Below are positions 1-64,000 of a DNA stretch of 64,000 nt, in pieces. Position 1 is the first letter of the stretch. Every line of letters begins with the position of its first letter. The notes beneath the pieces were generated by a model that had not been told where the DNA came from, searched no databases, and saw only the letters and a list, made by a program, of their open reading frames with translations. This DNA is from Actinotignum urinale DSM 15805 (GTDB lineage: Bacteria > Actinomycetota > Actinomycetes > Actinomycetales > Actinomycetaceae), in the NCBI RefSeq assembly GCF_000420445.1, contig NZ_ATUY01000009.1:1-64000 (forward strand), read 5' to 3'. Both the position numbers and the translations under genes were made by a program.

Positions 1-424
1 GTCTTTCAATAATCTGATTAAAAGAATTAAACGTATAGGGTTTGGGTTTACCAATTTCATGAACTATAAAATTCGTGTTCTTTTATATGCGGGGAAACCT
101 AACTGGCGTATCCTTAACAACATTTTCCCTGAATAAAAATACCCTCGGCCACACAAAGCAATGTAAGGGCGGGCACAAGCCTGCCCTTTTAACACCCAAA
201 CATGACGGGAATCCTTATAAACACACACCAACACCCCTGCAAACCACCTCTAATGGAAAACACGGAACCAATCCCTCAAACACACCCACTCACAACACCA
301 CCAAAACACCACCCCAACAACCCCAAAAACCCCCCCCACCCCACCAAAATCCGAAGAGCCTTTTTATTTCCTTCGTATGCTAAAGTAGCCCTTTATGGTT
401 TTAAGGTGCCGAGTAATATAAAAA
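1..424. other. Intergenic lead-in, no convincing gene
   Basis: No credible coding region. The first 160 bases are AT-rich and hold no recognisable gene end. A strong hairpin at 165-190 implies that a + strand gene ends just before the window or in its first bases. From about 195 to 355 the top strand is almost free of G and made of A and C runs; the open frames across it have proline/threonine/asparagine-rich translations with no domain and are composition artefacts. Confidence 0.6.
165..190 (+). terminator. Rho-independent terminator
   Basis: A 10-bp stem (165-174 with 179-188, one G-T pair) closes a four-base ACAA loop and runs into TTTT. It reads best on the + strand, so it probably ends a transcript entering from the left of the window. 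Confidence 0.65.
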
Positions 425-1930
425 ATGAAAACAAAACAAATACATGACTACAAAGCAGAACCCTCCCTACTGTCCATTGTGAAGAAACCGCGAATAATGA
501 TTCGCGAAATTCTTGCGGGGCTTGTTACAGCATTCGCCCTTATTCCTGAAGCAATTTCCTTCGCGGTGATTGCGGGGGTGGATCCTAAGATGGGCCTCTA
601 CGGTTCTTTCATCCTGGCGATAAGCCTTGCAATTATCGGTGGGCGCCCGGCGATGATTACCGGCGCAGCTGGGGCAACAGCCCTCGTTATTGCACCCCTG
701 ATGAAAAATTATGGCCTAGACTATTTCGTCGCATCCATTATTCTGGCTGGTGTTTTCCAGCTCATTCTTGCCGGGATGGGCGTTGCGAAACTCATGCGGT
801 TTATTCCGCGAGCGGTGATGGTTGGGTTTGTTAACGGGCTTGCGATTTTGATTTTCTCCGCCCAGCTACCGGAACTTATTCATGTGCCAACAGCGGTTTA
901 CCCGTTGGTCGCGCTCGGCATCATTATTATTATTTTTTGGCCTAAACTGACGAAAGCAGTTCCCGCACCCCTTATCGCCATCATTGTGTTAACGGGCATT
1001 ACGATGTTCTGGAACGTGCAAGTTCCTACCGTTAAGGATCGCGGTGAACTTCCCACCTCACTGCCGGAAATTTTCCTTCCGCAAGTGCCCTTAACCTTTG
1101 AAACCTTTAAAATTATTGCCCCCTACGCCCTAGGAATGGCACTTGTGGGGCTCATGGAAACACTGCTCACCGCAAAACTCGTTGACGATATGACGGATAC
1201 TCATTCAAATAAAACCCGCGAGAGCCTCGGGCAAGGTTTCGCCAACGTTCTTTCCGCATTCTTCGGCGGCATGGGTGGTTGCGCCATGATCGGGCAGACC
1301 ATGATTAACGTTAAAATTTCTGGTGGGCGCACTCGGTTATCAAGTTTCGCATGTGGAGCCTCCCTTCTCATCCTCGTACTTTCCCTTGGTGAAATCGTTG
1401 GTCAAATCCCGATGGCTGCCCTGGTTGCCGTCATGATTATGGTGTGCGTAGGTACTTTCGACTGGCATTCCATCCATCCGAACACCTTGAAAAAACTTCC
1501 TTTCACCTACAACGTGGTAATGGTATCCACGGTGGTTTCCGTTGTTGTGACGAATAATCTTGCCGTGGGCGTTATTTTGGGTGTTGTTATTGCCTCGTTG
1601 ATTTTTGTGCATAACGTTGCGCATCTTTTTGAAGTTGAACGCGAAATTATCGACGACGGGGGCGACGACGTTGCCAACTATCACGTTCACGGTCAACTAT
1701 TTTTCGCGTCCAGTAATGATTTGACGACGTTCTTTAGCTACTCGAAGGATCCTGCGCGCGTTCGTATCGACATGAGCGACACAAATATTTGGGATACTTC
1801 CACGGTTGGCGCCTTGGATGCGATTACCACCAAGTACGAAAAGCTCGGGAAAACCGTGGAGTTTGTAGGGATGCAGGAAGCCTCACATAATATTCACAGC
1901 CGCATTACGGGATCCACCGGCATGGAATAG
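425..1930 (+). CDS. SulP/SLC26 family anion transporter with STAS domain
   Basis: This 501-residue membrane protein has the SulP architecture. About residues 20-400 hold a dozen or so hydrophobic segments, including the family-type stretch near the N-terminus with GLVTAFALIPEAISFAVIAG. A cytoplasmic STAS domain follows at about 415-495, with the typical beta strand and helix around IDMSDTNIWDTSTVGALDAI. Family members carry sulfate, bicarbonate, dicarboxylates or other anions, usually with protons or sodium; the substrate cannot be read from sequence. Length is close to the short bacterial members (about 500-560). The ATG at 425 has no clear ribosome binding site, and no better in-frame start is visible. 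The gene stands alone, and a G/T-rich spacer separates it from the convergent shikimate dehydrogenase. Confidence 0.85.
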   Translation: MKTKQIHDYKAEPSLLSIVKKPRIMIREILAGLVTAFALIPEAISFAVIAGVDPKMGLYGSFILAISLAIIGGRPAMITGAAGATALVIAPLMKNYGLDYFVASIILAGVFQLILAGMGVAKLMRFIPRAVMVGFVNGLAILIFSAQLPELIHVPTAVYPLVALGIIIIIFWPKLTKAVPAPLIAIIVLTGITMFWNVQVPTVKDRGELPTSLPEIFLPQVPLTFETFKIIAPYALGMALVGLMETLLTAKLVDDMTDTHSNKTRESLGQGFANVLSAFFGGMGGCAMIGQTMINVKISGGRTRLSSFACGASLLILVLSLGEIVGQIPMAALVAVMIMVCVGTFDWHSIHPNTLKKLPFTYNVVMVSTVVSVVVTNNLAVGVILGVVIASLIFVHNVAHLFEVEREIIDDGGDDVANYHVHGQLFFASSNDLTTFFSYSKDPARVRIDMSDTNIWDTSTVGALDAITTKYEKLGKTVEFVGMQEASHNIHSRITGSTGME

Positions 1931-2116
1931 GCGCAGCGGGTGTTCGCGTGTGTACTGGCGCGTGGGCGAGGCGTGGCGTGAGAGTCAGTAGCGGTGTGGC
2001 GAGACTGGGTTTGCGCGGTGTGGTGCGACGTGGTGAGCCACTTGTGCCTGGGCAGCCACCTTGCGCGCCTGAGTTGCGTGAGTAGGGTAAGTAGCGTGAG
2101 CTACGCGACTCACGGT

Positions 2117-3034
2117 TTATTGCTTGCCGTAGGCTTGCGCATACATAGCTTTGCGCATGGCATCCACAGGGATATCCTTGCGTTCAAGCCAGTATTCCTC
2201 AGAGTGGACGCCCTGCCACAACAACATATCCAGTCCGCCCACGGTTTGCGCCCCCGCATTGCGCGCCCGCTGAAGCAGGAGCGTTTCCAACGGGTAATAC
2301 ACGGCGTCAAAAATAACCTGCCCGGAATGGAGCCACTCTTCCTCAACGAGGCACTGATCCGCATCGGGCTCCATGCCCACACTCGTCGCATTAGCAACAA
2401 AACTTGACTCGCGCACGCGTCGTTCCAGAGCCTGAGTATCACCTAAATCGTGAAGGGCAATATTTACACCCAGGGCCTTGTTGACAGTCTCAATTCGTTG
2501 AAGAGCTTGGTTGTAGTTCACTCCCTGCCGGGCAAAGACTTGAATGTCCTTAATTCCGCCCAGCGCGGCCTGGGTGTAGATCGCACTCGATGCCCCGCCG
2601 GCTCCAAGAACAGTGACGGTTTCTCCAACGGCGTGCCCGGTATCTTCGACGGCAGCGAAAGTTCCTGTTCCGTCCGTATTTGTGCCGTAGGTACTTCCGT
2701 CGTCGCGAAAAATAACGGTGTTTACGGACTCCATAAGCTGTGAAGCATTACTGACCTCGTCGCATAGCTCGAAGATTGCGCGTTTGTGGGGCATGGTGAC
2801 GTTGCAACCCCGGTAGCCCATTGCGCGCATCCCGTAAAACGCGGCGCTTACCCGTTCGGGAGGAAGCGTATGCGCGACGTAAATCGCATCAATGCCTAAG
2901 GTGGCGAAGGATGCGTTATGCATGGCGGGGGAGAGGGAATGGTTGGCTGGGTCGCCAATCACGGCGTATGTTCGAGTTGTTCCCGTGACAGCGCGAGAAT
3001 CTTGAGTTACAAGAACTTGGGGTGAATGGGTCAC
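2117..3034 (-). CDS. aroE: Shikimate (quinate/shikimate) dehydrogenase
   Basis: Reduces 3-dehydroshikimate to shikimate with NAD(P)H in the cytoplasmic aromatic amino acid pathway. The N-terminal substrate domain shows SLSPAMHN (33-40) with both shikimate-binding serines, NVTMPHK (78-84) with the catalytic lysine, and GTNTDG (117-122) with the catalytic aspartate. The Rossmann part has GAGGASS (144-150), and the C-terminus has the family GLDMLLWQG. At 305 residues it is longer than E. coli AroE (272) and nearer YdiB, so use of quinate or NAD is possible. The start is GTG with AAGG a few bases upstream. It is probably transcribed alone: the acyl-CoA ligase on the same strand lies upstream beyond a repeat-rich 200-base gap. 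Confidence 0.9.
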   Translation of the reverse strand: MTHSPQVLVTQDSRAVTGTTRTYAVIGDPANHSLSPAMHNASFATLGIDAIYVAHTLPPERVSAAFYGMRAMGYRGCNVTMPHKRAIFELCDEVSNASQLMESVNTVIFRDDGSTYGTNTDGTGTFAAVEDTGHAVGETVTVLGAGGASSAIYTQAALGGIKDIQVFARQGVNYNQALQRIETVNKALGVNIALHDLGDTQALERRVRESSFVANATSVGMEPDADQCLVEEEWLHSGQVIFDAVYYPLETLLLQRARNAGAQTVGGLDMLLWQGVHSEEYWLERKDIPVDAMRKAMYAQAYGKQ

Positions 3035-3107
3035 GTTATTACCTTAGTGCTTATAGCCTTCTATTTTTGTTCGACGGTAGTTATGTGTGATGTTTGACTG
3101 TAAGCAT

Positions 3108-3241
3108 ATGCGTGCCGAGCCTGCTACATATGCACCAGTTACATGCTCGCTTAATACATGTGTGCCTGGTGTTTTGCATATGCGTGTCTGGCGTCAACCA
3201 TACATGTGCCTGGTGTGAAGCAATGCGTGCCGGACCTGCTA
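3108..3241. repeat. Duplicated 3' end of the acyl-CoA ligase gene
   Basis: A 19-base word at 3223-3241, which covers the ligase stop codon (complement of CTA at 3239-3241), recurs with two mismatches at 3108-3126. The intervening bases contain further imperfect copies of ATGCGTG and TGCCTGG words. The whole spacer looks built from decayed tandem copies of one short unit. Confidence 0.6.
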
Positions 3242-5077
3242 CTTGTGGTGTTTCTTATCCGCAAATTTTTCTTCACCTTCGGGGCCACCATACAGTTCGT
3301 CAATCACATCATGATACTCGCGCAGAACTTTATCGCGCCGAACTTTCAGCGATGGAGTCAATAGTCCATTATCCTGGGTGAAATCACCGGGAAGAATAAC
3401 GAATTTGCGGATGGATTCGGCTCTGGAAACCTGCTTGTTTGTGCGGTCAATTGCCCGCTGGAGCGAATCTAGCACCGCCTTGTTCTTCATTGCCTCGCTT
3501 GCCGGCATTTTTTCTTCACCGTGGCTCTTCAACCAGCTCGGCAACATTTGCGTATCGAGCGTAATCAACGCGCCCACGAAAGGACGACGGTCCCCGACAA
3601 CAACAACCTGGGAAATCAGGGGATGCGAAGCGAGCTTATCTTCCAAAATCGCTGGCGAAACATTCTTGCCACCTGCCGTCACAATAAGATGCTTCTTGCG
3701 CCCGGTTATCGTGAGGTTACCCTTTGCGTCTAGCTCCCCAAGATCCCCGGTATGGAACCAGCCATCTCGAAGTGCTTCGCGGGTTGTCTTTTCGTCGTTG
3801 AGATATCCCGGGAATAGCCCGAGACCCTTCAACAGCACTTCGCCGTCGGACGCAATTTTTACGGACATTCCGGGGAAGGGAATACCAACAGTTCCCAGAA
3901 CAGGTTTCGCGGCGCGTGTTGCCACTGCCGGCCCGGTTGTTTCCGTAAGTCCGTAACCCTCCACAACCGTTAAACCAATCCCGCGGAAGAAATGCCCAAG
4001 GCGTGTTCCAAGCGGTGCCCCCGCAGAAATCGCGAACTCAATATGCCCGCCCATAGCTTCACGAATTTTTGCATGAACAGCTTTGCGTGCAAAGGCGCGT
4101 TTCATCATAAACCACGGGCCCTTGAAGGTTTTTCGCGAATCTTGAACAGCAATATCTGCTGCCCAACGGAAAATTTTACGTTTGAATCCCGCACCAGCTT
4201 TTGCCTCCGACGCATTATAGATTTTCTCCAATACACGTGGGACAACAACAAGGAGCGTGGGTTTGAAACTATCCAAATCAGAAAGCAAATTTTTCATATT
4301 CCCGACGAAACCTGTGGAAATGCGACACGTCACCCCAATATACGCAACAATGCGTCCCATAACGTGCGCCATAGGCAAGAACAGAAGGAGCTTGCCTTTC
4401 GGGTTCATGGTGATTTCGGGTTCCGCCTTCTGAGAGGCAAGGATGGTGTGAACGAAGTTCCCCTGTGTGAGCTGCACACCCTTGGGGCGCCCGGTTGTTC
4501 CCGAGGTGTAAATAACGGTTGCGATATCGTCGCTAACAACGGCTTCCATCATGGCTTTCAACTCTTTATCGCTTACTTTTGCGCCCTCAATATCGAGTTT
4601 TTCACGCCAGCCTTCCTCCATCACAATGGCGGGAGGGATGCGCCCTTCGGTTACGGAGTCTGTGATGGTTGCGTGCGCGCGGGTGTCTGTAAAGATTTGG
4701 CGGATTCCGGAATCTTCCACCATCCAGTCGATTTGATGCCGGCTGTTTGTTTCATAAATGGGAACAGTGATAACACCGATATGCAAGGCGGCGCAATCCA
4801 GAAGCAACCACTGGTAGGATGTGGATGCCAAAATGCCTATGCGATCGCCATGTTTGAAGCCTAGCCCCGCTAACGCGCGCGCCATGCGGTACACGTCGGC
4901 AACAAATTCTTCAATAGTGAGGGCGTGCCATTCTCCGCTGAGTGCGCGTTGCAGATGAACAGCGGGGGCGCCAGAATCTTTTGCCATGCGTTCTTCGAGC
5001 AACCATCGTATCGTGTGATAGGGCTTGGGTGAAATAACTGGTTTAACTGAAATGGAACCATCCCGGTGCTTTTTCAT
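3239..5077 (-). CDS. Long-chain fatty acid-CoA ligase (AMP-forming)
   Basis: A 612-residue adenylate-forming enzyme that activates fatty acids to acyl-CoA through an acyl-AMP intermediate. The signatures are in order: the P-loop-like TSGTTGRPKGV (about 191-201), GYGLTETTG with the adenine-binding part, GWFHTGDLG with the ribose-binding aspartate, and GRKKHLIVTAGGKNV with the hinge and the lysine region. Length and architecture fit the FadD15/FACS group of Actinobacteria (about 600), which feed membrane lipid synthesis or recycling. The start ATG is preceded by a GAGGA ribosome binding site. It is divergent from the FAH-hydrolase gene across a 140-base region. The C-terminal tail is lysine/histidine-rich (ends KKHHK). 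Chain-length preference cannot be inferred. Confidence 0.9.
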   Translation of the reverse strand: MKKHRDGSISVKPVISPKPYHTIRWLLEERMAKDSGAPAVHLQRALSGEWHALTIEEFVADVYRMARALAGLGFKHGDRIGILASTSYQWLLLDCAALHIGVITVPIYETNSRHQIDWMVEDSGIRQIFTDTRAHATITDSVTEGRIPPAIVMEEGWREKLDIEGAKVSDKELKAMMEAVVSDDIATVIYTSGTTGRPKGVQLTQGNFVHTILASQKAEPEITMNPKGKLLLFLPMAHVMGRIVAYIGVTCRISTGFVGNMKNLLSDLDSFKPTLLVVVPRVLEKIYNASEAKAGAGFKRKIFRWAADIAVQDSRKTFKGPWFMMKRAFARKAVHAKIREAMGGHIEFAISAGAPLGTRLGHFFRGIGLTVVEGYGLTETTGPAVATRAAKPVLGTVGIPFPGMSVKIASDGEVLLKGLGLFPGYLNDEKTTREALRDGWFHTGDLGELDAKGNLTITGRKKHLIVTAGGKNVSPAILEDKLASHPLISQVVVVGDRRPFVGALITLDTQMLPSWLKSHGEEKMPASEAMKNKAVLDSLQRAIDRTNKQVSRAESIRKFVILPGDFTQDNGLLTPSLKVRRDKVLREYHDVIDELYGGPEGEEKFADKKHHK

Positions 5078-5217
5078 TGCGTCCTCACTGTCACCTGTGA
5101 TTGGGGTTATACATGTAGTTTAGTCGAAAATGTATTTTTGTCTTTACCTTTTATGCATAATGAAATATTTACGAGGGCGAACGGCTGTTTTTAACAATCC
5201 CAGGTATGCTTGGTGAT

Positions 5218-5958
5218 ATGAAAATTGCGCGTTTAAGTTTAGAACAAGGGCCACGCTATGCGGTTCTTGATGAAGCCGCCGATGATTACATTGTGTTAAA
5301 AGATGATCCTCTGTTTGCGGGAATGACTCCAACGGGGCAACGAATTCCCGTTCAGGATACCGTTCTATTATCGCCTATGATTCCGCGGTCCAAAGCCCTA
5401 GGTTTTGCTCAAGCAACCGCGCCGGGAACGCGCCCGGAAGATGTTCTGTATTTCGTGAAACCCAATACTGCCGTGTGTGGCCCAAATGATCCTATTCTTA
5501 TTCCCGAATGGGCGAAGGGTGGGGTACACCCGGAGTGTGAACTCGCGGTTGTTATCGGCCGCCTTGTGAAGGATGTTCCCGTAGAACGCGCAATGCAAGC
5601 AGTTTTTGGGTACACCGTCGTTAATGATGTAACGGGACGTGACACCTTCAACGGCGCCCACAAACTATACGATACGTGGTTACCGGTTGGCCCCCACATC
5701 GTGACTGATACGGATCCGAGCGACTTTACGTTAACAACCCGCGTGAATGGGGAAGAGGTTGCTACGGCAAAAGTTGCGGACTATCCAATCAGCATTGCGG
5801 AAAGCATTTCTGTGGCATCGCATCTTTGTACGTTGCTTCCAGGAGATATGGTTTTGTTGGGAACATTCGCCACCCAACCTGTGCTCAAGCCTGGCGACGA
5901 GGTCGAGTGCAATATCGACGGTATCGGAACCTTGCGAAACCCCGTCATGAAAGCCTAG
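5218..5958 (+). CDS. Fumarylacetoacetate hydrolase (FAH) family protein
   Basis: A 246-residue member of the FAH superfamily, metal-dependent C-C hydrolases, decarboxylases or isomerases of 2-oxo acids; the actual substrate is unknown. The fold core is visible as FVKPNTAVCGPNDPI, HPECELAVVIGRLVKDV with a metal-binding glutamate, GYTVVNDVTGRD and the C-terminal LLPGDMVLLGT followed by GDEVECNIDGIG. I chose ATG 5218 because family members begin MKIAR or MRIAR; an in-frame ATG at 5206 has too short a spacing to its AGG. In many Actinobacteria this gene lies directly upstream of gltX. Here a MalY-type gene on the other strand separates the two. Confidence 0.85.
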   Translation: MKIARLSLEQGPRYAVLDEAADDYIVLKDDPLFAGMTPTGQRIPVQDTVLLSPMIPRSKALGFAQATAPGTRPEDVLYFVKPNTAVCGPNDPILIPEWAKGGVHPECELAVVIGRLVKDVPVERAMQAVFGYTVVNDVTGRDTFNGAHKLYDTWLPVGPHIVTDTDPSDFTLTTRVNGEEVATAKVADYPISIAESISVASHLCTLLPGDMVLLGTFATQPVLKPGDEVECNIDGIGTLRNPVMKA

Positions 5959-5973
5959 AAAATAAATAGTCGT

Positions 5974-6015
5974 GTGGGCTGTAGATGCTATCATTCAACA
6001 GCATCTACAGCCCAC
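5974..6015. terminator. Long perfect hairpin between convergent genes
   Basis: A perfect 16-bp inverted repeat (5974-5989 with 6000-6015) and a 10-base loop lie between the convergent FAH-hydrolase and MalY-type genes. There is no strong T tract on either side. The position suggests a bidirectional terminator or mRNA 3'-end stabiliser. Confidence 0.6.
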
Positions 6016-6062
6016 AGTGTTTAAGCGTAAGTTTTAAAATCTAACACTAATTGCCTGGGATC

Positions 6063-6105
6063 TCTTGAGTGTTCGGCTTGGAATCCCTTGAGTGTTCGGC
6101 TATTC
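6063..6105. repeat. 23-bp tandem duplication, two copies
   Basis: The unit starting CTTGAGTGTTCGGCT at 6063 repeats head to tail at 6086; the second copy is incomplete. It lies just beyond the 3' end of the MalY-type gene. Confidence 0.7.
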
Positions 6106-6126
6106 CACTTTGGGGCGCAATAGTGG

Positions 6127-7293
6127 TTACATGAGCGTTTCGATGGCGTCGAGGGCGGTGTGAAGAACAGCGCGCGGGGTGGCGGCAATAAGGCGCGCCC
6201 ATGCCCCATATTCTGCGCCACACGCGGTGCCGGTTGTTAACGCAACCCCTGCACGCTCCAAAATAATCTTCGCTGCATTCGCATGAGGATCTTCCGCAAG
6301 AGCTTCCTTCATGAATGTTGTACCGGAAAAATCAATAAACGCAATATATGTACCCTCGGCGTGAGCAACACGCGCGCCGTCCCACCCGGCAACACGCTCC
6401 TCAAGAATACGCATATTTTCGGCCAAATAGGCGCCCGCAGCGGTACGCCAGGCACCAGCCTCCTCAAACGCGACACGTGCAGCGCGTGCGCCTACTGTGG
6501 AGGTCGCCGCGCAGATTGCATGGGTATGAGGCTCGAAGCGCGTAGCGTCGTCGTCGTTATGGAAAATCAGCTGCGCACATTTGAGCCCGGGGATGTTCCA
6601 ACCCTTTGAGGCGGCAACCGCGGAAACCGTGTGTGTGCGTGTGGCGTCATTTAAGGTGCCGTAAGGGATATAGGTGCCGTCCAAAATAAGCGGTGCGTGG
6701 ATACCGTCCTCGAAAACGCGAGCGCCTGCGCGGTCGATGATGTCGCTCAGGCGCGTCAGTTCCTCACGTGAGAAACAACGTCCGGTGGGGTTGTGCGGGT
6801 TGCAGAGAATGAAGAGGGCGCCAGGTTCCAGGGTGGCTTCGATGGCCTCGAAATCCATTTCCCAGCGGGAAGCGTCAAAAATACTGGGGATTTCGCGAAC
6901 CTCGTGGCCGTTTTCACCCGGGATTGTGAGGAAAGGCATGTATGCGGGGGTCGGGACAATAACCGGGGCGCCTGCGGGAGTGAAGTAATCGATTGCCACG
7001 CGCAAACCCGCCAAAACTTCCGGGATAAGATGCATGCGTTTCGGTTCAGGCTTTTCGCCGAATTGAGACAGCCACGTGGCGGTTGCTTCCACAATTTCGG
7101 TGGCTTCTTGCGGAGGAAGGTAACCGAGGGTGCCTCGGCGCGCTTCTGCAATGAGATAATCACGAATTTCCGGGGCTATCCCCAAATCCATTTCCGCAAC
7201 CCACATGCATATCGAGCCTGGAAAAGCTGTCCATTTTCGTGAACCTTCTAACTGAAGCTGGGCAATTGTGCGAGAGTCGAATCCATAATCCAT
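6127..7293 (-). CDS. MalY/PatB family PLP-dependent C-S lyase/aminotransferase
   Basis: A fold-type I PLP enzyme of 388 residues, the usual MalY/PatB length. These enzymes mostly cleave cystathionine or cysteine conjugates. Family features are the N-terminal WVAEMDL motif, [11 protein letters not shown] with the substrate/PLP-contacting asparagine, [10 protein letters not shown] with the cofactor aspartate and the MalY-type histidine, and [14 protein letters not shown] with the Schiff-base lysine. The start ATG at 7293 lies only 25 bases from the divergent gltX start, so the two promoters must overlap or lie in each other's coding region. It interrupts the otherwise conserved FAH-hydrolase/gltX pair. 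A role in methionine/cysteine metabolism is inferred from the family only. Confidence 0.85.
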
Positions 7294-7318
7294 GTATCTA
7301 GAGTATTCTTATTTCATC

Positions 7319-8824
7319 ATGGCTAACACATCTGCAAGCGGTTCTGATATCCGCGTACGTTTTTGTCCGTCCCCTACGGGAACCCCTCATGTTGGTATGG
7401 TTCGCACCTGTTTGTTCAACTGGGCGTATGCTCGCCACGTTGGAGGTACGTTCCTTTTCCGAATCGAAGATACCGATGCTGAGCGCGATAGCGAGGAAAG
7501 CTATCAGCAAATTATTGGTTCTTTGCGTTGGCTCGGTTTGGATTGGGATGAAGGTGTTGAGGTTGGTGGCCCGCATGGGCCGTACCGCCAGTCCCAACGT
7601 AAACATATTTATGTTGAGGTTGCGAAAAAGCTCGTTGAGGGCGGTTACGCTTACGAATCTTTTTCGACGCCGGAGGAAGTTCAGGCGCGTCATCGCGCAG
7701 CTGGACGTAATGAAAAACTAGGTTACGACGGTTTTGACCGAGATTTAACCGAAGAGCAAAAGGCAGCATACCGTGCCGAGGGGCGTGAACCCGTATTGCG
7801 TATGCGCATGCCGGATGAGGATATTACCTTCACGGATCTTGTGCGTGGTGAGGTGACGTTTAAGGCGGGTAGCGTGCCTGATTACGTGATTATGCGCGCT
7901 AATGGCGATCCGCTTTATACGCTCACGAATCCTATTGATGATGCTTTGACGGAAATCACGGATGTTCTGCGCGGGGAGGATTTGCTTTCTTCCACGCCAC
8001 GTCAGATCGTGCTGTATCGTGCCTTGGAGGAGCTGGGTATTGCGAAGTGGACTCCGCGTTTCGGGCATTTGCCGTATGTGATGGGTGAGGGGAATAAGAA
8101 GCTCTCCAAGCGTGATCCTGAATCGAATCTGTTGTTGCATAAGCAGCGCGGCATGTTGCCGGAAGGGCTGATTAACTATTTGGCGCTTCTTGGGTGGAGT
8201 TTATCGGCCGACCGTGATGTTTTCACCCCGCAGGAGCTCGTGGAACATTTCGATATTCATCATGTGAACCCGAATCCGGCACGTTTTGATGAGAAGAAGT
8301 GTTTGGCGATTAATGCCGACCATATTCGTATGCTTGACGTTGAGGACTATACGCGACGCCTTGTTCCGTTCCTCAACGATGTACTTTCGGCTGGAACATT
8401 TGAAGATTTGTCCGACGACGAAAAACGTGTATTGAGCCAGGCTGCTCCTTTGGCTCAAACACGTATGCAGGTGTTGGGTGAGGCTCGTGATTTGCTCGGC
8501 TTCCTTTTCGTTGATAAGGCAGATATTGAGTATAACGAGAAGGCTGTGAAGAAGTTACGTGATAGCGCGCCCGATGCTCTGCGTGGTGCTGTGGAGGCAT
8601 TTAACGGTATTGAGGGGGACTTCACGGTTGAGAATGTGAAGGCTTCGCTGGACGGCAAGCTTGTCGAAGAACTAGGGATTAAGCCACGTTTGGCGTATGG
8701 GCCACTCTTTGTGGCGATGACGGGCACTAATGTGTCCATTCCTGTTGTGGATTCCATAGCGATTCTTGGGAAGAATGAAGCGATTGCGCGAGTTGAGCAG
8801 CTCCTTGAACAGCTGGAAGGCTGA
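7319..8824 (+). CDS. gltX: Glutamyl-tRNA synthetase
   Basis: Class I aminoacyl-tRNA synthetase of 501 residues that attaches glutamate to tRNA-Glu. The Rossmann domain has the HIGH-type motif in [16 protein letters not shown] near residues 14-29, and KLSKRDPES is the KMSKS-type loop near 261-269; an all-helical anticodon-binding region follows. I start at ATG 7319 rather than the in-frame ATG at 7292, which overlaps the divergent MalY-type start. A TATTCT hexamer ends about seven bases before this ATG and no ribosome binding site is seen, so a leaderless transcript is possible. No glutaminyl-tRNA synthetase is in the window. Actinobacteria generally mischarge tRNA-Gln with this enzyme and amidate it with GatCAB, which fits the nearby tRNA-Gln and tRNA-Glu. 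Confidence 0.95.
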
Positions 8825-9202
8825 TCTTTAGGCAGGGCTCGAGGGTTTTTCGTGCTGGGCGCTGCTGGGGTGCTGGATATTGTTGGGGTGCTTGAGAATT
8901 TACTTGTTGTGGAAAGCCGGGGTCTGGGGTTGGGTTGCCCGGTTTTCTTAATTTCCCAACCGACGTGCCACGAAAAATAATTAATGATATATTGGAAGAA
9001 ATGCATTGCATATTCATACACTTCCAGAACGTGTGTCGTGTCATTAAACGACAGTGTTCGTCGTCATGTATGCGCATACCGTAAAGGAGCGTTCCATATG
9101 TAATGCGGCGGTGATTCGTCGTGAAAATATGTAACGTAAAAGCGTGCAATGACGCAACGCAACCATTTCGTCGTACATTGGGAGAACGCAAGGAAGCGAA
9201 CC
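8825..9202. other. Intergenic, no gene seen
   Basis: The first 120 bases are G/T-rich with a partial internal duplication (TTGGGGTGCT-type words near 8874-8896). The rest is mixed and AT-richer near 8980. No terminator hairpin or coding frame is convincing. AAGGAAG at 9190-9196 is the likely ribosome binding site of the next gene. Confidence 0.5.
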
Positions 9203-10426
9203 GTGACGCAACGTAACCAACCAGCACCGGCACTATATCAGCGTGTCTGGCTCTACACGCTAGCGCAACTTGTGGAGGCGAATCCCGTCCTAGCTCTCGA
9301 CAAACAATGCATGACGGATGGAAGCTACGAATCGTATCCAGCGCCAATTCATGATCCAACTCGCGCGCCGAACATCTTGTGGAATGAGTCTTTTTCAACG
9401 TTCAATTCCACCATATCCAGCATAGCAAGTCGTTTCTTTCCGCACGATGCGCGCATTGGATCTGGCGCCACTTCCATGAATGAGGTCGGCGCATTCATTG
9501 GTTCACTCACCGGTTGGGAACCGGATGCTGTTCGAACCCGCGAAGAATATGCCCGTGAACGCTACGCCTTAACCATAAAAATAATGCGTCAGTGGCTAAA
9601 TAATTCCACAGTAGACGGCGCCTACCGCACCGCTTTGGCAAACTGTGCTCTTTCACAGTTCTCCGTCCAGTTCGGATTCAGCGGGAACTGGGAAGAAGAA
9701 TGCGCTCTCGACGCACTCCTTAACGATACGCAACGCGAAGAGCTGGCACGCCTTGCCAGCCACGCCATGCCCGCCTGGTGGAGCATGGATATCGAAAATC
9801 TTGACCTCTTCTACCATCAACCAGCCGTCGCCACACACGGGTATGTGCAGCAACGTAACGGTGAAAGAATCTTGAGGGATAGTTCCTGGGAAGTTCTATC
9901 GCAAGGGGAGCTTTCAGCAAGTTACGTTTCCTTTGACGTCGGTGAACAGTTCAAGGGAACACCGGTTCACCAGCGCACCTGTACATGGTCTTTTTTCGGC
10001 GACGACGCCGGCGATTATCCGCTCACGTCTTTGAAGCACGGACCTATCGGGTGTAATGCTCAGCGAAAATTGGTGATTTCGATTCGTAGCGCCCAACAAT
10101 GGGCACGGCTTGTTGAAGCCTACCCGTTGCGTGTTGCAGTCGGGCCTACGTGGGTGCCCGAAGGTTATGATCCGGGTGTGTTCTACACACTTGACTGGGA
10201 GAGGCTAGGGGAGTTTGTTGGTGGAGTGTATATGAGTGTCGCCGGAGCGCTGGAGACATTGTTTGTTCCGATATCGCTCCCACCGCCTCATATTTTCGAC
10301 GACGAACGGAGTTCGGGCTCCAGTAAAAAACTTCATTGTGCAGTTCTTCCCCAGGGTGCCTGGACAATGTGCGTGGGCTTTACGCCGGGGAGCGTGGTGT
10401 GGATTGGCGACGAGGGCTGGGCGTGA
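9203..10426 (+). CDS. Protein of unknown family, soluble, about 407 residues
   Basis: I do not recognise this protein. The GTG at 9203 is preferred over the ATG at 9149 because AAGGAAG sits six bases upstream. There is no signal peptide and no membrane segment. The product is tryptophan- and tyrosine-rich (for example SHAMPAWWSMDIENLDLFY and YDPGVFYTLDWERLGEF) with acidic character, and codon use matches its neighbours. The N-terminal half is helical in character, with a WLNNSTVDGAYRTALANC segment; the C-terminal half has alternating hydrophobic stretches that suggest beta structure. It lies between gltX and two tRNA genes and appears monocistronic. Coding potential is good, but function is unknown. 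Confidence 0.7.
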   Translation: MTQRNQPAPALYQRVWLYTLAQLVEANPVLALDKQCMTDGSYESYPAPIHDPTRAPNILWNESFSTFNSTISSIASRFFPHDARIGSGATSMNEVGAFIGSLTGWEPDAVRTREEYARERYALTIKIMRQWLNNSTVDGAYRTALANCALSQFSVQFGFSGNWEEECALDALLNDTQREELARLASHAMPAWWSMDIENLDLFYHQPAVATHGYVQQRNGERILRDSSWEVLSQGELSASYVSFDVGEQFKGTPVHQRTCTWSFFGDDAGDYPLTSLKHGPIGCNAQRKLVISIRSAQQWARLVEAYPLRVAVGPTWVPEGYDPGVFYTLDWERLGEFVGGVYMSVAGALETLFVPISLPPPHIFDDERSSGSSKKLHCAVLPQGAWTMCVGFTPGSVVWIGDEGWA

Positions 10427-10462
10427 TGCGTGCAAGCTGTTGGATGAGTATTCGGTGATGTG

Positions 10463-10536
10463 TTAGGTGGGACGTTGGCGAGGGGGTTTGGCGAGCAGTG
10501 GGGTGTGGTTTTAGGTGGATTGTTAGATGGGACGTT
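10463..10536. repeat. G/T-rich spacer with a duplicated 14-mer
   Basis: TTAGGTGGGACGTT at 10463-10476 recurs at 10523-10536 with one change, and a partial copy lies between them. The spacer from the stop at 10426 to about 10560 is almost all G and T on the + strand. Confidence 0.6.
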
Positions 10537-10652
10537 AAATCATGTGCTGGGTGAGGCGTGACACAGGCAAAAAATTTGAAAAGAATGCGTGTCTCAAGTA
10601 GACTTTTTTCTTGTCGTCTTGACTCGCTTAGCGAATTAAGACAACACCCCTT

Positions 10653-10724
10653 TGGGGTATGGTGTAATTGGCAACACAGGTGATTCTGGTTCATCCATTC
10701 TAGGTTCGAGTCCTAGTACCCCAG
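10653..10724 (+). tRNA. tRNA-Gln, anticodon CTG
   Basis: A complete 72-base cloverleaf: acceptor TGGGGTA with TACCCCA, D stem GTGT/ACAC, anticodon stem GGTGA/TCATC with loop TTCTGGT (anticodon CTG), T stem CTAGG/CCTAG with TTCGAGT loop, and discriminator G. The CCA end is not encoded. It is followed 26 bases later by tRNA-Glu and probably co-transcribed with it. Confidence 0.95.
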
Positions 10725-10750
10725 CGGAGGCGCCACAAGCGCCACCACTT

Positions 10751-10823
10751 GCCCCGTTCGTCTAGCGGCCTAGGACGTCGCCCTCTCACGGCGGTAACAC
10801 GGGTTCAAATCCCGTACGGGGTA
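10751..10823 (+). tRNA. tRNA-Glu, anticodon CTC
   Basis: A 73-base cloverleaf: acceptor GCCCCGT with ACGGGGT (G-T first pair), anticodon stem TCGCC/GGCGG around CTCTCAC (anticodon CTC), and T arm ACGGG-TTCAAAT-CCCGT. No encoded CCA. A terminator follows directly. With gltX about 2 kb upstream, this groups the synthetase with its two likely substrates. Confidence 0.95.
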
Positions 10824-10829
10824 CAATAA

Positions 10830-10856
10830 ATAGCCGGGTTCAACCCGGCTATTTTT
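10830..10856 (+). terminator. Rho-independent terminator of the tRNA pair
   Basis: A 9-bp perfect stem (ATAGCCGGG with CCCGGCTAT) around a TTCAA loop is followed by TTTTT, seven bases after tRNA-Glu. Confidence 0.9.
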
Positions 10857-11131
10857 GTGAAAAAGCAACATTTCCCATAGCGCGCTTTATCGTCGTATAT
10901 AGAAATTTATCTTATAATCCGCGCGAAATAGGGCTTTTAGCGTCGCATGATGCAGTTACAACATTTTTATCTTTCCGTATTCTGAAAAAAGCCCCGGAAC
11001 AAACATTTTTCTTCCTATATGTTATAGTACATAATTGGCTTTCACTATTTCTTCCTTTACTCACTGCTTGTGGACTTATGTCTCGAAGAACGGGCGTAGA
11101 TGCGCAGGTAAAACTCAACAAAGGTGACCTC

Positions 11132-13564
11132 ATGATAATACATAAACATAAGAAACATTCGTCGCTTATTAGGCGTATAGCGGTAATATGTGGGATGCTT
11201 CTAGCAACCGTTTTTATAGCGCCTATTTCCGCCCACGCGGAAGCAACGCCGGTTGACGTCGCGAACGAAACACAACTCCGTGAGGCGTTGTCGAACGCGT
11301 CGGCGCCAGCGGACATCACCATCAGGTTCACAGGTGATGTGAAATTAACAAGTTCCCTTAAGATTCCTGCAGGGAAAACAGTGTCCTTCACCGATGATGG
11401 GACGGCGCGCAAAATAACATATTCCGGGATTACTTCTACTTCAATCCCTGTTATTGAGGTGTCCGAAGGGACAACCTTTAACCTCAAGGGGAAGAACCTG
11501 GCAATTGACGGATCAGAAAATGGTAGTTCTTCTTTTGTTATTAAGGTTCACGGAACATTCACCATGGAAGCCGGTTCCATTGTAAACACATATACAGGTC
11601 CTGGTTGGTTTCAAACCGACAACTATAACTCAGTCGTTTCCGTTGATGGCGCAAATGCGAAATTCACTATGAGCGGTGGAAATATTTCGCATAATCACCA
11701 GGTCAGAACTGTTGGTACCGCGGTTGTTACCGTGACTAACGGTGCACACTTCCGCCTAACCGGGAATGCAAAAATTTCCGATAACAGTCTTTTAGAACGA
11801 GAAGACGGAACTTCTGTTGATTTAGTTAACGCTGATCGAGTTTTAGAAAGTAAGGATGTAGACAAACACATCAACGCACCTGTGTGGGTGATTCCCCAAG
11901 GTGAAAGCCGTTTTACCATGGATGGTGGCTCCATTACGAATAACAATGCTGGCTTTGCGGGTGGTGTTCTTATAGGTTATTCAGGGCAGAGTAACGGTGC
12001 TGGGCATGCTCATATGGACTTTACCGGTGGCGTTATTTCTAATAATAAAGCACTCCTTTTTGGTGGTGGGGTATTTCTCCTGACTAACCCCGGTAAGGTA
12101 GCAAGTCTTTCTATGGGTGGAAATGCAAAGATTATAGGTAATGAAGCTCCTTCAGGTGGAGGCGTAGCGATTTTTGATAGTTTCGCCTTATCGCAACCGG
12201 ATAAAGACGAAGATAAGGATGCTTACAACAAATACCTTGCAGGATTCCCTGCTTACAAAGAAAAGATTAAAGGTGAAGGATTCACCATGACAGGTGGTGA
12301 AATCTCAGGCAACACAGCGCGTCTTTTTACTAATGGACCACATGGAGCTGTCGGTGGAGGTATCTATGTTGCTTCCGACAACGTGAAGATCACAGGCGGT
12401 GCAATTAAAGATAATGTTGCAGAAGAACAGGGAGGCGGAATCTATATCGGAACCATTCCCTACACCGTGAAGATAGACAACGCTCTTGTTACCGGGAACC
12501 ACGCATCCATTATGGGTGGCGGAATCTGGCTTTGCCCCACGGGAGAGGCGCTCAGTTCTATTAAGAACGGTGGCGCTATCTTCGATAACACTGCAGACCA
12601 AACAGGTGCCGACGTTGCTTCCGTCAAAAAACAGTACGAAACAAAGCTATATTTGAGCAATATGATGCTCGGTAACTGGCTGACTACATGGTACAACGAT
12701 GGAGGGCTTACCCAAGGAAACGGAAGCGCTTACGATCTTGGACACCCCGATCCTGATGTTAAACGTTATGACGCCATGAACGCCCAGGAACGTGAAGCTA
12801 CATATCGTGGTGGAATTATTGAATCCGAAGACAACTTGACATTAAAGTCCGTTCCCGGAGAACAGGGCAAGAAGGTTGCTCGCGAGAACGCCAAAGTGTT
12901 TATTACGGGTAACAAAGCCCCACGTGGTGCAGGTATTGGAACTAACGGAAACGTTCAATTCGGAGAAAAGCCTGTAAATTATCCAAAAGTGAATATTTCT
13001 ATCACCAAGGAATGGAAGGGCGACGAAGCTGATTCTTCGAAGCGTCCTAAGAGTGTGAAGGTCGGTCTGTTTGAAGGCGACAAGCAGATTGCTGAGCAAT
13101 CATTGAGCGCCGATAATAACTGGACCTACAACTGGAAGGATCTTCCGAAGTTCGGTTCTGCAGATCCGGCGGAGGCCGCTGGTAAGGTTGCTGTAACTTA
13201 CACGGTTAAGGAACTGGATCCCGACCCGGGGTACACAGTAGCGGTATCAGAGGATACGGATACGTCTGATTCCTTTGCTTACACGGTGACTAACACGTTA
13301 AACCCAACACCGCCCCCGACTCCGGATAAGCCAACACCAACCCCGGACAAACCAACACCGCCCCCGACTCCGGATAAGCCAACACCAACCCCGGACAAAC
13401 CAACACCAACCCCGGATAAACCAAAGCCGACTAAGCCTGGTAAGGCTAAGCTCGTTGCCTCTGGTTATTCCATGGGCGAGTATTTGCCGGCAATGATTGG
13501 TTTGGCTACATTGCTGATTGCAACCGGTGTGTTGGTCAACATTCAAGGTCGCAAAAAAGACTAA
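11132..13564 (+). CDS. Cell-wall surface protein: beta-helix plus Cna-B-like domain
   Basis: An 810-residue secreted protein. A basic N-terminus, a hydrophobic core near 16-33 and AHA-EA near 36 form a signal peptide. Residues about 75-610 contain repeated turns of the type GGxIxxNxAxxGGGI, as in right-handed beta-helix/pectate-lyase-like adhesins. Residues about 625-727 (from NISITKEWKGDE to FAYTVTNTLN) resemble a collagen-adhesin B-type domain, usual in sortase-linked adhesins. A proline/threonine/lysine/aspartate stalk follows, then a C-terminal membrane segment and a basic tail RKKD. The expected LPxTG is replaced by LVASG just before the membrane segment, which would be an unusual sorting signal. 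ATG 11132 is preferred for its AAAGGTGA. Probably involved in adhesion; monocistronic, between terminators. Confidence 0.8.
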   Translation: MIIHKHKKHSSLIRRIAVICGMLLATVFIAPISAHAEATPVDVANETQLREALSNASAPADITIRFTGDVKLTSSLKIPAGKTVSFTDDGTARKITYSGITSTSIPVIEVSEGTTFNLKGKNLAIDGSENGSSSFVIKVHGTFTMEAGSIVNTYTGPGWFQTDNYNSVVSVDGANAKFTMSGGNISHNHQVRTVGTAVVTVTNGAHFRLTGNAKISDNSLLEREDGTSVDLVNADRVLESKDVDKHINAPVWVIPQGESRFTMDGGSITNNNAGFAGGVLIGYSGQSNGAGHAHMDFTGGVISNNKALLFGGGVFLLTNPGKVASLSMGGNAKIIGNEAPSGGGVAIFDSFALSQPDKDEDKDAYNKYLAGFPAYKEKIKGEGFTMTGGEISGNTARLFTNGPHGAVGGGIYVASDNVKITGGAIKDNVAEEQGGGIYIGTIPYTVKIDNALVTGNHASIMGGGIWLCPTGEALSSIKNGGAIFDNTADQTGADVASVKKQYETKLYLSNMMLGNWLTTWYNDGGLTQGNGSAYDLGHPDPDVKRYDAMNAQEREATYRGGIIESEDNLTLKSVPGEQGKKVARENAKVFITGNKAPRGAGIGTNGNVQFGEKPVNYPKVNISITKEWKGDEADSSKRPKSVKVGLFEGDKQIAEQSLSADNNWTYNWKDLPKFGSADPAEAAGKVAVTYTVKELDPDPGYTVAVSEDTDTSDSFAYTVTNTLNPTPPPTPDKPTPTPDKPTPPPTPDKPTPTPDKPTPTPDKPKPTKPGKAKLVASGYSMGEYLPAMIGLATLLIATGVLVNIQGRKKD
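13304..13429 (+). repeat. 48-bp repeat encoding the Pro-rich stalk
   Basis: A 48-base unit beginning CCAACACCGCCCCCGACTCC at 13304 repeats at 13352, with a shortened third copy. It encodes PTPDKPTP-type wall-spanning repeats, and copy number is likely to vary by slippage. Confidence 0.8.
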
Positions 13565-13610
13565 TCCTTCGTATTAGATGACCTAATCATTAGGACATTC
13601 TCAATAAAAT

Positions 13611-13652
13611 AAGTGGGTGGTAAATTCAACCAAATGGATTCACCACCTACTT
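13611..13652 (+). terminator. Hairpin after the surface protein
   Basis: Arms 13611-13621 and 13642-13652 pair with one G-T, with weaker inner pairing. No T run of note. Likely the 3' end of the surface-protein transcript. Confidence 0.5.
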
Positions 13653-13825
13653 GGCCACCCACCATCATCCATGCGACCAGTGCGGCACCGCTTATGGAAG
13701 CAACCCAGATGGAACGGGTTCGCACCTGCAATCATATATTCAACCCGGTAAGAACGGTGAACTGGGGAATAGCGAACGTCAGGTAGAATAGATGTGCGTC
13801 ACAATCTGAACACGAAGGAGTGCTA

Positions 13826-15258
13826 ATGACGATCGCCCTAGACACACTATTAAACGGGCTACCAAACGACGTTCACGTCAACGCAGAAGATGTGCGTATA
13901 GCCCGTGAAAAAGACGGAGACAACATTATTTTCGTCGTCCTTGATGATGATCCCACCGGAACACAATCCGTATCAAACCTTCCCGTCCTCACGCACTGGG
14001 ACGAAGCGGATTTTCGGTGGGCATTTTCAACAGGAATGAGCGCGGTGTACGTGATGACAAACTCGCGTTCACTGCACCCCGATGAAGCCAAAACGGGTCA
14101 ACGAAGAGGTAGTCTCTAACGCCCTCGCCGCTGCAGACGAAGCGAATATTTCTTTCGTATCCCGCTCAGATTCCACACTTCGCGGGCTTTCCCACTAGAA
14201 CCGAACACCATTGCAGATAGTATTGAACGCGCCGGACACAAAGCAGTGGACGGAATTATTATTGTTCCAGCTTTCGGGGACGCCGGGCGCATTACAGTGC
14301 GCACTGTCCACTACGCAGGATCCGTGCAGGACGGATTTATTCCCGTTGGCGAATCAGAATACTCCCGCGATAACACCTTCGGGTACACATCGTCCTCTAT
14401 CCCCGACTGGGTGGAAGAAAAAACTGGGGGAGAGGTGCCGGCAGGTAACGTCGCCCGCATTACCCTCGACACCCTCCGTTCTTCAACAGAAGAAGCAGTG
14501 AAAATCCTTGAAGGCACACACAATAGGCAATGCGTATCCGTCGATATCGTGACAGAAGAAGACCTACGCCTCCTCTCGCTCGCACTCATTAGGGCAGAAT
14601 CGGCCGGGAAACGCTTTATTTACCGGGTCGGCCCGCCTTTTGTTCGCGCACGCATCGGACAAGATATTACTCCGCCACTTGACGAAGCACGAATTAGCCA
14701 GGCCCGTCGTGCAGACGGACTAGCACCACACGGGCTGATAATGGTAGGAAGCCACGTGGATATTACCACTCGCCAACTCAACTATCTCCGCTCCCACGCA
14801 GACCTCGTTGAACTTGAAATAGAAGCAGCAAAAGTCATTGACGATGCAACACGAGAAGCCCATATCGAAGATCTCGTGACAACCGCTGTCCACTCGCTCG
14901 GTGAAAAAACGTTGTGATTGCGACTTCCCGTACAGTGATTAAAGGCAAAGACGGGGAAGAATCCCTAAGCATATCGAGAAAAATTTCCTCGGCCGTCGTC
15001 GAAATTGTTCAAAAAATACTTGAACGGCGCCCACCGAAATTCGTGATTGCCAAAGGAGGAATCACATCATCCGATGTGGCGACGAAAGGGCTTTCTATCC
15101 GACATGCCACGGTTATCGGGCCGATGCTACCCGGAATTGTATCGCTCTGGTCAGGGCAAGATGGTCCGGCACAAGGAATTCCCTATATTGTTTTCGCAGG
15201 AAATGTTGGGGACGAGACTTCGCTGGCAGAGGTCGCCGAAAAACTCACCCGCGCATAA
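13826..15258 (+). pseudogene. Frameshifted four-carbon acid sugar kinase (DUF1537, OtnK/DtnK type)
   Basis: The family phosphorylates 3-oxo-tetronates in threonate/erythronate breakdown. GAAGGAG precedes ATG 13826. The N-terminal domain begins well (VVLDDDPTGTQS at about 36-47), but three shifts break the frame. An extra base in the A run at 14090-14093 leads to a stop at 14119. A missing base near 14186-14190 sits where the family has STLRGHFPLE. A missing G at 14911-14917 turns TTG-GTG into a stop. Joining the frames gives a full-length product ending in the C-terminal nucleotide-binding domain (AKGGITSSDVA, then GNVGDETSLAEVAEKL). The last piece could restart at GTG 14914, overlapping the stop. 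Sequencing error is the main alternative for any single shift; three in one gene argue for decay. Confidence 0.8.
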
Positions 15259-15295
15259 GGTGCGTTGCACAACGCACATAACGAAAGGATACATT

Positions 15296-16180
15296 ATGAA
15301 AGTTTCAGTTATTGGATTGGGCGCAATGGGGTTGCCTATGGCAACATGCCTTGCCGAAAAATTTGAGGTTACGGCATTCGATATTGCGCAGGCGCGATGC
15401 GATTTGGCGCGCGAAGCCGGAGTTACTATTAAAGACAGTTCCCGGGATGCCGTCGAAGGAACAGATTACACCCTTGTGGCGGTACGAAATCAGCAACAGT
15501 TGGAAAACTTGTTGTATGGCGATGCGGGGATTGCACATTCTATGAAGGAGGGTGCTGGGCTAATCATTACCTCCACTATCGGCATTGCGCCGGTTGTTGA
15601 AGTAGCGAAAAAACTCAAGGAAGAATCCGGGATTGAGGTTATTGACGCCCCGATTTCGGGAGGTCCTGTGCGGGCCGGAAAAGGCGATCTGCTCGTTACC
15701 GTTGGAGCCTACCAAGAAGTGTTCGACGCGGCCCTTCCCGTCCTCAACCAGCTCGCCTCAACTCTTGTTCATGTGGGAAACGAACCCGGTAAAGGCCAGG
15801 CAATGAAAACCGTGAACCAGCTCCTGTGTGGCGTCCATATTGCTGCTGCGGGTGAAGCCTTGGCGCTTGCAGGGCAGCTTGGCCTTGATCAAACGAAAGC
15901 GCTGGAAGCGTTAATGGGCGGGGCGGCAGCTTCCTTCATGCTGGGAGACCGAGGTCCGCGCGCAATCCAGGCATACAACGGTGAAGAAGCTGAAGTACGC
16001 TCCCGTCTCGATATTTTTGTGAAAGACATGGGGATTGTGACGAGCGCAGCGAAAGTTGCCGGCATGGCGGTTCCCGTGGCCTCGGCTACCGAACAGCTCT
16101 ACCTCCAGGGGCTGTCCCGTGGCCAGGCGGCACAAGACGATTCTTCTGTGATTAAGCTCGTGCAGCCTGTAGAGGATTAA
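15296..16180 (+). CDS. L-threonate/2-hydroxy-3-oxopropionate type dehydrogenase
   Basis: A 294-residue beta-hydroxyacid dehydrogenase: NAD(P)-binding GLGAMGLPMA at 7-16, the substrate motif DAPISGGPVRAGKGD near 119-133, and catalytic-lysine GKGQAMKTVNQLL near 164-176. Relatives include LtnD (L-threonate 2-dehydrogenase) and GarR/GlxR (tartronate semialdehyde reductase). Direct linkage behind a DUF1537 kinase favours LtnD, the step just before that kinase. ATG 15296 follows CGAAAGGA. The gene is intact although the kinase is broken, so it may be recently orphaned or have another role. The aldolase and isomerase of the pathway are not in the window. Its last codons form the first unit of a 25-bp tandem array. 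Confidence 0.82.
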   Translation: MKVSVIGLGAMGLPMATCLAEKFEVTAFDIAQARCDLAREAGVTIKDSSRDAVEGTDYTLVAVRNQQQLENLLYGDAGIAHSMKEGAGLIITSTIGIAPVVEVAKKLKEESGIEVIDAPISGGPVRAGKGDLLVTVGAYQEVFDAALPVLNQLASTLVHVGNEPGKGQAMKTVNQLLCGVHIAAAGEALALAGQLGLDQTKALEALMGGAAASFMLGDRGPRAIQAYNGEEAEVRSRLDIFVKDMGIVTSAAKVAGMAVPVASATEQLYLQGLSRGQAAQDDSSVIKLVQPVED

Positions 16181-16293
16181 GTTAGTGCGTCCCGTGCGTG
16201 ATTAAACTCGTGCTTCCTGTGCGTGATTAAGTTCGCGCAACCGATGTGCGATTAATTTCATGCAGTTCGTAGAGGATTAAGTACCGTCTGTGG
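16150..16293. repeat. 25-bp tandem array, about 5.7 units, starting inside a coding 3' end
   Basis: Units begin GATTAA at 16150, 16175, 16200, 16225, 16250 and 16275 with exact 25-base spacing; the last is incomplete. Unit 1 encodes the final residues of the dehydrogenase, and the gene's stop codon is the TAA of unit 2. Units are diverged (roughly 60-75 % alike by eye), so the array is not recent. Confidence 0.85.
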
Positions 16294-16312
16294 CGCATAT
16301 TCCAGAGGGTAA

Positions 16313-16356
16313 AACTGTGGGTTGGCTAAGACAAGCCTCTTAGCCAACCCACAGTT
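16313..16356. terminator. 19-bp perfect hairpin between convergent genes
   Basis: Arms 16313-16331 and 16338-16356 are perfectly complementary around a six-base loop. It lies between the dehydrogenase and the convergent peptide deformylase. No clear T tract; probably a bidirectional terminator. Confidence 0.65.
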
Positions 16357-16408
16357 AGAACTTGCCCCCATAATTTGGTACATCGTTCAGACGGTATGAA
16401 AACGAGTT

Positions 16409-16966
16409 TTAGCCTTCGAGGTTATCCACCCCAGGCATCCACGTATTGCCTTTCTTCCCCCATCCGTTTTTGCGTTTTGTCGCTTTTGCGAGTGCGGCTT
16501 CGCGAGGTTCTAAGCGATCAACATACAGATGCCCGGTGAGGTGATCGAATTCGTGTTGCAAAATGCGGGCAAACCAACCCGTTGCATGAATTTCAAACGG
16601 CTCGTTCTTTTCATTTACTGCCTGCAAAATGGCGCGCGGTGAACGCTTTAACGGATATTGTTCACCCGGGAATGAAAGGCACCCTTCTTCCCATGCTTCT
16701 TCGCACGGATCGATGGGTTCAATCCATAAGGTCGGGTTAATGGCAACACCGCGTTCGGGAGCCTCGTTTTGATCTTTGTACATCCACACAAAAATTGATT
16801 TATTGATGCCAATTTGCGGACCAGCCAGACCCACTCCGGGGGCTGCCTCGCATGTGTCGTACATATCCTCGACGAGTTTGGCAAGGTTATCGTCGAAAAC
16901 CGTAATCGGTTCGGTGGGGTTGTGCAGGACAGGATCTCCTGTAATAACAATCGGTCGAATGCTCAT
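16409..16966 (-). CDS. def: Peptide deformylase
   Basis: Removes the N-formyl group from nascent proteins; a cytosolic metalloenzyme, usually Fe2+. All three signatures are intact in the 185-residue product: GVGLAGPQIG (44-53), EGCLS (94-98) with the metal cysteine, and HEFDH (138-142) with two metal histidines and the catalytic glutamate. The frame is open to 17062, but MSIRPI at 16966 matches the usual family start. A lysine-rich tail after residue 165 is typical of actinobacterial forms. No methionyl-tRNA formyltransferase gene is adjacent, so it is expressed alone here. Confidence 0.93.
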   Translation of the reverse strand: MSIRPIVITGDPVLHNPTEPITVFDDNLAKLVEDMYDTCEAAPGVGLAGPQIGINKSIFVWMYKDQNEAPERGVAINPTLWIEPIDPCEEAWEEGCLSFPGEQYPLKRSPRAILQAVNEKNEPFEIHATGWFARILQHEFDHLTGHLYVDRLEPREAALAKATKRKNGWGKKGNTWMPGVDNLEG

Positions 16967-17249
16967 GGGGTCTATTTTACGTGCTTCCTCCCCGTTTAGC
17001 CCACGCCATGAGCAACGCCTCAAGCATGCAGTTTGTGAAGTGCCACCCAACATATAAGGCATGCATCAATGTGGCGTATCTCCAAGGTTAGGTACGAGGG
17101 CATATGATGGATGTAGTTCAGCATCAAATGCACGGCGTGAACTTTTAGGCGGAACATCCTGGCTACCAGATTTGACGTCGAAATGCGCGGGGTGTGTGTA
17201 AACAGACTGAAATTACATAATAAATGATGTAAATGTGGTGAAATGAGAT

Positions 17250-18473
17250 ATGAAAATTGCGATGGTCACAGATAGTTTCGCACCGAATGTTGGCGGTATT
17301 GAATCGCAGGTGCGCGATCTTGCCCTGCAGCTACAAGCGCGCGGACACGACCTGATTATTGTGACGGCAACGCCCTCAGCAACCGGATCTCGCACAGGAA
17401 CCTACCCGGATTATGTTGGAGGACTTCGTGTCCAGCGCGTCACGTCGCGGTTTTTAGGAAGAACTCCCGTCACTCCGGTGGCACGGCGCCAACTCCTCGC
17501 GAGCCTATCCGGCGCGGATGTTGTTCATATTCATACGGGGCTCGTTTCACCTTTTGCATGGCAAGCGGCAATGGTTTGCCACGAATATTCTTTACCTGCG
17601 GTTATGAGCTGGCATTGTGTGCTTGAACCATGGCAATACGCGCTCACACCCCTACGCACAATTTTACGTTCCGGTATTCGCCATAATATTGTTGCCTCGC
17701 GCGCGCGAAGCGAGGTCGCCTACGTCACCGATTCTCCGCACATCACCGTTATTCACGACGGAGTTAGCGTAGACTTTTGGCGCGGTATCGCTAGAAAACG
17801 TTTAGAAAAGTCAGGGGAGAGGGCGGTTTCGAGCACATCGTCGTACAACAATTTGAATCCCGTAGCGGATGAAAAAGGCTCGGGGGAGGCCACGCGCGCT
17901 TCCAAACTTACTGTTGTGAGCGCCCGCCGCCTCGCGCCTCGTAAGCGGGTGCGCGCCTTGATTGATGCGGTGGCAACTGTTCGTGAGTGGACGGGAGCGG
18001 ATGTGCGGCTCACCATTTTTGGGGACGGTTGTCTCAAGGGTGTTTTGGAAAGATATCTTGCGGTGAAAAACTACTTCTGGGTGGAGCTTCCCGGGAAAAA
18101 GACACGCGAAGAGCTTGCCCGCGCGTACGAAAATGCTGATATTTACGCTTCGCTGTCCACGCGAGAAGCTTTCGGGATTGCCACGTTGGAGGCTCGCGCG
18201 GCCGGATTGCCTATCGTCAGCCCGCAAGGAACGGGCGCCGATGATTTTATTGACAACGAATTTAACGGGTTGCTCTCAGAAGCGAATAACGACGACGATT
18301 TTGCGCGCAAACTCGCATATCTCGTCGTCAATAGGCCTTTGCGAGAGCGTATTGCGAACACCAACGCCACCACAAACCCGCAAGAAAACTGGGATGTTGT
18401 GTGCGAACAAACCCTAGAAGAATATCTGCGGGTATTTAGTCCACGTCAACAGTGTTTTGCAGAACATCAGTGA
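17250..18473 (+). CDS. GT4-family glycosyltransferase (PimB/alpha-mannosyltransferase-like)
   Basis: A 407-residue retaining GT-B glycosyltransferase. The N-terminal domain starts KIAMVTDSFAPNVGGIES, the common GT4 entry with the glycine-rich loop. The C-terminal domain holds VVSARRLAPRKRVRALIDA, then STREAFGIATLEARAAGLP with the E-x7-E signature that contacts the nucleotide sugar. Actinobacterial relatives mannosylate phosphatidylinositol or glycolipids using GDP-mannose; donor and acceptor are inference. A hydrophilic Ser/Lys-rich stretch lies near 190-212 between the domains. The 3' end overlaps the convergent IclR gene by 38 bases. Confidence 0.85.
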   Translation: MKIAMVTDSFAPNVGGIESQVRDLALQLQARGHDLIIVTATPSATGSRTGTYPDYVGGLRVQRVTSRFLGRTPVTPVARRQLLASLSGADVVHIHTGLVSPFAWQAAMVCHEYSLPAVMSWHCVLEPWQYALTPLRTILRSGIRHNIVASRARSEVAYVTDSPHITVIHDGVSVDFWRGIARKRLEKSGERAVSSTSSYNNLNPVADEKGSGEATRASKLTVVSARRLAPRKRVRALIDAVATVREWTGADVRLTIFGDGCLKGVLERYLAVKNYFWVELPGKKTREELARAYENADIYASLSTREAFGIATLEARAAGLPIVSPQGTGADDFIDNEFNGLLSEANNDDDFARKLAYLVVNRPLRERIANTNATTNPQENWDVVCEQTLEEYLRVFSPRQQCFAEHQ

Positions 18474-19194
18474 GGCGCTGAGCGGCGGCAACAACCGCGC
18501 CGGAATGTGTGCGTCCGGGCTGGCGTCCAATGCGTTCCAGTGGCCCAGAAATAGAAACCGCCGCAATAACGCGCCCTGAAGCGCCACGTACGGGTGCAGA
18601 GATAGAGGCGACGCCGGTTTCGCGTTCACCGACAGATTGCGCCCAACCGCGTCGTCGTACAGCGGAAAGATTTGTTGCGGTGAAAGACGCACCGTGAAGG
18701 CCACGATGAAGCTGGTCCGGTTCCTCCCACGCCAACAAGACTTGCGCGGCACTTCCGGCTTTCATAGAAAGAACGGCGCCAACAGGGATGGAATCACGCA
18801 AACCCATAGTGCGCTCTGCGCTAGCAACGCACACGCGGTGGTCTCCTTGGCGACGGAAAAGCTGGGCAGATTCCCCAGTATGATCACGAAGGGCAATGAG
18901 GACGGGATTTGCCGCCGCTAAAAGACGATCTTCTCCGGCAGCAGAAGAAAGCTCTGCAAGGCGCGGACCGAGAACGAAACGGCCCTGCATGTCTCTGCCG
19001 ACGTAACGATGATATTCGAGGGCTACAGCGAGGCGATGAGCAGTGGGCCTGGCAAGATGCGTATTTGTAACTAGTTGCGCTAATGTTTGGGGTCCACTTT
19101 CCAAGGCATCGAGGACAGCTGCGGCCTTATCGAGAACGCCGACCCCGCTACCCGGGTCGGTATCGCTTGTATTCGTCAACGGATTGGAACTCAT
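18436..19194 (-). CDS. IclR-family regulator of leucine synthesis (NdgR/LtbR-like)
   Basis: A 252-residue regulator with an N-terminal winged helix (about 22-80, including LAQLVTNTHLARPTAHRLAVAL) and a C-terminal IclR effector domain (about 90-245). In Streptomyces (NdgR) and Corynebacterium (LtbR), an IclR protein divergent from leuCD controls those genes; the same arrangement here is the main basis for the call. A 7-bp palindrome lies 15 bases upstream of the start. No ribosome binding site precedes ATG 19194, so the message may be leaderless. The gene converges on, and overlaps by 38 bases, the glycosyltransferase. Confidence 0.85.
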   Translation of the reverse strand: MSSNPLTNTSDTDPGSGVGVLDKAAAVLDALESGPQTLAQLVTNTHLARPTAHRLAVALEYHRYVGRDMQGRFVLGPRLAELSSAAGEDRLLAAANPVLIALRDHTGESAQLFRRQGDHRVCVASAERTMGLRDSIPVGAVLSMKAGSAAQVLLAWEEPDQLHRGLHGASFTATNLSAVRRRGWAQSVGERETGVASISAPVRGASGRVIAAVSISGPLERIGRQPGRTHSGAVVAAAQRLTDVLQNTVDVD

Positions 19195-19208
19195 GAAAAC
19201 GATTATTC

Positions 19209-19227
19209 CATCTCATCCATTGAGATG
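19209..19227. promoter_or_regulatory. Candidate IclR operator upstream of leuC
   Basis: CATCTCA and TGAGATG form a perfect inverted repeat with a five-base spacer between the divergent IclR gene and leuC. A TTATTCC/GGAATAA pair flanks it at 19203-19209 and 19242-19248. Placement fits autoregulation together with leuCD control. No experiment or consensus match supports it here. Confidence 0.45.
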
Positions 19228-19450
19228 CTAGTCTCTGTAGTCGGAATAACATGTGAGACGGCGACGCGGGAAAAAGACTCGCATATCACAATTATGTTGT
19301 GTGTATTTTTCTGGAATAATAACAGTTTTATTGGCATTCTTTTAACGAACCAGTAATTTTGTTCGAAAAAGTCACCACCGATAACACTAAATAAAAGCAT
19401 ATTGCCCGAATGACGAGGGTCAACGCCGAGAAAGAGAAGAGGAGGAAAAA

Positions 19451-20863
19451 ATGGGTAAAACACTGGCCGAAAAAGTGTGGGATGCACACGTCGTGAAAAA
19501 AGGAAAAGATGGTGCACCCGATCTCCTCTACATCGATCTCCACATGATTCACGAAGTCACCAGCCCGCAAGCCTTCGACGGCCTGCGAATGGCCGGCAGA
19601 AAATTGCGACACCCCGAAATGACAGTCGCAACAGAAGATCACAACGTCCCCACCTACAATATCGACCTGCCCATCGTCGAACCAACATCACGCAAACAGG
19701 TCAGCGCCCTACGCACAAACGTTGAAGAATTTGGGGTTCCCATCTATTCACTGGGCAACGCAGATCAGGGAATTGTTCATGCGGTCGGCCCGCAAATGGG
19801 GCTCACGCAACCGGGAATGACAATCGTCTGTGGAGATTCGCATACCTCCACGCATGGCGCCTTCGGATCCATCGGTATCGGCATCGGAACATCCGAAGTT
19901 GAACACGTGATGGCAACCCAAACACTTTCCCTCGCACCTTTCAAAACTATGGCAATCAACGTTCACGGCACACCCAAACCCGGAACAACGTCAAAAGACA
20001 TTATTCTCGCCATTATTGCAAAAATCGGTACCAACGGCGCCCAGGGGCACATTATCGAATACCGCGGAGAAGCGATTCGCACATTCTCCATGGAAGCCCG
20101 CATGACGATATGTAATATGTCCATCGAAGCAGGCGCGCGTGCCGGCATGATTGCGCCGGATGAAACAACATTTAACTACGTGAAAGGACGCCCCCACGCG
20201 CCACAGGGCAAGGATTGGCAGGACGCCGTCGACTATTGGAAAACCTTATATACCGACGACGATGCGGTGTTCGATACCGTCGTAGATCTTGACGCTAACG
20301 AACTCGAACCCATAGTGACCTGGGGAACCAACCCCGGCCAGGGCGTGCCGATTTCATCCATAGTTCCGTACCCGGAGGAGATTGCCGATCCGCTCAAACG
20401 GCAGGCCGCCGAGGAAGCGCTCGAATATATGGCGCTCGAACCGGGGACAAAAATTCGCGACATCCCCGTGGATACCGTTTTTATTGGTTCGTGCACGAAC
20501 GGACGTATCGAAGATTTGCGTTCTGTTGCCCAGGTGTGGAAAGGGCGGCATAAGGCGAAAAATTTGACGGTGATGATTGTGCCGGCATCCGCGCGTGTGC
20601 GCCTCCAGGCCGAGGCTGAAGGGTTGGACAAAATTTTTGAAGAATTTGGGGCGCAGTGGCGTAACGCGGGTTGCTCCATGTGCCTGGGGATGAACCCGGA
20701 TCAGCTCACGCCGGGGGAGAGGTGCGCGTCTACGTCGAACCGAAATTTCCGCGGTCGGCAAGGGCCGGGGGGGCGCACACATCTCGTTTCCCCCCTTGTT
20801 GCTGCGGCTACTGCGGTAACGGGGCACATTTCGCACCCCTCAGATTTGGCCTCCGTCGCATAG
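19451..20863 (+). CDS. leuC: 3-isopropylmalate dehydratase large subunit
   Basis: With LeuD it isomerises 2- to 3-isopropylmalate in leucine synthesis, using a 4Fe-4S cluster. The 470-residue protein is of usual length. Cluster cysteines are seen in FIGSCTNGR (about 346-354) and in [15 protein letters not shown] (about 404-418); [12 protein letters not shown] near 130-141 is a substrate-site motif. AGGAGG lies seven bases before the ATG. leuD follows after a 127-base spacer of G/T-rich repeat-like sequence, so translational coupling is unlikely, but they are probably one transcript. Confidence 0.95.
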
Positions 20864-20990
20864 TTGGTTGCGTGGTTACGTGCGTGGTTGATTGCGTATT
20901 TGGCTACATGCTTACTTGTATAGCCGGTTGCGTGGTTGGCCACATGGTTACGTGCATCGAACATACCGTGTAGAGAAAAGAAAGAAAATC

Positions 20991-21647
20991 GTGGAAAAGT
21001 TTAGAAAACACACCGGAATTGGGGTTCCGTTTCGTGAAAGCGCGGTGGACACCGACCAAATCCTGCCCGCCCGTTACCTCAAACGTATTACAAAAAGTGG
21101 CTATGAGGACGCCCTTTTTGAGGAACGACGACGGGACCCGGGCTTCGTCCTCAACCAAGATCCCTATAAGCACGGCTCCATCCTCGTAGCCGGACGCGAT
21201 TTCGGGACAGGATCGTCACGCGAACACGCGGTGTGGGCGTTGCGCGATTACGGGTTCAAAGCGGTATTGTCGCCCCGTTTCGCTGATATTTTCCAGGGAA
21301 ACATGGGAAAACAGGGACTTGTTGCGGGCGTTATAACAGATGCTGATGCCGAGCAAATCTGGAAAATTTTGGAAAGTGAGCCTGGGACGCAGGTTACCGT
21401 CGACCTTGAAAACAAACTGGTGACATGTGCCGAATTCGTATGTGGGTTTGATATCGACGATTACACGCGCTGGCGTTTAATGGAGGGACTCGATGATATT
21501 GCCCTAACGTTGCGCGATATTGACCTTATTGAAGAGTACGAAAAAAATCGGCCATCTTTTAAACCCACATCGCTTCCGCAAAGGCATTTGCCGAATGTTC
21601 CGGTGAGGTCGGCGCGGATTCCCGGAGGGGATGTGCCGATTGACTAG
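20991..21647 (+). CDS. leuD: 3-isopropylmalate dehydratase small subunit
   Basis: The swivelling small subunit that pairs with LeuC; 218 residues, slightly longer than E. coli LeuD (201). The family core is clear: [15 protein letters not shown] (about 16-30), the [17 protein letters not shown] substrate-binding loop (about 68-84) and [17 protein letters not shown] 20991 is chosen because VEKFRKHTG matches the family start and a purine-rich AAAGAAAG lies upstream; an earlier in-frame methionine adds a non-conserved 33 residues. The last ten codons and the stop lie in a 31-bp unit that is repeated immediately downstream. Confidence 0.93.
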
Positions 21648-21677
21648 GATTCCCGGAGGGGATGTGCCGATTAACTA
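21616..21677. repeat. 31-bp tandem duplication of the leuD 3' end
   Basis: 21616-21646 is repeated at 21647-21677 with one difference. The first copy holds the last codons, and the stop TAG straddles the junction. The few differences make this the youngest of the 3'-end duplications in the window. Confidence 0.9.
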
Positions 21678-21797
21678 GGATGAATGCCACGAAATAATAC
21701 AGTAGTTCACGTAGTTTCAGACTATACTAGAAACAATTGTTTGAAACCGGTAAACGTGTTGAAACGTGTTTGAAGCCTACAGGGCAAAGAAGGGAAA

Positions 21798-23123
21798 ATG
21801 ATGGTTTCTCAGCTTTCCGTTCGCGGAGGAATTCCGTTGACGGGGGAGATCACCGTACGCGGTGCAAAAAATCTTGTATCTAAAGCAATGGTTGCCGCGC
21901 TCCTCACGAAAGAAACATCCGTGTTGCGTAACGTACCGCAAATTAGGGACGTTGATGTTGTCTCGGATTTGCTCCGTTTACATGGGGTTGAGGTGGAATA
22001 CAAGCCTGAAGATGGTACGGTGACGATTACGCCGGGGGATATTCATCTTCCGCGCAATCCACATGAAGTCAACACGCTTGCCGGATCCTCCCGTATTCCG
22101 ATTCTTTTCGCAGGCCCGCTTCTGCACAATTTAGGTGAGGCCTTCATCCCGGATCTTGGGGGTTGCCACATTGGTTCGCGCCCCGTGAATTTCCATTTGG
22201 CGGTGCTCGAAGATTTTGGGGCGAAACGCATCCAGGAAACAGCCGGTATGCACCTGGTTGCGCCTAAGGGCTTGAAGGCACGTCCGGTTCGCCTGCCTTA
22301 CCCTTCCGTTGGTGCCACAGAACAGACCCTGCTCACCGCCGTTATGGCAGACGGGATTACTGAACTATCCAACGCTGCCGTCGAACCCGAGATTATGGAT
22401 CTCGTGGCAATTTTGCAAAAAATGGGCGCCATTATTTCTGTGGATACCGACCGCGTTATCCGCGTCGAAGGTGTAGAAAAACTTCACGGTTACTCCCACA
22501 CGGCACTCCCGGACCGTATTGAAGCCGGTTCCTGGGCGGCCGCCGCGCTCGCCACAAAAGGCGATATTTTCGTGCGTGGTGCAGAACAACAGTCCATGAT
22601 GAGTTTCCTCAACCTCTTCCGCAAAATCGGTGGAAAATTTGAGGTTCGCGACGACGGCATTCGCTTCTGGCACCCTGGCGACACACTCCAATCCGTCTCC
22701 TTTGAAACAGATGTCCATCCCGGCATTATGACGGACTGGCAGCAACCCATCGTCGTCGCCCTAACACAGGCTGAAGGTATGAGCATTGTTCACGAAACAG
22801 TGTACGAAAACCGCTTCGGCTTCACAGATGCTTTGCGCGAGATGGGTGCGAATATTCAGACGTATCGTGAATGTTTGGGCGGGCACGAATGCCGATTTGG
22901 GCAACGCAATTTCTACCACAGTGCGGTTATTCAAGGGCCTACCCCCTTACACGCGGCGGATATTAATGTTCCTGATTTGCGTGGTGGGTTCTCGCATCTC
23001 ATTGCGACACTTGCAGCGCAGGGAACATCTACGGTTTCCGGTGTGGATATTATTGACCGAGGGTACGAATTTTTCTTGGAGAAGCTCAACGCGCTCGGAT
23101 CGGATGTCACCGTTATTTCGTAG
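21798..23123 (+). CDS. murA: UDP-N-acetylglucosamine 1-carboxyvinyltransferase
   Basis: First committed step of peptidoglycan precursor synthesis, moving enolpyruvate from PEP to UDP-GlcNAc. The product is 441 residues with the EPSP-synthase-like fold. It has K24-N25 in the substrate motif RGAKNLVSKA, and C123 in LGGCHIGSRPV, the cysteine attacked by fosfomycin in the family. AAGAAGGG precedes ATG 21798; a second ATG at 21801 is equally possible. The gene is placed between leuD and ddl, as in other Actinobacteria, but without the acyltransferase and gpsA usually found between murA and ddl. Its last codons are duplicated downstream. Confidence 0.93.
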   Translation: MMVSQLSVRGGIPLTGEITVRGAKNLVSKAMVAALLTKETSVLRNVPQIRDVDVVSDLLRLHGVEVEYKPEDGTVTITPGDIHLPRNPHEVNTLAGSSRIPILFAGPLLHNLGEAFIPDLGGCHIGSRPVNFHLAVLEDFGAKRIQETAGMHLVAPKGLKARPVRLPYPSVGATEQTLLTAVMADGITELSNAAVEPEIMDLVAILQKMGAIISVDTDRVIRVEGVEKLHGYSHTALPDRIEAGSWAAAALATKGDIFVRGAEQQSMMSFLNLFRKIGGKFEVRDDGIRFWHPGDTLQSVSFETDVHPGIMTDWQQPIVVALTQAEGMSIVHETVYENRFGFTDALREMGANIQTYRECLGGHECRFGQRNFYHSAVIQGPTPLHAADINVPDLRGGFSHLIATLAAQGTSTVSGVDIIDRGYEFFLEKLNALGSDVTVIS

Positions 23124-23184
23124 TTTCGGTACGTTGTTGCTCGGATCTGACGTCACCGTTATTTCGTAGTTTCGCTACGTTGTT
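23093..23184. repeat. 46-bp tandem duplication of the murA 3' end
   Basis: Unit 23093-23138 recurs at 23139-23184 with few changes, including the codons for GSDVTVIS and the stop. A fragment of a third copy may follow (GCTTGGA). Confidence 0.88.
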
Positions 23185-23477
23185 GCTTGGAATTGTTGGT
23201 GTAGTTGCTCATTATTAATAAGAGGCACCTTTATTTTCCGGCACCATCATGAAGTGGCAACTTCACCCGCGCTGTACGTCGATGTGAGAATTGCACCCCC
23301 GTTGCGCTCAAGTTGCACCCCCGTTGCGCTCAAGTTGCGCGTTACCTCTAAGGACACGCACCGTCGCAACTCGCGAATCCAGGTGCGCCGTGTAACAACA
23401 TACGGTGGGGCGCCTCCGATTTGCAACCTCACCGTAGTACTCTAGGTATGTATATTGTGAAAGCTGAAAGGCACATC
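23124..23477. other. Repeat-rich intergenic between murA and ddl
   Basis: No gene. Besides the murA 3' duplication, a 22-base unit beginning TTGCACCCCCGTTGCGCTCA stands twice in tandem at 23291-23312 and 23313-23334. This is where other Actinobacteria carry gpsA and an acyltransferase gene, so the region may be a deletion scar. Confidence 0.6.
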
Positions 23478-24560
23478 GTGAAAAAACGCGTCGCACTGAT
23501 TTACGGCGGAATCTCCGGAGAACACTCAATTTCTTGTTTGACGGCTGCATCCGTTATGCGCGCTATTGACAGTAACGCATACGAGGTTGTTCCGATTGCT
23601 ATTGCGCAGGACGGAACGTGGGTTTTAGGGAAAACAGATCCCGACGACGTCGAAAAACACGAGGTTACCGTTTCCGATAACAAGATTTCCTTGGAATGTG
23701 GGCCAAACCCCGGTTTCCATATTCTTCACGACGACGGAACAACGACGCCACTTGGGCATATTGATGTTGCATTCCCGCTCGTTCACGGCTCCTTCGGTGA
23801 GGATGGGACGCTTCAAGGCGCCCTGGAAATGATGGGTATTCCCTATGTCGGGTGCGGGGTTTTCGCTTCTGCAGCCGGTATGGATAAACATTTCATGAAA
23901 ATTGTGTTGGAGTCTGCGGGCTTGCCCGTCGCCCCCTATGTTGTGGCAGATACCCGCTCGTGGGCGCGCAGACGTGAGGAAGTGCTTGCCGAAGTTGAAG
24001 AAAAACTTACCTACCCTGTGTACGTGAAGCCCGCGCGTGCCGGTTCTTCGCTTGGGATTTCGCGGGTGGCAGGCTCGGAAGCACTTGTGGAAGCTGTTGA
24101 AGTGGCTCACAAGGTCGATCCGAAAGTGATTATTGAGCAGGGGATTAAAGGCCGAGAGCTCGAATGCGCGGTGCTTGGCGGGCATGGGCTCGATGCGCCA
24201 CGTACCTCGGTTCTAGGCGAAATCGTCCTAGAAGCCCAATGGTATGATTACGACACAAAATACAAGGACACCGATGGTTTCTACATGTCCATTCCCGCAG
24301 TTATCCCTGAAGAAGATAGCGATACGATGCGGAGAATGGCCGCGCAACTTTTTGAGGCTTTTGATTGTGAAGGCATGACGCGCGCCGATTTCTTTTACAC
24401 AGAAAACCGCGAGATTTACGTTAACGAACACAATACAGTTCCAGGATTTACAAGCGTCTCCATGTACCCGATTTTGTGGGATAAAACAGGAATTCCTTAC
24501 CGTGAACTCATAACCGAATTGATTTCCTTGGCATTGGAACGCGGAGTTGGTTTGCGTTAA
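23478..24560 (+). CDS. ddl: D-alanine-D-alanine ligase
   Basis: ATP-grasp enzyme that joins two D-alanines for the peptidoglycan stem peptide. The 360-residue product has LIYGGISGEHSIS (7-19), FPLVHGSFGEDGTLQG (about 104-119), the ATP-grasp lysine in PVYVKPARAGSSLGISRV, and metal ligands in EIYVNEHNTVPGFT, with asparagines in the usual place. GTG 23478 has GAAAGG six bases upstream; in-frame upstream starts would add residues absent from the family. A hairpin with a T tract follows the stop. The link with murA and thiL is standard for the phylum. Confidence 0.94.
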   Translation: MKKRVALIYGGISGEHSISCLTAASVMRAIDSNAYEVVPIAIAQDGTWVLGKTDPDDVEKHEVTVSDNKISLECGPNPGFHILHDDGTTTPLGHIDVAFPLVHGSFGEDGTLQGALEMMGIPYVGCGVFASAAGMDKHFMKIVLESAGLPVAPYVVADTRSWARRREEVLAEVEEKLTYPVYVKPARAGSSLGISRVAGSEALVEAVEVAHKVDPKVIIEQGIKGRELECAVLGGHGLDAPRTSVLGEIVLEAQWYDYDTKYKDTDGFYMSIPAVIPEEDSDTMRRMAAQLFEAFDCEGMTRADFFYTENREIYVNEHNTVPGFTSVSMYPILWDKTGIPYRELITELISLALERGVGLR

Positions 24561-24586
24561 AAATTATTGCATGTGCGCAAGGAGTT

Positions 24587-24616
24587 AACGTTTACTGGCG
24601 CCAGTTAACGTTTTTG
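24587..24616 (+). terminator. Terminator after ddl
   Basis: 24587-24612 is a near-perfect palindrome (AACGTT on both flanks, centre ACTGGCGCCAGT, one mismatched pair) followed by TTTTT. Confidence 0.7.
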
Positions 24617-24733
24617 CTTTGCGTACGGACACTCGCTGATGTGAGTTATTATGCGGTTTATTCAGCGGAACGTCCCGCGCCTGCGCGGTAACGCTTTTCC
24701 TTCAAAAAACGTAGGCTTCGATACACTTAACTT

Positions 24734-25813
24734 ATGGCACTGACACCTGTACTTATTCGGGACGTTTCCGAAGATGAAATCCTCTCGCGCATTGTTCCCC
24801 TCCTTCCCGTTTCCCCTCATGCGACGGTGAAAAGCGGGGATGATTGCGCGGTTCTTGAGGTAAATCAGGTGGCGGTCTCAACAGACATGCTTGTGGAGGG
24901 CGTGCATTTTCGTCGCGACTGGAGTACCGGGGCAGATGTTGGCTGGCGAGCTGCCATGCAAAACATTGCCGACGCTGTCGCGATGGGTGCGCGCCCTTCC
25001 ACGCTTGTTGTGTCCATGGAATTACCGGGAGATTTGCCATTGGCGTGGGTGGAGGATTGTGCCCGAGGCATGGCGCAGGCTACCCGTAGTTGCGGTTGCG
25101 GGATCGACGGCGGAGATCTGGTGGGAGGCAAAGCCGTCGTCCTTGGCGTAACTGTTCTCGGGGATATGGAAGGGCGCGCGCCACGTCTGCGTAGCGGGGC
25201 ACGGCCGGGAGAGGCGCTTATACACGCGGGTAATATTGGGCACGCCGCTACTGGCTACGAGTTGCTCAGGCGCGGGTTTACGCCTTCACGTTCTGTGCGT
25301 CAACCTCGTTCTCGATGCAATGTGGCACGCAATTATGTGAAAAGTGCGCACGATGTTTTTATGGAAAATTTCCTTCGCCCATGGCCGCCTGTTAGTGCCG
25401 TATTGAATGCTGTGAGGGCTGGATCATTGGGGGCTTTAATGGACGTATCTGATGGCCTTCTTCGTGATGCACGGAGAATGGCAAAGGCGTCGCATATGTG
25501 GTTGGATATAGATACGTTGAAATTAGAAGAAAACTTTCGCGCCGTTATGGTTGTAGCCCCTCAACTAGGCATGCATGATTGCCTTGATTGGGCATATCGT
25601 ACGGTGTTAGGCGGGGGAGAAGATCATGGGTTCCTCGCAACCCTACGCAGACATGAAGAAAAGGCGTGGGGTTTGCACACTCCGCTCTTGCCACAAGGTT
25701 TTAAACGTATCGGCACCGTTCGTGATAAATGGGAAGGCGGGCGCGTGACGCTCGACGGTAAAGATATTCCTGCTTATCTTGGAAATTCTGGCTGGGATCA
25801 TTTTTCGCGATAA
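24734..25813 (+). CDS. thiL: Thiamine-monophosphate kinase
   Basis: Phosphorylates thiamine monophosphate to the active pyrophosphate. The 359-residue product has the PurM-like fold: KSGDDCAVLE near 34-43 and AVSTDMLVEGVHF near 47-59 with metal aspartates, GIDGGDLVGG near 122-131, and MDVSDGLLRDARRMA near 236-250. It is slightly long for the family (about 320-340). A TACACT hexamer ends about seven bases before the ATG and there is no ribosome binding site, suggesting leaderless translation. A helicase relic follows its stop. Confidence 0.92.
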   Translation: MALTPVLIRDVSEDEILSRIVPLLPVSPHATVKSGDDCAVLEVNQVAVSTDMLVEGVHFRRDWSTGADVGWRAAMQNIADAVAMGARPSTLVVSMELPGDLPLAWVEDCARGMAQATRSCGCGIDGGDLVGGKAVVLGVTVLGDMEGRAPRLRSGARPGEALIHAGNIGHAATGYELLRRGFTPSRSVRQPRSRCNVARNYVKSAHDVFMENFLRPWPPVSAVLNAVRAGSLGALMDVSDGLLRDARRMAKASHMWLDIDTLKLEENFRAVMVVAPQLGMHDCLDWAYRTVLGGGEDHGFLATLRRHEEKAWGLHTPLLPQGFKRIGTVRDKWEGGRVTLDGKDIPAYLGNSGWDHFSR

Positions 25814-25843
25814 AGTGCGAGCGAAGGCCGAGTTATCGCCACT

Positions 25844-26085
25844 TAACAACACTTCGCACAAAGCAATTGTTGCTACGCCAACAGGTGTTGCTGCGTTAAA
25901 TGTGGACGGGTACACTATCCACCGGCTTTTTTCCTTCCCGCCGGGGGAATCTGGAAGGGGTTCGCTCCGGTAGATTTTATCCTGGACGTTTTCGCAAAAC
26001 AATTAAAGAACTGGACACCCTCATTATTGATGAAGCATCAGTGGTGCGCGCGGATTATGGCGGGTTTGTTGGCGGCGAGTTCGAT
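25844..26085 (+). pseudogene. Relic of a PIF1/RecD-like helicase
   Basis: Two pieces in different frames match consecutive motifs of PIF1-type AAA helicases. AIVATPTGVAALNVDGYTIH (about 25860-25921) is motif Ia with its conserved TIH. LDTLIIDEASVVRAD (about 26011-26055) is motif II (DEAD-type). A frameshift lies between, around 25950-25980, and the connecting segment is shortened. The Walker A motif and the whole C-terminal half are missing. It is an internal fragment of a lost gene, wedged between thiL and rpmB with no start of its own. Confidence 0.75.
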
Positions 26086-26102
26086 TGAGGCGTCAGTGGG
26101 CA

Positions 26103-26136
26103 TAAAAATGGCCGGCACCTTTCGGTAACCGGCCAT
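26103..26136 (-). terminator. Terminator of rpmB
   Basis: Arms ATGGCCGG and CCGGCCAT with inner ACC/GGT pairing; read on the - strand the stem runs into TTTTT. Sixteen bases past the rpmB stop. Confidence 0.8.
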
Positions 26137-26151
26137 CCATGCAAGCTTAAT

Positions 26152-26343
26152 TTAGGCTGCGCGCTGAACCTTACCTGCCTTCAGGCAAGAGGTGCACACA
26201 TTAAGGCGCTTCGGAGCACCTTTCACGAGAGCGCGAACGCGCTGGATATTCGGATTCCAACGACGATTGGTGCGCACATGGGAGTGTGAAACACTCTTCC
26301 CGAAGCCCGGGTGCTTGCCGCAGACGTCACAAACAGAGGCCAC
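26152..26343 (-). CDS. rpmB: 50S ribosomal protein L28
   Basis: A 63-residue L28 of normal length. It has both zinc-type cysteine pairs (CDVCGK at 5-10 and CTSCLK near 52-57) and the conserved [13 protein letters not shown]. Start GTG 26343 has AAGGAG upstream; a longer in-frame start adds non-conserved residues. The cysteine pairs suggest the zinc-binding (C+) form, which in Actinobacteria can be paired with a zinc-free paralogue made under zinc starvation; no such paralogue is in the window. Divergent from recG. Confidence 0.95.
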
Positions 26344-26563
26344 GGTTATCTCCTTAAATCGACGATTCGGAGCCACAAAGGCTCAACGAAAAATTACAAC
26401 TCAACTAGTATAACGGTTTTGCTTGCGTCGTACCACCATGTGTGGCGTGGCATACCGCACTTTCCAAGGCACTCAAGATATTATGTTCGTAACGTGACGT
26501 TTCAACGTTTGTATATCAAGGCTATCAGCACGCCCTATTAAGGGCACTATATAGAGGGAAAAC

Positions 26564-29053
26564 ATGGAGAAAACTGCCGTCGTTTCCGACAGTTGGGACG
26601 CATTAAGCACCCCTCTCTCACGTATTCTCGGCAAACGCACCGCCCCGCGATTCGTGGCCCTCGGCATTGAAACTGTAAGAGATCTCCTCTATCACCTCCC
26701 TTTCAGGCTTGCTCACCGTGGCGAACTCATGCCGGTGGCACACGCACTTCCGGGAGCAGATGTTACCGTCGTCGGGCGTGTTCTATCCTCAACGCTACGC
26801 CCCATGAATGCCCGCAACGGATTTATTCTCACCATCACCATCACCGATGGAACCCAGGACCTGGACCTCACATTTTTCGCAAAAACTAGGCGCCCCCTCA
26901 CATACCACCACAACCGGTTAAGCAACGGAACGCTGGCGCTTTTCTCAGGAACCGTGAGTCTTTACCGTGGAACTCTGCAGCTTACGCACCCGGATTATGA
27001 ACTGATCGACGAAGCACAGGGCGTGGATGTGGAAGCAGTATCGCGTCCCATACCGATATATCACGCAAGTGCGAAACTTCCGTCGTGGAAAATTGCGCAA
27101 ACAATAGAAACCCTTTTAACGACAACGAAACCAGAAGATTTCCCCGACCCTCTTCCGCAAACCTACCTCACATCCAACAATTTGCCCCCGCTGTATGAAG
27201 CAATCCAAGAACTACACCGCCCTAACAGCGATGCAACATGGTATAACGCCTACCTGCGCATGAAACACGAAGAAGCGTTTATTTTCCAAACTGCCCTTGC
27301 TCAATCAGCTGCGCAAACGCGACAACTTCATACCCAGGCCTATCCCAAGCGCAACGATGCATTATTAGAAAAGTTTGATTCCCAGCTTCCCTACACCCTC
27401 ACCGAGGGCCAACAGCGTGTTGGTGAGGAAATCAGCCAGGATCTTTCGCGAACATACCCTATGCAACGCCTGCTCCAAGGGGACGTGGGGAGCGGGAAAA
27501 CAATTGTTGCCTTGCGCGCCATGCTTCAGGTTGTGGATAACGGCGGGCAAGCTGTGCTTCTGGCACCAACCGAAGTGCTCGCGTTTCAACACTACCACAC
27601 GATTCGAAAACTACTGGGTAATCTTCTCTACGACACGTCCTTACCACGAGTGCTCCCCAACGGAGGTTCCACCGGCACGGGTGTAGATACGTATCGAAAT
27701 AGTGGCGGTGGCGAGGATGCAATGAACCATAAGGTCACAGCCCCAAATAGCGACCTTGGCGCAACAAATGTTGGCACCAATGCTCATTCAACCCGCATTA
27801 CTCTGCTCACCGGATCCTTAAGCGCCACGCAGCGCCGGGCAACCCTCGCTCATATCGCCTCCGGTGAAGTCGGTATTATCGTCGGAACACATGCGCTTCT
27901 TTCCGACACCGTCAGTATTCCCTTCCTCGGGCTTGCAGTGATCGACGAACAGCACCGATTCGGGGTGGAACAACGCGCCGGATTAGGGCACGGCATACAT
28001 ACACTCGCCATGACGGCAACACCAATCCCGCGAACCATAGCCATGAGCGTATTCGGAGACCTCGATATATCCTCGCTCACGCAACTGCCCACAGGACGCC
28101 AAAGCATCTCAACCACTCTTGTCCCCGAAAATAACAGTGCGTGGATGGCGCGCGTGTGGCAACGTGCACGAGAAGAGATCGATAAGGGTGGGCGCGTTTA
28201 TGTTGTTGTCCCGAGAATCAATGCAATGTACGACGACGGGAGCGAACAAGACACCACCGGGAGGAACAATATCAACCCCACTGGTACACGTAGCGAGCAC
28301 TCAAATAGAGCGGAAGGCCAGATCTTTAACCCGCACCTGTTACAAGAAGCAAACCCGAGCATAAACCCGCACCTGCCACAACAAACACAACTCAACATAA
28401 ACACGAACTCATACACGGACACAAACGACAGTACACAACCCCACATCACAAACGTTGAAGAAATGTACGCTATTCTCACACGCCTCCCGCAACTCAATGG
28501 AATAAACATTGCCATGATGCACGGCAGACTTAGCGCCGAGAAAAAAACTCAAATCATGGACAATTTTGAATCCGGCCACTCACCCCTCCTCATCTCAACA
28601 ACCGTGATTGAAGTTGGGGTGGATGTAAAAGAGGCAACCATGATGATTATTATGAACGCAGAACGATTCGGACTTGCCCAACTCCACCAGCTACGCGGAC
28701 GCATCGGGCGCGGAACCAAACCAGGAATCTGCCTCGCCGTCACCCAAGCCGAACCCGGCAGCACAGCATACGAACGCGTACAAACATTCACCGAAATAAG
28801 CGACGGATTCAAACTCGCTGAAGCAGATATGGAACTACGTAGGGAAGGAGACGTGCTGGGCGCACACCAGGCAGGTAAACAATCAAGCCTACGTTTCCTT
28901 TCTGTTGCAAAAGACGCCACCATTATTGAAACAGCACGAAATGCGGCGCGCAAACTCATCGAACAAGATCCACAACTCATGGTGCACACCGCGCTACGTG
29001 ACGCACTCACCACCATAGAAACGCAAACGCAACACTACATGGAAAGGGCATAA
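26564..29053 (+). CDS. recG: ATP-dependent DNA helicase RecG with low-complexity insertions
   Basis: Branch-migrating helicase that remodels stalled forks and Holliday junctions. It has an N-terminal wedge/OB domain (about 50-180), Walker A GDVGSGKT near 306-313, DEQHRFG near 463-469, GRQSISTT near 508-515 and the C-terminal HQLRGRIGRG. At 829 residues it exceeds the usual 690-750. Two inserts explain this: about 50 residues near 360-408, between the motif Ia region and ITLLTGS, rich in Gly/Asn/Thr; and about 75 residues near 555-632, after VVVPRIN, made of Asn/Gln/Thr/His with repeated NPHL words. The second lies where many actinobacterial RecG proteins vary. The core motifs are intact, so it is probably functional. 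rsmD starts one base after the stop. Confidence 0.92.
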   Translation: MEKTAVVSDSWDALSTPLSRILGKRTAPRFVALGIETVRDLLYHLPFRLAHRGELMPVAHALPGADVTVVGRVLSSTLRPMNARNGFILTITITDGTQDLDLTFFAKTRRPLTYHHNRLSNGTLALFSGTVSLYRGTLQLTHPDYELIDEAQGVDVEAVSRPIPIYHASAKLPSWKIAQTIETLLTTTKPEDFPDPLPQTYLTSNNLPPLYEAIQELHRPNSDATWYNAYLRMKHEEAFIFQTALAQSAAQTRQLHTQAYPKRNDALLEKFDSQLPYTLTEGQQRVGEEISQDLSRTYPMQRLLQGDVGSGKTIVALRAMLQVVDNGGQAVLLAPTEVLAFQHYHTIRKLLGNLLYDTSLPRVLPNGGSTGTGVDTYRNSGGGEDAMNHKVTAPNSDLGATNVGTNAHSTRITLLTGSLSATQRRATLAHIASGEVGIIVGTHALLSDTVSIPFLGLAVIDEQHRFGVEQRAGLGHGIHTLAMTATPIPRTIAMSVFGDLDISSLTQLPTGRQSISTTLVPENNSAWMARVWQRAREEIDKGGRVYVVVPRINAMYDDGSEQDTTGRNNINPTGTRSEHSNRAEGQIFNPHLLQEANPSINPHLPQQTQLNINTNSYTDTNDSTQPHITNVEEMYAILTRLPQLNGINIAMMHGRLSAEKKTQIMDNFESGHSPLLISTTVIEVGVDVKEATMMIIMNAERFGLAQLHQLRGRIGRGTKPGICLAVTQAEPGSTAYERVQTFTEISDGFKLAEADMELRREGDVLGAHQAGKQSSLRFLSVAKDATIIETARNAARKLIEQDPQLMVHTALRDALTTIETQTQHYMERA

Positions 29054-29674
29054 ATGACACGTATCGTCGCCGGAAGTGCGAAAGGACGCAAACTTAAAGT
29101 CCCAGCCACTAAAACCCGCCCAACATCAGAAAAAGTACGCGAAGCAATCTTTTCGCGACTGTGCGCTCGCGGTTTTATTGAGGGGGGAGCGGTTCTCGAT
29201 TTATTTGCTGGAAGCGGGGCGCTTGCATTTGAGGCCGTGAGCAGGGGAGCACGGTTAGCAACCCTTGTGGATGTGAGTGCCGGCGCGGTGAAATTATTGA
29301 GGGATAATGCGCGAGTTGTGCAAGATAGCGTTGATGGGCGTGATGTTGAGATCCATATTTTTAACGCTAAGGCATATAATTTTGTGAAAGAGGAATCCCA
29401 ATACATTTATGATGTGGTGTTTATTGATCCTCCTTATAACTACGAAAACGAGCATCTTAATGCGTTATTGGAAGGGTTGATTGGGCATATAGCTAGCGAT
29501 GCAATGATTATTGTGGAACGTGATGTGCGAAGCCCGCAGCCCGTGTGGCCTCGCGGGTGGAATTTGGACGATGAGCGAACCTACGGAGATACCCGGGTGT
29601 GGAGCGCGCAAGCGGGGGCGGATGTGGAAGATACACAAGAGGAGACTATATCGTCGAAAAATACACGGACGTGA
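29054..29674 (+). CDS. rsmD: 16S rRNA (guanine966-N2)-methyltransferase
   Basis: SAM-dependent methyltransferase acting on 16S rRNA G966. The 206-residue product opens MTRIVAGSAKGRKLKVPATK like the family. It has SAM-binding VLDLFAGSGALAFEAVSRGA (about 49-68) and catalytic FIDPPYN near 125-131. It starts directly after the recG stop, so it is translationally coupled. The last 25 residues, after YGDTRVWSAQ, are unlike the family, which usually ends there. A codon-like stretch in another frame runs on to 29715 (about 24 residues, including YTDVITEVRRVVEQYK), so the original end may have been longer and frameshifted. Confidence 0.92.
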   Translation: MTRIVAGSAKGRKLKVPATKTRPTSEKVREAIFSRLCARGFIEGGAVLDLFAGSGALAFEAVSRGARLATLVDVSAGAVKLLRDNARVVQDSVDGRDVEIHIFNAKAYNFVKEESQYIYDVVFIDPPYNYENEHLNALLEGLIGHIASDAMIIVERDVRSPQPVWPRGWNLDDERTYGDTRVWSAQAGADVEDTQEETISSKNTRT

Positions 29675-29761
29675 TTACCGAAGTACGCCGTGTTGTGGAA
29701 CAATATAAGGAGTAGTGCGCGCCTGCACCGGGATAAAAAAGTAGCGAACTAAGGTTAATAT

Positions 29762-30235
29762 ATGACACTAGCTATATGTCCAGGTTCTTTTGATCCTGTA
29801 ACTTTCGGGCATCTCGATATTTTCGAGCGTGCATCAACACTCTTTGACAACATCATTGTTGTAGTTGCACATAATACGATGAAGAATGCACTGTTTACTC
29901 CCGAACAACGCGTCAGATTCATTCGTGATGAAGTTGAGCATCTGTCAAATGTTACAGTGGAAAGTGTGGATGGCTTGCTCGTGGATTATGCGCGGAAAAT
30001 TAACGCCCGGGCGATTGTTAAAGGTTTGAGAAGCGCCGTGGATTTGGATGCGGAATACCCCATGGCGCTAATGAACCGCGAAATTTCAAATATTGAAACC
30101 GTTTTTGTTCTGGGGAACCCCGCCAAGGGGCATATTTCCTCAAGTCTTGTTAAAGATGTTGCCCGCTACGGCGGGGATGTCACAAGTTTCGTCCCCGCAG
30201 CAGTTGCTCGGGCTCTCAAGGAGGTAATGGCATGA
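29762..30235 (+). CDS. coaD: Phosphopantetheine adenylyltransferase
   Basis: Penultimate step of coenzyme A synthesis: 4'-phosphopantetheine plus ATP gives dephospho-CoA. The 157-residue nucleotidyltransferase-fold protein has GSFDPVTFGHLDIF (7-20), the TxGH-type ATP motif, and the C-terminal ISSSLVKDVARYGGD with the ISSS/VK element. AAGG precedes the ATG. The stop overlaps the sepIVA start (ATGA), so coaD heads a tightly packed coaD-sepIVA-DUF177-rnc operon. Confidence 0.95.
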   Translation: MTLAICPGSFDPVTFGHLDIFERASTLFDNIIVVVAHNTMKNALFTPEQRVRFIRDEVEHLSNVTVESVDGLLVDYARKINARAIVKGLRSAVDLDAEYPMALMNREISNIETVFVLGNPAKGHISSSLVKDVARYGGDVTSFVPAAVARALKEVMA

Positions 30236-30879
30236 GCGAACAGTTCCAAGGAGATTCCGTCGTCGAGATTCTCGATGAACTTATTGACATTGTGAATAAC
30301 GGACGGGCGATTCCCATGTCCGCGTCCGTGATGATTAATAGGTCGGAAGTGTTGGATTTGTTGAAGGCGGCGCGTGATGCAGTGCCCGAGCAAGTTGTTC
30401 AGGCAGATTCCGTGCTCGCTGACGTGGAAGGCGTGAGAACCAAGGGGCGCGCACAGGCAACCCAGCTTATCGAGAATGCGCAAGAACACGGCAATAAGAT
30501 TGTGCATGAAGCACGTTCCGAAGCAGAACAGATTCTTTCAGAGGCACGAAACCAGGCTGCGCGCCTCGTTTCCGATGACGCGATTACTGTGGCGGCCCGA
30601 TCCCAGGCACAACGCATTGTCGATGAAGCCAAAGCTAAAGCCCAAAAGCTCCAAGAAGGCGCCAACAGGTATTCCGACCAGTCCCTTGCACGCCTTCAAG
30701 ATAATCTTGTGAGCGTTGGCCAGAATCTCGAAGATATTGTTCAACGCGTCAATCAGGACATCGACCAGGCTCTCGCGCAGGTCTATAAGGGCCGTAATGT
30801 TCTTGCCCAGCGCAGTACGGCAAATAATTCACAAGCTCAACCAAGCGCTACCATGCGCGAAGGAGGCCAGGAGGCCTAG
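30232..30879 (+). CDS. sepIVA: SepIVA/DivIVA-like coiled-coil protein
   Basis: A 215-residue, mostly coiled-coil cytoplasmic protein. The N-terminal region (1-50, with GDSVVEILDELIDIVNNGRA) resembles the short DivIVA-like head of mycobacterial SepIVA. Residues about 55-195 are a long Ala/Glu/Gln-rich heptad region (for example HEARSEAEQILSEARNQAAR). In Mycobacterium the equivalent gene sits in the same place, before DUF177 and rnc, and is needed for septation and cell-envelope growth. The identification rests on position and architecture. AAGGAGG lies upstream; the start overlaps the coaD stop, and the stop overlaps the next GTG by one base. Confidence 0.8.
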   Translation: MSEQFQGDSVVEILDELIDIVNNGRAIPMSASVMINRSEVLDLLKAARDAVPEQVVQADSVLADVEGVRTKGRAQATQLIENAQEHGNKIVHEARSEAEQILSEARNQAARLVSDDAITVAARSQAQRIVDEAKAKAQKLQEGANRYSDQSLARLQDNLVSVGQNLEDIVQRVNQDIDQALAQVYKGRNVLAQRSTANNSQAQPSATMREGGQEA

Positions 30880-31442
30880 TGCAACTCCTCAATTCATTCA
30901 TTCAGTCCCTTGTTGATTTACCCCGGCAAGAAGGAAGCGTTCTTCATGTCGACGAAACCTACGCGACCCCCGAAAATGTAAGCCTAGAAATGATTGGGGT
31001 TCCTGAAGGAAGCCCCATGGTGGCGTCCCTTGATATCACCTCAGTTTCGGAAGGCGTGTACGTAACCGGAACGGTGGGAGTTGATGTTGTTGGGCTGTGT
31101 GGGCGCTGTCTCGTCGACATTAACGAACATCGCGAAGAAGAGATTTCGGAACTTATTTTCTACCCGGAACGCAAAATTGCCCTTCTTGAAGAGGGCGACG
31201 ACGTGAAAGATTACCCCGAAATCGTCAAAGATTCCATCGATTTAGAGCCACTTTTCCGCGACGCGATCGTGCTGAATTTACCCTTCCGTCCACTGTGTAC
31301 CCCGAATTGCCGGGGCTTGTGCTCCGAATGTGGCGAACGGTGGGAAGATTTGCCGGAGGATCATTCTCATGAACTTCCCGCCATCAAATCCGATGCTTTG
31401 GATGCTTTAGAAGCGGTTTTGCGTGCAGAGGAAGGCAAATAG
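30879..31442 (+). CDS. DUF177/YceD family protein
   Basis: A 187-residue YceD/DUF177 protein, a family linked to 23S rRNA metabolism and ribosome assembly. Cysteines in LCGRCLVD near 68-75 and in LCTPNCRGLCSECG near 136-149 are arranged like a zinc site. GTG 30879 overlaps the previous stop by one base, and the gene's own stop overlaps the rnc start by one base. In many genomes rpmF (L32) follows this gene; here it is absent and rnc comes next. Confidence 0.88.
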   Translation: MQLLNSFIQSLVDLPRQEGSVLHVDETYATPENVSLEMIGVPEGSPMVASLDITSVSEGVYVTGTVGVDVVGLCGRCLVDINEHREEEISELIFYPERKIALLEEGDDVKDYPEIVKDSIDLEPLFRDAIVLNLPFRPLCTPNCRGLCSECGERWEDLPEDHSHELPAIKSDALDALEAVLRAEEGK

Positions 31443-32146
31443 TGTCATCGCATGAGTTACTTCTCGCCTGGGGAGCTCCGATTTCACGGCCACTTCTTCG
31501 TCGCGCCCTCACCCATAGAAGCTTCGCCTATGAACACGACGAACCACATAATGAGCGCCTGGAATTCCTGGGCGATTCAATTTTGGGTCTCATTATTGCC
31601 GAAAAAGTCTTCCGCGAATATCCAGACGCCAGCGAAGGCGACATGTCTCGCATGAAAACATACGCGGTATCCGAAAAAGCCCTCGCGGATGTTGCCCATG
31701 CCATTAACCTAGGTAAAGAAATCCGTTTAGGGCGCGGTGAAGAACGCTCCGGAGGGCGTGAAAAAGATTCAATCCTTTCCGACACCGTGGAAGCGTTAAT
31801 TGCTGCAACATATCTTGAAAACGGTATGGAGACGACGAGGGAAGTCGTTAGTGACCTTCTCGATCAAAAAATTAAGGATGCGTCCCTGCTTGGGCCAAAC
31901 CTTGATTGGCAGACAAGTTTTGAAGAGCTTGCTCGCAAACATGGTTATGAGGGAACCATGGAGTGCACGATAACATCAACCGGCCCAGATCATGCGCGAG
32001 TTTTTACGGCACAGGCATTCTTGGGAGGGGAGGCCTGGGGGAAAGGCGAGGGATCAAGCCAAAAAAATGCGCGCCACAAGGCGGCTGAGGCCTCATACCG
32101 AATGCTTGCGGGGCGCTGTGAAGATGAGAAGATGACAAAAAAATAA
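31442..32146 (+). CDS. rnc: Ribonuclease III
   Basis: Double-strand-specific endoribonuclease for rRNA and mRNA processing. The 234-residue product has the signature NERLEFLGDSILGL near 38-51 with metal-binding acidic residues, and a second acidic cluster DTVEALIAATYLENG near 114-128. A dsRNA-binding domain at about 155-224 ends in GSSQKNARHKAAEASYRML. GTG 31442 overlaps the DUF177 stop. It is the last gene of the coaD operon; no terminator hairpin is evident in the 97 bases before the response regulator. Confidence 0.94.
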   Translation: MSSHELLLAWGAPISRPLLRRALTHRSFAYEHDEPHNERLEFLGDSILGLIIAEKVFREYPDASEGDMSRMKTYAVSEKALADVAHAINLGKEIRLGRGEERSGGREKDSILSDTVEALIAATYLENGMETTREVVSDLLDQKIKDASLLGPNLDWQTSFEELARKHGYEGTMECTITSTGPDHARVFTAQAFLGGEAWGKGEGSSQKNARHKAAEASYRMLAGRCEDEKMTKK

Positions 32147-32243
32147 TTCTTGTGTGTATTATCGTCTTAACGATTACTTTATCGGCGAAACCAAATTATA
32201 ATTGTGATGAAGCCGTTCGTATATCATCAAGGGAGAAGCAACG

Positions 32244-32882
32244 ATGTCCGAGTCCATTAGGGTTATGATTGTGGATGATCACGAAGTCGTGCGTCGCGGA
32301 ATTGTCGAAGTAGTCGATCGCTGTTCCGATTTAGAAGTTGTTGCTGAGGCCGCAAGCGTTAAAGAAGCCGTGAGGCGTGGAGAACTTGTCCGCCCAGATG
32401 TTGCACTTATTGATTTAAGACTTCCCGATGGAACCGGCATCGATATTATTAACCAATTCCACGATGTTACACCGGATACCAAATGTATTGTTCTCACCTC
32501 TTATCTTGATGATGAAGCCCTCGCTGAATCCCTGGCTGCGCAGGCAAAAGCATACCTTGTGAAATCCGTACGTGGCGCCGAAATTACAGATAATATTCGC
32601 GCAGTGGCGGAAGGCAGAATTCTTCTCGACGAAAAAGTTGTTGATCGCCACCGCATTGACAATAATGAGCCAACCGCGAACCTTACACCCTCAGAACGAC
32701 GAGTTCTCGACCTTATCGGCGACGGATTATCGAACCGCGAAATCGGTGAACGCCTGGGCGTGGCAGAAAAAACCGTGAAAAATCATATTACTTCTCTCTT
32801 AAGCAAAATGGGATTACAGCGCAGAACTCAAGCTGCCGCATGGGTTGCGGCGCAACGTGCAACAGGCTGGCGCCATCAGTAA
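32244..32882 (+). CDS. NarL/FixJ response regulator, DosR (DevR)-like
   Basis: A 212-residue regulator: receiver domain with acidic pocket D11-D12, phosphoacceptor D57 in VALIDLRLPDG and K107; LuxR-type helix-turn-helix at about 146-206. Its words match mycobacterial DosR closely (VDDHEVVRRG, LRLPDGTGI, LTSYLDDEA, AEKTVKNHITSLLSKMGLQRRTQAA). DosR drives hypoxia/dormancy genes. The cognate kinase gene faces it from the other strand, directly behind cydABDC, and a DosR-like palindrome lies upstream of cydA. The link with DosR is by sequence pattern; function here is inferred. Confidence 0.88.
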   Translation: MSESIRVMIVDDHEVVRRGIVEVVDRCSDLEVVAEAASVKEAVRRGELVRPDVALIDLRLPDGTGIDIINQFHDVTPDTKCIVLTSYLDDEALAESLAAQAKAYLVKSVRGAEITDNIRAVAEGRILLDEKVVDRHRIDNNEPTANLTPSERRVLDLIGDGLSNREIGERLGVAEKTVKNHITSLLSKMGLQRRTQAAAWVAAQRATGWRHQ

Positions 32883-33064
32883 CCCTAACGGATAGGAGCT
32901 ACCCGGCACCCAAGGAGCTGGTTGTAATGAAACAAGATGCTGGCGGTTTATCGATTAAGTTGTGGTTGGGGTATTTCAATAACAGCGCCGGTGGAAATCA
33001 ACGCGTCGGTTGAGTAAACCTATTGAAGTTTCCCGGTAACCCTAACGGAAATTAGCTTCCCAGG
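32879..33064. repeat. Duplicated 3' end of the sensor kinase gene
   Basis: The GTAACCCTAACGGA word that covers the kinase stop codon (33036-33049) recurs at 32879-32892, at the end of the response-regulator gene; similarity continues weakly for about 15 bases. Between the copies an ORF of 28 codons (32927-33013, ATG with AAGGAG nine bases before it) is visible; I cannot tell whether it is used. Confidence 0.55.
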
Positions 33065-34811
33065 TGAGCTGAGTTCCACTCGGTTCTATGGAGTGAGCCG
33101 TGAAATGCCCGTGTGAACGCCGTGCGCGCGCAGCTAAGTTTGACAGTCCGCTCCGCCTTTTCACATTGTGCATCCCCACTCCATTATCTTTTACTGTTAC
33201 CTTGACATGGCCCGGCGTAATCACCACACTGACAAACATTTCTGTTGCGTTAGCATACTTCGCAGCGTTCGTGAGCCCTTCACGAATGACAGCCACAATA
33301 TCGTCGGAAAGATCGGAACCAATAACGTCGTCAACCTCGGTACCGGCGCGTTCGTCGATTTTCTCTCCCATAAATTCCAGGTTGAGATGCGCAGTGAACC
33401 CTAACTGGCCAGTTATGCTGGACACTTCACGGGTGACGCGTTGGGCGATTGGAACGGTAGCTTTCGGATCACGTAGGGAGTAAATAATGCTTCGAATTTG
33501 CCCCACGGAATCGTCAATAGAAGAAAGTGCTTCATCGAGAGTTTTCATGACGAGAGGATCTGGGTGCTTTGCAGATAAATCATCACGCAAGGTTGAAAGT
33601 TTCAAGCCTGAAGCAAAGAGTTTTTGGATCGCAAAATCGTGCAAATCTCGCGAAATACGAGAACGATCTTCGAGTTGAAGCGCACGTGTTTGTAACTGGC
33701 GAGATGAGGCGAGTTCAAGTGCCAAAACAGCCTGGGTTGCCACATTTTCTGCCATGGAAAGATCTGTTAAATCAAATTCTTTCGAATAGCGGTTGCGTAC
33801 CAGCATAATCAGCCCCTGAGATTTGCCTTTATTAACCATGGGCACGAAAAGTACCGGCCCGAAGTTCTTGACACGTGCATCATCTAAAAGAGTTGCGGAA
33901 GCGAAATCTTCGAGAACACGCCCCATGGCGGCGTTTGCAGCTTCGCGTGCGCGTGAATTTGGAGGGAACTCCAAACCCACAAACTTGTGCGAATCCTTTC
34001 CCGAGGTGAACTCGCAAATCCAATTATCCCCAACTGAGGGCAAAATAATGAGAGCAATATCAGATTGGGAAACTCGTCGCATCGTGTCCGCAATAAGCTG
34101 GAGTGCATCTTCTTCGTCGGAACCTTCCAAGAGGGCGGTGGTAATACTGCGTGATGCCGTAATCCATCGGGCACGCGAAATGGATTCGAAGTAGAGAGCA
34201 GCATTTTCCAGGGCGGTGGCCGACGCTTGGGTAAGAAGCCTCACAGCTTGTTCATCTTCGTGTGAGTAGGTTTCCTTTCCCACGAGCATGAGTCGCGCAA
34301 TACTGCGTTGTTTCGTATGGATATCCGATATGAGGAATGGAGCGTTGTTGAACGACGAAAACTCTGCGTCACCTAGGTTGTCCGTTGCGGCTGCGGTGTT
34401 TTCTTCCGTTTTGTGCGTTACGTTGTGAGGTATATCGTTCGTTGAGTGCTCTGCTGGGCCCTCTGTTTCGTTATCTTGTTCCTCGGTCTGCACTATTTTG
34501 TCTGGAGAGCTCAACGGTTCGAGAAAAAGTGCGTCCGTAGGGCTCAGTTTTCTTACTTCGGTGTCTGTAATCGAAATGGTTTCCAGAAAATTCCGCAACG
34601 CCTTTTCATCTATTTCAGGCAGTCCAGCGTTGTCACCGAAGGTCAAAATATTCGTGATGTGCCCTAAACCGTCGAGTACACCTACATGGGCGATGGGAGC
34701 GCCGGTTACTTGGATACTTGTTTCGGCGAGGTTGTGGAGAATGCCCGCCCGGTCCATCCGTGTTGTGATAGTGAGGGCAGATTGTAGTAGAGAAGTATCG
34801 GGTTGTGTCAT
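33042..34811 (-). CDS. GAF-domain sensor histidine kinase, DosS-like
   Basis: A 589-residue kinase close in size to mycobacterial DosS (578). It has two GAF-type regions (about 15-200 and 220-370), then a HisKA_3 dimerisation helix with RSRISRDLHDFAIQKLFASG (phosphoacceptor H391), and an HATPase_c domain with an N box (EGLTNAAKYANA) and DNGVGMHN. There is no membrane segment, so sensing is cytosolic. GAF1 carries a roughly 40-residue acidic Glu/Thr/Asn insert near 108-150. The segment where DosS has its haem histidine (family HSFLGVP-type) reads SSFNNAPFLI, so haem binding is doubtful. ATG 34811 overlaps the cydC stop (ATGA), so it is co-translated with cydC. Partner: the convergent DosR-like regulator. 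Confidence 0.87.
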   Translation of the reverse strand: MTQPDTSLLQSALTITTRMDRAGILHNLAETSIQVTGAPIAHVGVLDGLGHITNILTFGDNAGLPEIDEKALRNFLETISITDTEVRKLSPTDALFLEPLSSPDKIVQTEEQDNETEGPAEHSTNDIPHNVTHKTEENTAAATDNLGDAEFSSFNNAPFLISDIHTKQRSIARLMLVGKETYSHEDEQAVRLLTQASATALENAALYFESISRARWITASRSITTALLEGSDEEDALQLIADTMRRVSQSDIALIILPSVGDNWICEFTSGKDSHKFVGLEFPPNSRAREAANAAMGRVLEDFASATLLDDARVKNFGPVLFVPMVNKGKSQGLIMLVRNRYSKEFDLTDLSMAENVATQAVLALELASSRQLQTRALQLEDRSRISRDLHDFAIQKLFASGLKLSTLRDDLSAKHPDPLVMKTLDEALSSIDDSVGQIRSIIYSLRDPKATVPIAQRVTREVSSITGQLGFTAHLNLEFMGEKIDERAGTEVDDVIGSDLSDDIVAVIREGLTNAAKYANATEMFVSVVITPGHVKVTVKDNGVGMHNVKRRSGLSNLAARARRSHGHFTAHSIEPSGTQLTWEANFR

Positions 34812-36736
34812 GCGTTTTCCTGATGGATTGACCATGCATATTCGGTGTTACGACGAAGAATGTTCTCGTGGGTTCCGTAATCCTTGACGTAAGTTATATT
34901 GTTATCGTTTTTCTCTAACACGATAACATTATCCGCTTCGTCAAGTGGTGATATTCGATGTGTTACGACGATAATGGTTCGTGGATCTATAGGATCTTTT
35001 CCGGCTCGGAGCAAATCGCGAATGAGAAGATCGGCAGTTTTTGGGTCGAGGTGTTCACCTGGTTCGTCGAGAAGAAGATATTGGGCGCCGGATGCGAGTG
35101 CGCGTGCCAGAAGGAGACGACGGCGTTCTCCACCGGAAATTGTTGCAGCATCCTCGCCGAGCATGGTGTGAACGCCGTCGGGAAGCTCTGCCAGCCATGA
35201 TCCTAAACCGGTTTTGTGGAGAAGGATAACGGCTTCGCGTTCGGTGACGTGGGGGTTTGCGACACGAAGATTTTCGAGGACAGTTGTTTCAAAAATATGT
35301 GCGTCTTCTGCCGTGAGAATGAGAAATTCGCTGACTTCTTCCCTGGGAATCGTTGCTATGTCTCGTCCGTTGTAACGAACAGTTCCCTGGTGAGCGGGTA
35401 GCATTCCAGCGAGCGTGAACAACAGTGTTGATTTTCCGATGCCGGAGGGGCCAACGATACCTAGGGATGTGGAAGGAGGAATGGTAAAGGAGAGAGGCTC
35501 GGAAATATCGGGATGACCTGGCCACCCCAGTACAGCGCGGTCAATAATCAATCCCTCAGGTGTTTTGCTGCTACGCGGGGAGGGCTCGGATGAGGAATCG
35601 GTACCCGAAGAATCACTGTGTGAAGGGGCGGTAAGTGAAGAGTCGGTGCCCGAAGAAACGCTACCCGAAGAATCACTGTGTGAAGGGTCGGTACGCGGGG
35701 AGTCGTTAGCCGAAGAGTCGCTAGGTTGGTGGGTAACCACGTTCTGAGTGTCGTGCTGTTCTGCTTTATCGAGCAGTTCGAGGATGCGCTGAGCGGCTTT
35801 TGCGGAAGTAACCAGCTGGATAGCCGATTCTCCAAGCCCCATTGTTGCTTCAAAAGCCGCCAGTGGAGTAAGAACACAAACAGCCAAAGCGGTTTGTGAA
35901 AGCGTGCCCGCAGCCAACTGTTGGCTTCCAATAATGATGGCGCACACCACCACAATCCCCATAGCAATCGTATCGATGGCCACAGCTAAAGCCTGGGGGC
36001 GAGCAGCGCCGTCGCGGTGGGTGAAAATGCGTTCTTCTGTTTTTCGCTGAATTATTTCTATGTCCGTTAGACGCCCAGACACACGAAGTTCGGTAGCCGA
36101 ATCGAGAAGGGTGAGCGCCTGGGAAGAAATTTCACTGCGATCTCTGACCTGGGATTCTTCGGCACGTCGCCCACCTCGCATAGCAAAGTAGGGAGCCACA
36201 ACGCCGGAAAGAAGAAGGCATAAGAACAAGACAACACCGATGGCGGGCGAAAGAATCCCTACAATCAGGCAGGAAGTAATACACACAACAACAGCCACGC
36301 ATGCCGGTTGAAGAGCCTTGACAATAAGGTCGCCAACAGAATCAACATCTCGCCCGGTGCGGGCAAGCAAATCCCCTCGTCGTATAGAGGTAATAACGTC
36401 TGTGGGGGACTGCGCAAGCGTTGAATAAACGTGGGAACGCAGGTGCGACATGCCGTAGAGCGTAACGCGATGGCTAAAAATGCGGTTCACGTAACGTAAT
36501 ACAGCCTTGGATACACCGAAGAAACGCACCGCGGTTGTAGCAACTCCCAAAACTAGAACGGGTGGCATTTGGGAGGCGCGAGTAATAAGCCAGGCAGAAA
36601 CGGCCGCCAGGCACACCGAGGAAATAAGTCCGCTCGCCCCGGCCGCTACCGAACCGATAAAACCGCCGGTTTTGACCTTGAGAAGGGGAAGGATTCGTCT
36701 AATGGCGCGTCGCTCATCTGCGGGGAAAACACTCAC
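34808..36736 (-). CDS. cydC: CydC half of the CydDC thiol/haem ABC exporter
   Basis: ABC half-transporter needed for cytochrome bd assembly; with CydD it exports cysteine/glutathione-type thiols. The 642 residues comprise six membrane segments (about 20-310) and a nucleotide-binding domain with GPSGIGKSTL, ISGGERRRLLLARAL and YLLLDEPGEHLD. Unusual: residues about 332-390, linking the two domains, are a run of Ser/Asp/Pro/Thr repeats (SHSDSSG, SGTDSS) absent from family members I know. GTG 36736 overlaps the cydD stop, and the kinase start overlaps its own stop, so the three are coupled. Confidence 0.9.
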   Translation of the reverse strand: MSVFPADERRAIRRILPLLKVKTGGFIGSVAAGASGLISSVCLAAVSAWLITRASQMPPVLVLGVATTAVRFFGVSKAVLRYVNRIFSHRVTLYGMSHLRSHVYSTLAQSPTDVITSIRRGDLLARTGRDVDSVGDLIVKALQPACVAVVVCITSCLIVGILSPAIGVVLFLCLLLSGVVAPYFAMRGGRRAEESQVRDRSEISSQALTLLDSATELRVSGRLTDIEIIQRKTEERIFTHRDGAARPQALAVAIDTIAMGIVVVCAIIIGSQQLAAGTLSQTALAVCVLTPLAAFEATMGLGESAIQLVTSAKAAQRILELLDKAEQHDTQNVVTHQPSDSSANDSPRTDPSHSDSSGSVSSGTDSSLTAPSHSDSSGTDSSSEPSPRSSKTPEGLIIDRAVLGWPGHPDISEPLSFTIPPSTSLGIVGPSGIGKSTLLFTLAGMLPAHQGTVRYNGRDIATIPREEVSEFLILTAEDAHIFETTVLENLRVANPHVTEREAVILLHKTGLGSWLAELPDGVHTMLGEDAATISGGERRRLLLARALASGAQYLLLDEPGEHLDPKTADLLIRDLLRAGKDPIDPRTIIVVTHRISPLDEADNVIVLEKNDNNITYVKDYGTHENILRRNTEYAWSIHQENA

Positions 36737-38562
36737 TTGCCCTCTCCTTCCTTGACTTCGCTCATAACGGTGCCCTGTGGTTGGGGTGAAACTTGTACCG
36801 TGCCTACTTGTGGTGTGGCTAATTTCGTTTCTCTTTCTGTTCTGGTTTGGTTTCCGTTTCGGGTTTCTGTTCTTGTTTCAAATTCCGTTCCGTTTGTGTT
36901 TTGTGCGACGCTGTCTGCGAGAGATTGTGTTGATGCGTAAACGTCCACAATGTTATCCGCCACCCCTATGAGGGCTTGCCTGTGCGCGATAACGATGACG
37001 GTACGTCCCGATTCGCGTAATTTTTGCACAGATTCGACGACGTGTTCCTCACTTCTTGCGTCAAGATGCGCGGAAGGTTCGTCAAGAAGGATAACGGGAC
37101 GTTCGCTGATGAGTGCACGTGTGAGCGCAAGGCGCTGCCTTTGCCCAACGGACAAGCCAACACCACCTTGGCCTATCATGGTATTCCAGCCTTGGGGAAG
37201 TGTTTCGATAACAGAATCAAATCCGGCAAGTCGTGCAGCTTCACGCGTTTTCTCATCGACAATTCCACCAATATTTTCGGCGACGGTACCTGGAATAAGA
37301 ACGGGACGTTGGGGTACCCACGTGATGTTGTTCCATAGACTTTCGCGCGAAATAGCGGAGAGAGGAACGTCCCCTATCGTAATATTCCCTTCGTCGGGGT
37401 CGAGGAAACGCATGAGAACATTTGTCGTCGTCGTTTTTCCTGAACCTGAAGGGCCACGAAGCACAGTAATCTCACCGGGGCGGAGAGTTGCTGTGAGCTT
37501 GGCTGGGGCGATTGTTTCACGGCCCGGCGCATATACGCTGAGGTTATTAATGTGAATGGTGCTTAAAGAAAGATCGGGGCATGGTTCTTGGCCATCAACA
37601 ACGGGAAGTGGCGTTTCGAGGATGTCGAACGCTTGATCAGTTGCCGCCACGCCGTTAGACGAAGCATGAAATTGGGTTCCAACATCGCGTAAGGGTTTAA
37701 AAACTTCCGGGGTAAGCATAATAATGGTGAGCCCTACGAACAGCCCCATATGCCCGGCAACCATACGCAAGCCTACTTCGACCGCAACAAGGGCTGTTGA
37801 GAGGGTGGTGAGGAACTCAAGGACGGCTCCGGAAAGGAAAGCAACATACAGCGTTTGCATCGTGGTTGCGGCGTAGGTATCTCCAAGGTGTTGGACACGT
37901 CCTTCGGGGTGTTTTTCCCGTCCTACGGCTTTGAGGGTGGTGAGTCCGGCGAGGAGGTCGAGCAGTTGCTGTCCCAGGCGTTGCATGGAGGCGAGGCGTT
38001 CGGAAGCAAAGTTTTGGGTGAGCCTGCCAATAAGAATCATGAAGAGGGGCACGAGGGGAATGCATAGAACAATGGCTAATGCACTAATCCAGTCGAGCCA
38101 CACAATGACGATAAGCGCTACCGGCATAACCGTGCAGGTGAGGATGAGCTGGGGCAAAAATTTTACGAAATATGGCTCTAAATCATCAAGACCCGAAGTT
38201 ACAAGAGTGACAGTTGAGCTTGAATGTCCTTGGGAGAGCCATCGTTCTCCAACGTCCCCTGCGTGGCGTACAACGCGGGCGCGCAAGTCCGCAATTGTTG
38301 TGAGAGCCGCTCTATGCCCGTAGGCTTCCCGCAGGTAGAGCAGTAGTGCGCGAAGCGCGAAAACAATGCCGAGCCAGGCAATACGCCACGACATATCCGA
38401 AAGTTCGGCGTATCCGTCGATAACGGGGGAGATGCTCCCGGCAATTAAGAGGCATTGGGCAAGAACAAGAACAGTTTCGCAAAACCCTAGGGCGCCCAGA
38501 AATATCACGTATTTACGCGCTGCACCTACGTATTTCATAAGGCGAGGATCGAGAGGTTTCAT
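36733..38562 (-). CDS. cydD: CydD half of the CydDC ABC exporter
   Basis: Partner of CydC in periplasmic redox balance and bd oxidase assembly. I start at ATG 38562 (MKPLDPRLMKYV), with AGGA upstream, giving 609 residues. It has six membrane segments in about 20-300, and an ATPase domain with GPSGSGKTTT, LSVGQRQRLALTRAL and VILLDEPSAHLD. The last 65 residues, beyond the ATPase fold, are an Asn/Thr/Glu/Arg-rich tail with alternating TET/TRT words, another low-complexity addition. It is separated from cydB by a terminator, so cydDC plus the kinase may have their own promoter or depend on read-through. Confidence 0.9.
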   Translation of the reverse strand: MKPLDPRLMKYVGAARKYVIFLGALGFCETVLVLAQCLLIAGSISPVIDGYAELSDMSWRIAWLGIVFALRALLLYLREAYGHRAALTTIADLRARVVRHAGDVGERWLSQGHSSSTVTLVTSGLDDLEPYFVKFLPQLILTCTVMPVALIVIVWLDWISALAIVLCIPLVPLFMILIGRLTQNFASERLASMQRLGQQLLDLLAGLTTLKAVGREKHPEGRVQHLGDTYAATTMQTLYVAFLSGAVLEFLTTLSTALVAVEVGLRMVAGHMGLFVGLTIIMLTPEVFKPLRDVGTQFHASSNGVAATDQAFDILETPLPVVDGQEPCPDLSLSTIHINNLSVYAPGRETIAPAKLTATLRPGEITVLRGPSGSGKTTTTNVLMRFLDPDEGNITIGDVPLSAISRESLWNNITWVPQRPVLIPGTVAENIGGIVDEKTREAARLAGFDSVIETLPQGWNTMIGQGGVGLSVGQRQRLALTRALISERPVILLDEPSAHLDARSEEHVVESVQKLRESGRTVIVIAHRQALIGVADNIVDVYASTQSLADSVAQNTNGTEFETRTETRNGNQTRTERETKLATPQVGTVQVSPQPQGTVMSEVKEGEGK

Positions 38563-38611
38563 TCCATTCCTGTTCGACGGGGATGTGGTGATATTGATTG
38601 ATACTACACGA

Positions 38612-38652
38612 AACAAAAACGTGGCCGCACAGTTGGACTATGCGACCACGTT
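38612..38652 (-). terminator. Intrinsic terminator after cydB
   Basis: Arms 38618-38629 and 38641-38652 pair with one mismatch around an 11-base loop; on the - strand they run into GTTTTTG. It splits cydAB from cydDC plus the kinase. Confidence 0.75.
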
Positions 38653-38658
38653 CCGGAG

Positions 38659-39777
38659 TTATTTCACTTCAAATTGGCGAATCTTTCGCGGTTCGAGTCC
38701 GACGGGTTCTTCGGGAATCTGGCCTACGTCGATGCGCTTGCGGAACATGTAGTATGCCCAGAATGTGTATGCGAGAACAATCGGAACAAAGACGATAGCG
38801 ACAACAAGCATAATCCCCTGTGTGGGTGCTGTTGCGGTTGCCTGTTCGATAGTGAGTGAATATGCGTCGTCGATATAGGATCTCATCGCGTACGGGAAGA
38901 TCATGGAGAAAATAGTGGCGACGGCAAACGCGATACCTGCGAAATGCAAACCAAAGGCAAGCCCATCTCGGTTCATCCACGTGAAGTAGACGGTTGCAAT
39001 GAGAAGGATTGCGCAGATGGCGAGCGGAATGATAGCAAATACCTGGTTGGAGTAGACGAAGTATGCCCACAGTGCCCAGACTGCTGTCAGGCCGGTGGAA
39101 ACAAGGGTTGTCTTCTTTGCGAGTCCCATGGCTCGCTTCTGAAGATCTCCGGAAACCTTAATGGAAATCCACAGTGCGCCGTGGCTCAAGCATAGGCTCA
39201 TCACAACGAGACCACCGAGAATAGTGAACGGAGTGAGCAAGGAGAAGAAACCACCTGTTAAGAAGTGATGGTTGGTTGCAAGTGATGAAACAACCTCACC
39301 GGGTGCAACTGCTACGAAGCTACCGGATTCGTAGGAGCCCACTTCAATAGCCATGCCCTGAACGAAGTTTGCGAAGGCAACACCGAAGAGGATGGTAACA
39401 ACCCACGAAACAACACAGTGAAGCATATCCCATGTTCCGCGCCATTTTTCGGTGCGAATCATTTTGCGCCATTCAAGTGCGCAAATACGAATGATGAGGC
39501 ACAGAAGAACGGCAACGAGAGCAATATACATGCCCGAAAACATGGTGGCGTACCATTCGGGGAAGGCGGCGAAGGTGGCGCCACCGGCGGTGAGCAACCA
39601 TACTTCGTTTCCGTCCCAGTGCGGGCCAATCGAGTTGATTAACGCCCGGCGTTCACGTTCGTTCTTGGCAAAGGGTTTCAAGAGCATACCTACACCGAAA
39701 CCGAAGCCTTCTAGGGCAACGTAACCAATCCAAAGAACGACGATGAGGATAAACCAAATAATCATTAAAAGTGTCAT
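38659..39777 (-). CDS. cydB: Cytochrome bd oxidase subunit II
   Basis: Membrane subunit of the quinol oxidase that reduces oxygen at high affinity without proton pumping. The 372-residue protein has about nine hydrophobic segments and the family start TLLMIIWFILIVVLWIGYVA, with LEGFGFGVGMLL and GPHWDGNEVWLL near 20-60. AGGAGG lies just before the ATG, overlapping the cydA stop region; the gap to cydA is 12 bases. Confidence 0.94.
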   Translation of the reverse strand: MTLLMIIWFILIVVLWIGYVALEGFGFGVGMLLKPFAKNERERRALINSIGPHWDGNEVWLLTAGGATFAAFPEWYATMFSGMYIALVAVLLCLIIRICALEWRKMIRTEKWRGTWDMLHCVVSWVVTILFGVAFANFVQGMAIEVGSYESGSFVAVAPGEVVSSLATNHHFLTGGFFSLLTPFTILGGLVVMSLCLSHGALWISIKVSGDLQKRAMGLAKKTTLVSTGLTAVWALWAYFVYSNQVFAIIPLAICAILLIATVYFTWMNRDGLAFGLHFAGIAFAVATIFSMIFPYAMRSYIDDAYSLTIEQATATAPTQGIMLVVAIVFVPIVLAYTFWAYYMFRKRIDVGQIPEEPVGLEPRKIRQFEVK

Positions 39778-39789
39778 GGTAACTTCCTC

Positions 39790-41295
39790 CTAGTACACAA
39801 GTTCCGGTGTGGCTTTGACATCGTATTCAACGACTTTCTTGTGGGTGTTGATACCTTCCTTGAGGTATCGTGCCAGTAGCCAGAACCACACAATGCCGAG
39901 CGACGTGTACAGCAGGGTAAATGCCGTCAAGGAGAAGGCAACACTTCCTGCATTGACAGAATGGGATACGCCGAGATCCGTCATGAGGAGAACCCCGTCG
40001 ACGTGACCAGGGTAGACAACCCACGGTTGGCGCCCAATTTCTGTGAGAATCCAGCCCGCCGTATTGGCGAGGAACTGGAGAGGAATCATCCAGAGCCAGA
40101 ATCTTCCCCACTTTTCGCTTCTGACTAATCTGTTTCCACGCAATACCCATAGGCCAACGGCGGCTATGAGGATATCAAGCAGGCCAACGCCGACCATCAC
40201 GCGGAAGGAGTAGTAGGAGACGAGAACATTAGGTGTTACTTCGTTCTTACCGTATGCTTCGGTGAATTTATCGACGAGTTCCTTGTTGACGTTTTCCATC
40301 TTGTGGATACGATCAAGGACCTTTTTATTGGCTTCGTCAATGGATTCGAGGCGTGATTCAGGACCGGTGAAGTGGTTCGTCATCATGAAGGATTCGAGGC
40401 CTGGAATCGGAACATATACCTGTGTTGCCGTATCGCAACTATTGCCGAACATGACGAGGGAGAGTTTAGCGCTTTCTTCTCCCTTGCATACGCCCATCAT
40501 GGCAGCTGCTTTAGTCGGCTGAATCTCTCCGAGGTGCTGACCCATGAAGTGACCTGAAGTTGCGGCAATAAGTGATGCCACGAGGGTGACTTTTAAGCCA
40601 AGTTTTGCGGTGGGTTTCCAGTAATCGCGTGCTTCTGATTCATTTCCTGTCAGACGAATGGAGCGAGCCATCCACCAGAACGCGAAACCTGCAACAAGGA
40701 CACCGGAAAGGGTGAATGCCGCTGAGATGGCGTGTGCAAATGTGTAAATCCATGTCTCGTTAGCGAAAAGCTTGAGGAAACCTGAAACGCCATCAAGTTC
40801 AGCGCGCCCTGTTTTTGGATTAAATACGGCGCCGTTGGGATTCTGCATGAAGCTATTTGCTGCAAGAATCCAGGCTGCGGACACCATGGTTCCGATGGAG
40901 AACAGCCATGCGCAGAGGTTATGAATCTTGGGGGAGAGGCGACCTTTTCCGAAGATCCACAAGCCGAGGAATGTAGATTCAAGGAAGAAGGCAAGAAGTG
41001 CCTCAAACGCAAGAGGTGCGCCGAAGATATCACCGACGAATCGGGAGTATTCAGACCAGTTCAAACCGAACTGGAATTCCTGAACGATACCTGTGGCAAC
41101 GCCAAGTGCGAAATTAATGAGCAGAATTTTGCCGAAGAAATCGGTAATCCGCTGCCATTTCGGATCGCCCGTTTTACGGGCTTTGGTCTGCATAAATGCG
41201 ACGATGAGTGACAGCCCAATGGTTAGGGGTACCTGGAACCAGTGGTACACAGTGGTGATACCAAACTGCCACCGAGCAAGGGTGATCGGATCCAC
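39790..41295 (-). CDS. cydA: Cytochrome bd oxidase subunit I
   Basis: Haem-bearing, quinol-oxidising subunit; 501 residues. The conserved N-terminus RWQFGITTVYHWFQVPLTIG holds the haem b595 histidine region. ESTFLGLWIFG has the membrane glutamate, and TEIGRQPWVVYPG carries the GRQPW motif. I choose GTG 41295 (VDPITLARW) because GGAAAGG precedes it; the upstream in-frame TTG is less likely. The upstream region has a GGGAC-N4-GTCCC palindrome at 41493-41506 and a TTCTAG/CTAGAA repeat at 41377-41396. It heads the cydAB transcript. Confidence 0.94.
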   Translation of the reverse strand: MDPITLARWQFGITTVYHWFQVPLTIGLSLIVAFMQTKARKTGDPKWQRITDFFGKILLINFALGVATGIVQEFQFGLNWSEYSRFVGDIFGAPLAFEALLAFFLESTFLGLWIFGKGRLSPKIHNLCAWLFSIGTMVSAAWILAANSFMQNPNGAVFNPKTGRAELDGVSGFLKLFANETWIYTFAHAISAAFTLSGVLVAGFAFWWMARSIRLTGNESEARDYWKPTAKLGLKVTLVASLIAATSGHFMGQHLGEIQPTKAAAMMGVCKGEESAKLSLVMFGNSCDTATQVYVPIPGLESFMMTNHFTGPESRLESIDEANKKVLDRIHKMENVNKELVDKFTEAYGKNEVTPNVLVSYYSFRVMVGVGLLDILIAAVGLWVLRGNRLVRSEKWGRFWLWMIPLQFLANTAGWILTEIGRQPWVVYPGHVDGVLLMTDLGVSHSVNAGSVAFSLTAFTLLYTSLGIVWFWLLARYLKEGINTHKKVVEYDVKATPELVY

Positions 41296-41492
41296 TTTTC
41301 GCCTTTCCAATTATGTACTGTGTGACATTCCAACCTGAAGACATGCTGAAATATGCCACCTAAGGACCTGTAATGGTTCTAGTTTAGACCCTAGAATGTT
41401 CGACAGTCGCCTTGAAAACTCCCTAGTGTGGCGCAGGGTATCCTCCTTTTAGGAAATGTAGCAAGGCTTTTAGAGACACCTTTCCCAAACTT

Positions 41493-41506
41493 GGGACAAA
41501 AGTCCC
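41493..41506. promoter_or_regulatory. DosR-box-like palindrome upstream of cydA
   Basis: GGGAC-AAAA-GTCCC is a perfect inverted repeat. It matches the invariant core of the mycobacterial DosR box (GGGAC, four A/T-type bases, GTCCC); the outer bases match poorly. It lies about 200 bases upstream of the cydA start, and a DosR-like regulator is in the same locus. Confidence 0.55.
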
Positions 41507-41632
41507 ACATAATATATTTTCCGTTACATTTGTAATACTTCGTCTCTATTTCGTTGGTGCGGGAAGGAAGGGAATATCGGCGCAAATACCTTTAACTTGT
41601 CACATACGCAAATGCATTCCTCATTAATGTTG

Positions 41633-41713
41633 GAGACCTATGTGGCGAGGTTCGAGACCTATGTAACGAGGTTCGAGACCTATGTAACGAGGTTCGAGAC
41701 CTATGTAACACGG
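41633..41713. repeat. 21-bp tandem array, nearly four units
   Basis: GAGACCTATGTAACGAGGTTC-type units (21 bases) start at 41633, 41654, 41675 and 41696. Units 2 and 3 are identical, unit 1 has two changes, unit 4 is truncated. The period is a multiple of three and of two helical turns, upstream of rne. Confidence 0.92.
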
Positions 41714-41943
41714 AGTGTGGAAATGAAAGGTGTGGCATATTCTCGAATGTGCACACTCTCATGTAGAATATTCGATAGGAATCGAATGCTACCGCATCGC
41801 ATTCGACGTCGTCGCCGGATTAAAGTACACACCACGAGATGTTTTTGGCGAGATGCGAACCACCGTTTTTGCGACAGTGTCGCACATTAAAGACCAGACT
41901 TTATGGGATGTGGAATGAAGGACTGGTCAGGAAGTGTAGTCGA

Positions 41944-44229
41944 ATGGCTTCTCATGCCACGGCGTTTGAAAAACGTGGGACAACTATGTCACCACGTTTT
42001 ATTCAAACGAACCAATCACCCTTTTACTCAGCTGTTGAAGATGAAACGGCCGAGCCCGTCACTAAGTACACCATGAATTTCGGGCTCCCCATTTTCCAAG
42101 AACCCGATTCATCCGACGAATCCAAAATCATCCGAAAAATCACCTATATAGATATAGAGGACGACGAGGAAGAACAACCTCCCAAACGCGAACGTAATCG
42201 TGACGCAGGTGCCGAGAGCAAAGCCGAGAAAAAAACATCGGATAAGTTGGCGCGTAAGGAATCACAAAAACCCGACGCCAAGAAAGATGGATTTGAACAG
42301 CCCGCAGAACCGACACGTCGTCGTCGTACAATGAAAACCGAACCCGAGGACGACGTTACCGCTCCTCTCGGCTCAACACGTTTAGCGGCTAAACGAGCGC
42401 GCAGGCGGGACCGGCGTGAAGTATCCTCACGTAGACGCGGAACCATTACGGAAGTCGAATATATTGCACGCCGCGAAAACGTTAAACGCGAAATGCTTGT
42501 GCGTGAACACGATGGGCTCAACCAAATAGCTGTTCTTGAAGACGATGTACTTGTGGAACATTATGTTGCCAGGCGTACCCAAATTTCGATGGTGGGAAAC
42601 GTCTATTTGGGGCGTGTCCAAAACGTTCTTCCTTCTATGGAAGCGGCCTTCGTGGATATTGGGAAAGGGCGCAACGCCGTTCTATACGCCGGTGAAGTGA
42701 ACTGGGAAGAAGCAGGAATTACCCACAAAAACCCGCGCATTGAACAGGCGTTGAAAACCGGAGATCCCGTACTGGTGCAGGTCACCAAGGATCCGATTGG
42801 GCATAAGGGTGCGCGATTAACCGCGCAAATCACCCTTGCGGGGCGTCACCTCGTCCTGGTGCCCGGAGGAAACATTACCGGCATTTCCCGCAAACTTCCA
42901 GAAGCGGAGCGCCATCGCCTCAAGAAAATATTGAAGGAAAATCTTCCTGAAGAACACGGTGTGATTGTGCGCACCGCAGCTGAAGGCGCAACTCAGGAAC
43001 AGCTTAATGACGACATTGAACGGCTCGTAAAATCCTGGAAGGAAATTCAGCGTAAGAGCAAGCAGGCAAAAACCGCGCCTGTCGTTTTGAAGAGCGAACC
43101 GGAGCTTGCCGTGCGTGTGGTTCGCGATATCTTCAACGAAGATTTCGATAAACTCAAGGTCCAGGGCAAGGACACGTGGGAAACAATTTCCGAATACGTC
43201 TCCGAGTTGTCGCCGGAACTTCATGAGCGCCTAGAGCACTGGGAATCTTCCGAAGATATTTTTGAAAAGTATCGTGTCGACGAGCAACTCGCAAAAGCCT
43301 TCGATCGTAAAGTTTGGTTGCCCAGTGGCGGAACGCTTGTTATCGACCGCACCGAAGCTATGACGGTTATTGATATTAATACCGGAAAATACACGGGAAG
43401 TGGCGGTTCGCTGGAAGAAACCGTGACGCTCAATAATTTGGAAGCGGCTGAAGAAATCGTCAGGCAGCTTCGCCTTCGCGATATTGGCGGAATTATCGTT
43501 ATTGACTTTATCGACATGGTTTTGGAAGCCAATCGCGATCTTGTGTTGAGGCGCCTTATCGAATGTCTTGGGCGCGATCGCACTCGCCACCAGGTTGCAG
43601 AAGTGACCTCTCTGGGTCTTGTTCAAATGACACGTAAACGTGTGGGGCAGGGCCTTGTGGAAGCATTCTCTGTTCCGTGCGAGGCGTGTGATGCACGAGG
43701 CTACATTATTCAAAGTACCCCGGTAGAAAAGGGAGAGGAGCCCGTTCAGGAAACGGGGACGAAGAAACGTCGTCATCGTCGTGCAGAAAAGAACTCGGTG
43801 AAGCAAGATGCCGATAAGGCCGCAAAGAGAGAAGCGGCCTCGAACGCCATGAATTCTATTGCTGCGGCCACACATGTAGATGTGCCACCCGCAGGAAAGA
43901 AGGACGTCGAGAAGGATACGCAATCCGAAGAATCAACCAAGCGCTCAGAAGATACCGGCCAGGGGACGTCATCTGAGGAAACCGCACCACGCAGAAGGCG
44001 CAGGCGTGTTGTGGTGAGCAGCGGTGTGGTTACTCCTAAACGCCAAGATCATTCGGAAGAAGAAGCGCAACATGTCGAGACCTCCTCTCCGACATCGGGT
44101 GTTCACGCGGGTACACATTCTGTGAAAACGCGGAGCCGTGGTGTTGTGAGTAGCGGAACGATTTCGACGTCACCCGCCCATGAACCCGTTTCTGTTGTGA
44201 CAATTTCACACGACGGAGAAGATTCATAG
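41944..44229 (+). CDS. rne: Ribonuclease E/G
   Basis: Single-strand endoribonuclease for mRNA decay and rRNA/tRNA maturation. About 761 residues: a disordered charged N-terminal arm (about 1-175, Lys/Arg/Glu-rich), an S1 domain (GNVYLGRVQNVLPSMEAAFV), and the catalytic core with metal aspartates in MTVIDINTGK and GGIIVIDFIDM. The zinc-link pair is in PCEACDARGY, and a second disordered Arg/Glu/Thr tail follows. Flanking arms on a central core are typical of actinobacterial RNase E. The start is uncertain: ATG 41944 has AGGAAG nine bases upstream; ATG 41986 (MSPRFIQTN) is an alternative. Followed by rplU-rpmA-obg in the conserved order. Confidence 0.9.
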   Translation: MASHATAFEKRGTTMSPRFIQTNQSPFYSAVEDETAEPVTKYTMNFGLPIFQEPDSSDESKIIRKITYIDIEDDEEEQPPKRERNRDAGAESKAEKKTSDKLARKESQKPDAKKDGFEQPAEPTRRRRTMKTEPEDDVTAPLGSTRLAAKRARRRDRREVSSRRRGTITEVEYIARRENVKREMLVREHDGLNQIAVLEDDVLVEHYVARRTQISMVGNVYLGRVQNVLPSMEAAFVDIGKGRNAVLYAGEVNWEEAGITHKNPRIEQALKTGDPVLVQVTKDPIGHKGARLTAQITLAGRHLVLVPGGNITGISRKLPEAERHRLKKILKENLPEEHGVIVRTAAEGATQEQLNDDIERLVKSWKEIQRKSKQAKTAPVVLKSEPELAVRVVRDIFNEDFDKLKVQGKDTWETISEYVSELSPELHERLEHWESSEDIFEKYRVDEQLAKAFDRKVWLPSGGTLVIDRTEAMTVIDINTGKYTGSGGSLEETVTLNNLEAAEEIVRQLRLRDIGGIIVIDFIDMVLEANRDLVLRRLIECLGRDRTRHQVAEVTSLGLVQMTRKRVGQGLVEAFSVPCEACDARGYIIQSTPVEKGEEPVQETGTKKRRHRRAEKNSVKQDADKAAKREAASNAMNSIAAATHVDVPPAGKKDVEKDTQSEESTKRSEDTGQGTSSEETAPRRRRRRVVVSSGVVTPKRQDHSEEEAQHVETSSPTSGVHAGTHSVKTRSRGVVSSGTISTSPAHEPVSVVTISHDGEDS

Positions 44230-44423
44230 GTGAAAAAAGTCAAATAAAACAAGGCTTTCTACGTACAGTGGGATATCCCATAGGTAAAATGGCACAAACT
44301 ACAGATGTGTAACTTGAGTTTATGGGGGAAGTCGTTGTAAAGTAGTTAGCCGATGCTTAAAGCAATCGATAGTTAAACTATGCGCAAAAGCGCACAAGTA
44401 GCCGTAATCAACAGGAGCAAAAC

Positions 44424-44729
44424 GTGGTGTACGCGATCGTCAAGGCCGGCGGCCGTCAGGAAAAAGTTTCCGTCGGAACCGTCGTCGTTATTGACAAGGT
44501 GGAAGGCGAAGCTGGAGATACCATTCAGCTTGAGCCCATCATGCTCGTTGACGGGGACAAGGTCACCACGGCTGCCGATGGCATTTTGGCGAAGGTAACT
44601 GCTGAAATTGTTCGCGACGAAAAGGGTCCGAAGATCTCTATCGTTAAGTACAAGAACAAGACTCGTTACCGTAAGCGCCAGGGACACCGCCAATTGCGGA
44701 CCCGTGTGAAAGTCACCGGCATTAAGTAA
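44424..44729 (+). CDS. rplU: 50S ribosomal protein L21
   Basis: A 101-residue L21 of standard size, with the conserved [16 protein letters not shown] start and a basic C-terminus with [21 protein letters not shown] 44424 (or the adjacent GTG 44427) follows AGGAGC. The 194-base leader has a small TGCGC-AAAA-GCGCA hairpin 30 bases before the start, but I see no recognised ribosomal-protein leader motif. Confidence 0.96.
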
Positions 44730-44784
44730 TGGCCTATCAACGTTAACTAGCGATATTTTAAGAAGTAAGTAAGAAGGTAAAGAG

Positions 44785-45042
44785 ATGGCACATAAGAAGG
44801 GTGGCGGCTCGTCCAGTAACGGTCGCGATTCGAATGCTCAGCGTCTCGGTGTGAAGCGCTACGGTGGTCAGGTTGTTGGCGCAGGAGAAATTCTTGTTCG
44901 TCAGCGTGGCACCAAGTTCCATCCTGGTGTGAATGTTGGCCGTGGCAAGGACGACACCTTGTTCGCCAAGGAAGCAGGCACCGTTCAGTTCGTGACACGT
45001 CGCGATCGCAAGATGGTTGACGTCGTTACAGCAGATGCGTAA
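44785..45042 (+). CDS. rpmA: 50S ribosomal protein L27
   Basis: An 85-residue L27. [20 protein letters not shown] is the canonical N-terminus that reaches the peptidyl-transferase centre, with no N-terminal extension of the kind that needs Prp-type processing. It is 55 bases after rplU and followed by a strong terminator, so obg needs its own promoter or read-through. Confidence 0.96.
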
Positions 45043-45057
45043 ACGATAATAACTTCT

Positions 45058-45090
45058 CGTAAGGGGTGGGATATTCTTCCACCCCTTACG
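45058..45090 (+). terminator. Terminator after rpmA
   Basis: A perfect 12-bp stem (45058-45069 with 45079-45090) and 9-base loop, 15 bases after the rpmA stop. T tract weak. Confidence 0.75.
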
Positions 45091-45279
45091 TGTATCACAG
45101 GGAACCTGGCTTCAAAGCGTAGTGCTTGGTACGCCAGCAGTGTGGAAAGTCGGTGCGAGAAATATTTGCACACAATCTCGGGCTTCAAGCATCTGATTCG
45201 CACAAGAACCGCGCAGAAACTATTCGCATAGGTTTCCGGCTTGTAGTAGTTGCACATTAACACGGGAAATAACACTTTC

Positions 45280-46797
45280 ATGGCAACATTCATCGATAAA
45301 GTAACCCTCCATCTCACGGCTGGAAATGGTGGTAACGGGTGCGTCTCGGTACGTCGCGAAAAATTTAAACCACTCGGCGGGCCGGATGGCGCCGACGGAG
45401 GGCACGGCGGAAGCATTATCTTCAAGGTCGATACCAGCGAGCGAACCCTTCTGGACTACCACAGAATCCCGCATCGCAGAGCGCAAAACGGACAACCCGG
45501 CGCCGGCGATCTGCAGCGAGGCAAAAATGGTGCGGATCTTATCCTCAACGTACCCGAAGGAACCGTCATCACCACGCCGGATGGCGATATTCTTGCCGAT
45601 TTAAGTGTGGCAGGGGACAGCTATATTGCCGCGCGTGGCGGAGTTGGTGGTTTAGGAAACGCAGCTCTTGCGTCGAAAAAACGTAAGGCTCCAGGTTTCG
45701 CTCTCCTTGGTGAGCCAGGTGAAGAACGCGACGTTGTTCTCGAACTGAAATCCGTTGCCGATGTCGGGTTGATTGGCTTCCCTTCTGCCGGTAAATCCTC
45801 ACTTATTGCAGCAATGAGTGCTGCGCGCCCGAAAATCGCCGATTATCCTTTCACCACCCTCGTTCCGAATCTCGGTGTGGTAACCGCTGGAGATGTGCGT
45901 TACACTATGGCGGATGTGCCAGGGTTAATTCCGGGCGCTAGCGAAGGACGTGGCTTAGGGCTTGAATTTTTGCGGCACATTGAGCGTTGCGCTGTCCTTG
46001 TTCATGTGATTGATTGCGCCACCCTTGAACCCGGGCGCGATCCGCTCACGGATCTGGACATTATTGAACAAGAACTTGCGCTCTACTCCTCACAAATTCC
46101 GCCCATGGAAGGCGTGGTTCCTTTAAGTGAACGCCCCCGCATTGCAGTTCTCAATAAAATCGATGTGCCCGAAGCAGAAGAACTTGCCGAATTCGTGACC
46201 CCGGATCTTCAAGAACGCGGAATGGATGTGTACCTTGTTTCCGCTGTGGCGCGCAAAGGGTTGAAAGAACTCTCCTTCGCCCTGGCTAACATTGTTGAAA
46301 AAGTTCGCAGCGAACTTCCCAAAGAGGAAGAACAGCCTCGTATTGTTTTGCGTCCGCAACGCGCGCAGTCCAGCTTCACCGTCGAACAATGCACGTATGG
46401 TGGAAATACGTTCTGGAATGTACGTGGCCAAACCGTAGAACGCTGGGTTATTCAAACAGATTTTGATAACGACGAAGCCGTGGGTTACCTTGGGGAACGT
46501 TTGCATCGCGTTGGGGTGGAAGATCAGTTGCGTAAAGTAGGTGCTTTACCCGGTGATATGGTGGTGATTGGTCCGCCACAAACAGGTTTTATTTTTGATT
46601 GGGAGCCGACGGTTGCCGCGGTTTCTGAGGTGTATGGCCCTAGAGGTTCTGATTTGCGTCTTGAGGAAGAGCGTACCCGTGCAACACGCCGTGAAAAGAG
46701 GCAGGCACATCACGATCGTATGGATGCTAAAGAAGCTGCACGTCAAGAACTTCGAGACGACCGCGAGAAAGGGCTGTGGACAAACCCCTCAGAATAA
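45280..46797 (+). CDS. obgE: Obg-family GTPase
   Basis: Ribosome-assembly and stress GTPase. About 505 residues: glycine-rich OBG domain (1-158), GTPase with [43 protein letters not shown] and NKID, and a C-terminal OCT domain (about 350-430). A charged tail of Arg/Glu/Lys residues, common in actinobacterial Obg, follows. ATG 45280 ([13 protein letters not shown]) is the family start. Confidence 0.95.
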
Positions 46798-46918
46798 TGC
46801 CCTCATATTGTAGGGTTTGTTGTGGTAGTCACCGACGCTAGACGCATATTCGCAATAGGCACCGCATTATTCACAAAGGACGTGAAGCCGAGTTAGATAC
46901 GTATGTGGCCGTATTTAA

Positions 46919-46992
46919 GGTGACGCACGGGGGTTAGGGTTTGTGCCCGTACTTCGGGTGACGTACGGAGGTTAGGGTTTGTGCCCGTACTA
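46919..46992. repeat. 38-bp tandem duplication upstream of proB
   Basis: GGTGACGCACGG... at 46919 recurs at 46957 with a 38-base period and few differences; GTTAGGGTTTGTGCCCGTAC is identical in both copies. It lies 50 bases before the proB start, so it may affect its promoter. Confidence 0.9.
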
Positions 46993-47041
46993 TAGATGCG
47001 CAATAGCGACGTGCACAAAATGTTAAAGGAAAGAAGGATTC

Positions 47042-48154
47042 ATGGAGAACACAACGCGATCTGTTGTAGCCAGCCAAGCTCAACGTATCGTCGTAAAAAT
47101 AGGTTCTTCTTCGTTGACGCGCGAGGATGGTTCGCTCAATCTTGAGGCGATTAACCAATTGACTCGCGCTCTTGCCGATGCACATAACCGTGGTATTGAT
47201 ATTGTGTTGGTCTCCTCCGGAGCTGTAGCTGCGGGGGCCACTCCTCTCAATATGACTCGCCCGAAAACAATGAGCGATAAGCAGGCGGCCGCGATGGTGG
47301 GGCAATCCCGGTTGATGGCGGCCTATGAAATTTCTTTCGCCAACTACGGGATTACTGTCGGTCAGGTTCTTTTAACGGTGCCGGATGTCATTCATCGTAA
47401 GCATTATGCCAACGCTCAACACGCTTTAAAGACGCTTTTGGGCATGCACGTGATTCCCGTCGTCAATGAAAACGATGCGGTTGTGACCGACGAACTTCGT
47501 TTTGGAGATAATGATCGTTTGGCGGCCCTCACCTCTCACCTTATCGATGCGCAGATGCTTGTTTTGTTAACCGACGTGGACGGTTTGTATAGTGCGCCGC
47601 CAACTGAGCCGGGCGCGCACCTTATTGAGAAGGTGAGCGGGCTTGAGGATCTTGATGGGTTGTCCATTACAGGACGTGGTTCGAGTGTAGGAACTGGGGG
47701 AATGCGGACGAAAGTTGCGGCCGCGGAGCTTGCCGCATCCGGAGGCGTGGGAGTTGTGCTCACGAGTGCAGATAATGTGGAAAAGGCGTTGAACGGTGAA
47801 CCTGTGGGGACGTGGTTTGTTCCATCGTCACGGCATCCTTCCGCGCGTTCTTTGTGGTTGGAGCATGTTGCTCAGGTTCGAGGCCATGTGACAGTTGATG
47901 CCGGAGCGCGTCAGGCATTAACGAAAGCACGTGCCTCCCTGCTTCTTGTGGGCGTTACCGGGGTTGCCGGGCGCTTTGCCGAAGGTGATCTTATTGAAAT
48001 TAAGGACGAAACGGGCAGAGTTTTTGCCCGCGGACTTTCCGCCTATAACGTCGAAGAATTATTGGGTTTTGTGGGTAGTCCTCGTGCACGCGGTCAACGT
48101 CCGGTTGTTCACGCCAATGATATCGTGCGGGTGAGAGTGCATAAAGAAAAATAA
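47042..48154 (+). CDS. proB: Glutamate 5-kinase
   Basis: First step of proline synthesis: glutamate plus ATP gives gamma-glutamyl phosphate. The 370-residue product has an amino-acid kinase domain (RIVVKIGSSSLT near 15-26, VSSGAVAAG near 57-65, NENDAV, FGDNDRLAALTS) and a C-terminal PUA domain (about 275-365). Its AAAGGAAAGAAGG ribosome binding site is strong. proA is not adjacent but 1.9 kb downstream, with the luciferase-like and thioredoxin genes between them. Confidence 0.95.
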   Translation: MENTTRSVVASQAQRIVVKIGSSSLTREDGSLNLEAINQLTRALADAHNRGIDIVLVSSGAVAAGATPLNMTRPKTMSDKQAAAMVGQSRLMAAYEISFANYGITVGQVLLTVPDVIHRKHYANAQHALKTLLGMHVIPVVNENDAVVTDELRFGDNDRLAALTSHLIDAQMLVLLTDVDGLYSAPPTEPGAHLIEKVSGLEDLDGLSITGRGSSVGTGGMRTKVAAAELAASGGVGVVLTSADNVEKALNGEPVGTWFVPSSRHPSARSLWLEHVAQVRGHVTVDAGARQALTKARASLLLVGVTGVAGRFAEGDLIEIKDETGRVFARGLSAYNVEELLGFVGSPRARGQRPVVHANDIVRVRVHKEK

Positions 48155-48360
48155 TATTACTTCACTTTGGTGAATTTTCGGTAAATATTATGCATAAATT
48201 TATATAAACTTAATATTTATTCGTTCCATTTTAGTGATACCTTACACTTTGTGTCGTTTTTTGTTGCAGTTTCGGTGACACTAACTTACGGTTGAGTAGT
48301 AACGTCAAATTATTCGGCTTGTCTATGGACACTAAAGCTGAAGGATCTAAGGAGAACGTC

Positions 48361-48468
48361 ATGCGCCTGATCGCTCGCACTATGGTTTGTTGTAATTCCA
48401 TGAGCAGCAAGGGTATGCATCTCTCCTTTGGACATTGTCCATGGCTACATAACAGCGAAACAGCCTAG
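48361..48468 (+). CDS. Short upstream ORF (35 codons), candidate leader peptide
   Basis: ATG 48361 has TAAGGAG six bases upstream, a better ribosome binding site than that of the gene it precedes. The peptide starts MRLIARTMVCCNSM; it contains two adjacent Cys codons (TGT TGT) at positions 10-11 and another Cys at 26. It ends 32 bases before the luciferase-like gene. Actinobacteria use Arg/Cys-containing leader peptides to control sulfur genes, and this one has that layout, but the usual HVDL core is absent. A GGAC/GTCC stem (48429-48440) lies within it. Leader function is inferred. Confidence 0.5.
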   Translation: MRLIARTMVCCNSMSSKGMHLSFGHCPWLHNSETA

Positions 48469-48500
48469 TCCAGAATCCTTTAGCGAAAACGAGTAATGAC

Positions 48501-49397
48501 ATGACAATTCAATTAACAACAATTTCCTGCAAAGCAACAAACGAAGAAATCCTGCGCGACGCAGCGGTAGGACTGGACTTATCCCTCCTCGGAGCACGCA
48601 CAGAACGTTTCGGAAGTGGCGAAGAACTCTCACGCAAAAGCGCAAATATAGGAATGCTTTTCGCCAGCGCACAAGCTGCCACAACTAATGGAATAGATTT
48701 TGTGTGCCTTTCCAAAGATTTTGTCGTCTCGGAAACCGGCAATCCTTCGCTTGACCGCGTCAAAGCCGCTATTGAAATGATAAAGTATGGCGTTTCCCAG
48801 ATCGCGGTAGTTATTGCGCCTGAAGTTGAGACATTCAACGCAACTTTGGATATGCTTGAGGGCGTCGATTCGAGTCGCATTGTGCTGAGCTTCCCCTTAA
48901 GTGGTGAAGAAAAGACCGACGAATTAGATACGTGTATTTCTCGGGCGAAAGAAATGAATGTCCAGCTTCTTGCCCAGGTTGATGCAGAAACTGTTCTCGC
49001 TTCGAATCCGGAACGTTTCATTCACATTGGCCCGGATATTCGCATGAACGCACCAACACCGCATCTTGCACGCGAAGCACGTTTTGCACTGCGGGCTGCC
49101 GCTCAGGAAAGTGGCCAGGAGCTTCGAGTACTCCTTGACATAGGTGTGATTATTTCAGCAACCCGTCAAGCCGCCAAAGAACGCCTTATTCTCAATGAAA
49201 CAATTAGCGGGAAAAAGATGTTCTCACGCACAGTTCACGTTATCGGGACAGTATGCGATATAGCCGATGCAACCGAATACTGGTTAGGGCAAGGCGCGGC
49301 AGACGGCGTGGTTTATCTTCCCGCATCAGCCGGAACAGATGTGGCATCCCTCGTCAAAGGTGTTATTCCCTTCCTCGTCGGACGTGCAACTGCGTAG
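48501..49397 (+). CDS. Luciferase-like (LLM) fold protein, divergent
   Basis: A 298-residue soluble protein. The C-terminus (HVIGTVCDIADATEYWLGQG followed by AADGVVYLPAS) matches the closing segment of bacterial luciferase-like flavin monooxygenases of the NtaA/SnaA type, where the family reads GTPEQVADQL...GAADGF. The N-terminal half fits only loosely and is shorter than typical members (about 350-450), so flavin binding is uncertain. Its own ribosome binding site is weak, which is consistent with control by the upstream ORF. A sulfur-scavenging role is speculative. It is followed by a long hairpin. Confidence 0.55.
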   Translation: MTIQLTTISCKATNEEILRDAAVGLDLSLLGARTERFGSGEELSRKSANIGMLFASAQAATTNGIDFVCLSKDFVVSETGNPSLDRVKAAIEMIKYGVSQIAVVIAPEVETFNATLDMLEGVDSSRIVLSFPLSGEEKTDELDTCISRAKEMNVQLLAQVDAETVLASNPERFIHIGPDIRMNAPTPHLAREARFALRAAAQESGQELRVLLDIGVIISATRQAAKERLILNETISGKKMFSRTVHVIGTVCDIADATEYWLGQGAADGVVYLPASAGTDVASLVKGVIPFLVGRATA

Positions 49398-49450
49398 ATA
49401 GAGATTTTCTTGTAGCTGGCGTCGGCATTCAAGCCATGTGAAAAAGAGTC

Positions 49451-49486
49451 AAGGTGTGGGGCGAAGTTTTCTTCGCCCCACACCTT
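49451..49486. terminator. 16-bp perfect hairpin between convergent genes
   Basis: Arms 49451-49466 and 49471-49486 are perfectly complementary with a TTTT loop, between the luciferase-like gene and convergent trxA. Confidence 0.7.
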
Positions 49487-49599
49487 CGTCGTCGTATATT
49501 TATCGTCGGATATATGTAGTGATATTCACCGTATATTTATGCTGAACATTCTGCCGTACACCGGAAAGCAACGGCTATACGCTGTTCAGTAAAGAAAAA

Positions 49600-49959
49600 T
49601 TATTTGCCCTGATCCTCAAGTTTTGCGCGAATCTCATCCATATCCAGAGCTTTAACCTGAGTAATCAGATTGTCCAAATCCTTTTTCCTCAAGGCACCCG
49701 GCTGGGAAAAGATGCGGATATTATCGCGGAAAACCATGATGGTGGGGATGGACATAATTTGGAAATGACCGGCAAGATCCTGGTTTTCGTCGGTGTTGAT
49801 TTTCCCGAAGGTAACGTCTGGATTTTCTTCCGAAGCCTTTTCGAAAATGGGCGCGAATCCTCGGCACGGGCCACACCACGGTGCCCAGAAATCAAGAATG
49901 GTAATACCTTCAGATACAGCATCATTAAAATTGTCGAGAGTTACTTCTATTGTGGCCAT
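49600..49959 (-). CDS. trxA: Thioredoxin
   Basis: Disulfide reductase of 119 residues with the canonical active site WAPWCGPC near 24-31 and the cis-proline loop SIPTIMVF. AAAGGACC precedes ATG 49959. The region upstream is shared with the divergent proA start, 93 bases away. The C-terminal 15 residues are a charged extension. Confidence 0.93.
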   Translation of the reverse strand: MATIEVTLDNFNDAVSEGITILDFWAPWCGPCRGFAPIFEKASEENPDVTFGKINTDENQDLAGHFQIMSIPTIMVFRDNIRIFSQPGALRKKDLDNLITQVKALDMDEIRAKLEDQGK

Positions 49960-50052
49960 GATGGTCCTTTGTTTGAAAATAATGTCACTTGAGGCAACGC
50001 AACTTTCAAGAAGAGTATTCCAAAAGATTCCTAGTAGATTATTCTTAAGGGT

Positions 50053-51321
50053 ATGACTCAACAGGATATTCGATCACAGGTGACGGATATAGCTCGCGCA
50101 GCGCGTGCCGCCAGCTCTTCACTTCGCACAGCCTCCACCGCACAAAAGAACGCACTTCTGCAAGAAATCTCTTCCCAGCTTCGCGCAAGCGTTGCCGATA
50201 TTGTTGCCGCAAACGCCAAAGATGTTGCACGTGGCCGTAACAACGGGATGAATGAAGGACTTATTGATCGCCTCGTTCTTGACGAAGCACGAATTTGCGG
50301 GATTGCGGATGCGGTAGACAAAGTTGTTTTCTTGCCCGATCCTGTTGGCGAGGTGGTGCGCGGTAATAATCTTGCAAACGGGATGCGTTTGCGTCAGGTG
50401 CGCGTTCCCATGGGTGTTATCGGAATGATTTATGAAGCTCGCCCGAATGTGACGGTTGATGCGGCAACATTAGCAGTGAAAGCTGGTAGTGCAGTGATTC
50501 TGCGCGGGGGAAGCGCGGCTCTGGAATCCAATGAGGTTCTTGTGGATATTATGCGAAGAGCTGCGAAAGCTACAGGTTTCCCTGAAAATATTATTCAAAG
50601 TATTGATTTTTGTGGGCGTGAAGGAGCCGTCGAATTGATGAAACTACGCGGGTTAATCGACGTTGTTATCCCGCGCGGGGGAGCGGGGCTGATTCAAACT
50701 GTTGTGCGTGAATCCCTCGTCCCGGTTATCGAGACGGGTGTAGGGAACTGTCACGTATATATTGACAAGGAAAATAATCCCCAGCAGGCGCTCGATATCG
50801 TCGTGAATTCAAAGACACATAGGTGTAGCGTCTGTAACGCAGCTGAGAGCTTACTTGTACACAGGGATATTGCGAGCTCTCAACTTCCAGGGATTCTTCA
50901 CGCACTGAGCGATGCTGGCGTCACACTCCATGTTGATGAGGAAACGGCCGGGCTTGTGCCCGAGCTGGATACCGTGCCGGCAACCCAAAAAGATTGGGAA
51001 CGCGAATATTTATCGATGGACATGGCCGTAAAAATTGTGGGTAGCTTGGACGAGGCGATTGAACATATTTCCCGCTACTCTACAGGGCACACTGAGTCCA
51101 TTTGCTCCACAAATGTTGCCACGATTAACGAATTTACTGCGCGTGTAGACAGTGCGGTCGTTATGGTGAACGCCTCCACACGTTTCACGGATGGTGGAGA
51201 ATTCGGGCTCGGAGCCGAAATTGGTATTTCTACCCAAAAATTACATGCTCGCGGGCCAATGGCATTAGAAGAAATGACGACGACGATGTGGATCGCGGAG
51301 GGGAACGGGCATGTCCGCTAA
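50053..51321 (+). CDS. proA: Gamma-glutamyl phosphate reductase
   Basis: Second step of proline synthesis, NADPH-dependent reduction of gamma-glutamyl phosphate. The 422-residue aldehyde-dehydrogenase fold has [41 protein letters not shown], the catalytic cysteine in [17 protein letters not shown], and [20 protein letters not shown]. It overlaps the nadD start by 11 bases and so leads a proA-nadD-membrane protein-rsfS-phosphatase operon. Confidence 0.95.
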
Positions 51322-51994
51322 AGTGATTGTTCCTTCTGAAGATGTTGATACAAGCGTTCAACTACCGGTAAATGTGACAAACCGGCGTCCACGTATTGGT
51401 GTGATGGGTGGAACTTTTGACCCGATCCATCACGGGCACCTTGTTGCTGCCTCTGAAGTCCAGCACCTTTTCCATCTGGATGAAGTTATTTTCGTGCCCA
51501 CGGGAATCTCGTCTTTCAAACAGGATCGCGACGTCACCCTTCCTGAACATAGATATCTTATGGCTGTTATCGCGACGGCATCTAATACGCGATTCAGTGT
51601 CTCCCGTGTGGATATTGACCGGCCGGGCGTTACCTACACCGTCGATACGCTCAAAGATTTGAGCAGAATGCATCCAGAAGCTGAGCTGTTCTTCATTACT
51701 GGAGCCGATGTGCTTCCGCAAATATTGAGCTGGAAGGATTCGGGTGATTTGTGGGAGTTAGCGACTTTTATTGGGGTGACACGGCCGGGGCACGCTATTG
51801 ATGTGTCGAGTTTACCCAAGGGAACAACGAAAATAGTTGAGGTTCCCGCGATGGCAATTTCCTCGACGGATATTAGGGAACGTGTTTTGCGTGGTGCACC
51901 CATTTGGTATTTAGTGCCGGATGATGTGGTTCAACACATTAGAAAATATGGACTTTATGATGTTTCCGGAAAAATAGGTAAACTAGAGAAATAA
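51311..51994 (+). CDS. nadD: Nicotinate-nucleotide adenylyltransferase
   Basis: NAD synthesis: NaMN plus ATP gives deamido-NAD. The 227-residue product has [15 protein letters not shown] near 31-45 (HxGH-type ATP motif) and the C-terminal [20 protein letters not shown] (ISST/R motif). A 27-residue N-terminal extension precedes the fold; a shorter start near the GTG of the VMGG segment is conceivable but lacks a ribosome binding site. It overlaps proA and is 23 bases before the next gene. Confidence 0.93.
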
Positions 51995-52017
51995 CATATG
52001 CTACGAGAGGTAATCGA

Positions 52018-53223
52018 ATGAGTGAGGGTCGCCGTTTAACACGCCAAGAAATGCGTGAACGCGGATTGCTTCGTGCAATTCCACGTGATGAAGCTGCCCC
52101 TATAGATGAGTTACGTGAAACTCGCGATATTCCCATTACTAGAGCACACCGTCGTGCTCTTGAAACCGATGGCGAGAAAGATAACGCTCAAAATAATCAA
52201 GAGGTTCAGAGCGCTCGTGAGGCAGGCACTGGGCAAACTCAAGGAAGTTTTCATCGTGCAGTGGCGCCGGCCAAAGATCCAGTGGATCATTCGACACAGA
52301 GCGTTGAACCTGAGGTAGCTATATCGAAACCGGAAGAACAGGGCGCCGGTGTATCGTCGCCACAGGTTGAACAGACTGTAACTCCTGAGCCAGAACCGCG
52401 ACGTTCGCGACGTTTTTGGGGCAGGAGACATGCTGAACCTTCCGAGACTGCGCCAGCAGAATCGGCACCTGCAGTTGTAGAAACCGCGTCCGTATCTGAA
52501 CCGCTACCTGCGCCTGCGCCGGTAGAGTCCGCGCCTGTGGCACAACCAGAACCCGTCAACAGCAGAGTTAGTGTTTTTGATCGATTCGATGCCAGCACAA
52601 CCGTTATTGACGATAACTCATCGTATTCAGTTCAGCGGTCGGCACCATCGACCTCAACGGCGTCAAGTGCGCAATCCTCGGTTTCCGCTGTTTCTGCGCA
52701 GTCGGCTCCATCAGCGCAATCAACCCAAGAATTCGCACCGTCTGCACAGTCTGCACAGTCCGCAACGAACGTCGCATCTGTTCCGCAGCAGATTCTCGAC
52801 ACTGAAACAGCACCCCCGGCACCTGGCGATACAGATCATGATAATGATGCCAACGACGAGGATGTATCAACGTCCTTACGCGAACGTTTGCTGGCACGCA
52901 CGCAACATGATGATTTACGTTCTACTGCGAATAGTGTGGCTCAGAGCGAAGATAGCGAGCATAGTGCTGATGAAGAGGATGCTATAAAATCTTCGGTCAC
53001 CATCGACCATGTTGAACATATTGATGAGCCTTTAGATGAACCGGGTTCGCGCAAGTGGGGGTGGCCATTGTTTATGGTTCTCCTTATTGTATGCTCGATC
53101 GGCGCGGGGCTCCTTCTCGGTGTTGGAATTATTCGTTTGCGTGGCGCCGATGCAGGAATTGATACAACGCAGGTGTGGGCTTCAGTTCACACAACAATTC
53201 AACAGATCAAGGAGATTGCGTGA
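52018..53223 (+). CDS. Single-pass membrane protein with Ser/Ala/Gln-rich cytoplasmic region
   Basis: I do not recognise a family. 401 residues: a basic start (MSEGRRLTRQEMRERG), a long disordered region to about 340, one membrane segment near 345-366 (PLFMVLLIVCSIGAGLLLGV), and about 30 residues outside. Residues about 125-190 are Pro/Ala/Glu-rich and about 205-255 consist of repeated SAQSAPSAQ words. Actinobacteria often carry a poorly conserved membrane protein between nadD and rsfS, so position is ordinary but content is not. The rsfS start overlaps its stop. Confidence 0.7.
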   Translation: MSEGRRLTRQEMRERGLLRAIPRDEAAPIDELRETRDIPITRAHRRALETDGEKDNAQNNQEVQSAREAGTGQTQGSFHRAVAPAKDPVDHSTQSVEPEVAISKPEEQGAGVSSPQVEQTVTPEPEPRRSRRFWGRRHAEPSETAPAESAPAVVETASVSEPLPAPAPVESAPVAQPEPVNSRVSVFDRFDASTTVIDDNSSYSVQRSAPSTSTASSAQSSVSAVSAQSAPSAQSTQEFAPSAQSAQSATNVASVPQQILDTETAPPAPGDTDHDNDANDEDVSTSLRERLLARTQHDDLRSTANSVAQSEDSEHSADEEDAIKSSVTIDHVEHIDEPLDEPGSRKWGWPLFMVLLIVCSIGAGLLLGVGIIRLRGADAGIDTTQVWASVHTTIQQIKEIA

Positions 53224-53591
53224 GCGCATCAGCTGAATCAATCGAGTTAACCCACATTGCGGCCTCGGCCGCTGCAGATAAGAAAGCAACCTTTATTCAA
53301 GCGCTTGACGTGTCGGAGCGTTTCGCAATTTCTGACGTGTTCCTAATTGCGTCGGGGAGCGCGGAACCGCAGGTAAAAGCCATTGTTGACGAGATTGAAG
53401 ACAAGCTGAGTGAGGCTGGGGCAACGCTATTGCGACGCGAGGGTATGAACGCGGAGTTGCGTTGGGTTCTTCTTGATTACGGCGAGCTTATTGTTCACGT
53501 TCAGCGCGACGAGGATCGCGACGAATATGCGCTAGCACGTTTATGGGGAGATTGTCCGGTTATTGATCTGCAGTTAGATGGCGAGGTGTAG
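53220..53591 (+). CDS. rsfS: Ribosomal silencing factor RsfS
   Basis: Binds L14 and blocks subunit joining in starvation. The 123-residue product has the family core SDVFLIASGSAEPQVKAIVD near 40-59 and WVLLDYGELIVHVQRDEDRDEYALARLWGD near 81-110. GTG 53220 overlaps the previous stop (GTGA), with AAGGAG upstream. It is directly followed by the phosphatase gene, as is usual in the phylum. Confidence 0.92.
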   Translation: MSASAESIELTHIAASAAADKKATFIQALDVSERFAISDVFLIASGSAEPQVKAIVDEIEDKLSEAGATLLRREGMNAELRWVLLDYGELIVHVQRDEDRDEYALARLWGDCPVIDLQLDGEV

Positions 53592-53592
53592 A

Positions 53593-54198
53593 ATGCCTGC
53601 CGATTATCTGATTTTATGGCGTCATGGGCAAACGGATTTTAATAAGCAAATGCGAATCCAGGGCGCTACGGATATTCCTTTGAACGATTTGGGATTGCGA
53701 CAGGCGCGGGAAAGCGCGCAAAGTATTGTGGCTAAGGAGCCAACCCGGATTATTTCATCCCCTCTCTCTAGGGCTTTAACGACGGCTCAGTGCCTTGCAA
53801 CAGAGGTCGGGCTTGATGTGACAACGGATGAACGGCTGGTTGAACGCCGATTTGGTGAATTTGAAGGGAAAACTCGCGCCGAAATCGAGGTGGAATTCCC
53901 CGGTGAATTTATTCATTGGCAGCGTCACGGCATGGTTCACGGTATTGGTATGGAAACTCGTGAATCCGTAGGGGAGAGGTTTGCTCAAGCGGTTGGCGAG
54001 GCAAGTGATGCAATGGACGGGGGGAAACTCGTCGTTGTTGCACACGGAGCCGCCATTGCTTGTGGTGTTTCGCACCTTTTAGGATTGTACGGTTCCTGGG
54101 GTGGGGTGCGAGGATTGGATAATTGCCATTACGCGATTCTTCAACGTTGCCACTCAGGAAACCCTGATTGGCGGATAGAAGCCTATAACCTTTACTAG
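53593..54198 (+). CDS. Histidine phosphatase family protein
   Basis: A 201-residue member of the phosphoglycerate mutase-like superfamily. It has the phospho-histidine motif LWRHGQTDFN near 8-17, the second arginine in SSPLSRALTTA, the acidic residue in ERRFGEFEGKT, and the second catalytic histidine in VVAHGAAIACG. It could be a phosphoglycerate phosphatase or a cofactor phosphatase; the substrate cannot be read. ATG 53593 is one base past the rsfS stop, so it is coupled. It is followed by short TCGATTA-type repeats (54199-54240). Confidence 0.87.
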   Translation: MPADYLILWRHGQTDFNKQMRIQGATDIPLNDLGLRQARESAQSIVAKEPTRIISSPLSRALTTAQCLATEVGLDVTTDERLVERRFGEFEGKTRAEIEVEFPGEFIHWQRHGMVHGIGMETRESVGERFAQAVGEASDAMDGGKLVVVAHGAAIACGVSHLLGLYGSWGGVRGLDNCHYAILQRCHSGNPDWRIEAYNLY

Positions 54199-54416
54199 TG
54201 TCGATAATTAGTACTCGATTACTACCGTCGATTATTAGTGTCGAGGTACTGTGTGTCACTTTTGTTCCAAAAATACGACACAGTTACGCGAAAAATTCAA
54301 AAAAGAGTAAAATTACCAGTGTTTTTCTTTACTGAAAATGACCATTTGACTCAAGTCTTGAAGGTGTCGTTGCAAAACCCCTTTAATTCGACCAAGAACT
54401 AAGAAGGGATGGAAAA

Positions 54417-56015
54417 ATGGTCAACATTGGTACGACTCTAGTATCTCCGATTACCGCAGGTAGTTTTTCAGACTATTTTGAGAAAATTAATGCAGATATC
54501 TCATCAGTGCTTAACTGGGCCTATGATGCATCTATCGTGTGGGTTCTCATTGTGCTTCTTCTTGCCACGGGAATTTACTTCACAATCCGCTCCAGGTTTA
54601 TGCAGGTGCGTTTATTCGGGCATATGTTCAAAGTTATTACGGATTCCCGCAGTGGCGCGAAAGGCGGAATTAGTTCCTTCCAGGCCTTCGCCATTGGTTT
54701 GGCAGACCGTGTAGGAACAGGTTCCATTGCTGGTGTTGCTTTAGCCGTGGTGGCTGGTGGGCCTGGTGCCGTGTTCTGGATGTGGATTGTCGCCCTTGTT
54801 GGTATGGTGACGGCTTTTGTTGAAGCAACTCTTGCCCAGATTTTCAAAGTTCGTAACGGCGACGGAACCTTCCGCGGTGGCCCAGCTTTCTATATTCTTC
54901 GTGGTTTAAACTCCAGAAAATGGGGGGCGGTTTTCGCTATTCTTCTTATTTTTGCCTATGGTTTCAGCTTCGAAATGATTCAATCCAACTCCATTAGCCA
55001 GTTGGCAGAAGTTTCCTTTGGCGCCCCAACATGGGTTACAGCAGTTATTTTGACCATTATGACTCTTCCCTTGGTTCTTGGTGGAATGCGCAAGATTGCC
55101 GTCATGTCAGAATATTTGGCACCCATTATGGCGCTCGTTTACGTGGTAATGGGACTTCTTGTTATGGCGATTAATTTCCATAATATTCCTCACGTTTTCA
55201 GTGAAATTTTCACCGGAGCATTCGGCGGAGGAACATATGTTCCGCCTGCAGTTGCCGGTGCAACAGGCGCATTCATTGCAGCTCTCACCACGGGTATTAA
55301 GCGTGGTTTGTTCACAAATGAAGCTGGTATGGGTTCAGCTCCTAACGCGGCCGCAACCGCAACGGTTGATCACCCAGTGACTCAGGGTATGATTCAAGCG
55401 CTCGGCGTTTTCGTTGATACCATGTTGGTCTGCACATCAACAGCTTTCATTATCCTTATGTCTGGCCCGTTCTGGAATCCGAATCGCTCAGCAAAACAGG
55501 ATGGTACGGCGCTAACAAGTCTGTCCTTAGTGGAGACTCTTGGCAGTAGTCCCACAACACACACCATTGTTTCCGTTATTGTGTTGGTTTTGATGATTTG
55601 CTTCGGATATACGACGATTTTAGGTAACTTTACCTACGCGGAAACAAATTATCGTTACCTTGCCGGGTTGAAAAAGTCGGTGTTGCCTTTGAAACTCCTC
55701 GTTATTTTTTCAACCTTCCTTGGCGCAGTCCTTCCGCTTCCTTCCGTGTGGTCTATTGCGGATTGGGCAACAGCGCTCATGACAATCGTGAATCTCGGAG
55801 CTATTTTGCTCCTAGGCAAGTGGGCGTTCGGCGCCCTGCGTGATTATGAGGCGCAACGATCTAAGGGTGAAACACCAATATTCTGCTCGGTGAATAACCC
55901 GCATCTTCCGGGAGAGCTTCCTACCGACGTGTGGGATGTTCCCGGCGGACACCATGAATCGTGGAATGAAGAAAATGCCACGAACCAAACCGAAAAGTTT
56001 GACGCGGAAAAATAA
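54417..56015 (+). CDS. AGCS-family sodium:amino acid (alanine/glycine) symporter
   Basis: A 532-residue carrier with about 11 membrane segments. Family signatures are GGISSFQAFAIGLADRVGTGSIAGVALA near 79-106, GGPAFYILRGL, and the cation-site region RGLFTNEAGMGSAPNAAATA. It imports alanine or glycine with Na+ (or H+). AAGGGATGG precedes the ATG. It stands alone, with an ISL3 transposase remnant 31 bases downstream. The C-terminal 40 residues are hydrophilic. Confidence 0.92.
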   Translation: MVNIGTTLVSPITAGSFSDYFEKINADISSVLNWAYDASIVWVLIVLLLATGIYFTIRSRFMQVRLFGHMFKVITDSRSGAKGGISSFQAFAIGLADRVGTGSIAGVALAVVAGGPGAVFWMWIVALVGMVTAFVEATLAQIFKVRNGDGTFRGGPAFYILRGLNSRKWGAVFAILLIFAYGFSFEMIQSNSISQLAEVSFGAPTWVTAVILTIMTLPLVLGGMRKIAVMSEYLAPIMALVYVVMGLLVMAINFHNIPHVFSEIFTGAFGGGTYVPPAVAGATGAFIAALTTGIKRGLFTNEAGMGSAPNAAATATVDHPVTQGMIQALGVFVDTMLVCTSTAFIILMSGPFWNPNRSAKQDGTALTSLSLVETLGSSPTTHTIVSVIVLVLMICFGYTTILGNFTYAETNYRYLAGLKKSVLPLKLLVIFSTFLGAVLPLPSVWSIADWATALMTIVNLGAILLLGKWAFGALRDYEAQRSKGETPIFCSVNNPHLPGELPTDVWDVPGGHHESWNEENATNQTEKFDAEK

Positions 56016-56046
56016 AAAACCGTGCCGTAACATTACACTCGGGTGA

Positions 56047-56244
56047 ACACTCAAACGTAGACGAAGCGATGTGCTTGCCTACTTCACCCACCCCGGCTCT
56101 AGTAACGGATCAACCGAAGCGCTCAACGAGAGACTAGAGCACCTCAGAGGCATCGCCCTAGGATTCACCAATCTCGACAACTACATCACCCGAAGCCTGC
56201 TACACGCAGGAGGACTCACACAAACCCTACAAGCCAAAATGTGA
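56047..56244 (+). pseudogene. ISL3-family transposase C-terminal remnant
   Basis: Sixty-six codons read TLKRRRSDVLAYFTHPGSSN, then GSTEALNERLEHLRGIALGF, then TNLDNYITRSLLHAGG. This is the C-terminal end of ISL3 transposases, including the conserved catalytic glutamate (NG-TEA-N segment). A stop lies just upstream in frame; the rest of the element and the inverted repeats are not visible. It marks a past insertion between the symporter and ppdK. Confidence 0.85.
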
Positions 56245-56254
56245 AGAGTCGCAT

Positions 56255-56298
56255 AAGCGCGGGCTAATGCTCGGTTAAGTAAGCATTAGCCCGCGCTT
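56255..56298. terminator. 17-bp perfect hairpin between convergent genes
   Basis: Arms 56255-56271 and 56282-56298 pair perfectly around a 10-base loop, before the convergent ppdK. No T tract. Confidence 0.65.
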
Positions 56299-56346
56299 GC
56301 GCTCAGTAATGGCAAGCGCTGAACTAGGTCAGCGGTTATGCCAGCC

Positions 56347-58992
56347 CTACTTATCTTTCAGCGCAGCTTTTGCGGCGGCGAAACGTGCAATGGGGACGCG
56401 GAAAGGTGAGCAGGATACGTAGTTCAGCCCCGCCGAGTGGAAGAATTCAATGGACGCCGGGTCGCCGCCGTGTTCACCACATACGCCACACTTGAGGTGC
56501 GGAGTCGTGGAGCGCCCGCGCTCAACGCCCATACTCACCAGCTGACCAACGCCGTCGACATCAATCGACGCGAAGGGATTATGCGGCAAAATATCCTCGG
56601 CTTCGTAGGCGGCAAGGAAGCCATTTTCAGCGTCATCTCGACTAATACCCAACGTTGTTTGCGTCAAATCATTCGTGCCGAAGCTGAAGAAATCGGCGTG
56701 GTGGGCAATGCGGTCGGCAAGAAGAGCTGCGCGAGGAAGCTCAATCATGGTTCCGATTGTGTAGTCCAAACGCTTACCTGCACGCTCAAATTCTTCTTCA
56801 ACAGTGGATTTCACAATTTCACGCTGCTGTAAGATTTCTTCTTCTAGGCTCACTAGCGGAATCATAATCTCGACGCCAACGGTTTGCCCAACGCGTTCCA
56901 AAACGGCAAGCGCTGCGCGAATAATTGCGCGTGTCTGCATCGCCGGAATTTCGGGGTGAAGCATGGCGAGGCGGCAACCACGAGTCCCCAACATCGGGTT
57001 TTGTTCGTGAAGTTTCTTCACCTGGGCGAGAGTTGCACGTGCTTCTTTCAGTGCGTCCTCGCTACCACCAGTCAGTTCAAGTTCCTGCACCTTTAATGCC
57101 TGGTCCACATAATTCGGGAGGAATTCGTGAAGTGGCGGATCGAGGAGTCGAACCGTCACCGGCAAGCCCTTCATCGCCGTGAAAATTGCTTCAAAATCGG
57201 CCTGTTGCATAGGCAGAATCTTCGCCAACGCAGCTTCGCGTTCTTCCGAAGTCTCCGCCAAAATCATTTCTCGCACGGCCGGCAAGCGATCCGCAGCCAT
57301 AAACATGTGCTCGGTACGGCACAAGCCAATACCTTCAGCCCCGAGTTTCCGCGCATTCTCGGCATCCGGCCCATTATCGGCGTTAGCACGAACACCGAGC
57401 GCTCGCACCTCATCGGCCCACTGAACAACATGCTCAAAATCTTCGTTAATCTGTGGCGGAATGAGTTTAAGTGCCTCTCCAAAGACTTCTCCCGTCGAAC
57501 CATTGAGAGTAATAAGGTCGCCCTCAACAAATGTTCGATCCCCAATGGTGAGAGTTTTCCCTTGCGTATCTAGTTTGATCGCGGTTGCCCCCGATACGCA
57601 GGGTTTTCCGAATCCGCGTGCAACAACGGCGGCGTGGCTCGTCATACCGCCGTGGGCCGTGAGCACGCCTTGAGCCGCAAGAACGCCGTGAATATCGTCG
57701 GGTGTTGTTTCGTATCGAACCAACACAACATTTTTCCCTTCGGCACCCGCAGCCGCCGCGGTATCGGCGTCGAAAACAAGCGAGCCGACGGCCGCGCCGG
57801 GGGATGCAGGCAAACCTTTCGTTATAGGTTCGACGGTGTTGGATGGATCGACGCCAGGGTGCAGGAGCTGATCTAGCTGTGCCGGTTCAATCCTCTCAAG
57901 GGCTTCTTCTTTTGTAATAAGGCCTTCTTCAACCATGTCGGCCGCGATTTTCAGCGCTGCTGGCGCGGTTCGCTTCCCGTTACGTGTTTGGAGCATAAAG
58001 AGTTTGCCGTTTTCAATCGTGAATTCCAAGTCCTGCATGTCGCGATAATGTGTTTCCAGGTGTTGCATGGTTTCCAGGAGTTCGCGGTAGGCTTCAGGCA
58101 AAATTGCTTCCAGATCTGGCAGGCGTTGCGGGGTTCGTATTCCTGCAACAACGTCCTCACCTTGAGCGTTAATAAGGAATTCGCCGAAGAGCCCTTTTTC
58201 GCCCGTGGAGGGGTTACGAGTGAAGCACACACCTGTTGCGGATGTATCTCCGTGGTTGCCAAAAACCATTTGCATAATATTGACGGCTGTTCCGAGGTCG
58301 CGCGAAATACCGTTGACTTTCCTGTAAATATCTGCACGTGGGTTGTTCCAACTGCGGAAAACCGCGCTAATTGCGTGAGAAAGTTGTTCGCGCGGATCCA
58401 GCGTCCACACGTTCCCTAGATAATCTTTAGATATTTTTTTGAATTGTACGACGAGTTCTTTCAAATCCTCAGCGGTAAGGTCCGTATCTAGGGTAACGCC
58501 ACGTGCTTTTTTCATTTCTTTGATGGCGTCTTCATACATGTGTGCGGGTACCCCTTCAACAACGTCCCCATACATTTGGATAAAACGACGGTAGCAGTCA
58601 TAGGCGAAGCGTTCGTTTCCGGATTCTTCAGCGATAGTGCGCACGGTGTCGTCGGTTATCCCAAGGTTGAGGATTGTGTCCATCATTCCCGGCATAGATA
58701 CGACGGCACCGGAACGTATCGATACAAGTAGTGGGGAATCGGAGCTGCCGAGTTTATGGCCGGTGCGTTCTTCGAGCCTGGCAAGTGCTGCATCAACTTG
58801 TTCATTCAGTTTTTCTGGCCATTTGCCGTCGTTATTCATGGCTTCGACGCAGGCTTGTGTTGTGACGGTGAATCCGTCTGGTACGGGGAAACCTAAACGC
58901 ATCATTTCTGCTAGATTTGCGCCTTTACCGCCAAGGATACTGCGCATGGAGGCGTTGCCTTCGGAAAAATCGTATATATATGTGTTGGCCAC
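56347..58992 (-). CDS. ppdK: Pyruvate, phosphate dikinase
   Basis: Interconverts pyruvate, ATP and phosphate with PEP, AMP and pyrophosphate. The 881 residues match the family. The N-terminal ATP-grasp domain starts YIYDFSEGNASMRSILGGKG. The swivelling phosphohistidine domain has GGMTSHAAVVARGFGKPCVS near 453-472. The C-terminal TIM barrel has GIGLCRTEHMF and the PEP-site CGVCGEHGGDPASI with the catalytic cysteine near 833. GTG 58992 follows AAAGGAG. No regulatory kinase/phosphatase gene is adjacent. A 16-bp inverted repeat lies about 50 bases upstream, in the leader. Confidence 0.95.
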   Translation of the reverse strand: MANTYIYDFSEGNASMRSILGGKGANLAEMMRLGFPVPDGFTVTTQACVEAMNNDGKWPEKLNEQVDAALARLEERTGHKLGSSDSPLLVSIRSGAVVSMPGMMDTILNLGITDDTVRTIAEESGNERFAYDCYRRFIQMYGDVVEGVPAHMYEDAIKEMKKARGVTLDTDLTAEDLKELVVQFKKISKDYLGNVWTLDPREQLSHAISAVFRSWNNPRADIYRKVNGISRDLGTAVNIMQMVFGNHGDTSATGVCFTRNPSTGEKGLFGEFLINAQGEDVVAGIRTPQRLPDLEAILPEAYRELLETMQHLETHYRDMQDLEFTIENGKLFMLQTRNGKRTAPAALKIAADMVEEGLITKEEALERIEPAQLDQLLHPGVDPSNTVEPITKGLPASPGAAVGSLVFDADTAAAAGAEGKNVVLVRYETTPDDIHGVLAAQGVLTAHGGMTSHAAVVARGFGKPCVSGATAIKLDTQGKTLTIGDRTFVEGDLITLNGSTGEVFGEALKLIPPQINEDFEHVVQWADEVRALGVRANADNGPDAENARKLGAEGIGLCRTEHMFMAADRLPAVREMILAETSEEREAALAKILPMQQADFEAIFTAMKGLPVTVRLLDPPLHEFLPNYVDQALKVQELELTGGSEDALKEARATLAQVKKLHEQNPMLGTRGCRLAMLHPEIPAMQTRAIIRAALAVLERVGQTVGVEIMIPLVSLEEEILQQREIVKSTVEEEFERAGKRLDYTIGTMIELPRAALLADRIAHHADFFSFGTNDLTQTTLGISRDDAENGFLAAYEAEDILPHNPFASIDVDGVGQLVSMGVERGRSTTPHLKCGVCGEHGGDPASIEFFHSAGLNYVSCSPFRVPIARFAAAKAALKDK

Positions 58993-59040
58993 CGTTTACT
59001 CTCCTTTGAATAGTGGTGTGCGCTGGGAGGTGCGCACGTC

Positions 59041-59084
59041 TAGTTAACCGGGCTGAGCAGTACGTTGGTCAGCCCGGTTAACTA
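59041..59084. promoter_or_regulatory. 16-bp inverted repeat upstream of ppdK
   Basis: 59041-59056 and 59069-59084 are perfectly complementary, 12-base loop. It looks like the terminator hairpins elsewhere in the window, but no gene ends here; it would lie in the ppdK leader. Possible attenuator, or a terminator left by a deleted gene. Confidence 0.5.
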
Positions 59085-59389
59085 CAGCACATGAATGTGT
59101 CGTATGTTATATGAAGATTAGTCTACTGCGTTTGCCTCTCGCACGTGAGCCCCGCGGAGCGTTTTTCCCAAATGTGTAAAAACCAGTCGTTATAAGTGTT
59201 GATGTTTGAGAGTTTTGCGCGGGAGCGATGGTTGTTAATATTGCCGGACGTATTGAATTACCCACTGCTGTTTTTCTCTGAATTGTTGAGTTGCCAAGCT
59301 ATTTCCCCTTGTCGCTGTCATAAAAAATGTGATGTTAGTCAATAAATACTGACTAAGAAGAGTGAAAACCGAGGGAAGGTTTGCACGTC

Positions 59390-59412
59390 TTTTGTTTAGA
59401 AGCTAAACAAAA
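59390..59412. promoter_or_regulatory. Perfect palindrome, candidate XylR (ROK) operator
   Basis: TTTTGTTTAG and CTAAACAAAA are perfect inverted 10-mers with a three-base AAG spacer. The TTTGTTTAG-type half-site and geometry resemble operators of ROK repressors such as XylR. The site lies about 180 bases upstream of xylA. No repressor gene is in the window. Confidence 0.65.
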
Positions 59413-59588
59413 CTGCCGAATGCCGCGACTTTAAGGGTCGTCGCACGTAGATTTTCTACGCACAACGCTCGGCTCAAGGGTTGTTTGCCATTCTTGACAC
59501 CCGTATATTTACATGTTAGTTTTTCTATTGAACAAAGTCGGGCAGTTACCCAACATCATTCACACGCAACGCAAAGGAGCGAAAAATC

Positions 59589-60755
59589 ATGCGCAAACCC
59601 ACCAAAGAAGATCGTTTTTCCTTTGGTATCTGGACAGCCGGCTGGACCGGAACAGATCCCTTCGGCACAGACACCCGCACATCCCTAGAACCCTGGGATT
59701 ATGCCGAAAAATTCGCTGAGCTCGGAGCCTGGGGGATTACCTTCCACGACAACGACGTATTCCCCTTCAACGCAACACCAGCAGAACAAGATCGTCGAGT
59801 AGGCAAACTCGTTGAGGTCTGCAAAGCAAACGACCTCGTTATCGAAATGGTCACCACCAACACCTTCTCCCACCCGATTTTCAAAGATGGTGGACTCACC
59901 AACAACGATCGCAGCATCCGTCGCTTCGGATTGAAGAAAATCCTCAACGCCGTCGATATTGCCGCCGAAGTCGGCGCCACAACCTTCGTTATGTGGGGTG
60001 GGCGTGAAGGCGCAGAATACGATTCCTCCAAGGATCTCAGCGCCGCATTCGACCGCTACAAGGAAGGCCTCGACACCGTCGCCGGATATATTAAGGAAAA
60101 AGGCTACAACCTCAAGATCGGTTTGGAGCCCAAGCCCAACGAACCCCGCGGCGACATTTTCCTCCCCACCGTCGGCCACGCCCTCGGACTCATCGCCCAG
60201 CTTGAACACGGCGACATCGTCGGCCTCAACCCAGAAACCGGCCACGAACAAATGGCGAACCTCAACTACACCCACGGCATCGCCCAGGCGCTCAACCACG
60301 GCAAACTCTTCCATATCGACTTGAACGGCCAGTCCGGCATCAAGTACGACCAGGACAAAGCCTTTGGACACGGCGATCTCGCCTCCGCATTCTTCACCGT
60401 CGACCTTCTTGTCAACGGCTTCCCCGGAGGCGGAAACCGCTACGAAGGCCCAATCCACTTCGACTACAAGCCCTCACGTACAGAAGGCATGCAGGGCGTA
60501 TGGGATTCTGCAGCCGCGAATATGGAAATGTACCTCATGCTCGCCGAGAAAGCAAAGGCATTCCGTGCAGATCCTCGCACCCAGGAACTCATGGAAGAAG
60601 CTTCAATTCTCGAACTCGCCGTGCCAACCATGGCGCCCGGCGAAACAATTGAGGACCTGCGCAAGGAAGCTGATATCGATCCCGAAGAAGTCGCAAAGCG
60701 CGAATACCGCTTCGTTGAACTGTATCAGCACGCCATGCGCCACCTGATTGGTTAA
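59589..60755 (+). CDS. xylA: Xylose isomerase
   Basis: Isomerises D-xylose to D-xylulose. At 388 residues it is the short class I (Streptomyces/Arthrobacter) type. [11 protein letters not shown] carries the catalytic histidine (H53) and aspartate (D56). [13 protein letters not shown] holds the metal glutamate and lysine; [19 protein letters not shown] and the central [12 protein letters not shown] are conserved. GCAAAGGAG precedes the ATG. There is no xylB next to it; a hairpin ends the transcript before xylF. Confidence 0.95.
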
Positions 60756-60917
60756 TTCTTCATCTATATATGTACGACGGCGTTGCGAACGTAGTCCACT
60801 ACCTCTGCTGAAGAAACGTCTCTACTATGTTGTGTTTCCCTTCCATGTTTCCACAATCTAGCTAGACATTCAGCATCAGCCACACAGGACGTCGCATCGT
60901 CGTCGTACAACTACCAG

Positions 60918-60960
60918 GTGTGGCACGTTAAACGTTACCTGCGCGTCACACGTGCCACAC
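60918..60960 (+). terminator. Hairpin after xylA
   Basis: A perfect 11-bp repeat (60918-60928 with 60950-60960) with a 21-base loop, in the spacer between xylA and xylF. Could end xylA transcription or act in xylF control. Confidence 0.5.
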
Positions 60961-61043
60961 AATAAAACGATTCTCTCAGGGACCTTTCGAGGCTCCCTTA
61001 GAAAAGTGCGTCAAAAAACGTCAAGGTGTTCATACAACGAAGC

Positions 61044-61055
61044 GTGAGCGCTAAC
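61044..61055. promoter_or_regulatory. LacI-type operator-like site before xylF
   Basis: GTGAGC-GCTAAC is an inverted repeat with one mismatch around the central CG, the layout typical of LacI/GalR-family operators. It lies 35 bases upstream of the xylF start. Confidence 0.5.
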
Positions 61056-61089
61056 AAATTTTCATTTTTAACAGAGCAAGGAGGCTCCT

Positions 61090-62214
61090 GTGAAAAAATC
61101 TCTCCGTTTAACATTCGCCCTACTCCTCAGCCTGTTACTCGTCGTCGCAACAGTAACGGGTTGCTCCTCTGTCCGCGCACGCGATAGGGCAGGAGGAGGC
61201 GGAAAAGGCAGTGGAAAAGTCGGTATTTCTATGCCGTCGAAATCCTTGGAACGCTGGGCACGCGACGGCGACTACCTCAGAAAAGTTCTCAAAGAGAAAG
61301 GCTACACCACCTCCATGCAGTATGCAGACAACAAGGTGGAACAGCAAATCTCCCAGATTCAAAACATGATCAATGAAGGGCCGGAAGTCATTATTGTGGC
61401 ATCCATTGACGGTTCCGCACTCGGCCCGGTACTCAGCCAGGCAAAACAAGCGGGCATCAAAGTTATTGCCTATGACCGTTTGATTCGCGATACCGATGCG
61501 ATCAGCTACTATGTGACCTTCGATAACTACAAGGTTGGGCAGGCACAGGGCCAATATATTGAAAAGGCTCTTGGCCTCAAGGAAGGAAAAGGCCCGTTCA
61601 ACTTCGAGCCGTTCTCCGGTTCCCCGGACGATAATAACGCGCGCTACTTCTTCGAAGGCGCATGGGACGTGCTCAAACCCTATATCGATAAGGGGCAGTT
61701 GAAAGTTCCGTCGAACAAGATGCCGAAGTCTGTTAACGGCTGGCAGTCCATTGGTATTCAGGCATGGATGGGGCCGGCCGCCCAGTCCGAAATGGAAACA
61801 CGCCTCAACTCCTTCTATCGCGGAGGCACAAAGGTGAATGCGATTCTCGCTCCGAATGACGCTCTGGCGCTCGGCATTACGCAAGCCTTGAAAGCCGATG
61901 GCTACACGCAAAATGATTGGCCGGTACTCACCGGGCAGGATGCAGATCAGGCAAATGTTACGAATATTATGCAGAGCTTCCAGTCCATGACCGTCTGGAA
62001 AGACACCCGCAAACTCGCCGACCAAGCCGCGAAAATGACAGACCAAATCATTAAGAAGCAAAAAGTGGAAGTTAATGACGAAAAAAGCTACAACAACGGT
62101 GTTTTCGTCGTACCAACATTCCTTCTTGAACCGGTTGTTATTACGAAAGACAACGCCAAAGAAAAGCTCGTTGACTCCGGCTACTATTCCGCTGGCGATA
62201 TCGGAATCAAATAA
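61090..62214 (+). CDS. xylF: D-xylose ABC transporter substrate-binding lipoprotein
   Basis: Extracellular sugar-binding protein. The 374 residues begin with a lipoprotein signal peptide; the lipid-anchored cysteine is C25 in TVTGCSS. The periplasmic-binding fold (type I, ribose/xylose group) has VGISMPSKSLERWARDGDYL, VIIVASIDGSALGPVLSQAK, and VNAILAPNDALALGITQALK. GTG 61090 follows AAGGAGG. It is first in the xylFGH operon. Xylose is inferred from the link with xylA and the similarity to XylF. Confidence 0.92.
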   Translation: MKKSLRLTFALLLSLLLVVATVTGCSSVRARDRAGGGGKGSGKVGISMPSKSLERWARDGDYLRKVLKEKGYTTSMQYADNKVEQQISQIQNMINEGPEVIIVASIDGSALGPVLSQAKQAGIKVIAYDRLIRDTDAISYYVTFDNYKVGQAQGQYIEKALGLKEGKGPFNFEPFSGSPDDNNARYFFEGAWDVLKPYIDKGQLKVPSNKMPKSVNGWQSIGIQAWMGPAAQSEMETRLNSFYRGGTKVNAILAPNDALALGITQALKADGYTQNDWPVLTGQDADQANVTNIMQSFQSMTVWKDTRKLADQAAKMTDQIIKKQKVEVNDEKSYNNGVFVVPTFLLEPVVITKDNAKEKLVDSGYYSAGDIGIK

Positions 62215-62239
62215 TCCTAGGGATAGTTAGGAGGACAAT

Positions 62240-63790
62240 GTGAACGATACAAACCTGCTTCACATGAAGCATATTGTCAAAGAGTTTACCGGCGTGCGCG
62301 CCCTGGATGACGTGAATCTCCAGATCGCCAAGGGAGAAGTTCACGCCATTTGTGGCGAAAACGGTGCCGGAAAATCAACGCTAATGAAAGTGCTCTCAGG
62401 TGTGTGGCCAAGTGGAACATACGAGGGTGAGATTATTTTCGAAGGCAAAAAATGCGAATTCAAGAATATTAAAGATTCTGAAAAGGTTGGGATCGTTATT
62501 ATTCATCAGGAATTAGCGCTCTCGCCCTTCCTGTCCGTGGCGGAAAATATTTTCCTTGGATCGGAAATTGCGAAGGGTGGCGTGATTGACTGGCATGAAA
62601 CACATCGCAGGACGCGTGAGCTTCTGGACGAAGTGGGGCTGGACGTGGATCCACGAACCATTGTTTCTGACCTCGGTGTGGGCAAACAGCAACTTGTGGA
62701 AATCGCCAAGGCGCTCTCCAAAGACGTGAAACTGCTTATTCTCGACGAACCCACGGCCGCCTTGAACGACGACGATTCCGCGCACCTTCTCGATCTGATG
62801 CGTAGGCTTCAAGCGCGAGGCGTATCCCAGGTCATTATTTCGCACAAGCTCAACGAAATCTCGGATATTTCTGACCGCGTGACGATTATTCGCGACGGGC
62901 ACACAATCGGGACATGGAATATGAAGGGCGAGGACGCGATCAGCCAGCAGGATATTATCCGGCACATGGTTGGCCGAGAACTCTCCAATCTTTTCCCGGA
63001 ACACGTTCCGAATAAGGGTGGCGAGGTTCTTCTTGAGGTGAAGGATTGGACGGTTCACCATCCAATCGATAAGGAACGCCAGGTTGTTAAGCAGGCAAAT
63101 CTCACGGTTCGCAAGGGTGAAATTGTGGGAATTGCGGGGCTGATGGGTGCCGGGCGAACCGAGCTTGCAATGAGCATGTTTGGCCACAGTTACGGGGTCA
63201 ATATTAGTGGCTCGGTGTATATGCACGGCAAGAAAAAAGACACGTCCACCGTCCGCAAAGCGGTGAAGGCTGGCCTCGCCTACGTTCCCGAGGATCGCAA
63301 AGGCGTGGGGCTCAATCTTATTCAAGACGTCCAAACGAACACGACAGCAGCCGGGCTAGCACGCCTCGTCCGCGCTGGCGTCGTCAATGAACACGAAGAA
63401 GTGAAAGTGGTTAACACGTACCGCAAGGATCTTCGTATCAAAACCCGCGATAACAAAACGATCGTGGGAACACTCTCAGGTGGAAATCAACAAAAGGTTG
63501 TGTTGGCGAAGTGGATGTACACCGAACCCGAACTTCTCATACTTGATGAACCCACACGTGGCATTGATGTTGGTGCAAAATACGAAATTTACCAGATCAT
63601 CAATAGCCTGGCAGATTCCGGTAAAGGCGTGCTCGTCATTTCCTCAGAGCTCCCCGAAATTCTCGGTATTTGCGACCGTATCTACACCTTAAATGAAGGA
63701 CGAATGACCGGCTGTTTCGACCGCGCGGACGCAACACAGGAAAGCCTTATGGAATACATGGCCGGCGATGCTAAGAAGGAAGTGGCATGA
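62240..63790 (+). CDS. xylG: Sugar ABC transporter ATP-binding protein (two ATPase domains)
   Basis: A 516-residue protein with two fused nucleotide-binding domains, as in RbsA/XylG. The first has Walker A GENGAGKST near 37-45 and LLILDEPTAALNDDD. The second has the degenerate loop GLMGAGRTEL near 298-307, LSGGNQQKVVLAKWM and LLILDEPTRGIDVG. AGGAGG precedes GTG 62240. The stop overlaps the xylH start. Confidence 0.93.
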   Translation: MNDTNLLHMKHIVKEFTGVRALDDVNLQIAKGEVHAICGENGAGKSTLMKVLSGVWPSGTYEGEIIFEGKKCEFKNIKDSEKVGIVIIHQELALSPFLSVAENIFLGSEIAKGGVIDWHETHRRTRELLDEVGLDVDPRTIVSDLGVGKQQLVEIAKALSKDVKLLILDEPTAALNDDDSAHLLDLMRRLQARGVSQVIISHKLNEISDISDRVTIIRDGHTIGTWNMKGEDAISQQDIIRHMVGRELSNLFPEHVPNKGGEVLLEVKDWTVHHPIDKERQVVKQANLTVRKGEIVGIAGLMGAGRTELAMSMFGHSYGVNISGSVYMHGKKKDTSTVRKAVKAGLAYVPEDRKGVGLNLIQDVQTNTTAAGLARLVRAGVVNEHEEVKVVNTYRKDLRIKTRDNKTIVGTLSGGNQQKVVLAKWMYTEPELLILDEPTRGIDVGAKYEIYQIINSLADSGKGVLVISSELPEILGICDRIYTLNEGRMTGCFDRADATQESLMEYMAGDAKKEVA

Positions 63791-64000
63791 TGAACAACGT
63801 AAAAGAGAAAGAAACGCCAAAGGTTTCCCCGGGCAAACATCAGGCGAAAGAAAAGGCACAACAGAGTCTTTTCGCGAAGGTTAATCTTCGGCAGTACGGT
63901 ATCCTGGCGGCGCTGATTATTATTGTGGCATTCTTCCAGGTTGTCACGAAGGGCCTGCTTTTGGCGCCAAACAATGTTGCGAGCCTTATCCAGCAAAATG
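63787..64000 (+). CDS. xylH: Sugar ABC transporter permease, 5' part only
   Basis: Starts at ATG 63787 or 63790 (tandem ATGATG overlapping the xylG stop) and runs off the window. About 71 residues are seen: a long lysine-rich cytoplasmic arm (MNNVKEKETPKVSPGKHQAK) and the first membrane segment YGILAALIIIVAFFQVVTKG, followed by the LLLAPNNVASLIQQN segment common in RbsC/XylH permeases. Position in the operon supports XylH. Confidence 0.85.
   Translation, partial: MMNNVKEKETPKVSPGKHQAKEKAQQSLFAKVNLRQYGILAALIIIVAFFQVVTKGLLLAPNNVASLIQQN

Follow-up and report, generated by a model that had tools for sequence, protein, structure and literature searches.

The closest described systems centre on the DosR/DevR response regulator of Mycobacterium tuberculosis and the kinases DosS and DosT. 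Base contacts of DosR have been assigned to K179, K182, and N183, and the haem of DosS/DosT is bound through a proximal histidine, H149, in an HPxM motif with Y171 on the distal side (in the accessible part of PMC4082495). DosR sites share a GGGAC-N4-GTCCC core, the consensus having a WW spacer centre (PMC2275270, as far as accessible). Two further pairs resemble the one described here. OsdR/OsdK of Streptomyces coelicolor includes a DosR-type regulator with a related palindrome, AGGGCCGATCGGCCCT; unlike the present pair, it is linked to universal stress proteins, and "cyd" does not occur in the main text of the report (PMC5069765). PolS-PolR of Microlunatus phosphovorus is a DevS/DevR-like pair with two GAF domains, but its reported targets are phosphate and poly-P genes, and the main text likewise lacks any word starting with "cyd" (PMC6754071).

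Control of the bd oxidase is only patchily known in actinobacteria. The cydAB genes of Mycobacterium smegmatis are under the control of a CRP, and DevR, whose regulon there does not include cydAB, was found not to be responsible (accessible part of PMC7739888). For Actinotignum, the accessible part of the A. schaalii genome paper ascribes cydAB control to ArcA/ArcB and FNR, an assumption citing work on E. coli (PMC5720513). No description of the present cyd-linked regulator/kinase pair was found among the literature matches listed, a search whose coverage left out most subscription journals.

The window analyzed here is a stretch of 64,000 nucleotides from Actinotignum urinale DSM 15805. By gene content and profile matches, genes for CydA, CydB, and the CydDC exporter form a single run, a cydABDC operon, with a two-component system at its end (Table 1). 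Open reading frames, Pfam, and NCBIfam results agreed with the initial annotation on the genes and coordinates of the regulator, the kinase, and cydABDC; the reading frames of the kinase and cydC share 28 bp. The translation suggests that cydA probably starts not at the annotated TTG but at an in-frame GTG, position 41295. An RNA element upstream of cydA was rejected, as the Rfam matches over the window were two tRNAs only.

Table 1. Coordinates of the predicted features of the cyd-linked two-component locus in the window.
Feature	Position	Strand	Remarks
DosR/DevR-family response regulator	32244..32882	+	receiver and LuxR-type HTH; cyd-linked branch; phosphoacceptor D57
Recognition-helix motif KTVKN of the regulator	32769..32783	+	by alignment to 3c3w, DosR K179-N183; contacts per PMC4082495 (accessible part)
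Two-GAF HisKA_3 histidine kinase	33042..34835	-	no evident membrane segment; phosphoacceptor H399, DLHD box
Kinase GAF-A, degenerate, about residues 12-190	34266..34802	-	homologue of DosS/DosT haem domain; HPxM absent, Met at Y171 position
GAF-A insert, about 50 residues (about 107-155), low confidence	34371..34517	-	at the site of the relatives' haem-ligand loop, by alignment; pLDDT <50 at residues 115-154
cydC	34808..36736	-	TIGR02868, 508 bits
cydD	36733..38616	-	TIGR02857, 574 bits
cydB	38659..39777	-	PF02322, TIGR00203
cydA	39790..41310	-	PF01654; annotated start TTG at 41310
Predicted DosR-type box GGGACAAAAGTCCC (GGGAC-AAAA-GTCCC)	41493..41506	.	5' of cydA; predicted from sequence

Gene order was compared in 40 fetched regions of the same family or order (the best 40 of 55 relatives with a kinase match, strongest first). 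The kinase adjoins cydC on the same strand in 38 of them. The convergent layout of regulator and kinase, initially regarded as unusual, is the norm, being present in 30 of the 40 regions; in the other 10, no regulator lay within the fetched stretch. This layout, together with the joining of the kinase to the cyd operon, distinguishes the locus from DosR/DosS/DosT of M. tuberculosis.

The regulator contains all three of the DosR motifs originally noticed in it (LRLPDGTGI, AEKTVKNH, and RRTQAA). The nearest solved protein is DevR/DosR (180 bits, versus 122 for VraR and 103 for NarL). Residues K176, K179, and N180 are identical to the DosR base contacts, with which they align, and these residues and the phosphoacceptor D57 (DosR D54) are invariant across 24 aligned sequences. 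Of 111 regulators collected, 7 near-duplicates were set aside; a tree was built with the omission of two rows on long branches, 8 rows of identical paralogues, and 29 close relatives. In this tree, the regulator belongs to a 92-row DosR/DevR-family clade (support 100/100) apart from VraR, NarL, and other NarL-type regulators. Within the family, it falls into a 41-row clade, 38 rows of which are cyd-linked, with moderate support (91/87); this branch stands beside DosR (3c3w), which groups elsewhere with Mycobacterium sequences (100/99). Assignment to the DosR clade thus held at the level of the family and failed in the narrow, mycobacterial sense. MadRS (NF047785/NF047786) was the best NCBIfam match of both proteins, but membership was rejected, as the scores of 149 bits for the regulator and 55 bits for the kinase are far under the curated thresholds (300 and 500 bits, respectively). 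Exactly one DosR-family regulator was found in each of the 8 Actinomycetaceae genomes searched, including that of A. urinale (at least 304 bits; next best at most 107), making it the sole candidate of this family to read the box.

The exact palindrome reported about 200 bases upstream of cydA was confirmed; its far edge lies 196 bp from the annotated start. Chance would give 0.07 copies in the window, and 7 of 100 shuffles contained one. Upstream of cydA in relatives, the box is exact in 21 of 55 regions, spanning about 18 genera by genome labels, and present with at most one mismatch in 33 of 55, compared with a mean of 1.8 and a maximum of 5 in 100 shuffles of these regions. The 55 loci were obtained from 64 by leaving out two duplicates, two loci in which the cydA N-terminus had no match, and five congeners, the last so that the window represents its genus; other genera recur (Demequina and Cellulomonas several times each), and the cydA start of one locus, L042, was extrapolated from residue 164. 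Among all palindromes with 5-base half-sites and spacers of 0-12, the box ranks first upstream of cydA; the runner-up with an unrelated sequence is present at 4 of the 55 loci, in a scan confined to exact palindromes that weakly conserved or non-palindromic sites would escape. Control regions of the same loci were nearly empty of exact sites: 0/55 upstream of cydB, 0/52 of cydC, 0/52 of the kinase gene, 0/27 of rnc, 1/48 of the regulator gene, 1/52 of cydD, and 2/40 of rne.

Over 34 sites, 66 of the 68 central spacer positions, which had not been selected for, are A/T, in agreement with the WW centre of the DosR consensus (accessible part of PMC2275270). The proposed identity of the box as a DosR-type core is supported: it fits GGGAC-TWWA-GTCCC in its half-sites, its WW centre, and its conservation in relatives, with variable outermost spacer bases and with TTS/SAA flanks that are not conserved among relatives. 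Loss of the palindrome in close relatives, which would have spoken against it, was not observed: all five same-genus relatives examined carry it near -198, three of them exactly and none with more than 2 mismatches. They also have CGGACAAAAGTCCC near -129, a second site that is absent from the window. In genome G007, an exact box lies 74 bp upstream of a cydA located away from the regulator and kinase, beside which no cyd gene was found.

The box is the only exact GGGAC-N4-GTCCC place in the 1.92 Mb genome, and a reversed control pattern occurs at 3 places, so its frequency across the genome is no higher than chance. The initial annotation had named this outcome as one that would refute its proposal, but conservation at cydA outweighs it. 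The predicted site owes its credibility to its recurrence at cydA in relatives and not to rarity. The relaxed pattern RGGAC-N4-GTCCY gave 5 places, including the cydA box, versus 8 for the reversed control; of the 4 additional sites, only one lies between genes, 271 bp ahead of dnaJ. The pyruvate formate-lyase locus of this genome lacks any site with two or fewer mismatches. A many-target regulon of the DosR kind in this genome was therefore rejected, and the "dormancy regulon" of the initial annotation does not describe it.

Relatives with fewer sites than the control were also found (G008, 6 versus 10; G010, 3 versus 14; G058, 6 versus 15). A crude ORF method places all 9 exact sites of genome G021 between genes. 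Neighbours of these sites include genes for pyruvate formate-lyase, fumarase, a NapC/NirT cytochrome, a radical-SAM protein, and superoxide dismutase, and 4 of the 9 sites have no neighbour with an evident oxygen link (DUF5692/TetR, DUF1266, an unknown 122-aa ORF, and an adenylosuccinate-lyase-like gene). The single DosR-family regulator of G021 thus appears, from these predicted sites, to serve a wider oxygen/anaerobic regulon. This tally alone is unselected, since mainly sites with A/T-rich spacers were taken elsewhere. Sites precede genes for pyruvate formate-lyase in G028, COX2 in G025, and a FecCD transporter in G026 (one site); the three intergenic sites of G022 are followed by genes for an ACT-domain protein and an MFS transporter and by an ORF with no Pfam match. 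Of the 17 sites in G013, 11 were inspected and 2 were intergenic, by a method that under-counts intergenic sites in GC-rich genomes and placed the cydA-upstream site of this genome (L089) "inside" a gene.

The kinase has the architecture of DosS/DosT: two GAF domains, HisKA_3, and HATPase. Pfam finds one GAF domain, the first being recognized by profile and structural model. A profile of 38 kinases of the cyd-linked type has the haem-binding GAF-A of DevS/DosT as its top match (E 2e-36). A fold search with the whole kinase model, headed by phytochromes and PDEs, recovered the tandem GAF and a DosS-like ATPase (8sbm, rank 46) and gave nothing on the ligand. Judged by sequence, the kinase is a descendant of haem-sensing DosS/DosT types. 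However, DosS-like haem and hypoxia sensing, as first proposed, does not fit the alignment, in which HPxM is absent and the Y171 position is occupied by Met. Histidines occur in the GAF-A insert, and one of them falls in the H149 column, though not as part of an HPxM motif, which leaves a rearranged haem site conceivable. HPxM and the distal tyrosine are also lost in the five congeners examined.

Among cyd-linked kinases of at least 500 aa, HPxM is missing in 29 of 67 and kept in 38, 6 changes being counted on a tree; this set includes duplicates (L132 of L034, L133 of L059), L159, which has an additional N-terminus unlike a GAF domain, and six genomes from the genus of the window. The motif is kept in 31 of 32 kinases not within 1.5 kb of cydC/D, a group including three of the cyd-linked kind by regulator or match (L038, L070, and L152); the sole motif-less member, L207, is a spurious frame. 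A site with at most one mismatch accompanies 6 of 14 kinases without HPxM versus 21 of 32 with it, a weak trend.

We favour, with a probability of about 0.75, a DosR-type switch dedicated to cyd, whose input is not DosS-type haem. The kinase would autophosphorylate on H399 and pass the phosphate to D57, and the phosphorylated regulator would bind the box and set cydABDC transcription, the one clear target in this genome. The original proposal that the regulator controls the bd oxidase is supported by inference. The direction of control would most likely be upward. On the cydA strand, the single sigma-70-like match would place the box roughly at the transcription start, an arrangement that fits repression; the promoter scan (2 matches on both strands versus 1.1 expected) and the terminator scan were near chance level. 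As the reading frames of cydC and the kinase overlap where the run ends, higher cyd transcription would also raise the sensor. Since the haem-ligand motif and distal tyrosine are lost, the kinase probably does not read O2, NO, or CO by DosS-type haem; its input may be redox or menaquinol state or a GAF-B ligand, or else its activity may be fixed in rate. Most likely, the DosR-type output arm was retained on cydABDC while the sensor was replaced or decayed.

A true DosS/DosR hypoxia switch, with the GAF-A haem sensing falling O2 as in mycobacteria, would accord with the top profile match and with HPxM being kept in over half of the long cyd-linked kinases. For the A. urinale kinase, this reading is improbable: besides the loss of HPxM and of the distal tyrosine, an insert of 50 residues lies at the ligand loop, and the aligned residue in the congeners, again outside HPxM, is H in four genomes but Y in the fifth (L036), which speaks against retention of the ligand. 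A haem-based hypoxia switch in this genome is thus unlikely.

It is also unlikely that another regulator, of ArcA/FNR, Rex, or CRP type, governs cydABDC, the box being minor or a relic. The published assignments for A. schaalii and M. smegmatis point that way, as does the lack of a site within one mismatch in 22 of the 55 cydA regions, including several Actinomyces and Arcanobacterium that retain the kinase. Against this stand the rarity of any other exact palindrome upstream of cydA, within the reach of that scan, and the presence of the box at cydA even where cyd lies away from the regulator. A reading in which the palindrome matches by chance, with the targets of the two-component system lying elsewhere, was rejected as very improbable; its single genomic copy is no more than chance would give, but the recurrence of exact copies at cydA across genera, the spacer bias, and the nearly empty control regions all oppose it.

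Regulator, sensor, and predicted site at cydA form a conserved set from Actinomycetaceae via Cellulomonas and Demequina to Pseudonocardiaceae, which gives a direct prediction in many species: a DosR-related switch very probably governs the high-affinity oxidase genes in many actinobacteria. Repeated loss of HPxM with the DNA-binding side kept is a natural experiment on what a DosS-type kinase can sense through its second GAF domain and its remaining parts. More tentatively, and with somewhat less than even confidence, we suggest that across actinobacteria the output arm has stayed on the bd-oxidase operon through several losses of the gas sensor, the kinase of Actinotignum and others now reading a non-haem signal such as quinone redox state or oxidase flux. 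If so, the signal read by this oxygen-reductase circuit would be its own substrate or product, not O2.

The cyd locus of Actinotignum urinale DSM 15805 (genome of 1.92 Mb in 29 contigs) encodes a response regulator and a histidine kinase alongside cydABDC, and the kinase gene overlaps cydC by 28 bp. The start codon of cydA is probably GTG at 41295 rather than TTG at 41310, since a stop codon is located directly 5' of the TTG and the matches in most relatives start at query residues 2-6.

Features of the cyd locus and its flanks
Feature	Position	Strand	Remarks
rnc	31442-32146		named from sequence, without family search
response regulator	32244-32882	+	
histidine kinase	33042-34835	-	convergent with the response regulator
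cydC, cydD, cydB, cydA	34808-41310	-	Cyd proteins confirmed by family searches
60-bp tandem repeat	35595-35723		within cydC; 2.2 copies; by translation, in the stretch for a Ser/Asp/Pro-rich linker preceding the ATPase part
palindrome GGGACAAAAGTCCC	41493-41506		
21-bp tandem repeat GTTCGAGACCTATGTAACGAG	41629-41709		3.9 copies, 95% matches; between the cydA box and rne
rne	at 41839		diverging; named from sequence, without family search

The palindrome upstream of cydA matches GGGAC-N4-GTCCC (the box), which the initial annotation took for a DosR site. An exact box was found at one place in the genome, versus three for the reversed control pattern. Thus, the palindrome is not above chance by count alone, but it is by position and conservation. 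Of the 64 loci with cydA, 55 were kept, and 300 bp upstream of cydA were scanned. The exact box was found in 21 of these regions and a box with at most one mismatch in 33; shuffles of the regions (n = 100) gave a mean of 1.8 and a maximum of 5. When all half-sites of five bases were compared at spacers of 0-12, the box ranked first. The runners-up were its overlapping registers, and the next unrelated palindrome was found in 4 loci. The two central spacer bases, which played no part in site choice, are A/T in 66 of 68 positions (34 sites), and the spacer centre of the DosR consensus TTSGGGACTWWAGTCCCSAA is likewise A/T (PMC2275270). In the same loci, no exact sites were found upstream of cydB, cydC, the kinase gene, or rnc; other control regions had them rarely (cydD, 1/52; response regulator, 1/48; rne, 2/40). 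Conservation of the outer TTS/SAA flanks was not found. In 22 of the 55 cydA regions, including those of kinase-keeping Actinomyces and Arcanobacterium species, there is no site within one mismatch. The site is located at about -198 in all five same-genus relatives examined (three exact copies and two that differ from the box by one or two bases), so the palindrome does persist in close relatives. Unlike the window, these relatives have a further site, CGGACAAAAGTCCC, at about -129. In one further genome (G007), no cyd genes were found beside the two-component genes; its cydA is located elsewhere (L117), with an exact box 74 bp upstream.

The solved structure nearest to the response regulator is DevR/DosR (3c3w, 180 bits), followed by VraR (122 bits) and NarL (103 bits). 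A tree of 100 rows supported the DosR family at 100/100, with VraR, NarL, and further NarL-type regulators falling outside it. Within it, the window regulator belongs to a clade of 41 rows, 38 of them cyd-linked (encoded beside cyd genes), with moderate support (91/87). A 109-row quick tree was concordant (63 of 67 rows cyd-linked). The proposed kinship with DosR thus holds for the family but not for the mycobacterial DosR clade, which lies outside and groups with Mycobacterium sequences. Both kinds of regulators are present in Pseudonocardiaceae genomes, which makes them two old paralogous lineages; therefore, the suggested ancestral version of the dormancy regulon cannot be claimed. Two loci (L166 and L186) have cydA with an exact box, yet their regulators fall outside the cyd-linked clade. 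The base-touching residues of DosR are K179, K182, and N183 (PMC4082495; numbering checked in this study). The corresponding residues are identical in the window regulator and invariant across 24 aligned regulators. Exactly one DosR-family regulator was found in each of the eight Actinomycetaceae genomes searched, this one included (at least 304 bits; next best, at most 107), making it the sole candidate of this family to read the box.

The sensor side is different. A profile of 38 kinases, with the window kinase first, had the haem-binding GAF-A domains of DevS and DosT as its top match (E 2e-36), followed by their ATPase domains. The predicted structure (mean pLDDT 84.5) comprises GAF-A, a long helix, GAF-B, dimerisation helices, and the ATPase domain; pLDDT is below 50 for residues 115-154, at the GAF-A ligand loop. 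In DosS, H149 holds the haem iron and Y171 forms a hydrogen bond with the bound ligand (PMC4082495); in the alignment with DevS, H149 sits in an HPPM motif. Scored by regular expression, with duplicates included in the counts, HPxM was retained by 31 of the 32 kinases with no cydC/D gene inside 1.5 kb but by only 38 of the 67 cyd-linked kinases of at least 500 residues; it is absent from 9 shorter cyd-linked ones. The motif needs six changes on a 60-row tree. In the alignment, HPxM is absent from the window kinase and five congeners: the H149 column holds an insert histidine in the window and four congeners and a tyrosine in the fifth, outside any HPxM context. The Y171 position is Met in the window kinase. 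The kinase retains H399 and intact ATPase motifs. Judged from its residues, the kinase looks active but does not look like a DosS-type haem sensor, and the DosS-like label suits its overall profile but not its haem-sensing part. There is a small chance that the insert histidines form a new haem site. Short cyd-linked kinases (359-398 aa) without the DosS-type GAF-A region were found in five loci of Pseudonocardiaceae and a Dermabacteraceae member (L162, L167, L179, L182, and L195), four of which have an exact box at cydA.

Signalling would run from the kinase through the regulator and the box to transcription of cydABDC and the kinase gene. With the kinase gene at the end of the cyd run, activation would also increase the sensor itself. 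Two points favour activation of cyd: the annotated start follows 26 of the 34 sites at a distance of 56-128 bp, and DosR activates its own regulon. A promoter scan was near chance.

Some of the larger genomes among relatives had more exact sites than matches to the reversed control pattern (9 versus 3 in G021, 17 versus 5 in G013, 20 versus 5 in G026), and elsewhere there were fewer (6 versus 10 in G008, 3 versus 14 in G010). In G021, which has one DosR-family regulator, all nine exact sites are intergenic (L121-L126, L092, L093, and L088). They neighbour genes for pyruvate formate-lyase, fumarase, a NapC/NirT cytochrome, a radical-SAM protein (divergent from ADP-ribosylglycohydrolase), superoxide dismutase (divergent from a receiver protein), DUF5692 (divergent from a TetR regulator), DUF1266, an unknown 122-residue ORF, and an adenylosuccinate-lyase-like protein, a candidate oxygen regulon. 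Sites also precede genes for pyruvate formate-lyase in G028, COX2 in G025, a FecCD transporter in G026, and, in G022, an ACT-domain protein, an ORF without a Pfam match, and an MFS transporter. Across the family, the box is thus tied in part to oxygen and anaerobic genes. The clustering at low-oxygen genes expected from the initial annotation is partly seen in these relatives (G021, G028, and G025) but is limited to cyd in A. urinale, where no site was found at the pyruvate formate-lyase locus.

The nearest described systems encountered are DosRS, OsdRK, and PolSR. The string "cyd" is absent from the main text of the OsdR paper. DevR was reported as not needed for cydA induction in M. smegmatis (PMC7739888). 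For A. schaalii, the genome paper ascribes cydAB regulation to ArcA/ArcB and FNR; its main text contains neither "two-component" nor "response regulator" (PMC5720513). No description of a cyd-linked DosR-type pair was found among the matches listed, in literature coverage outside which most subscription journals lie. The regulatory module is real, conserved, and of the DosR kind; its sensor side is altered in the Actinotignum lineage, and in A. urinale its targets are pared down to cyd.
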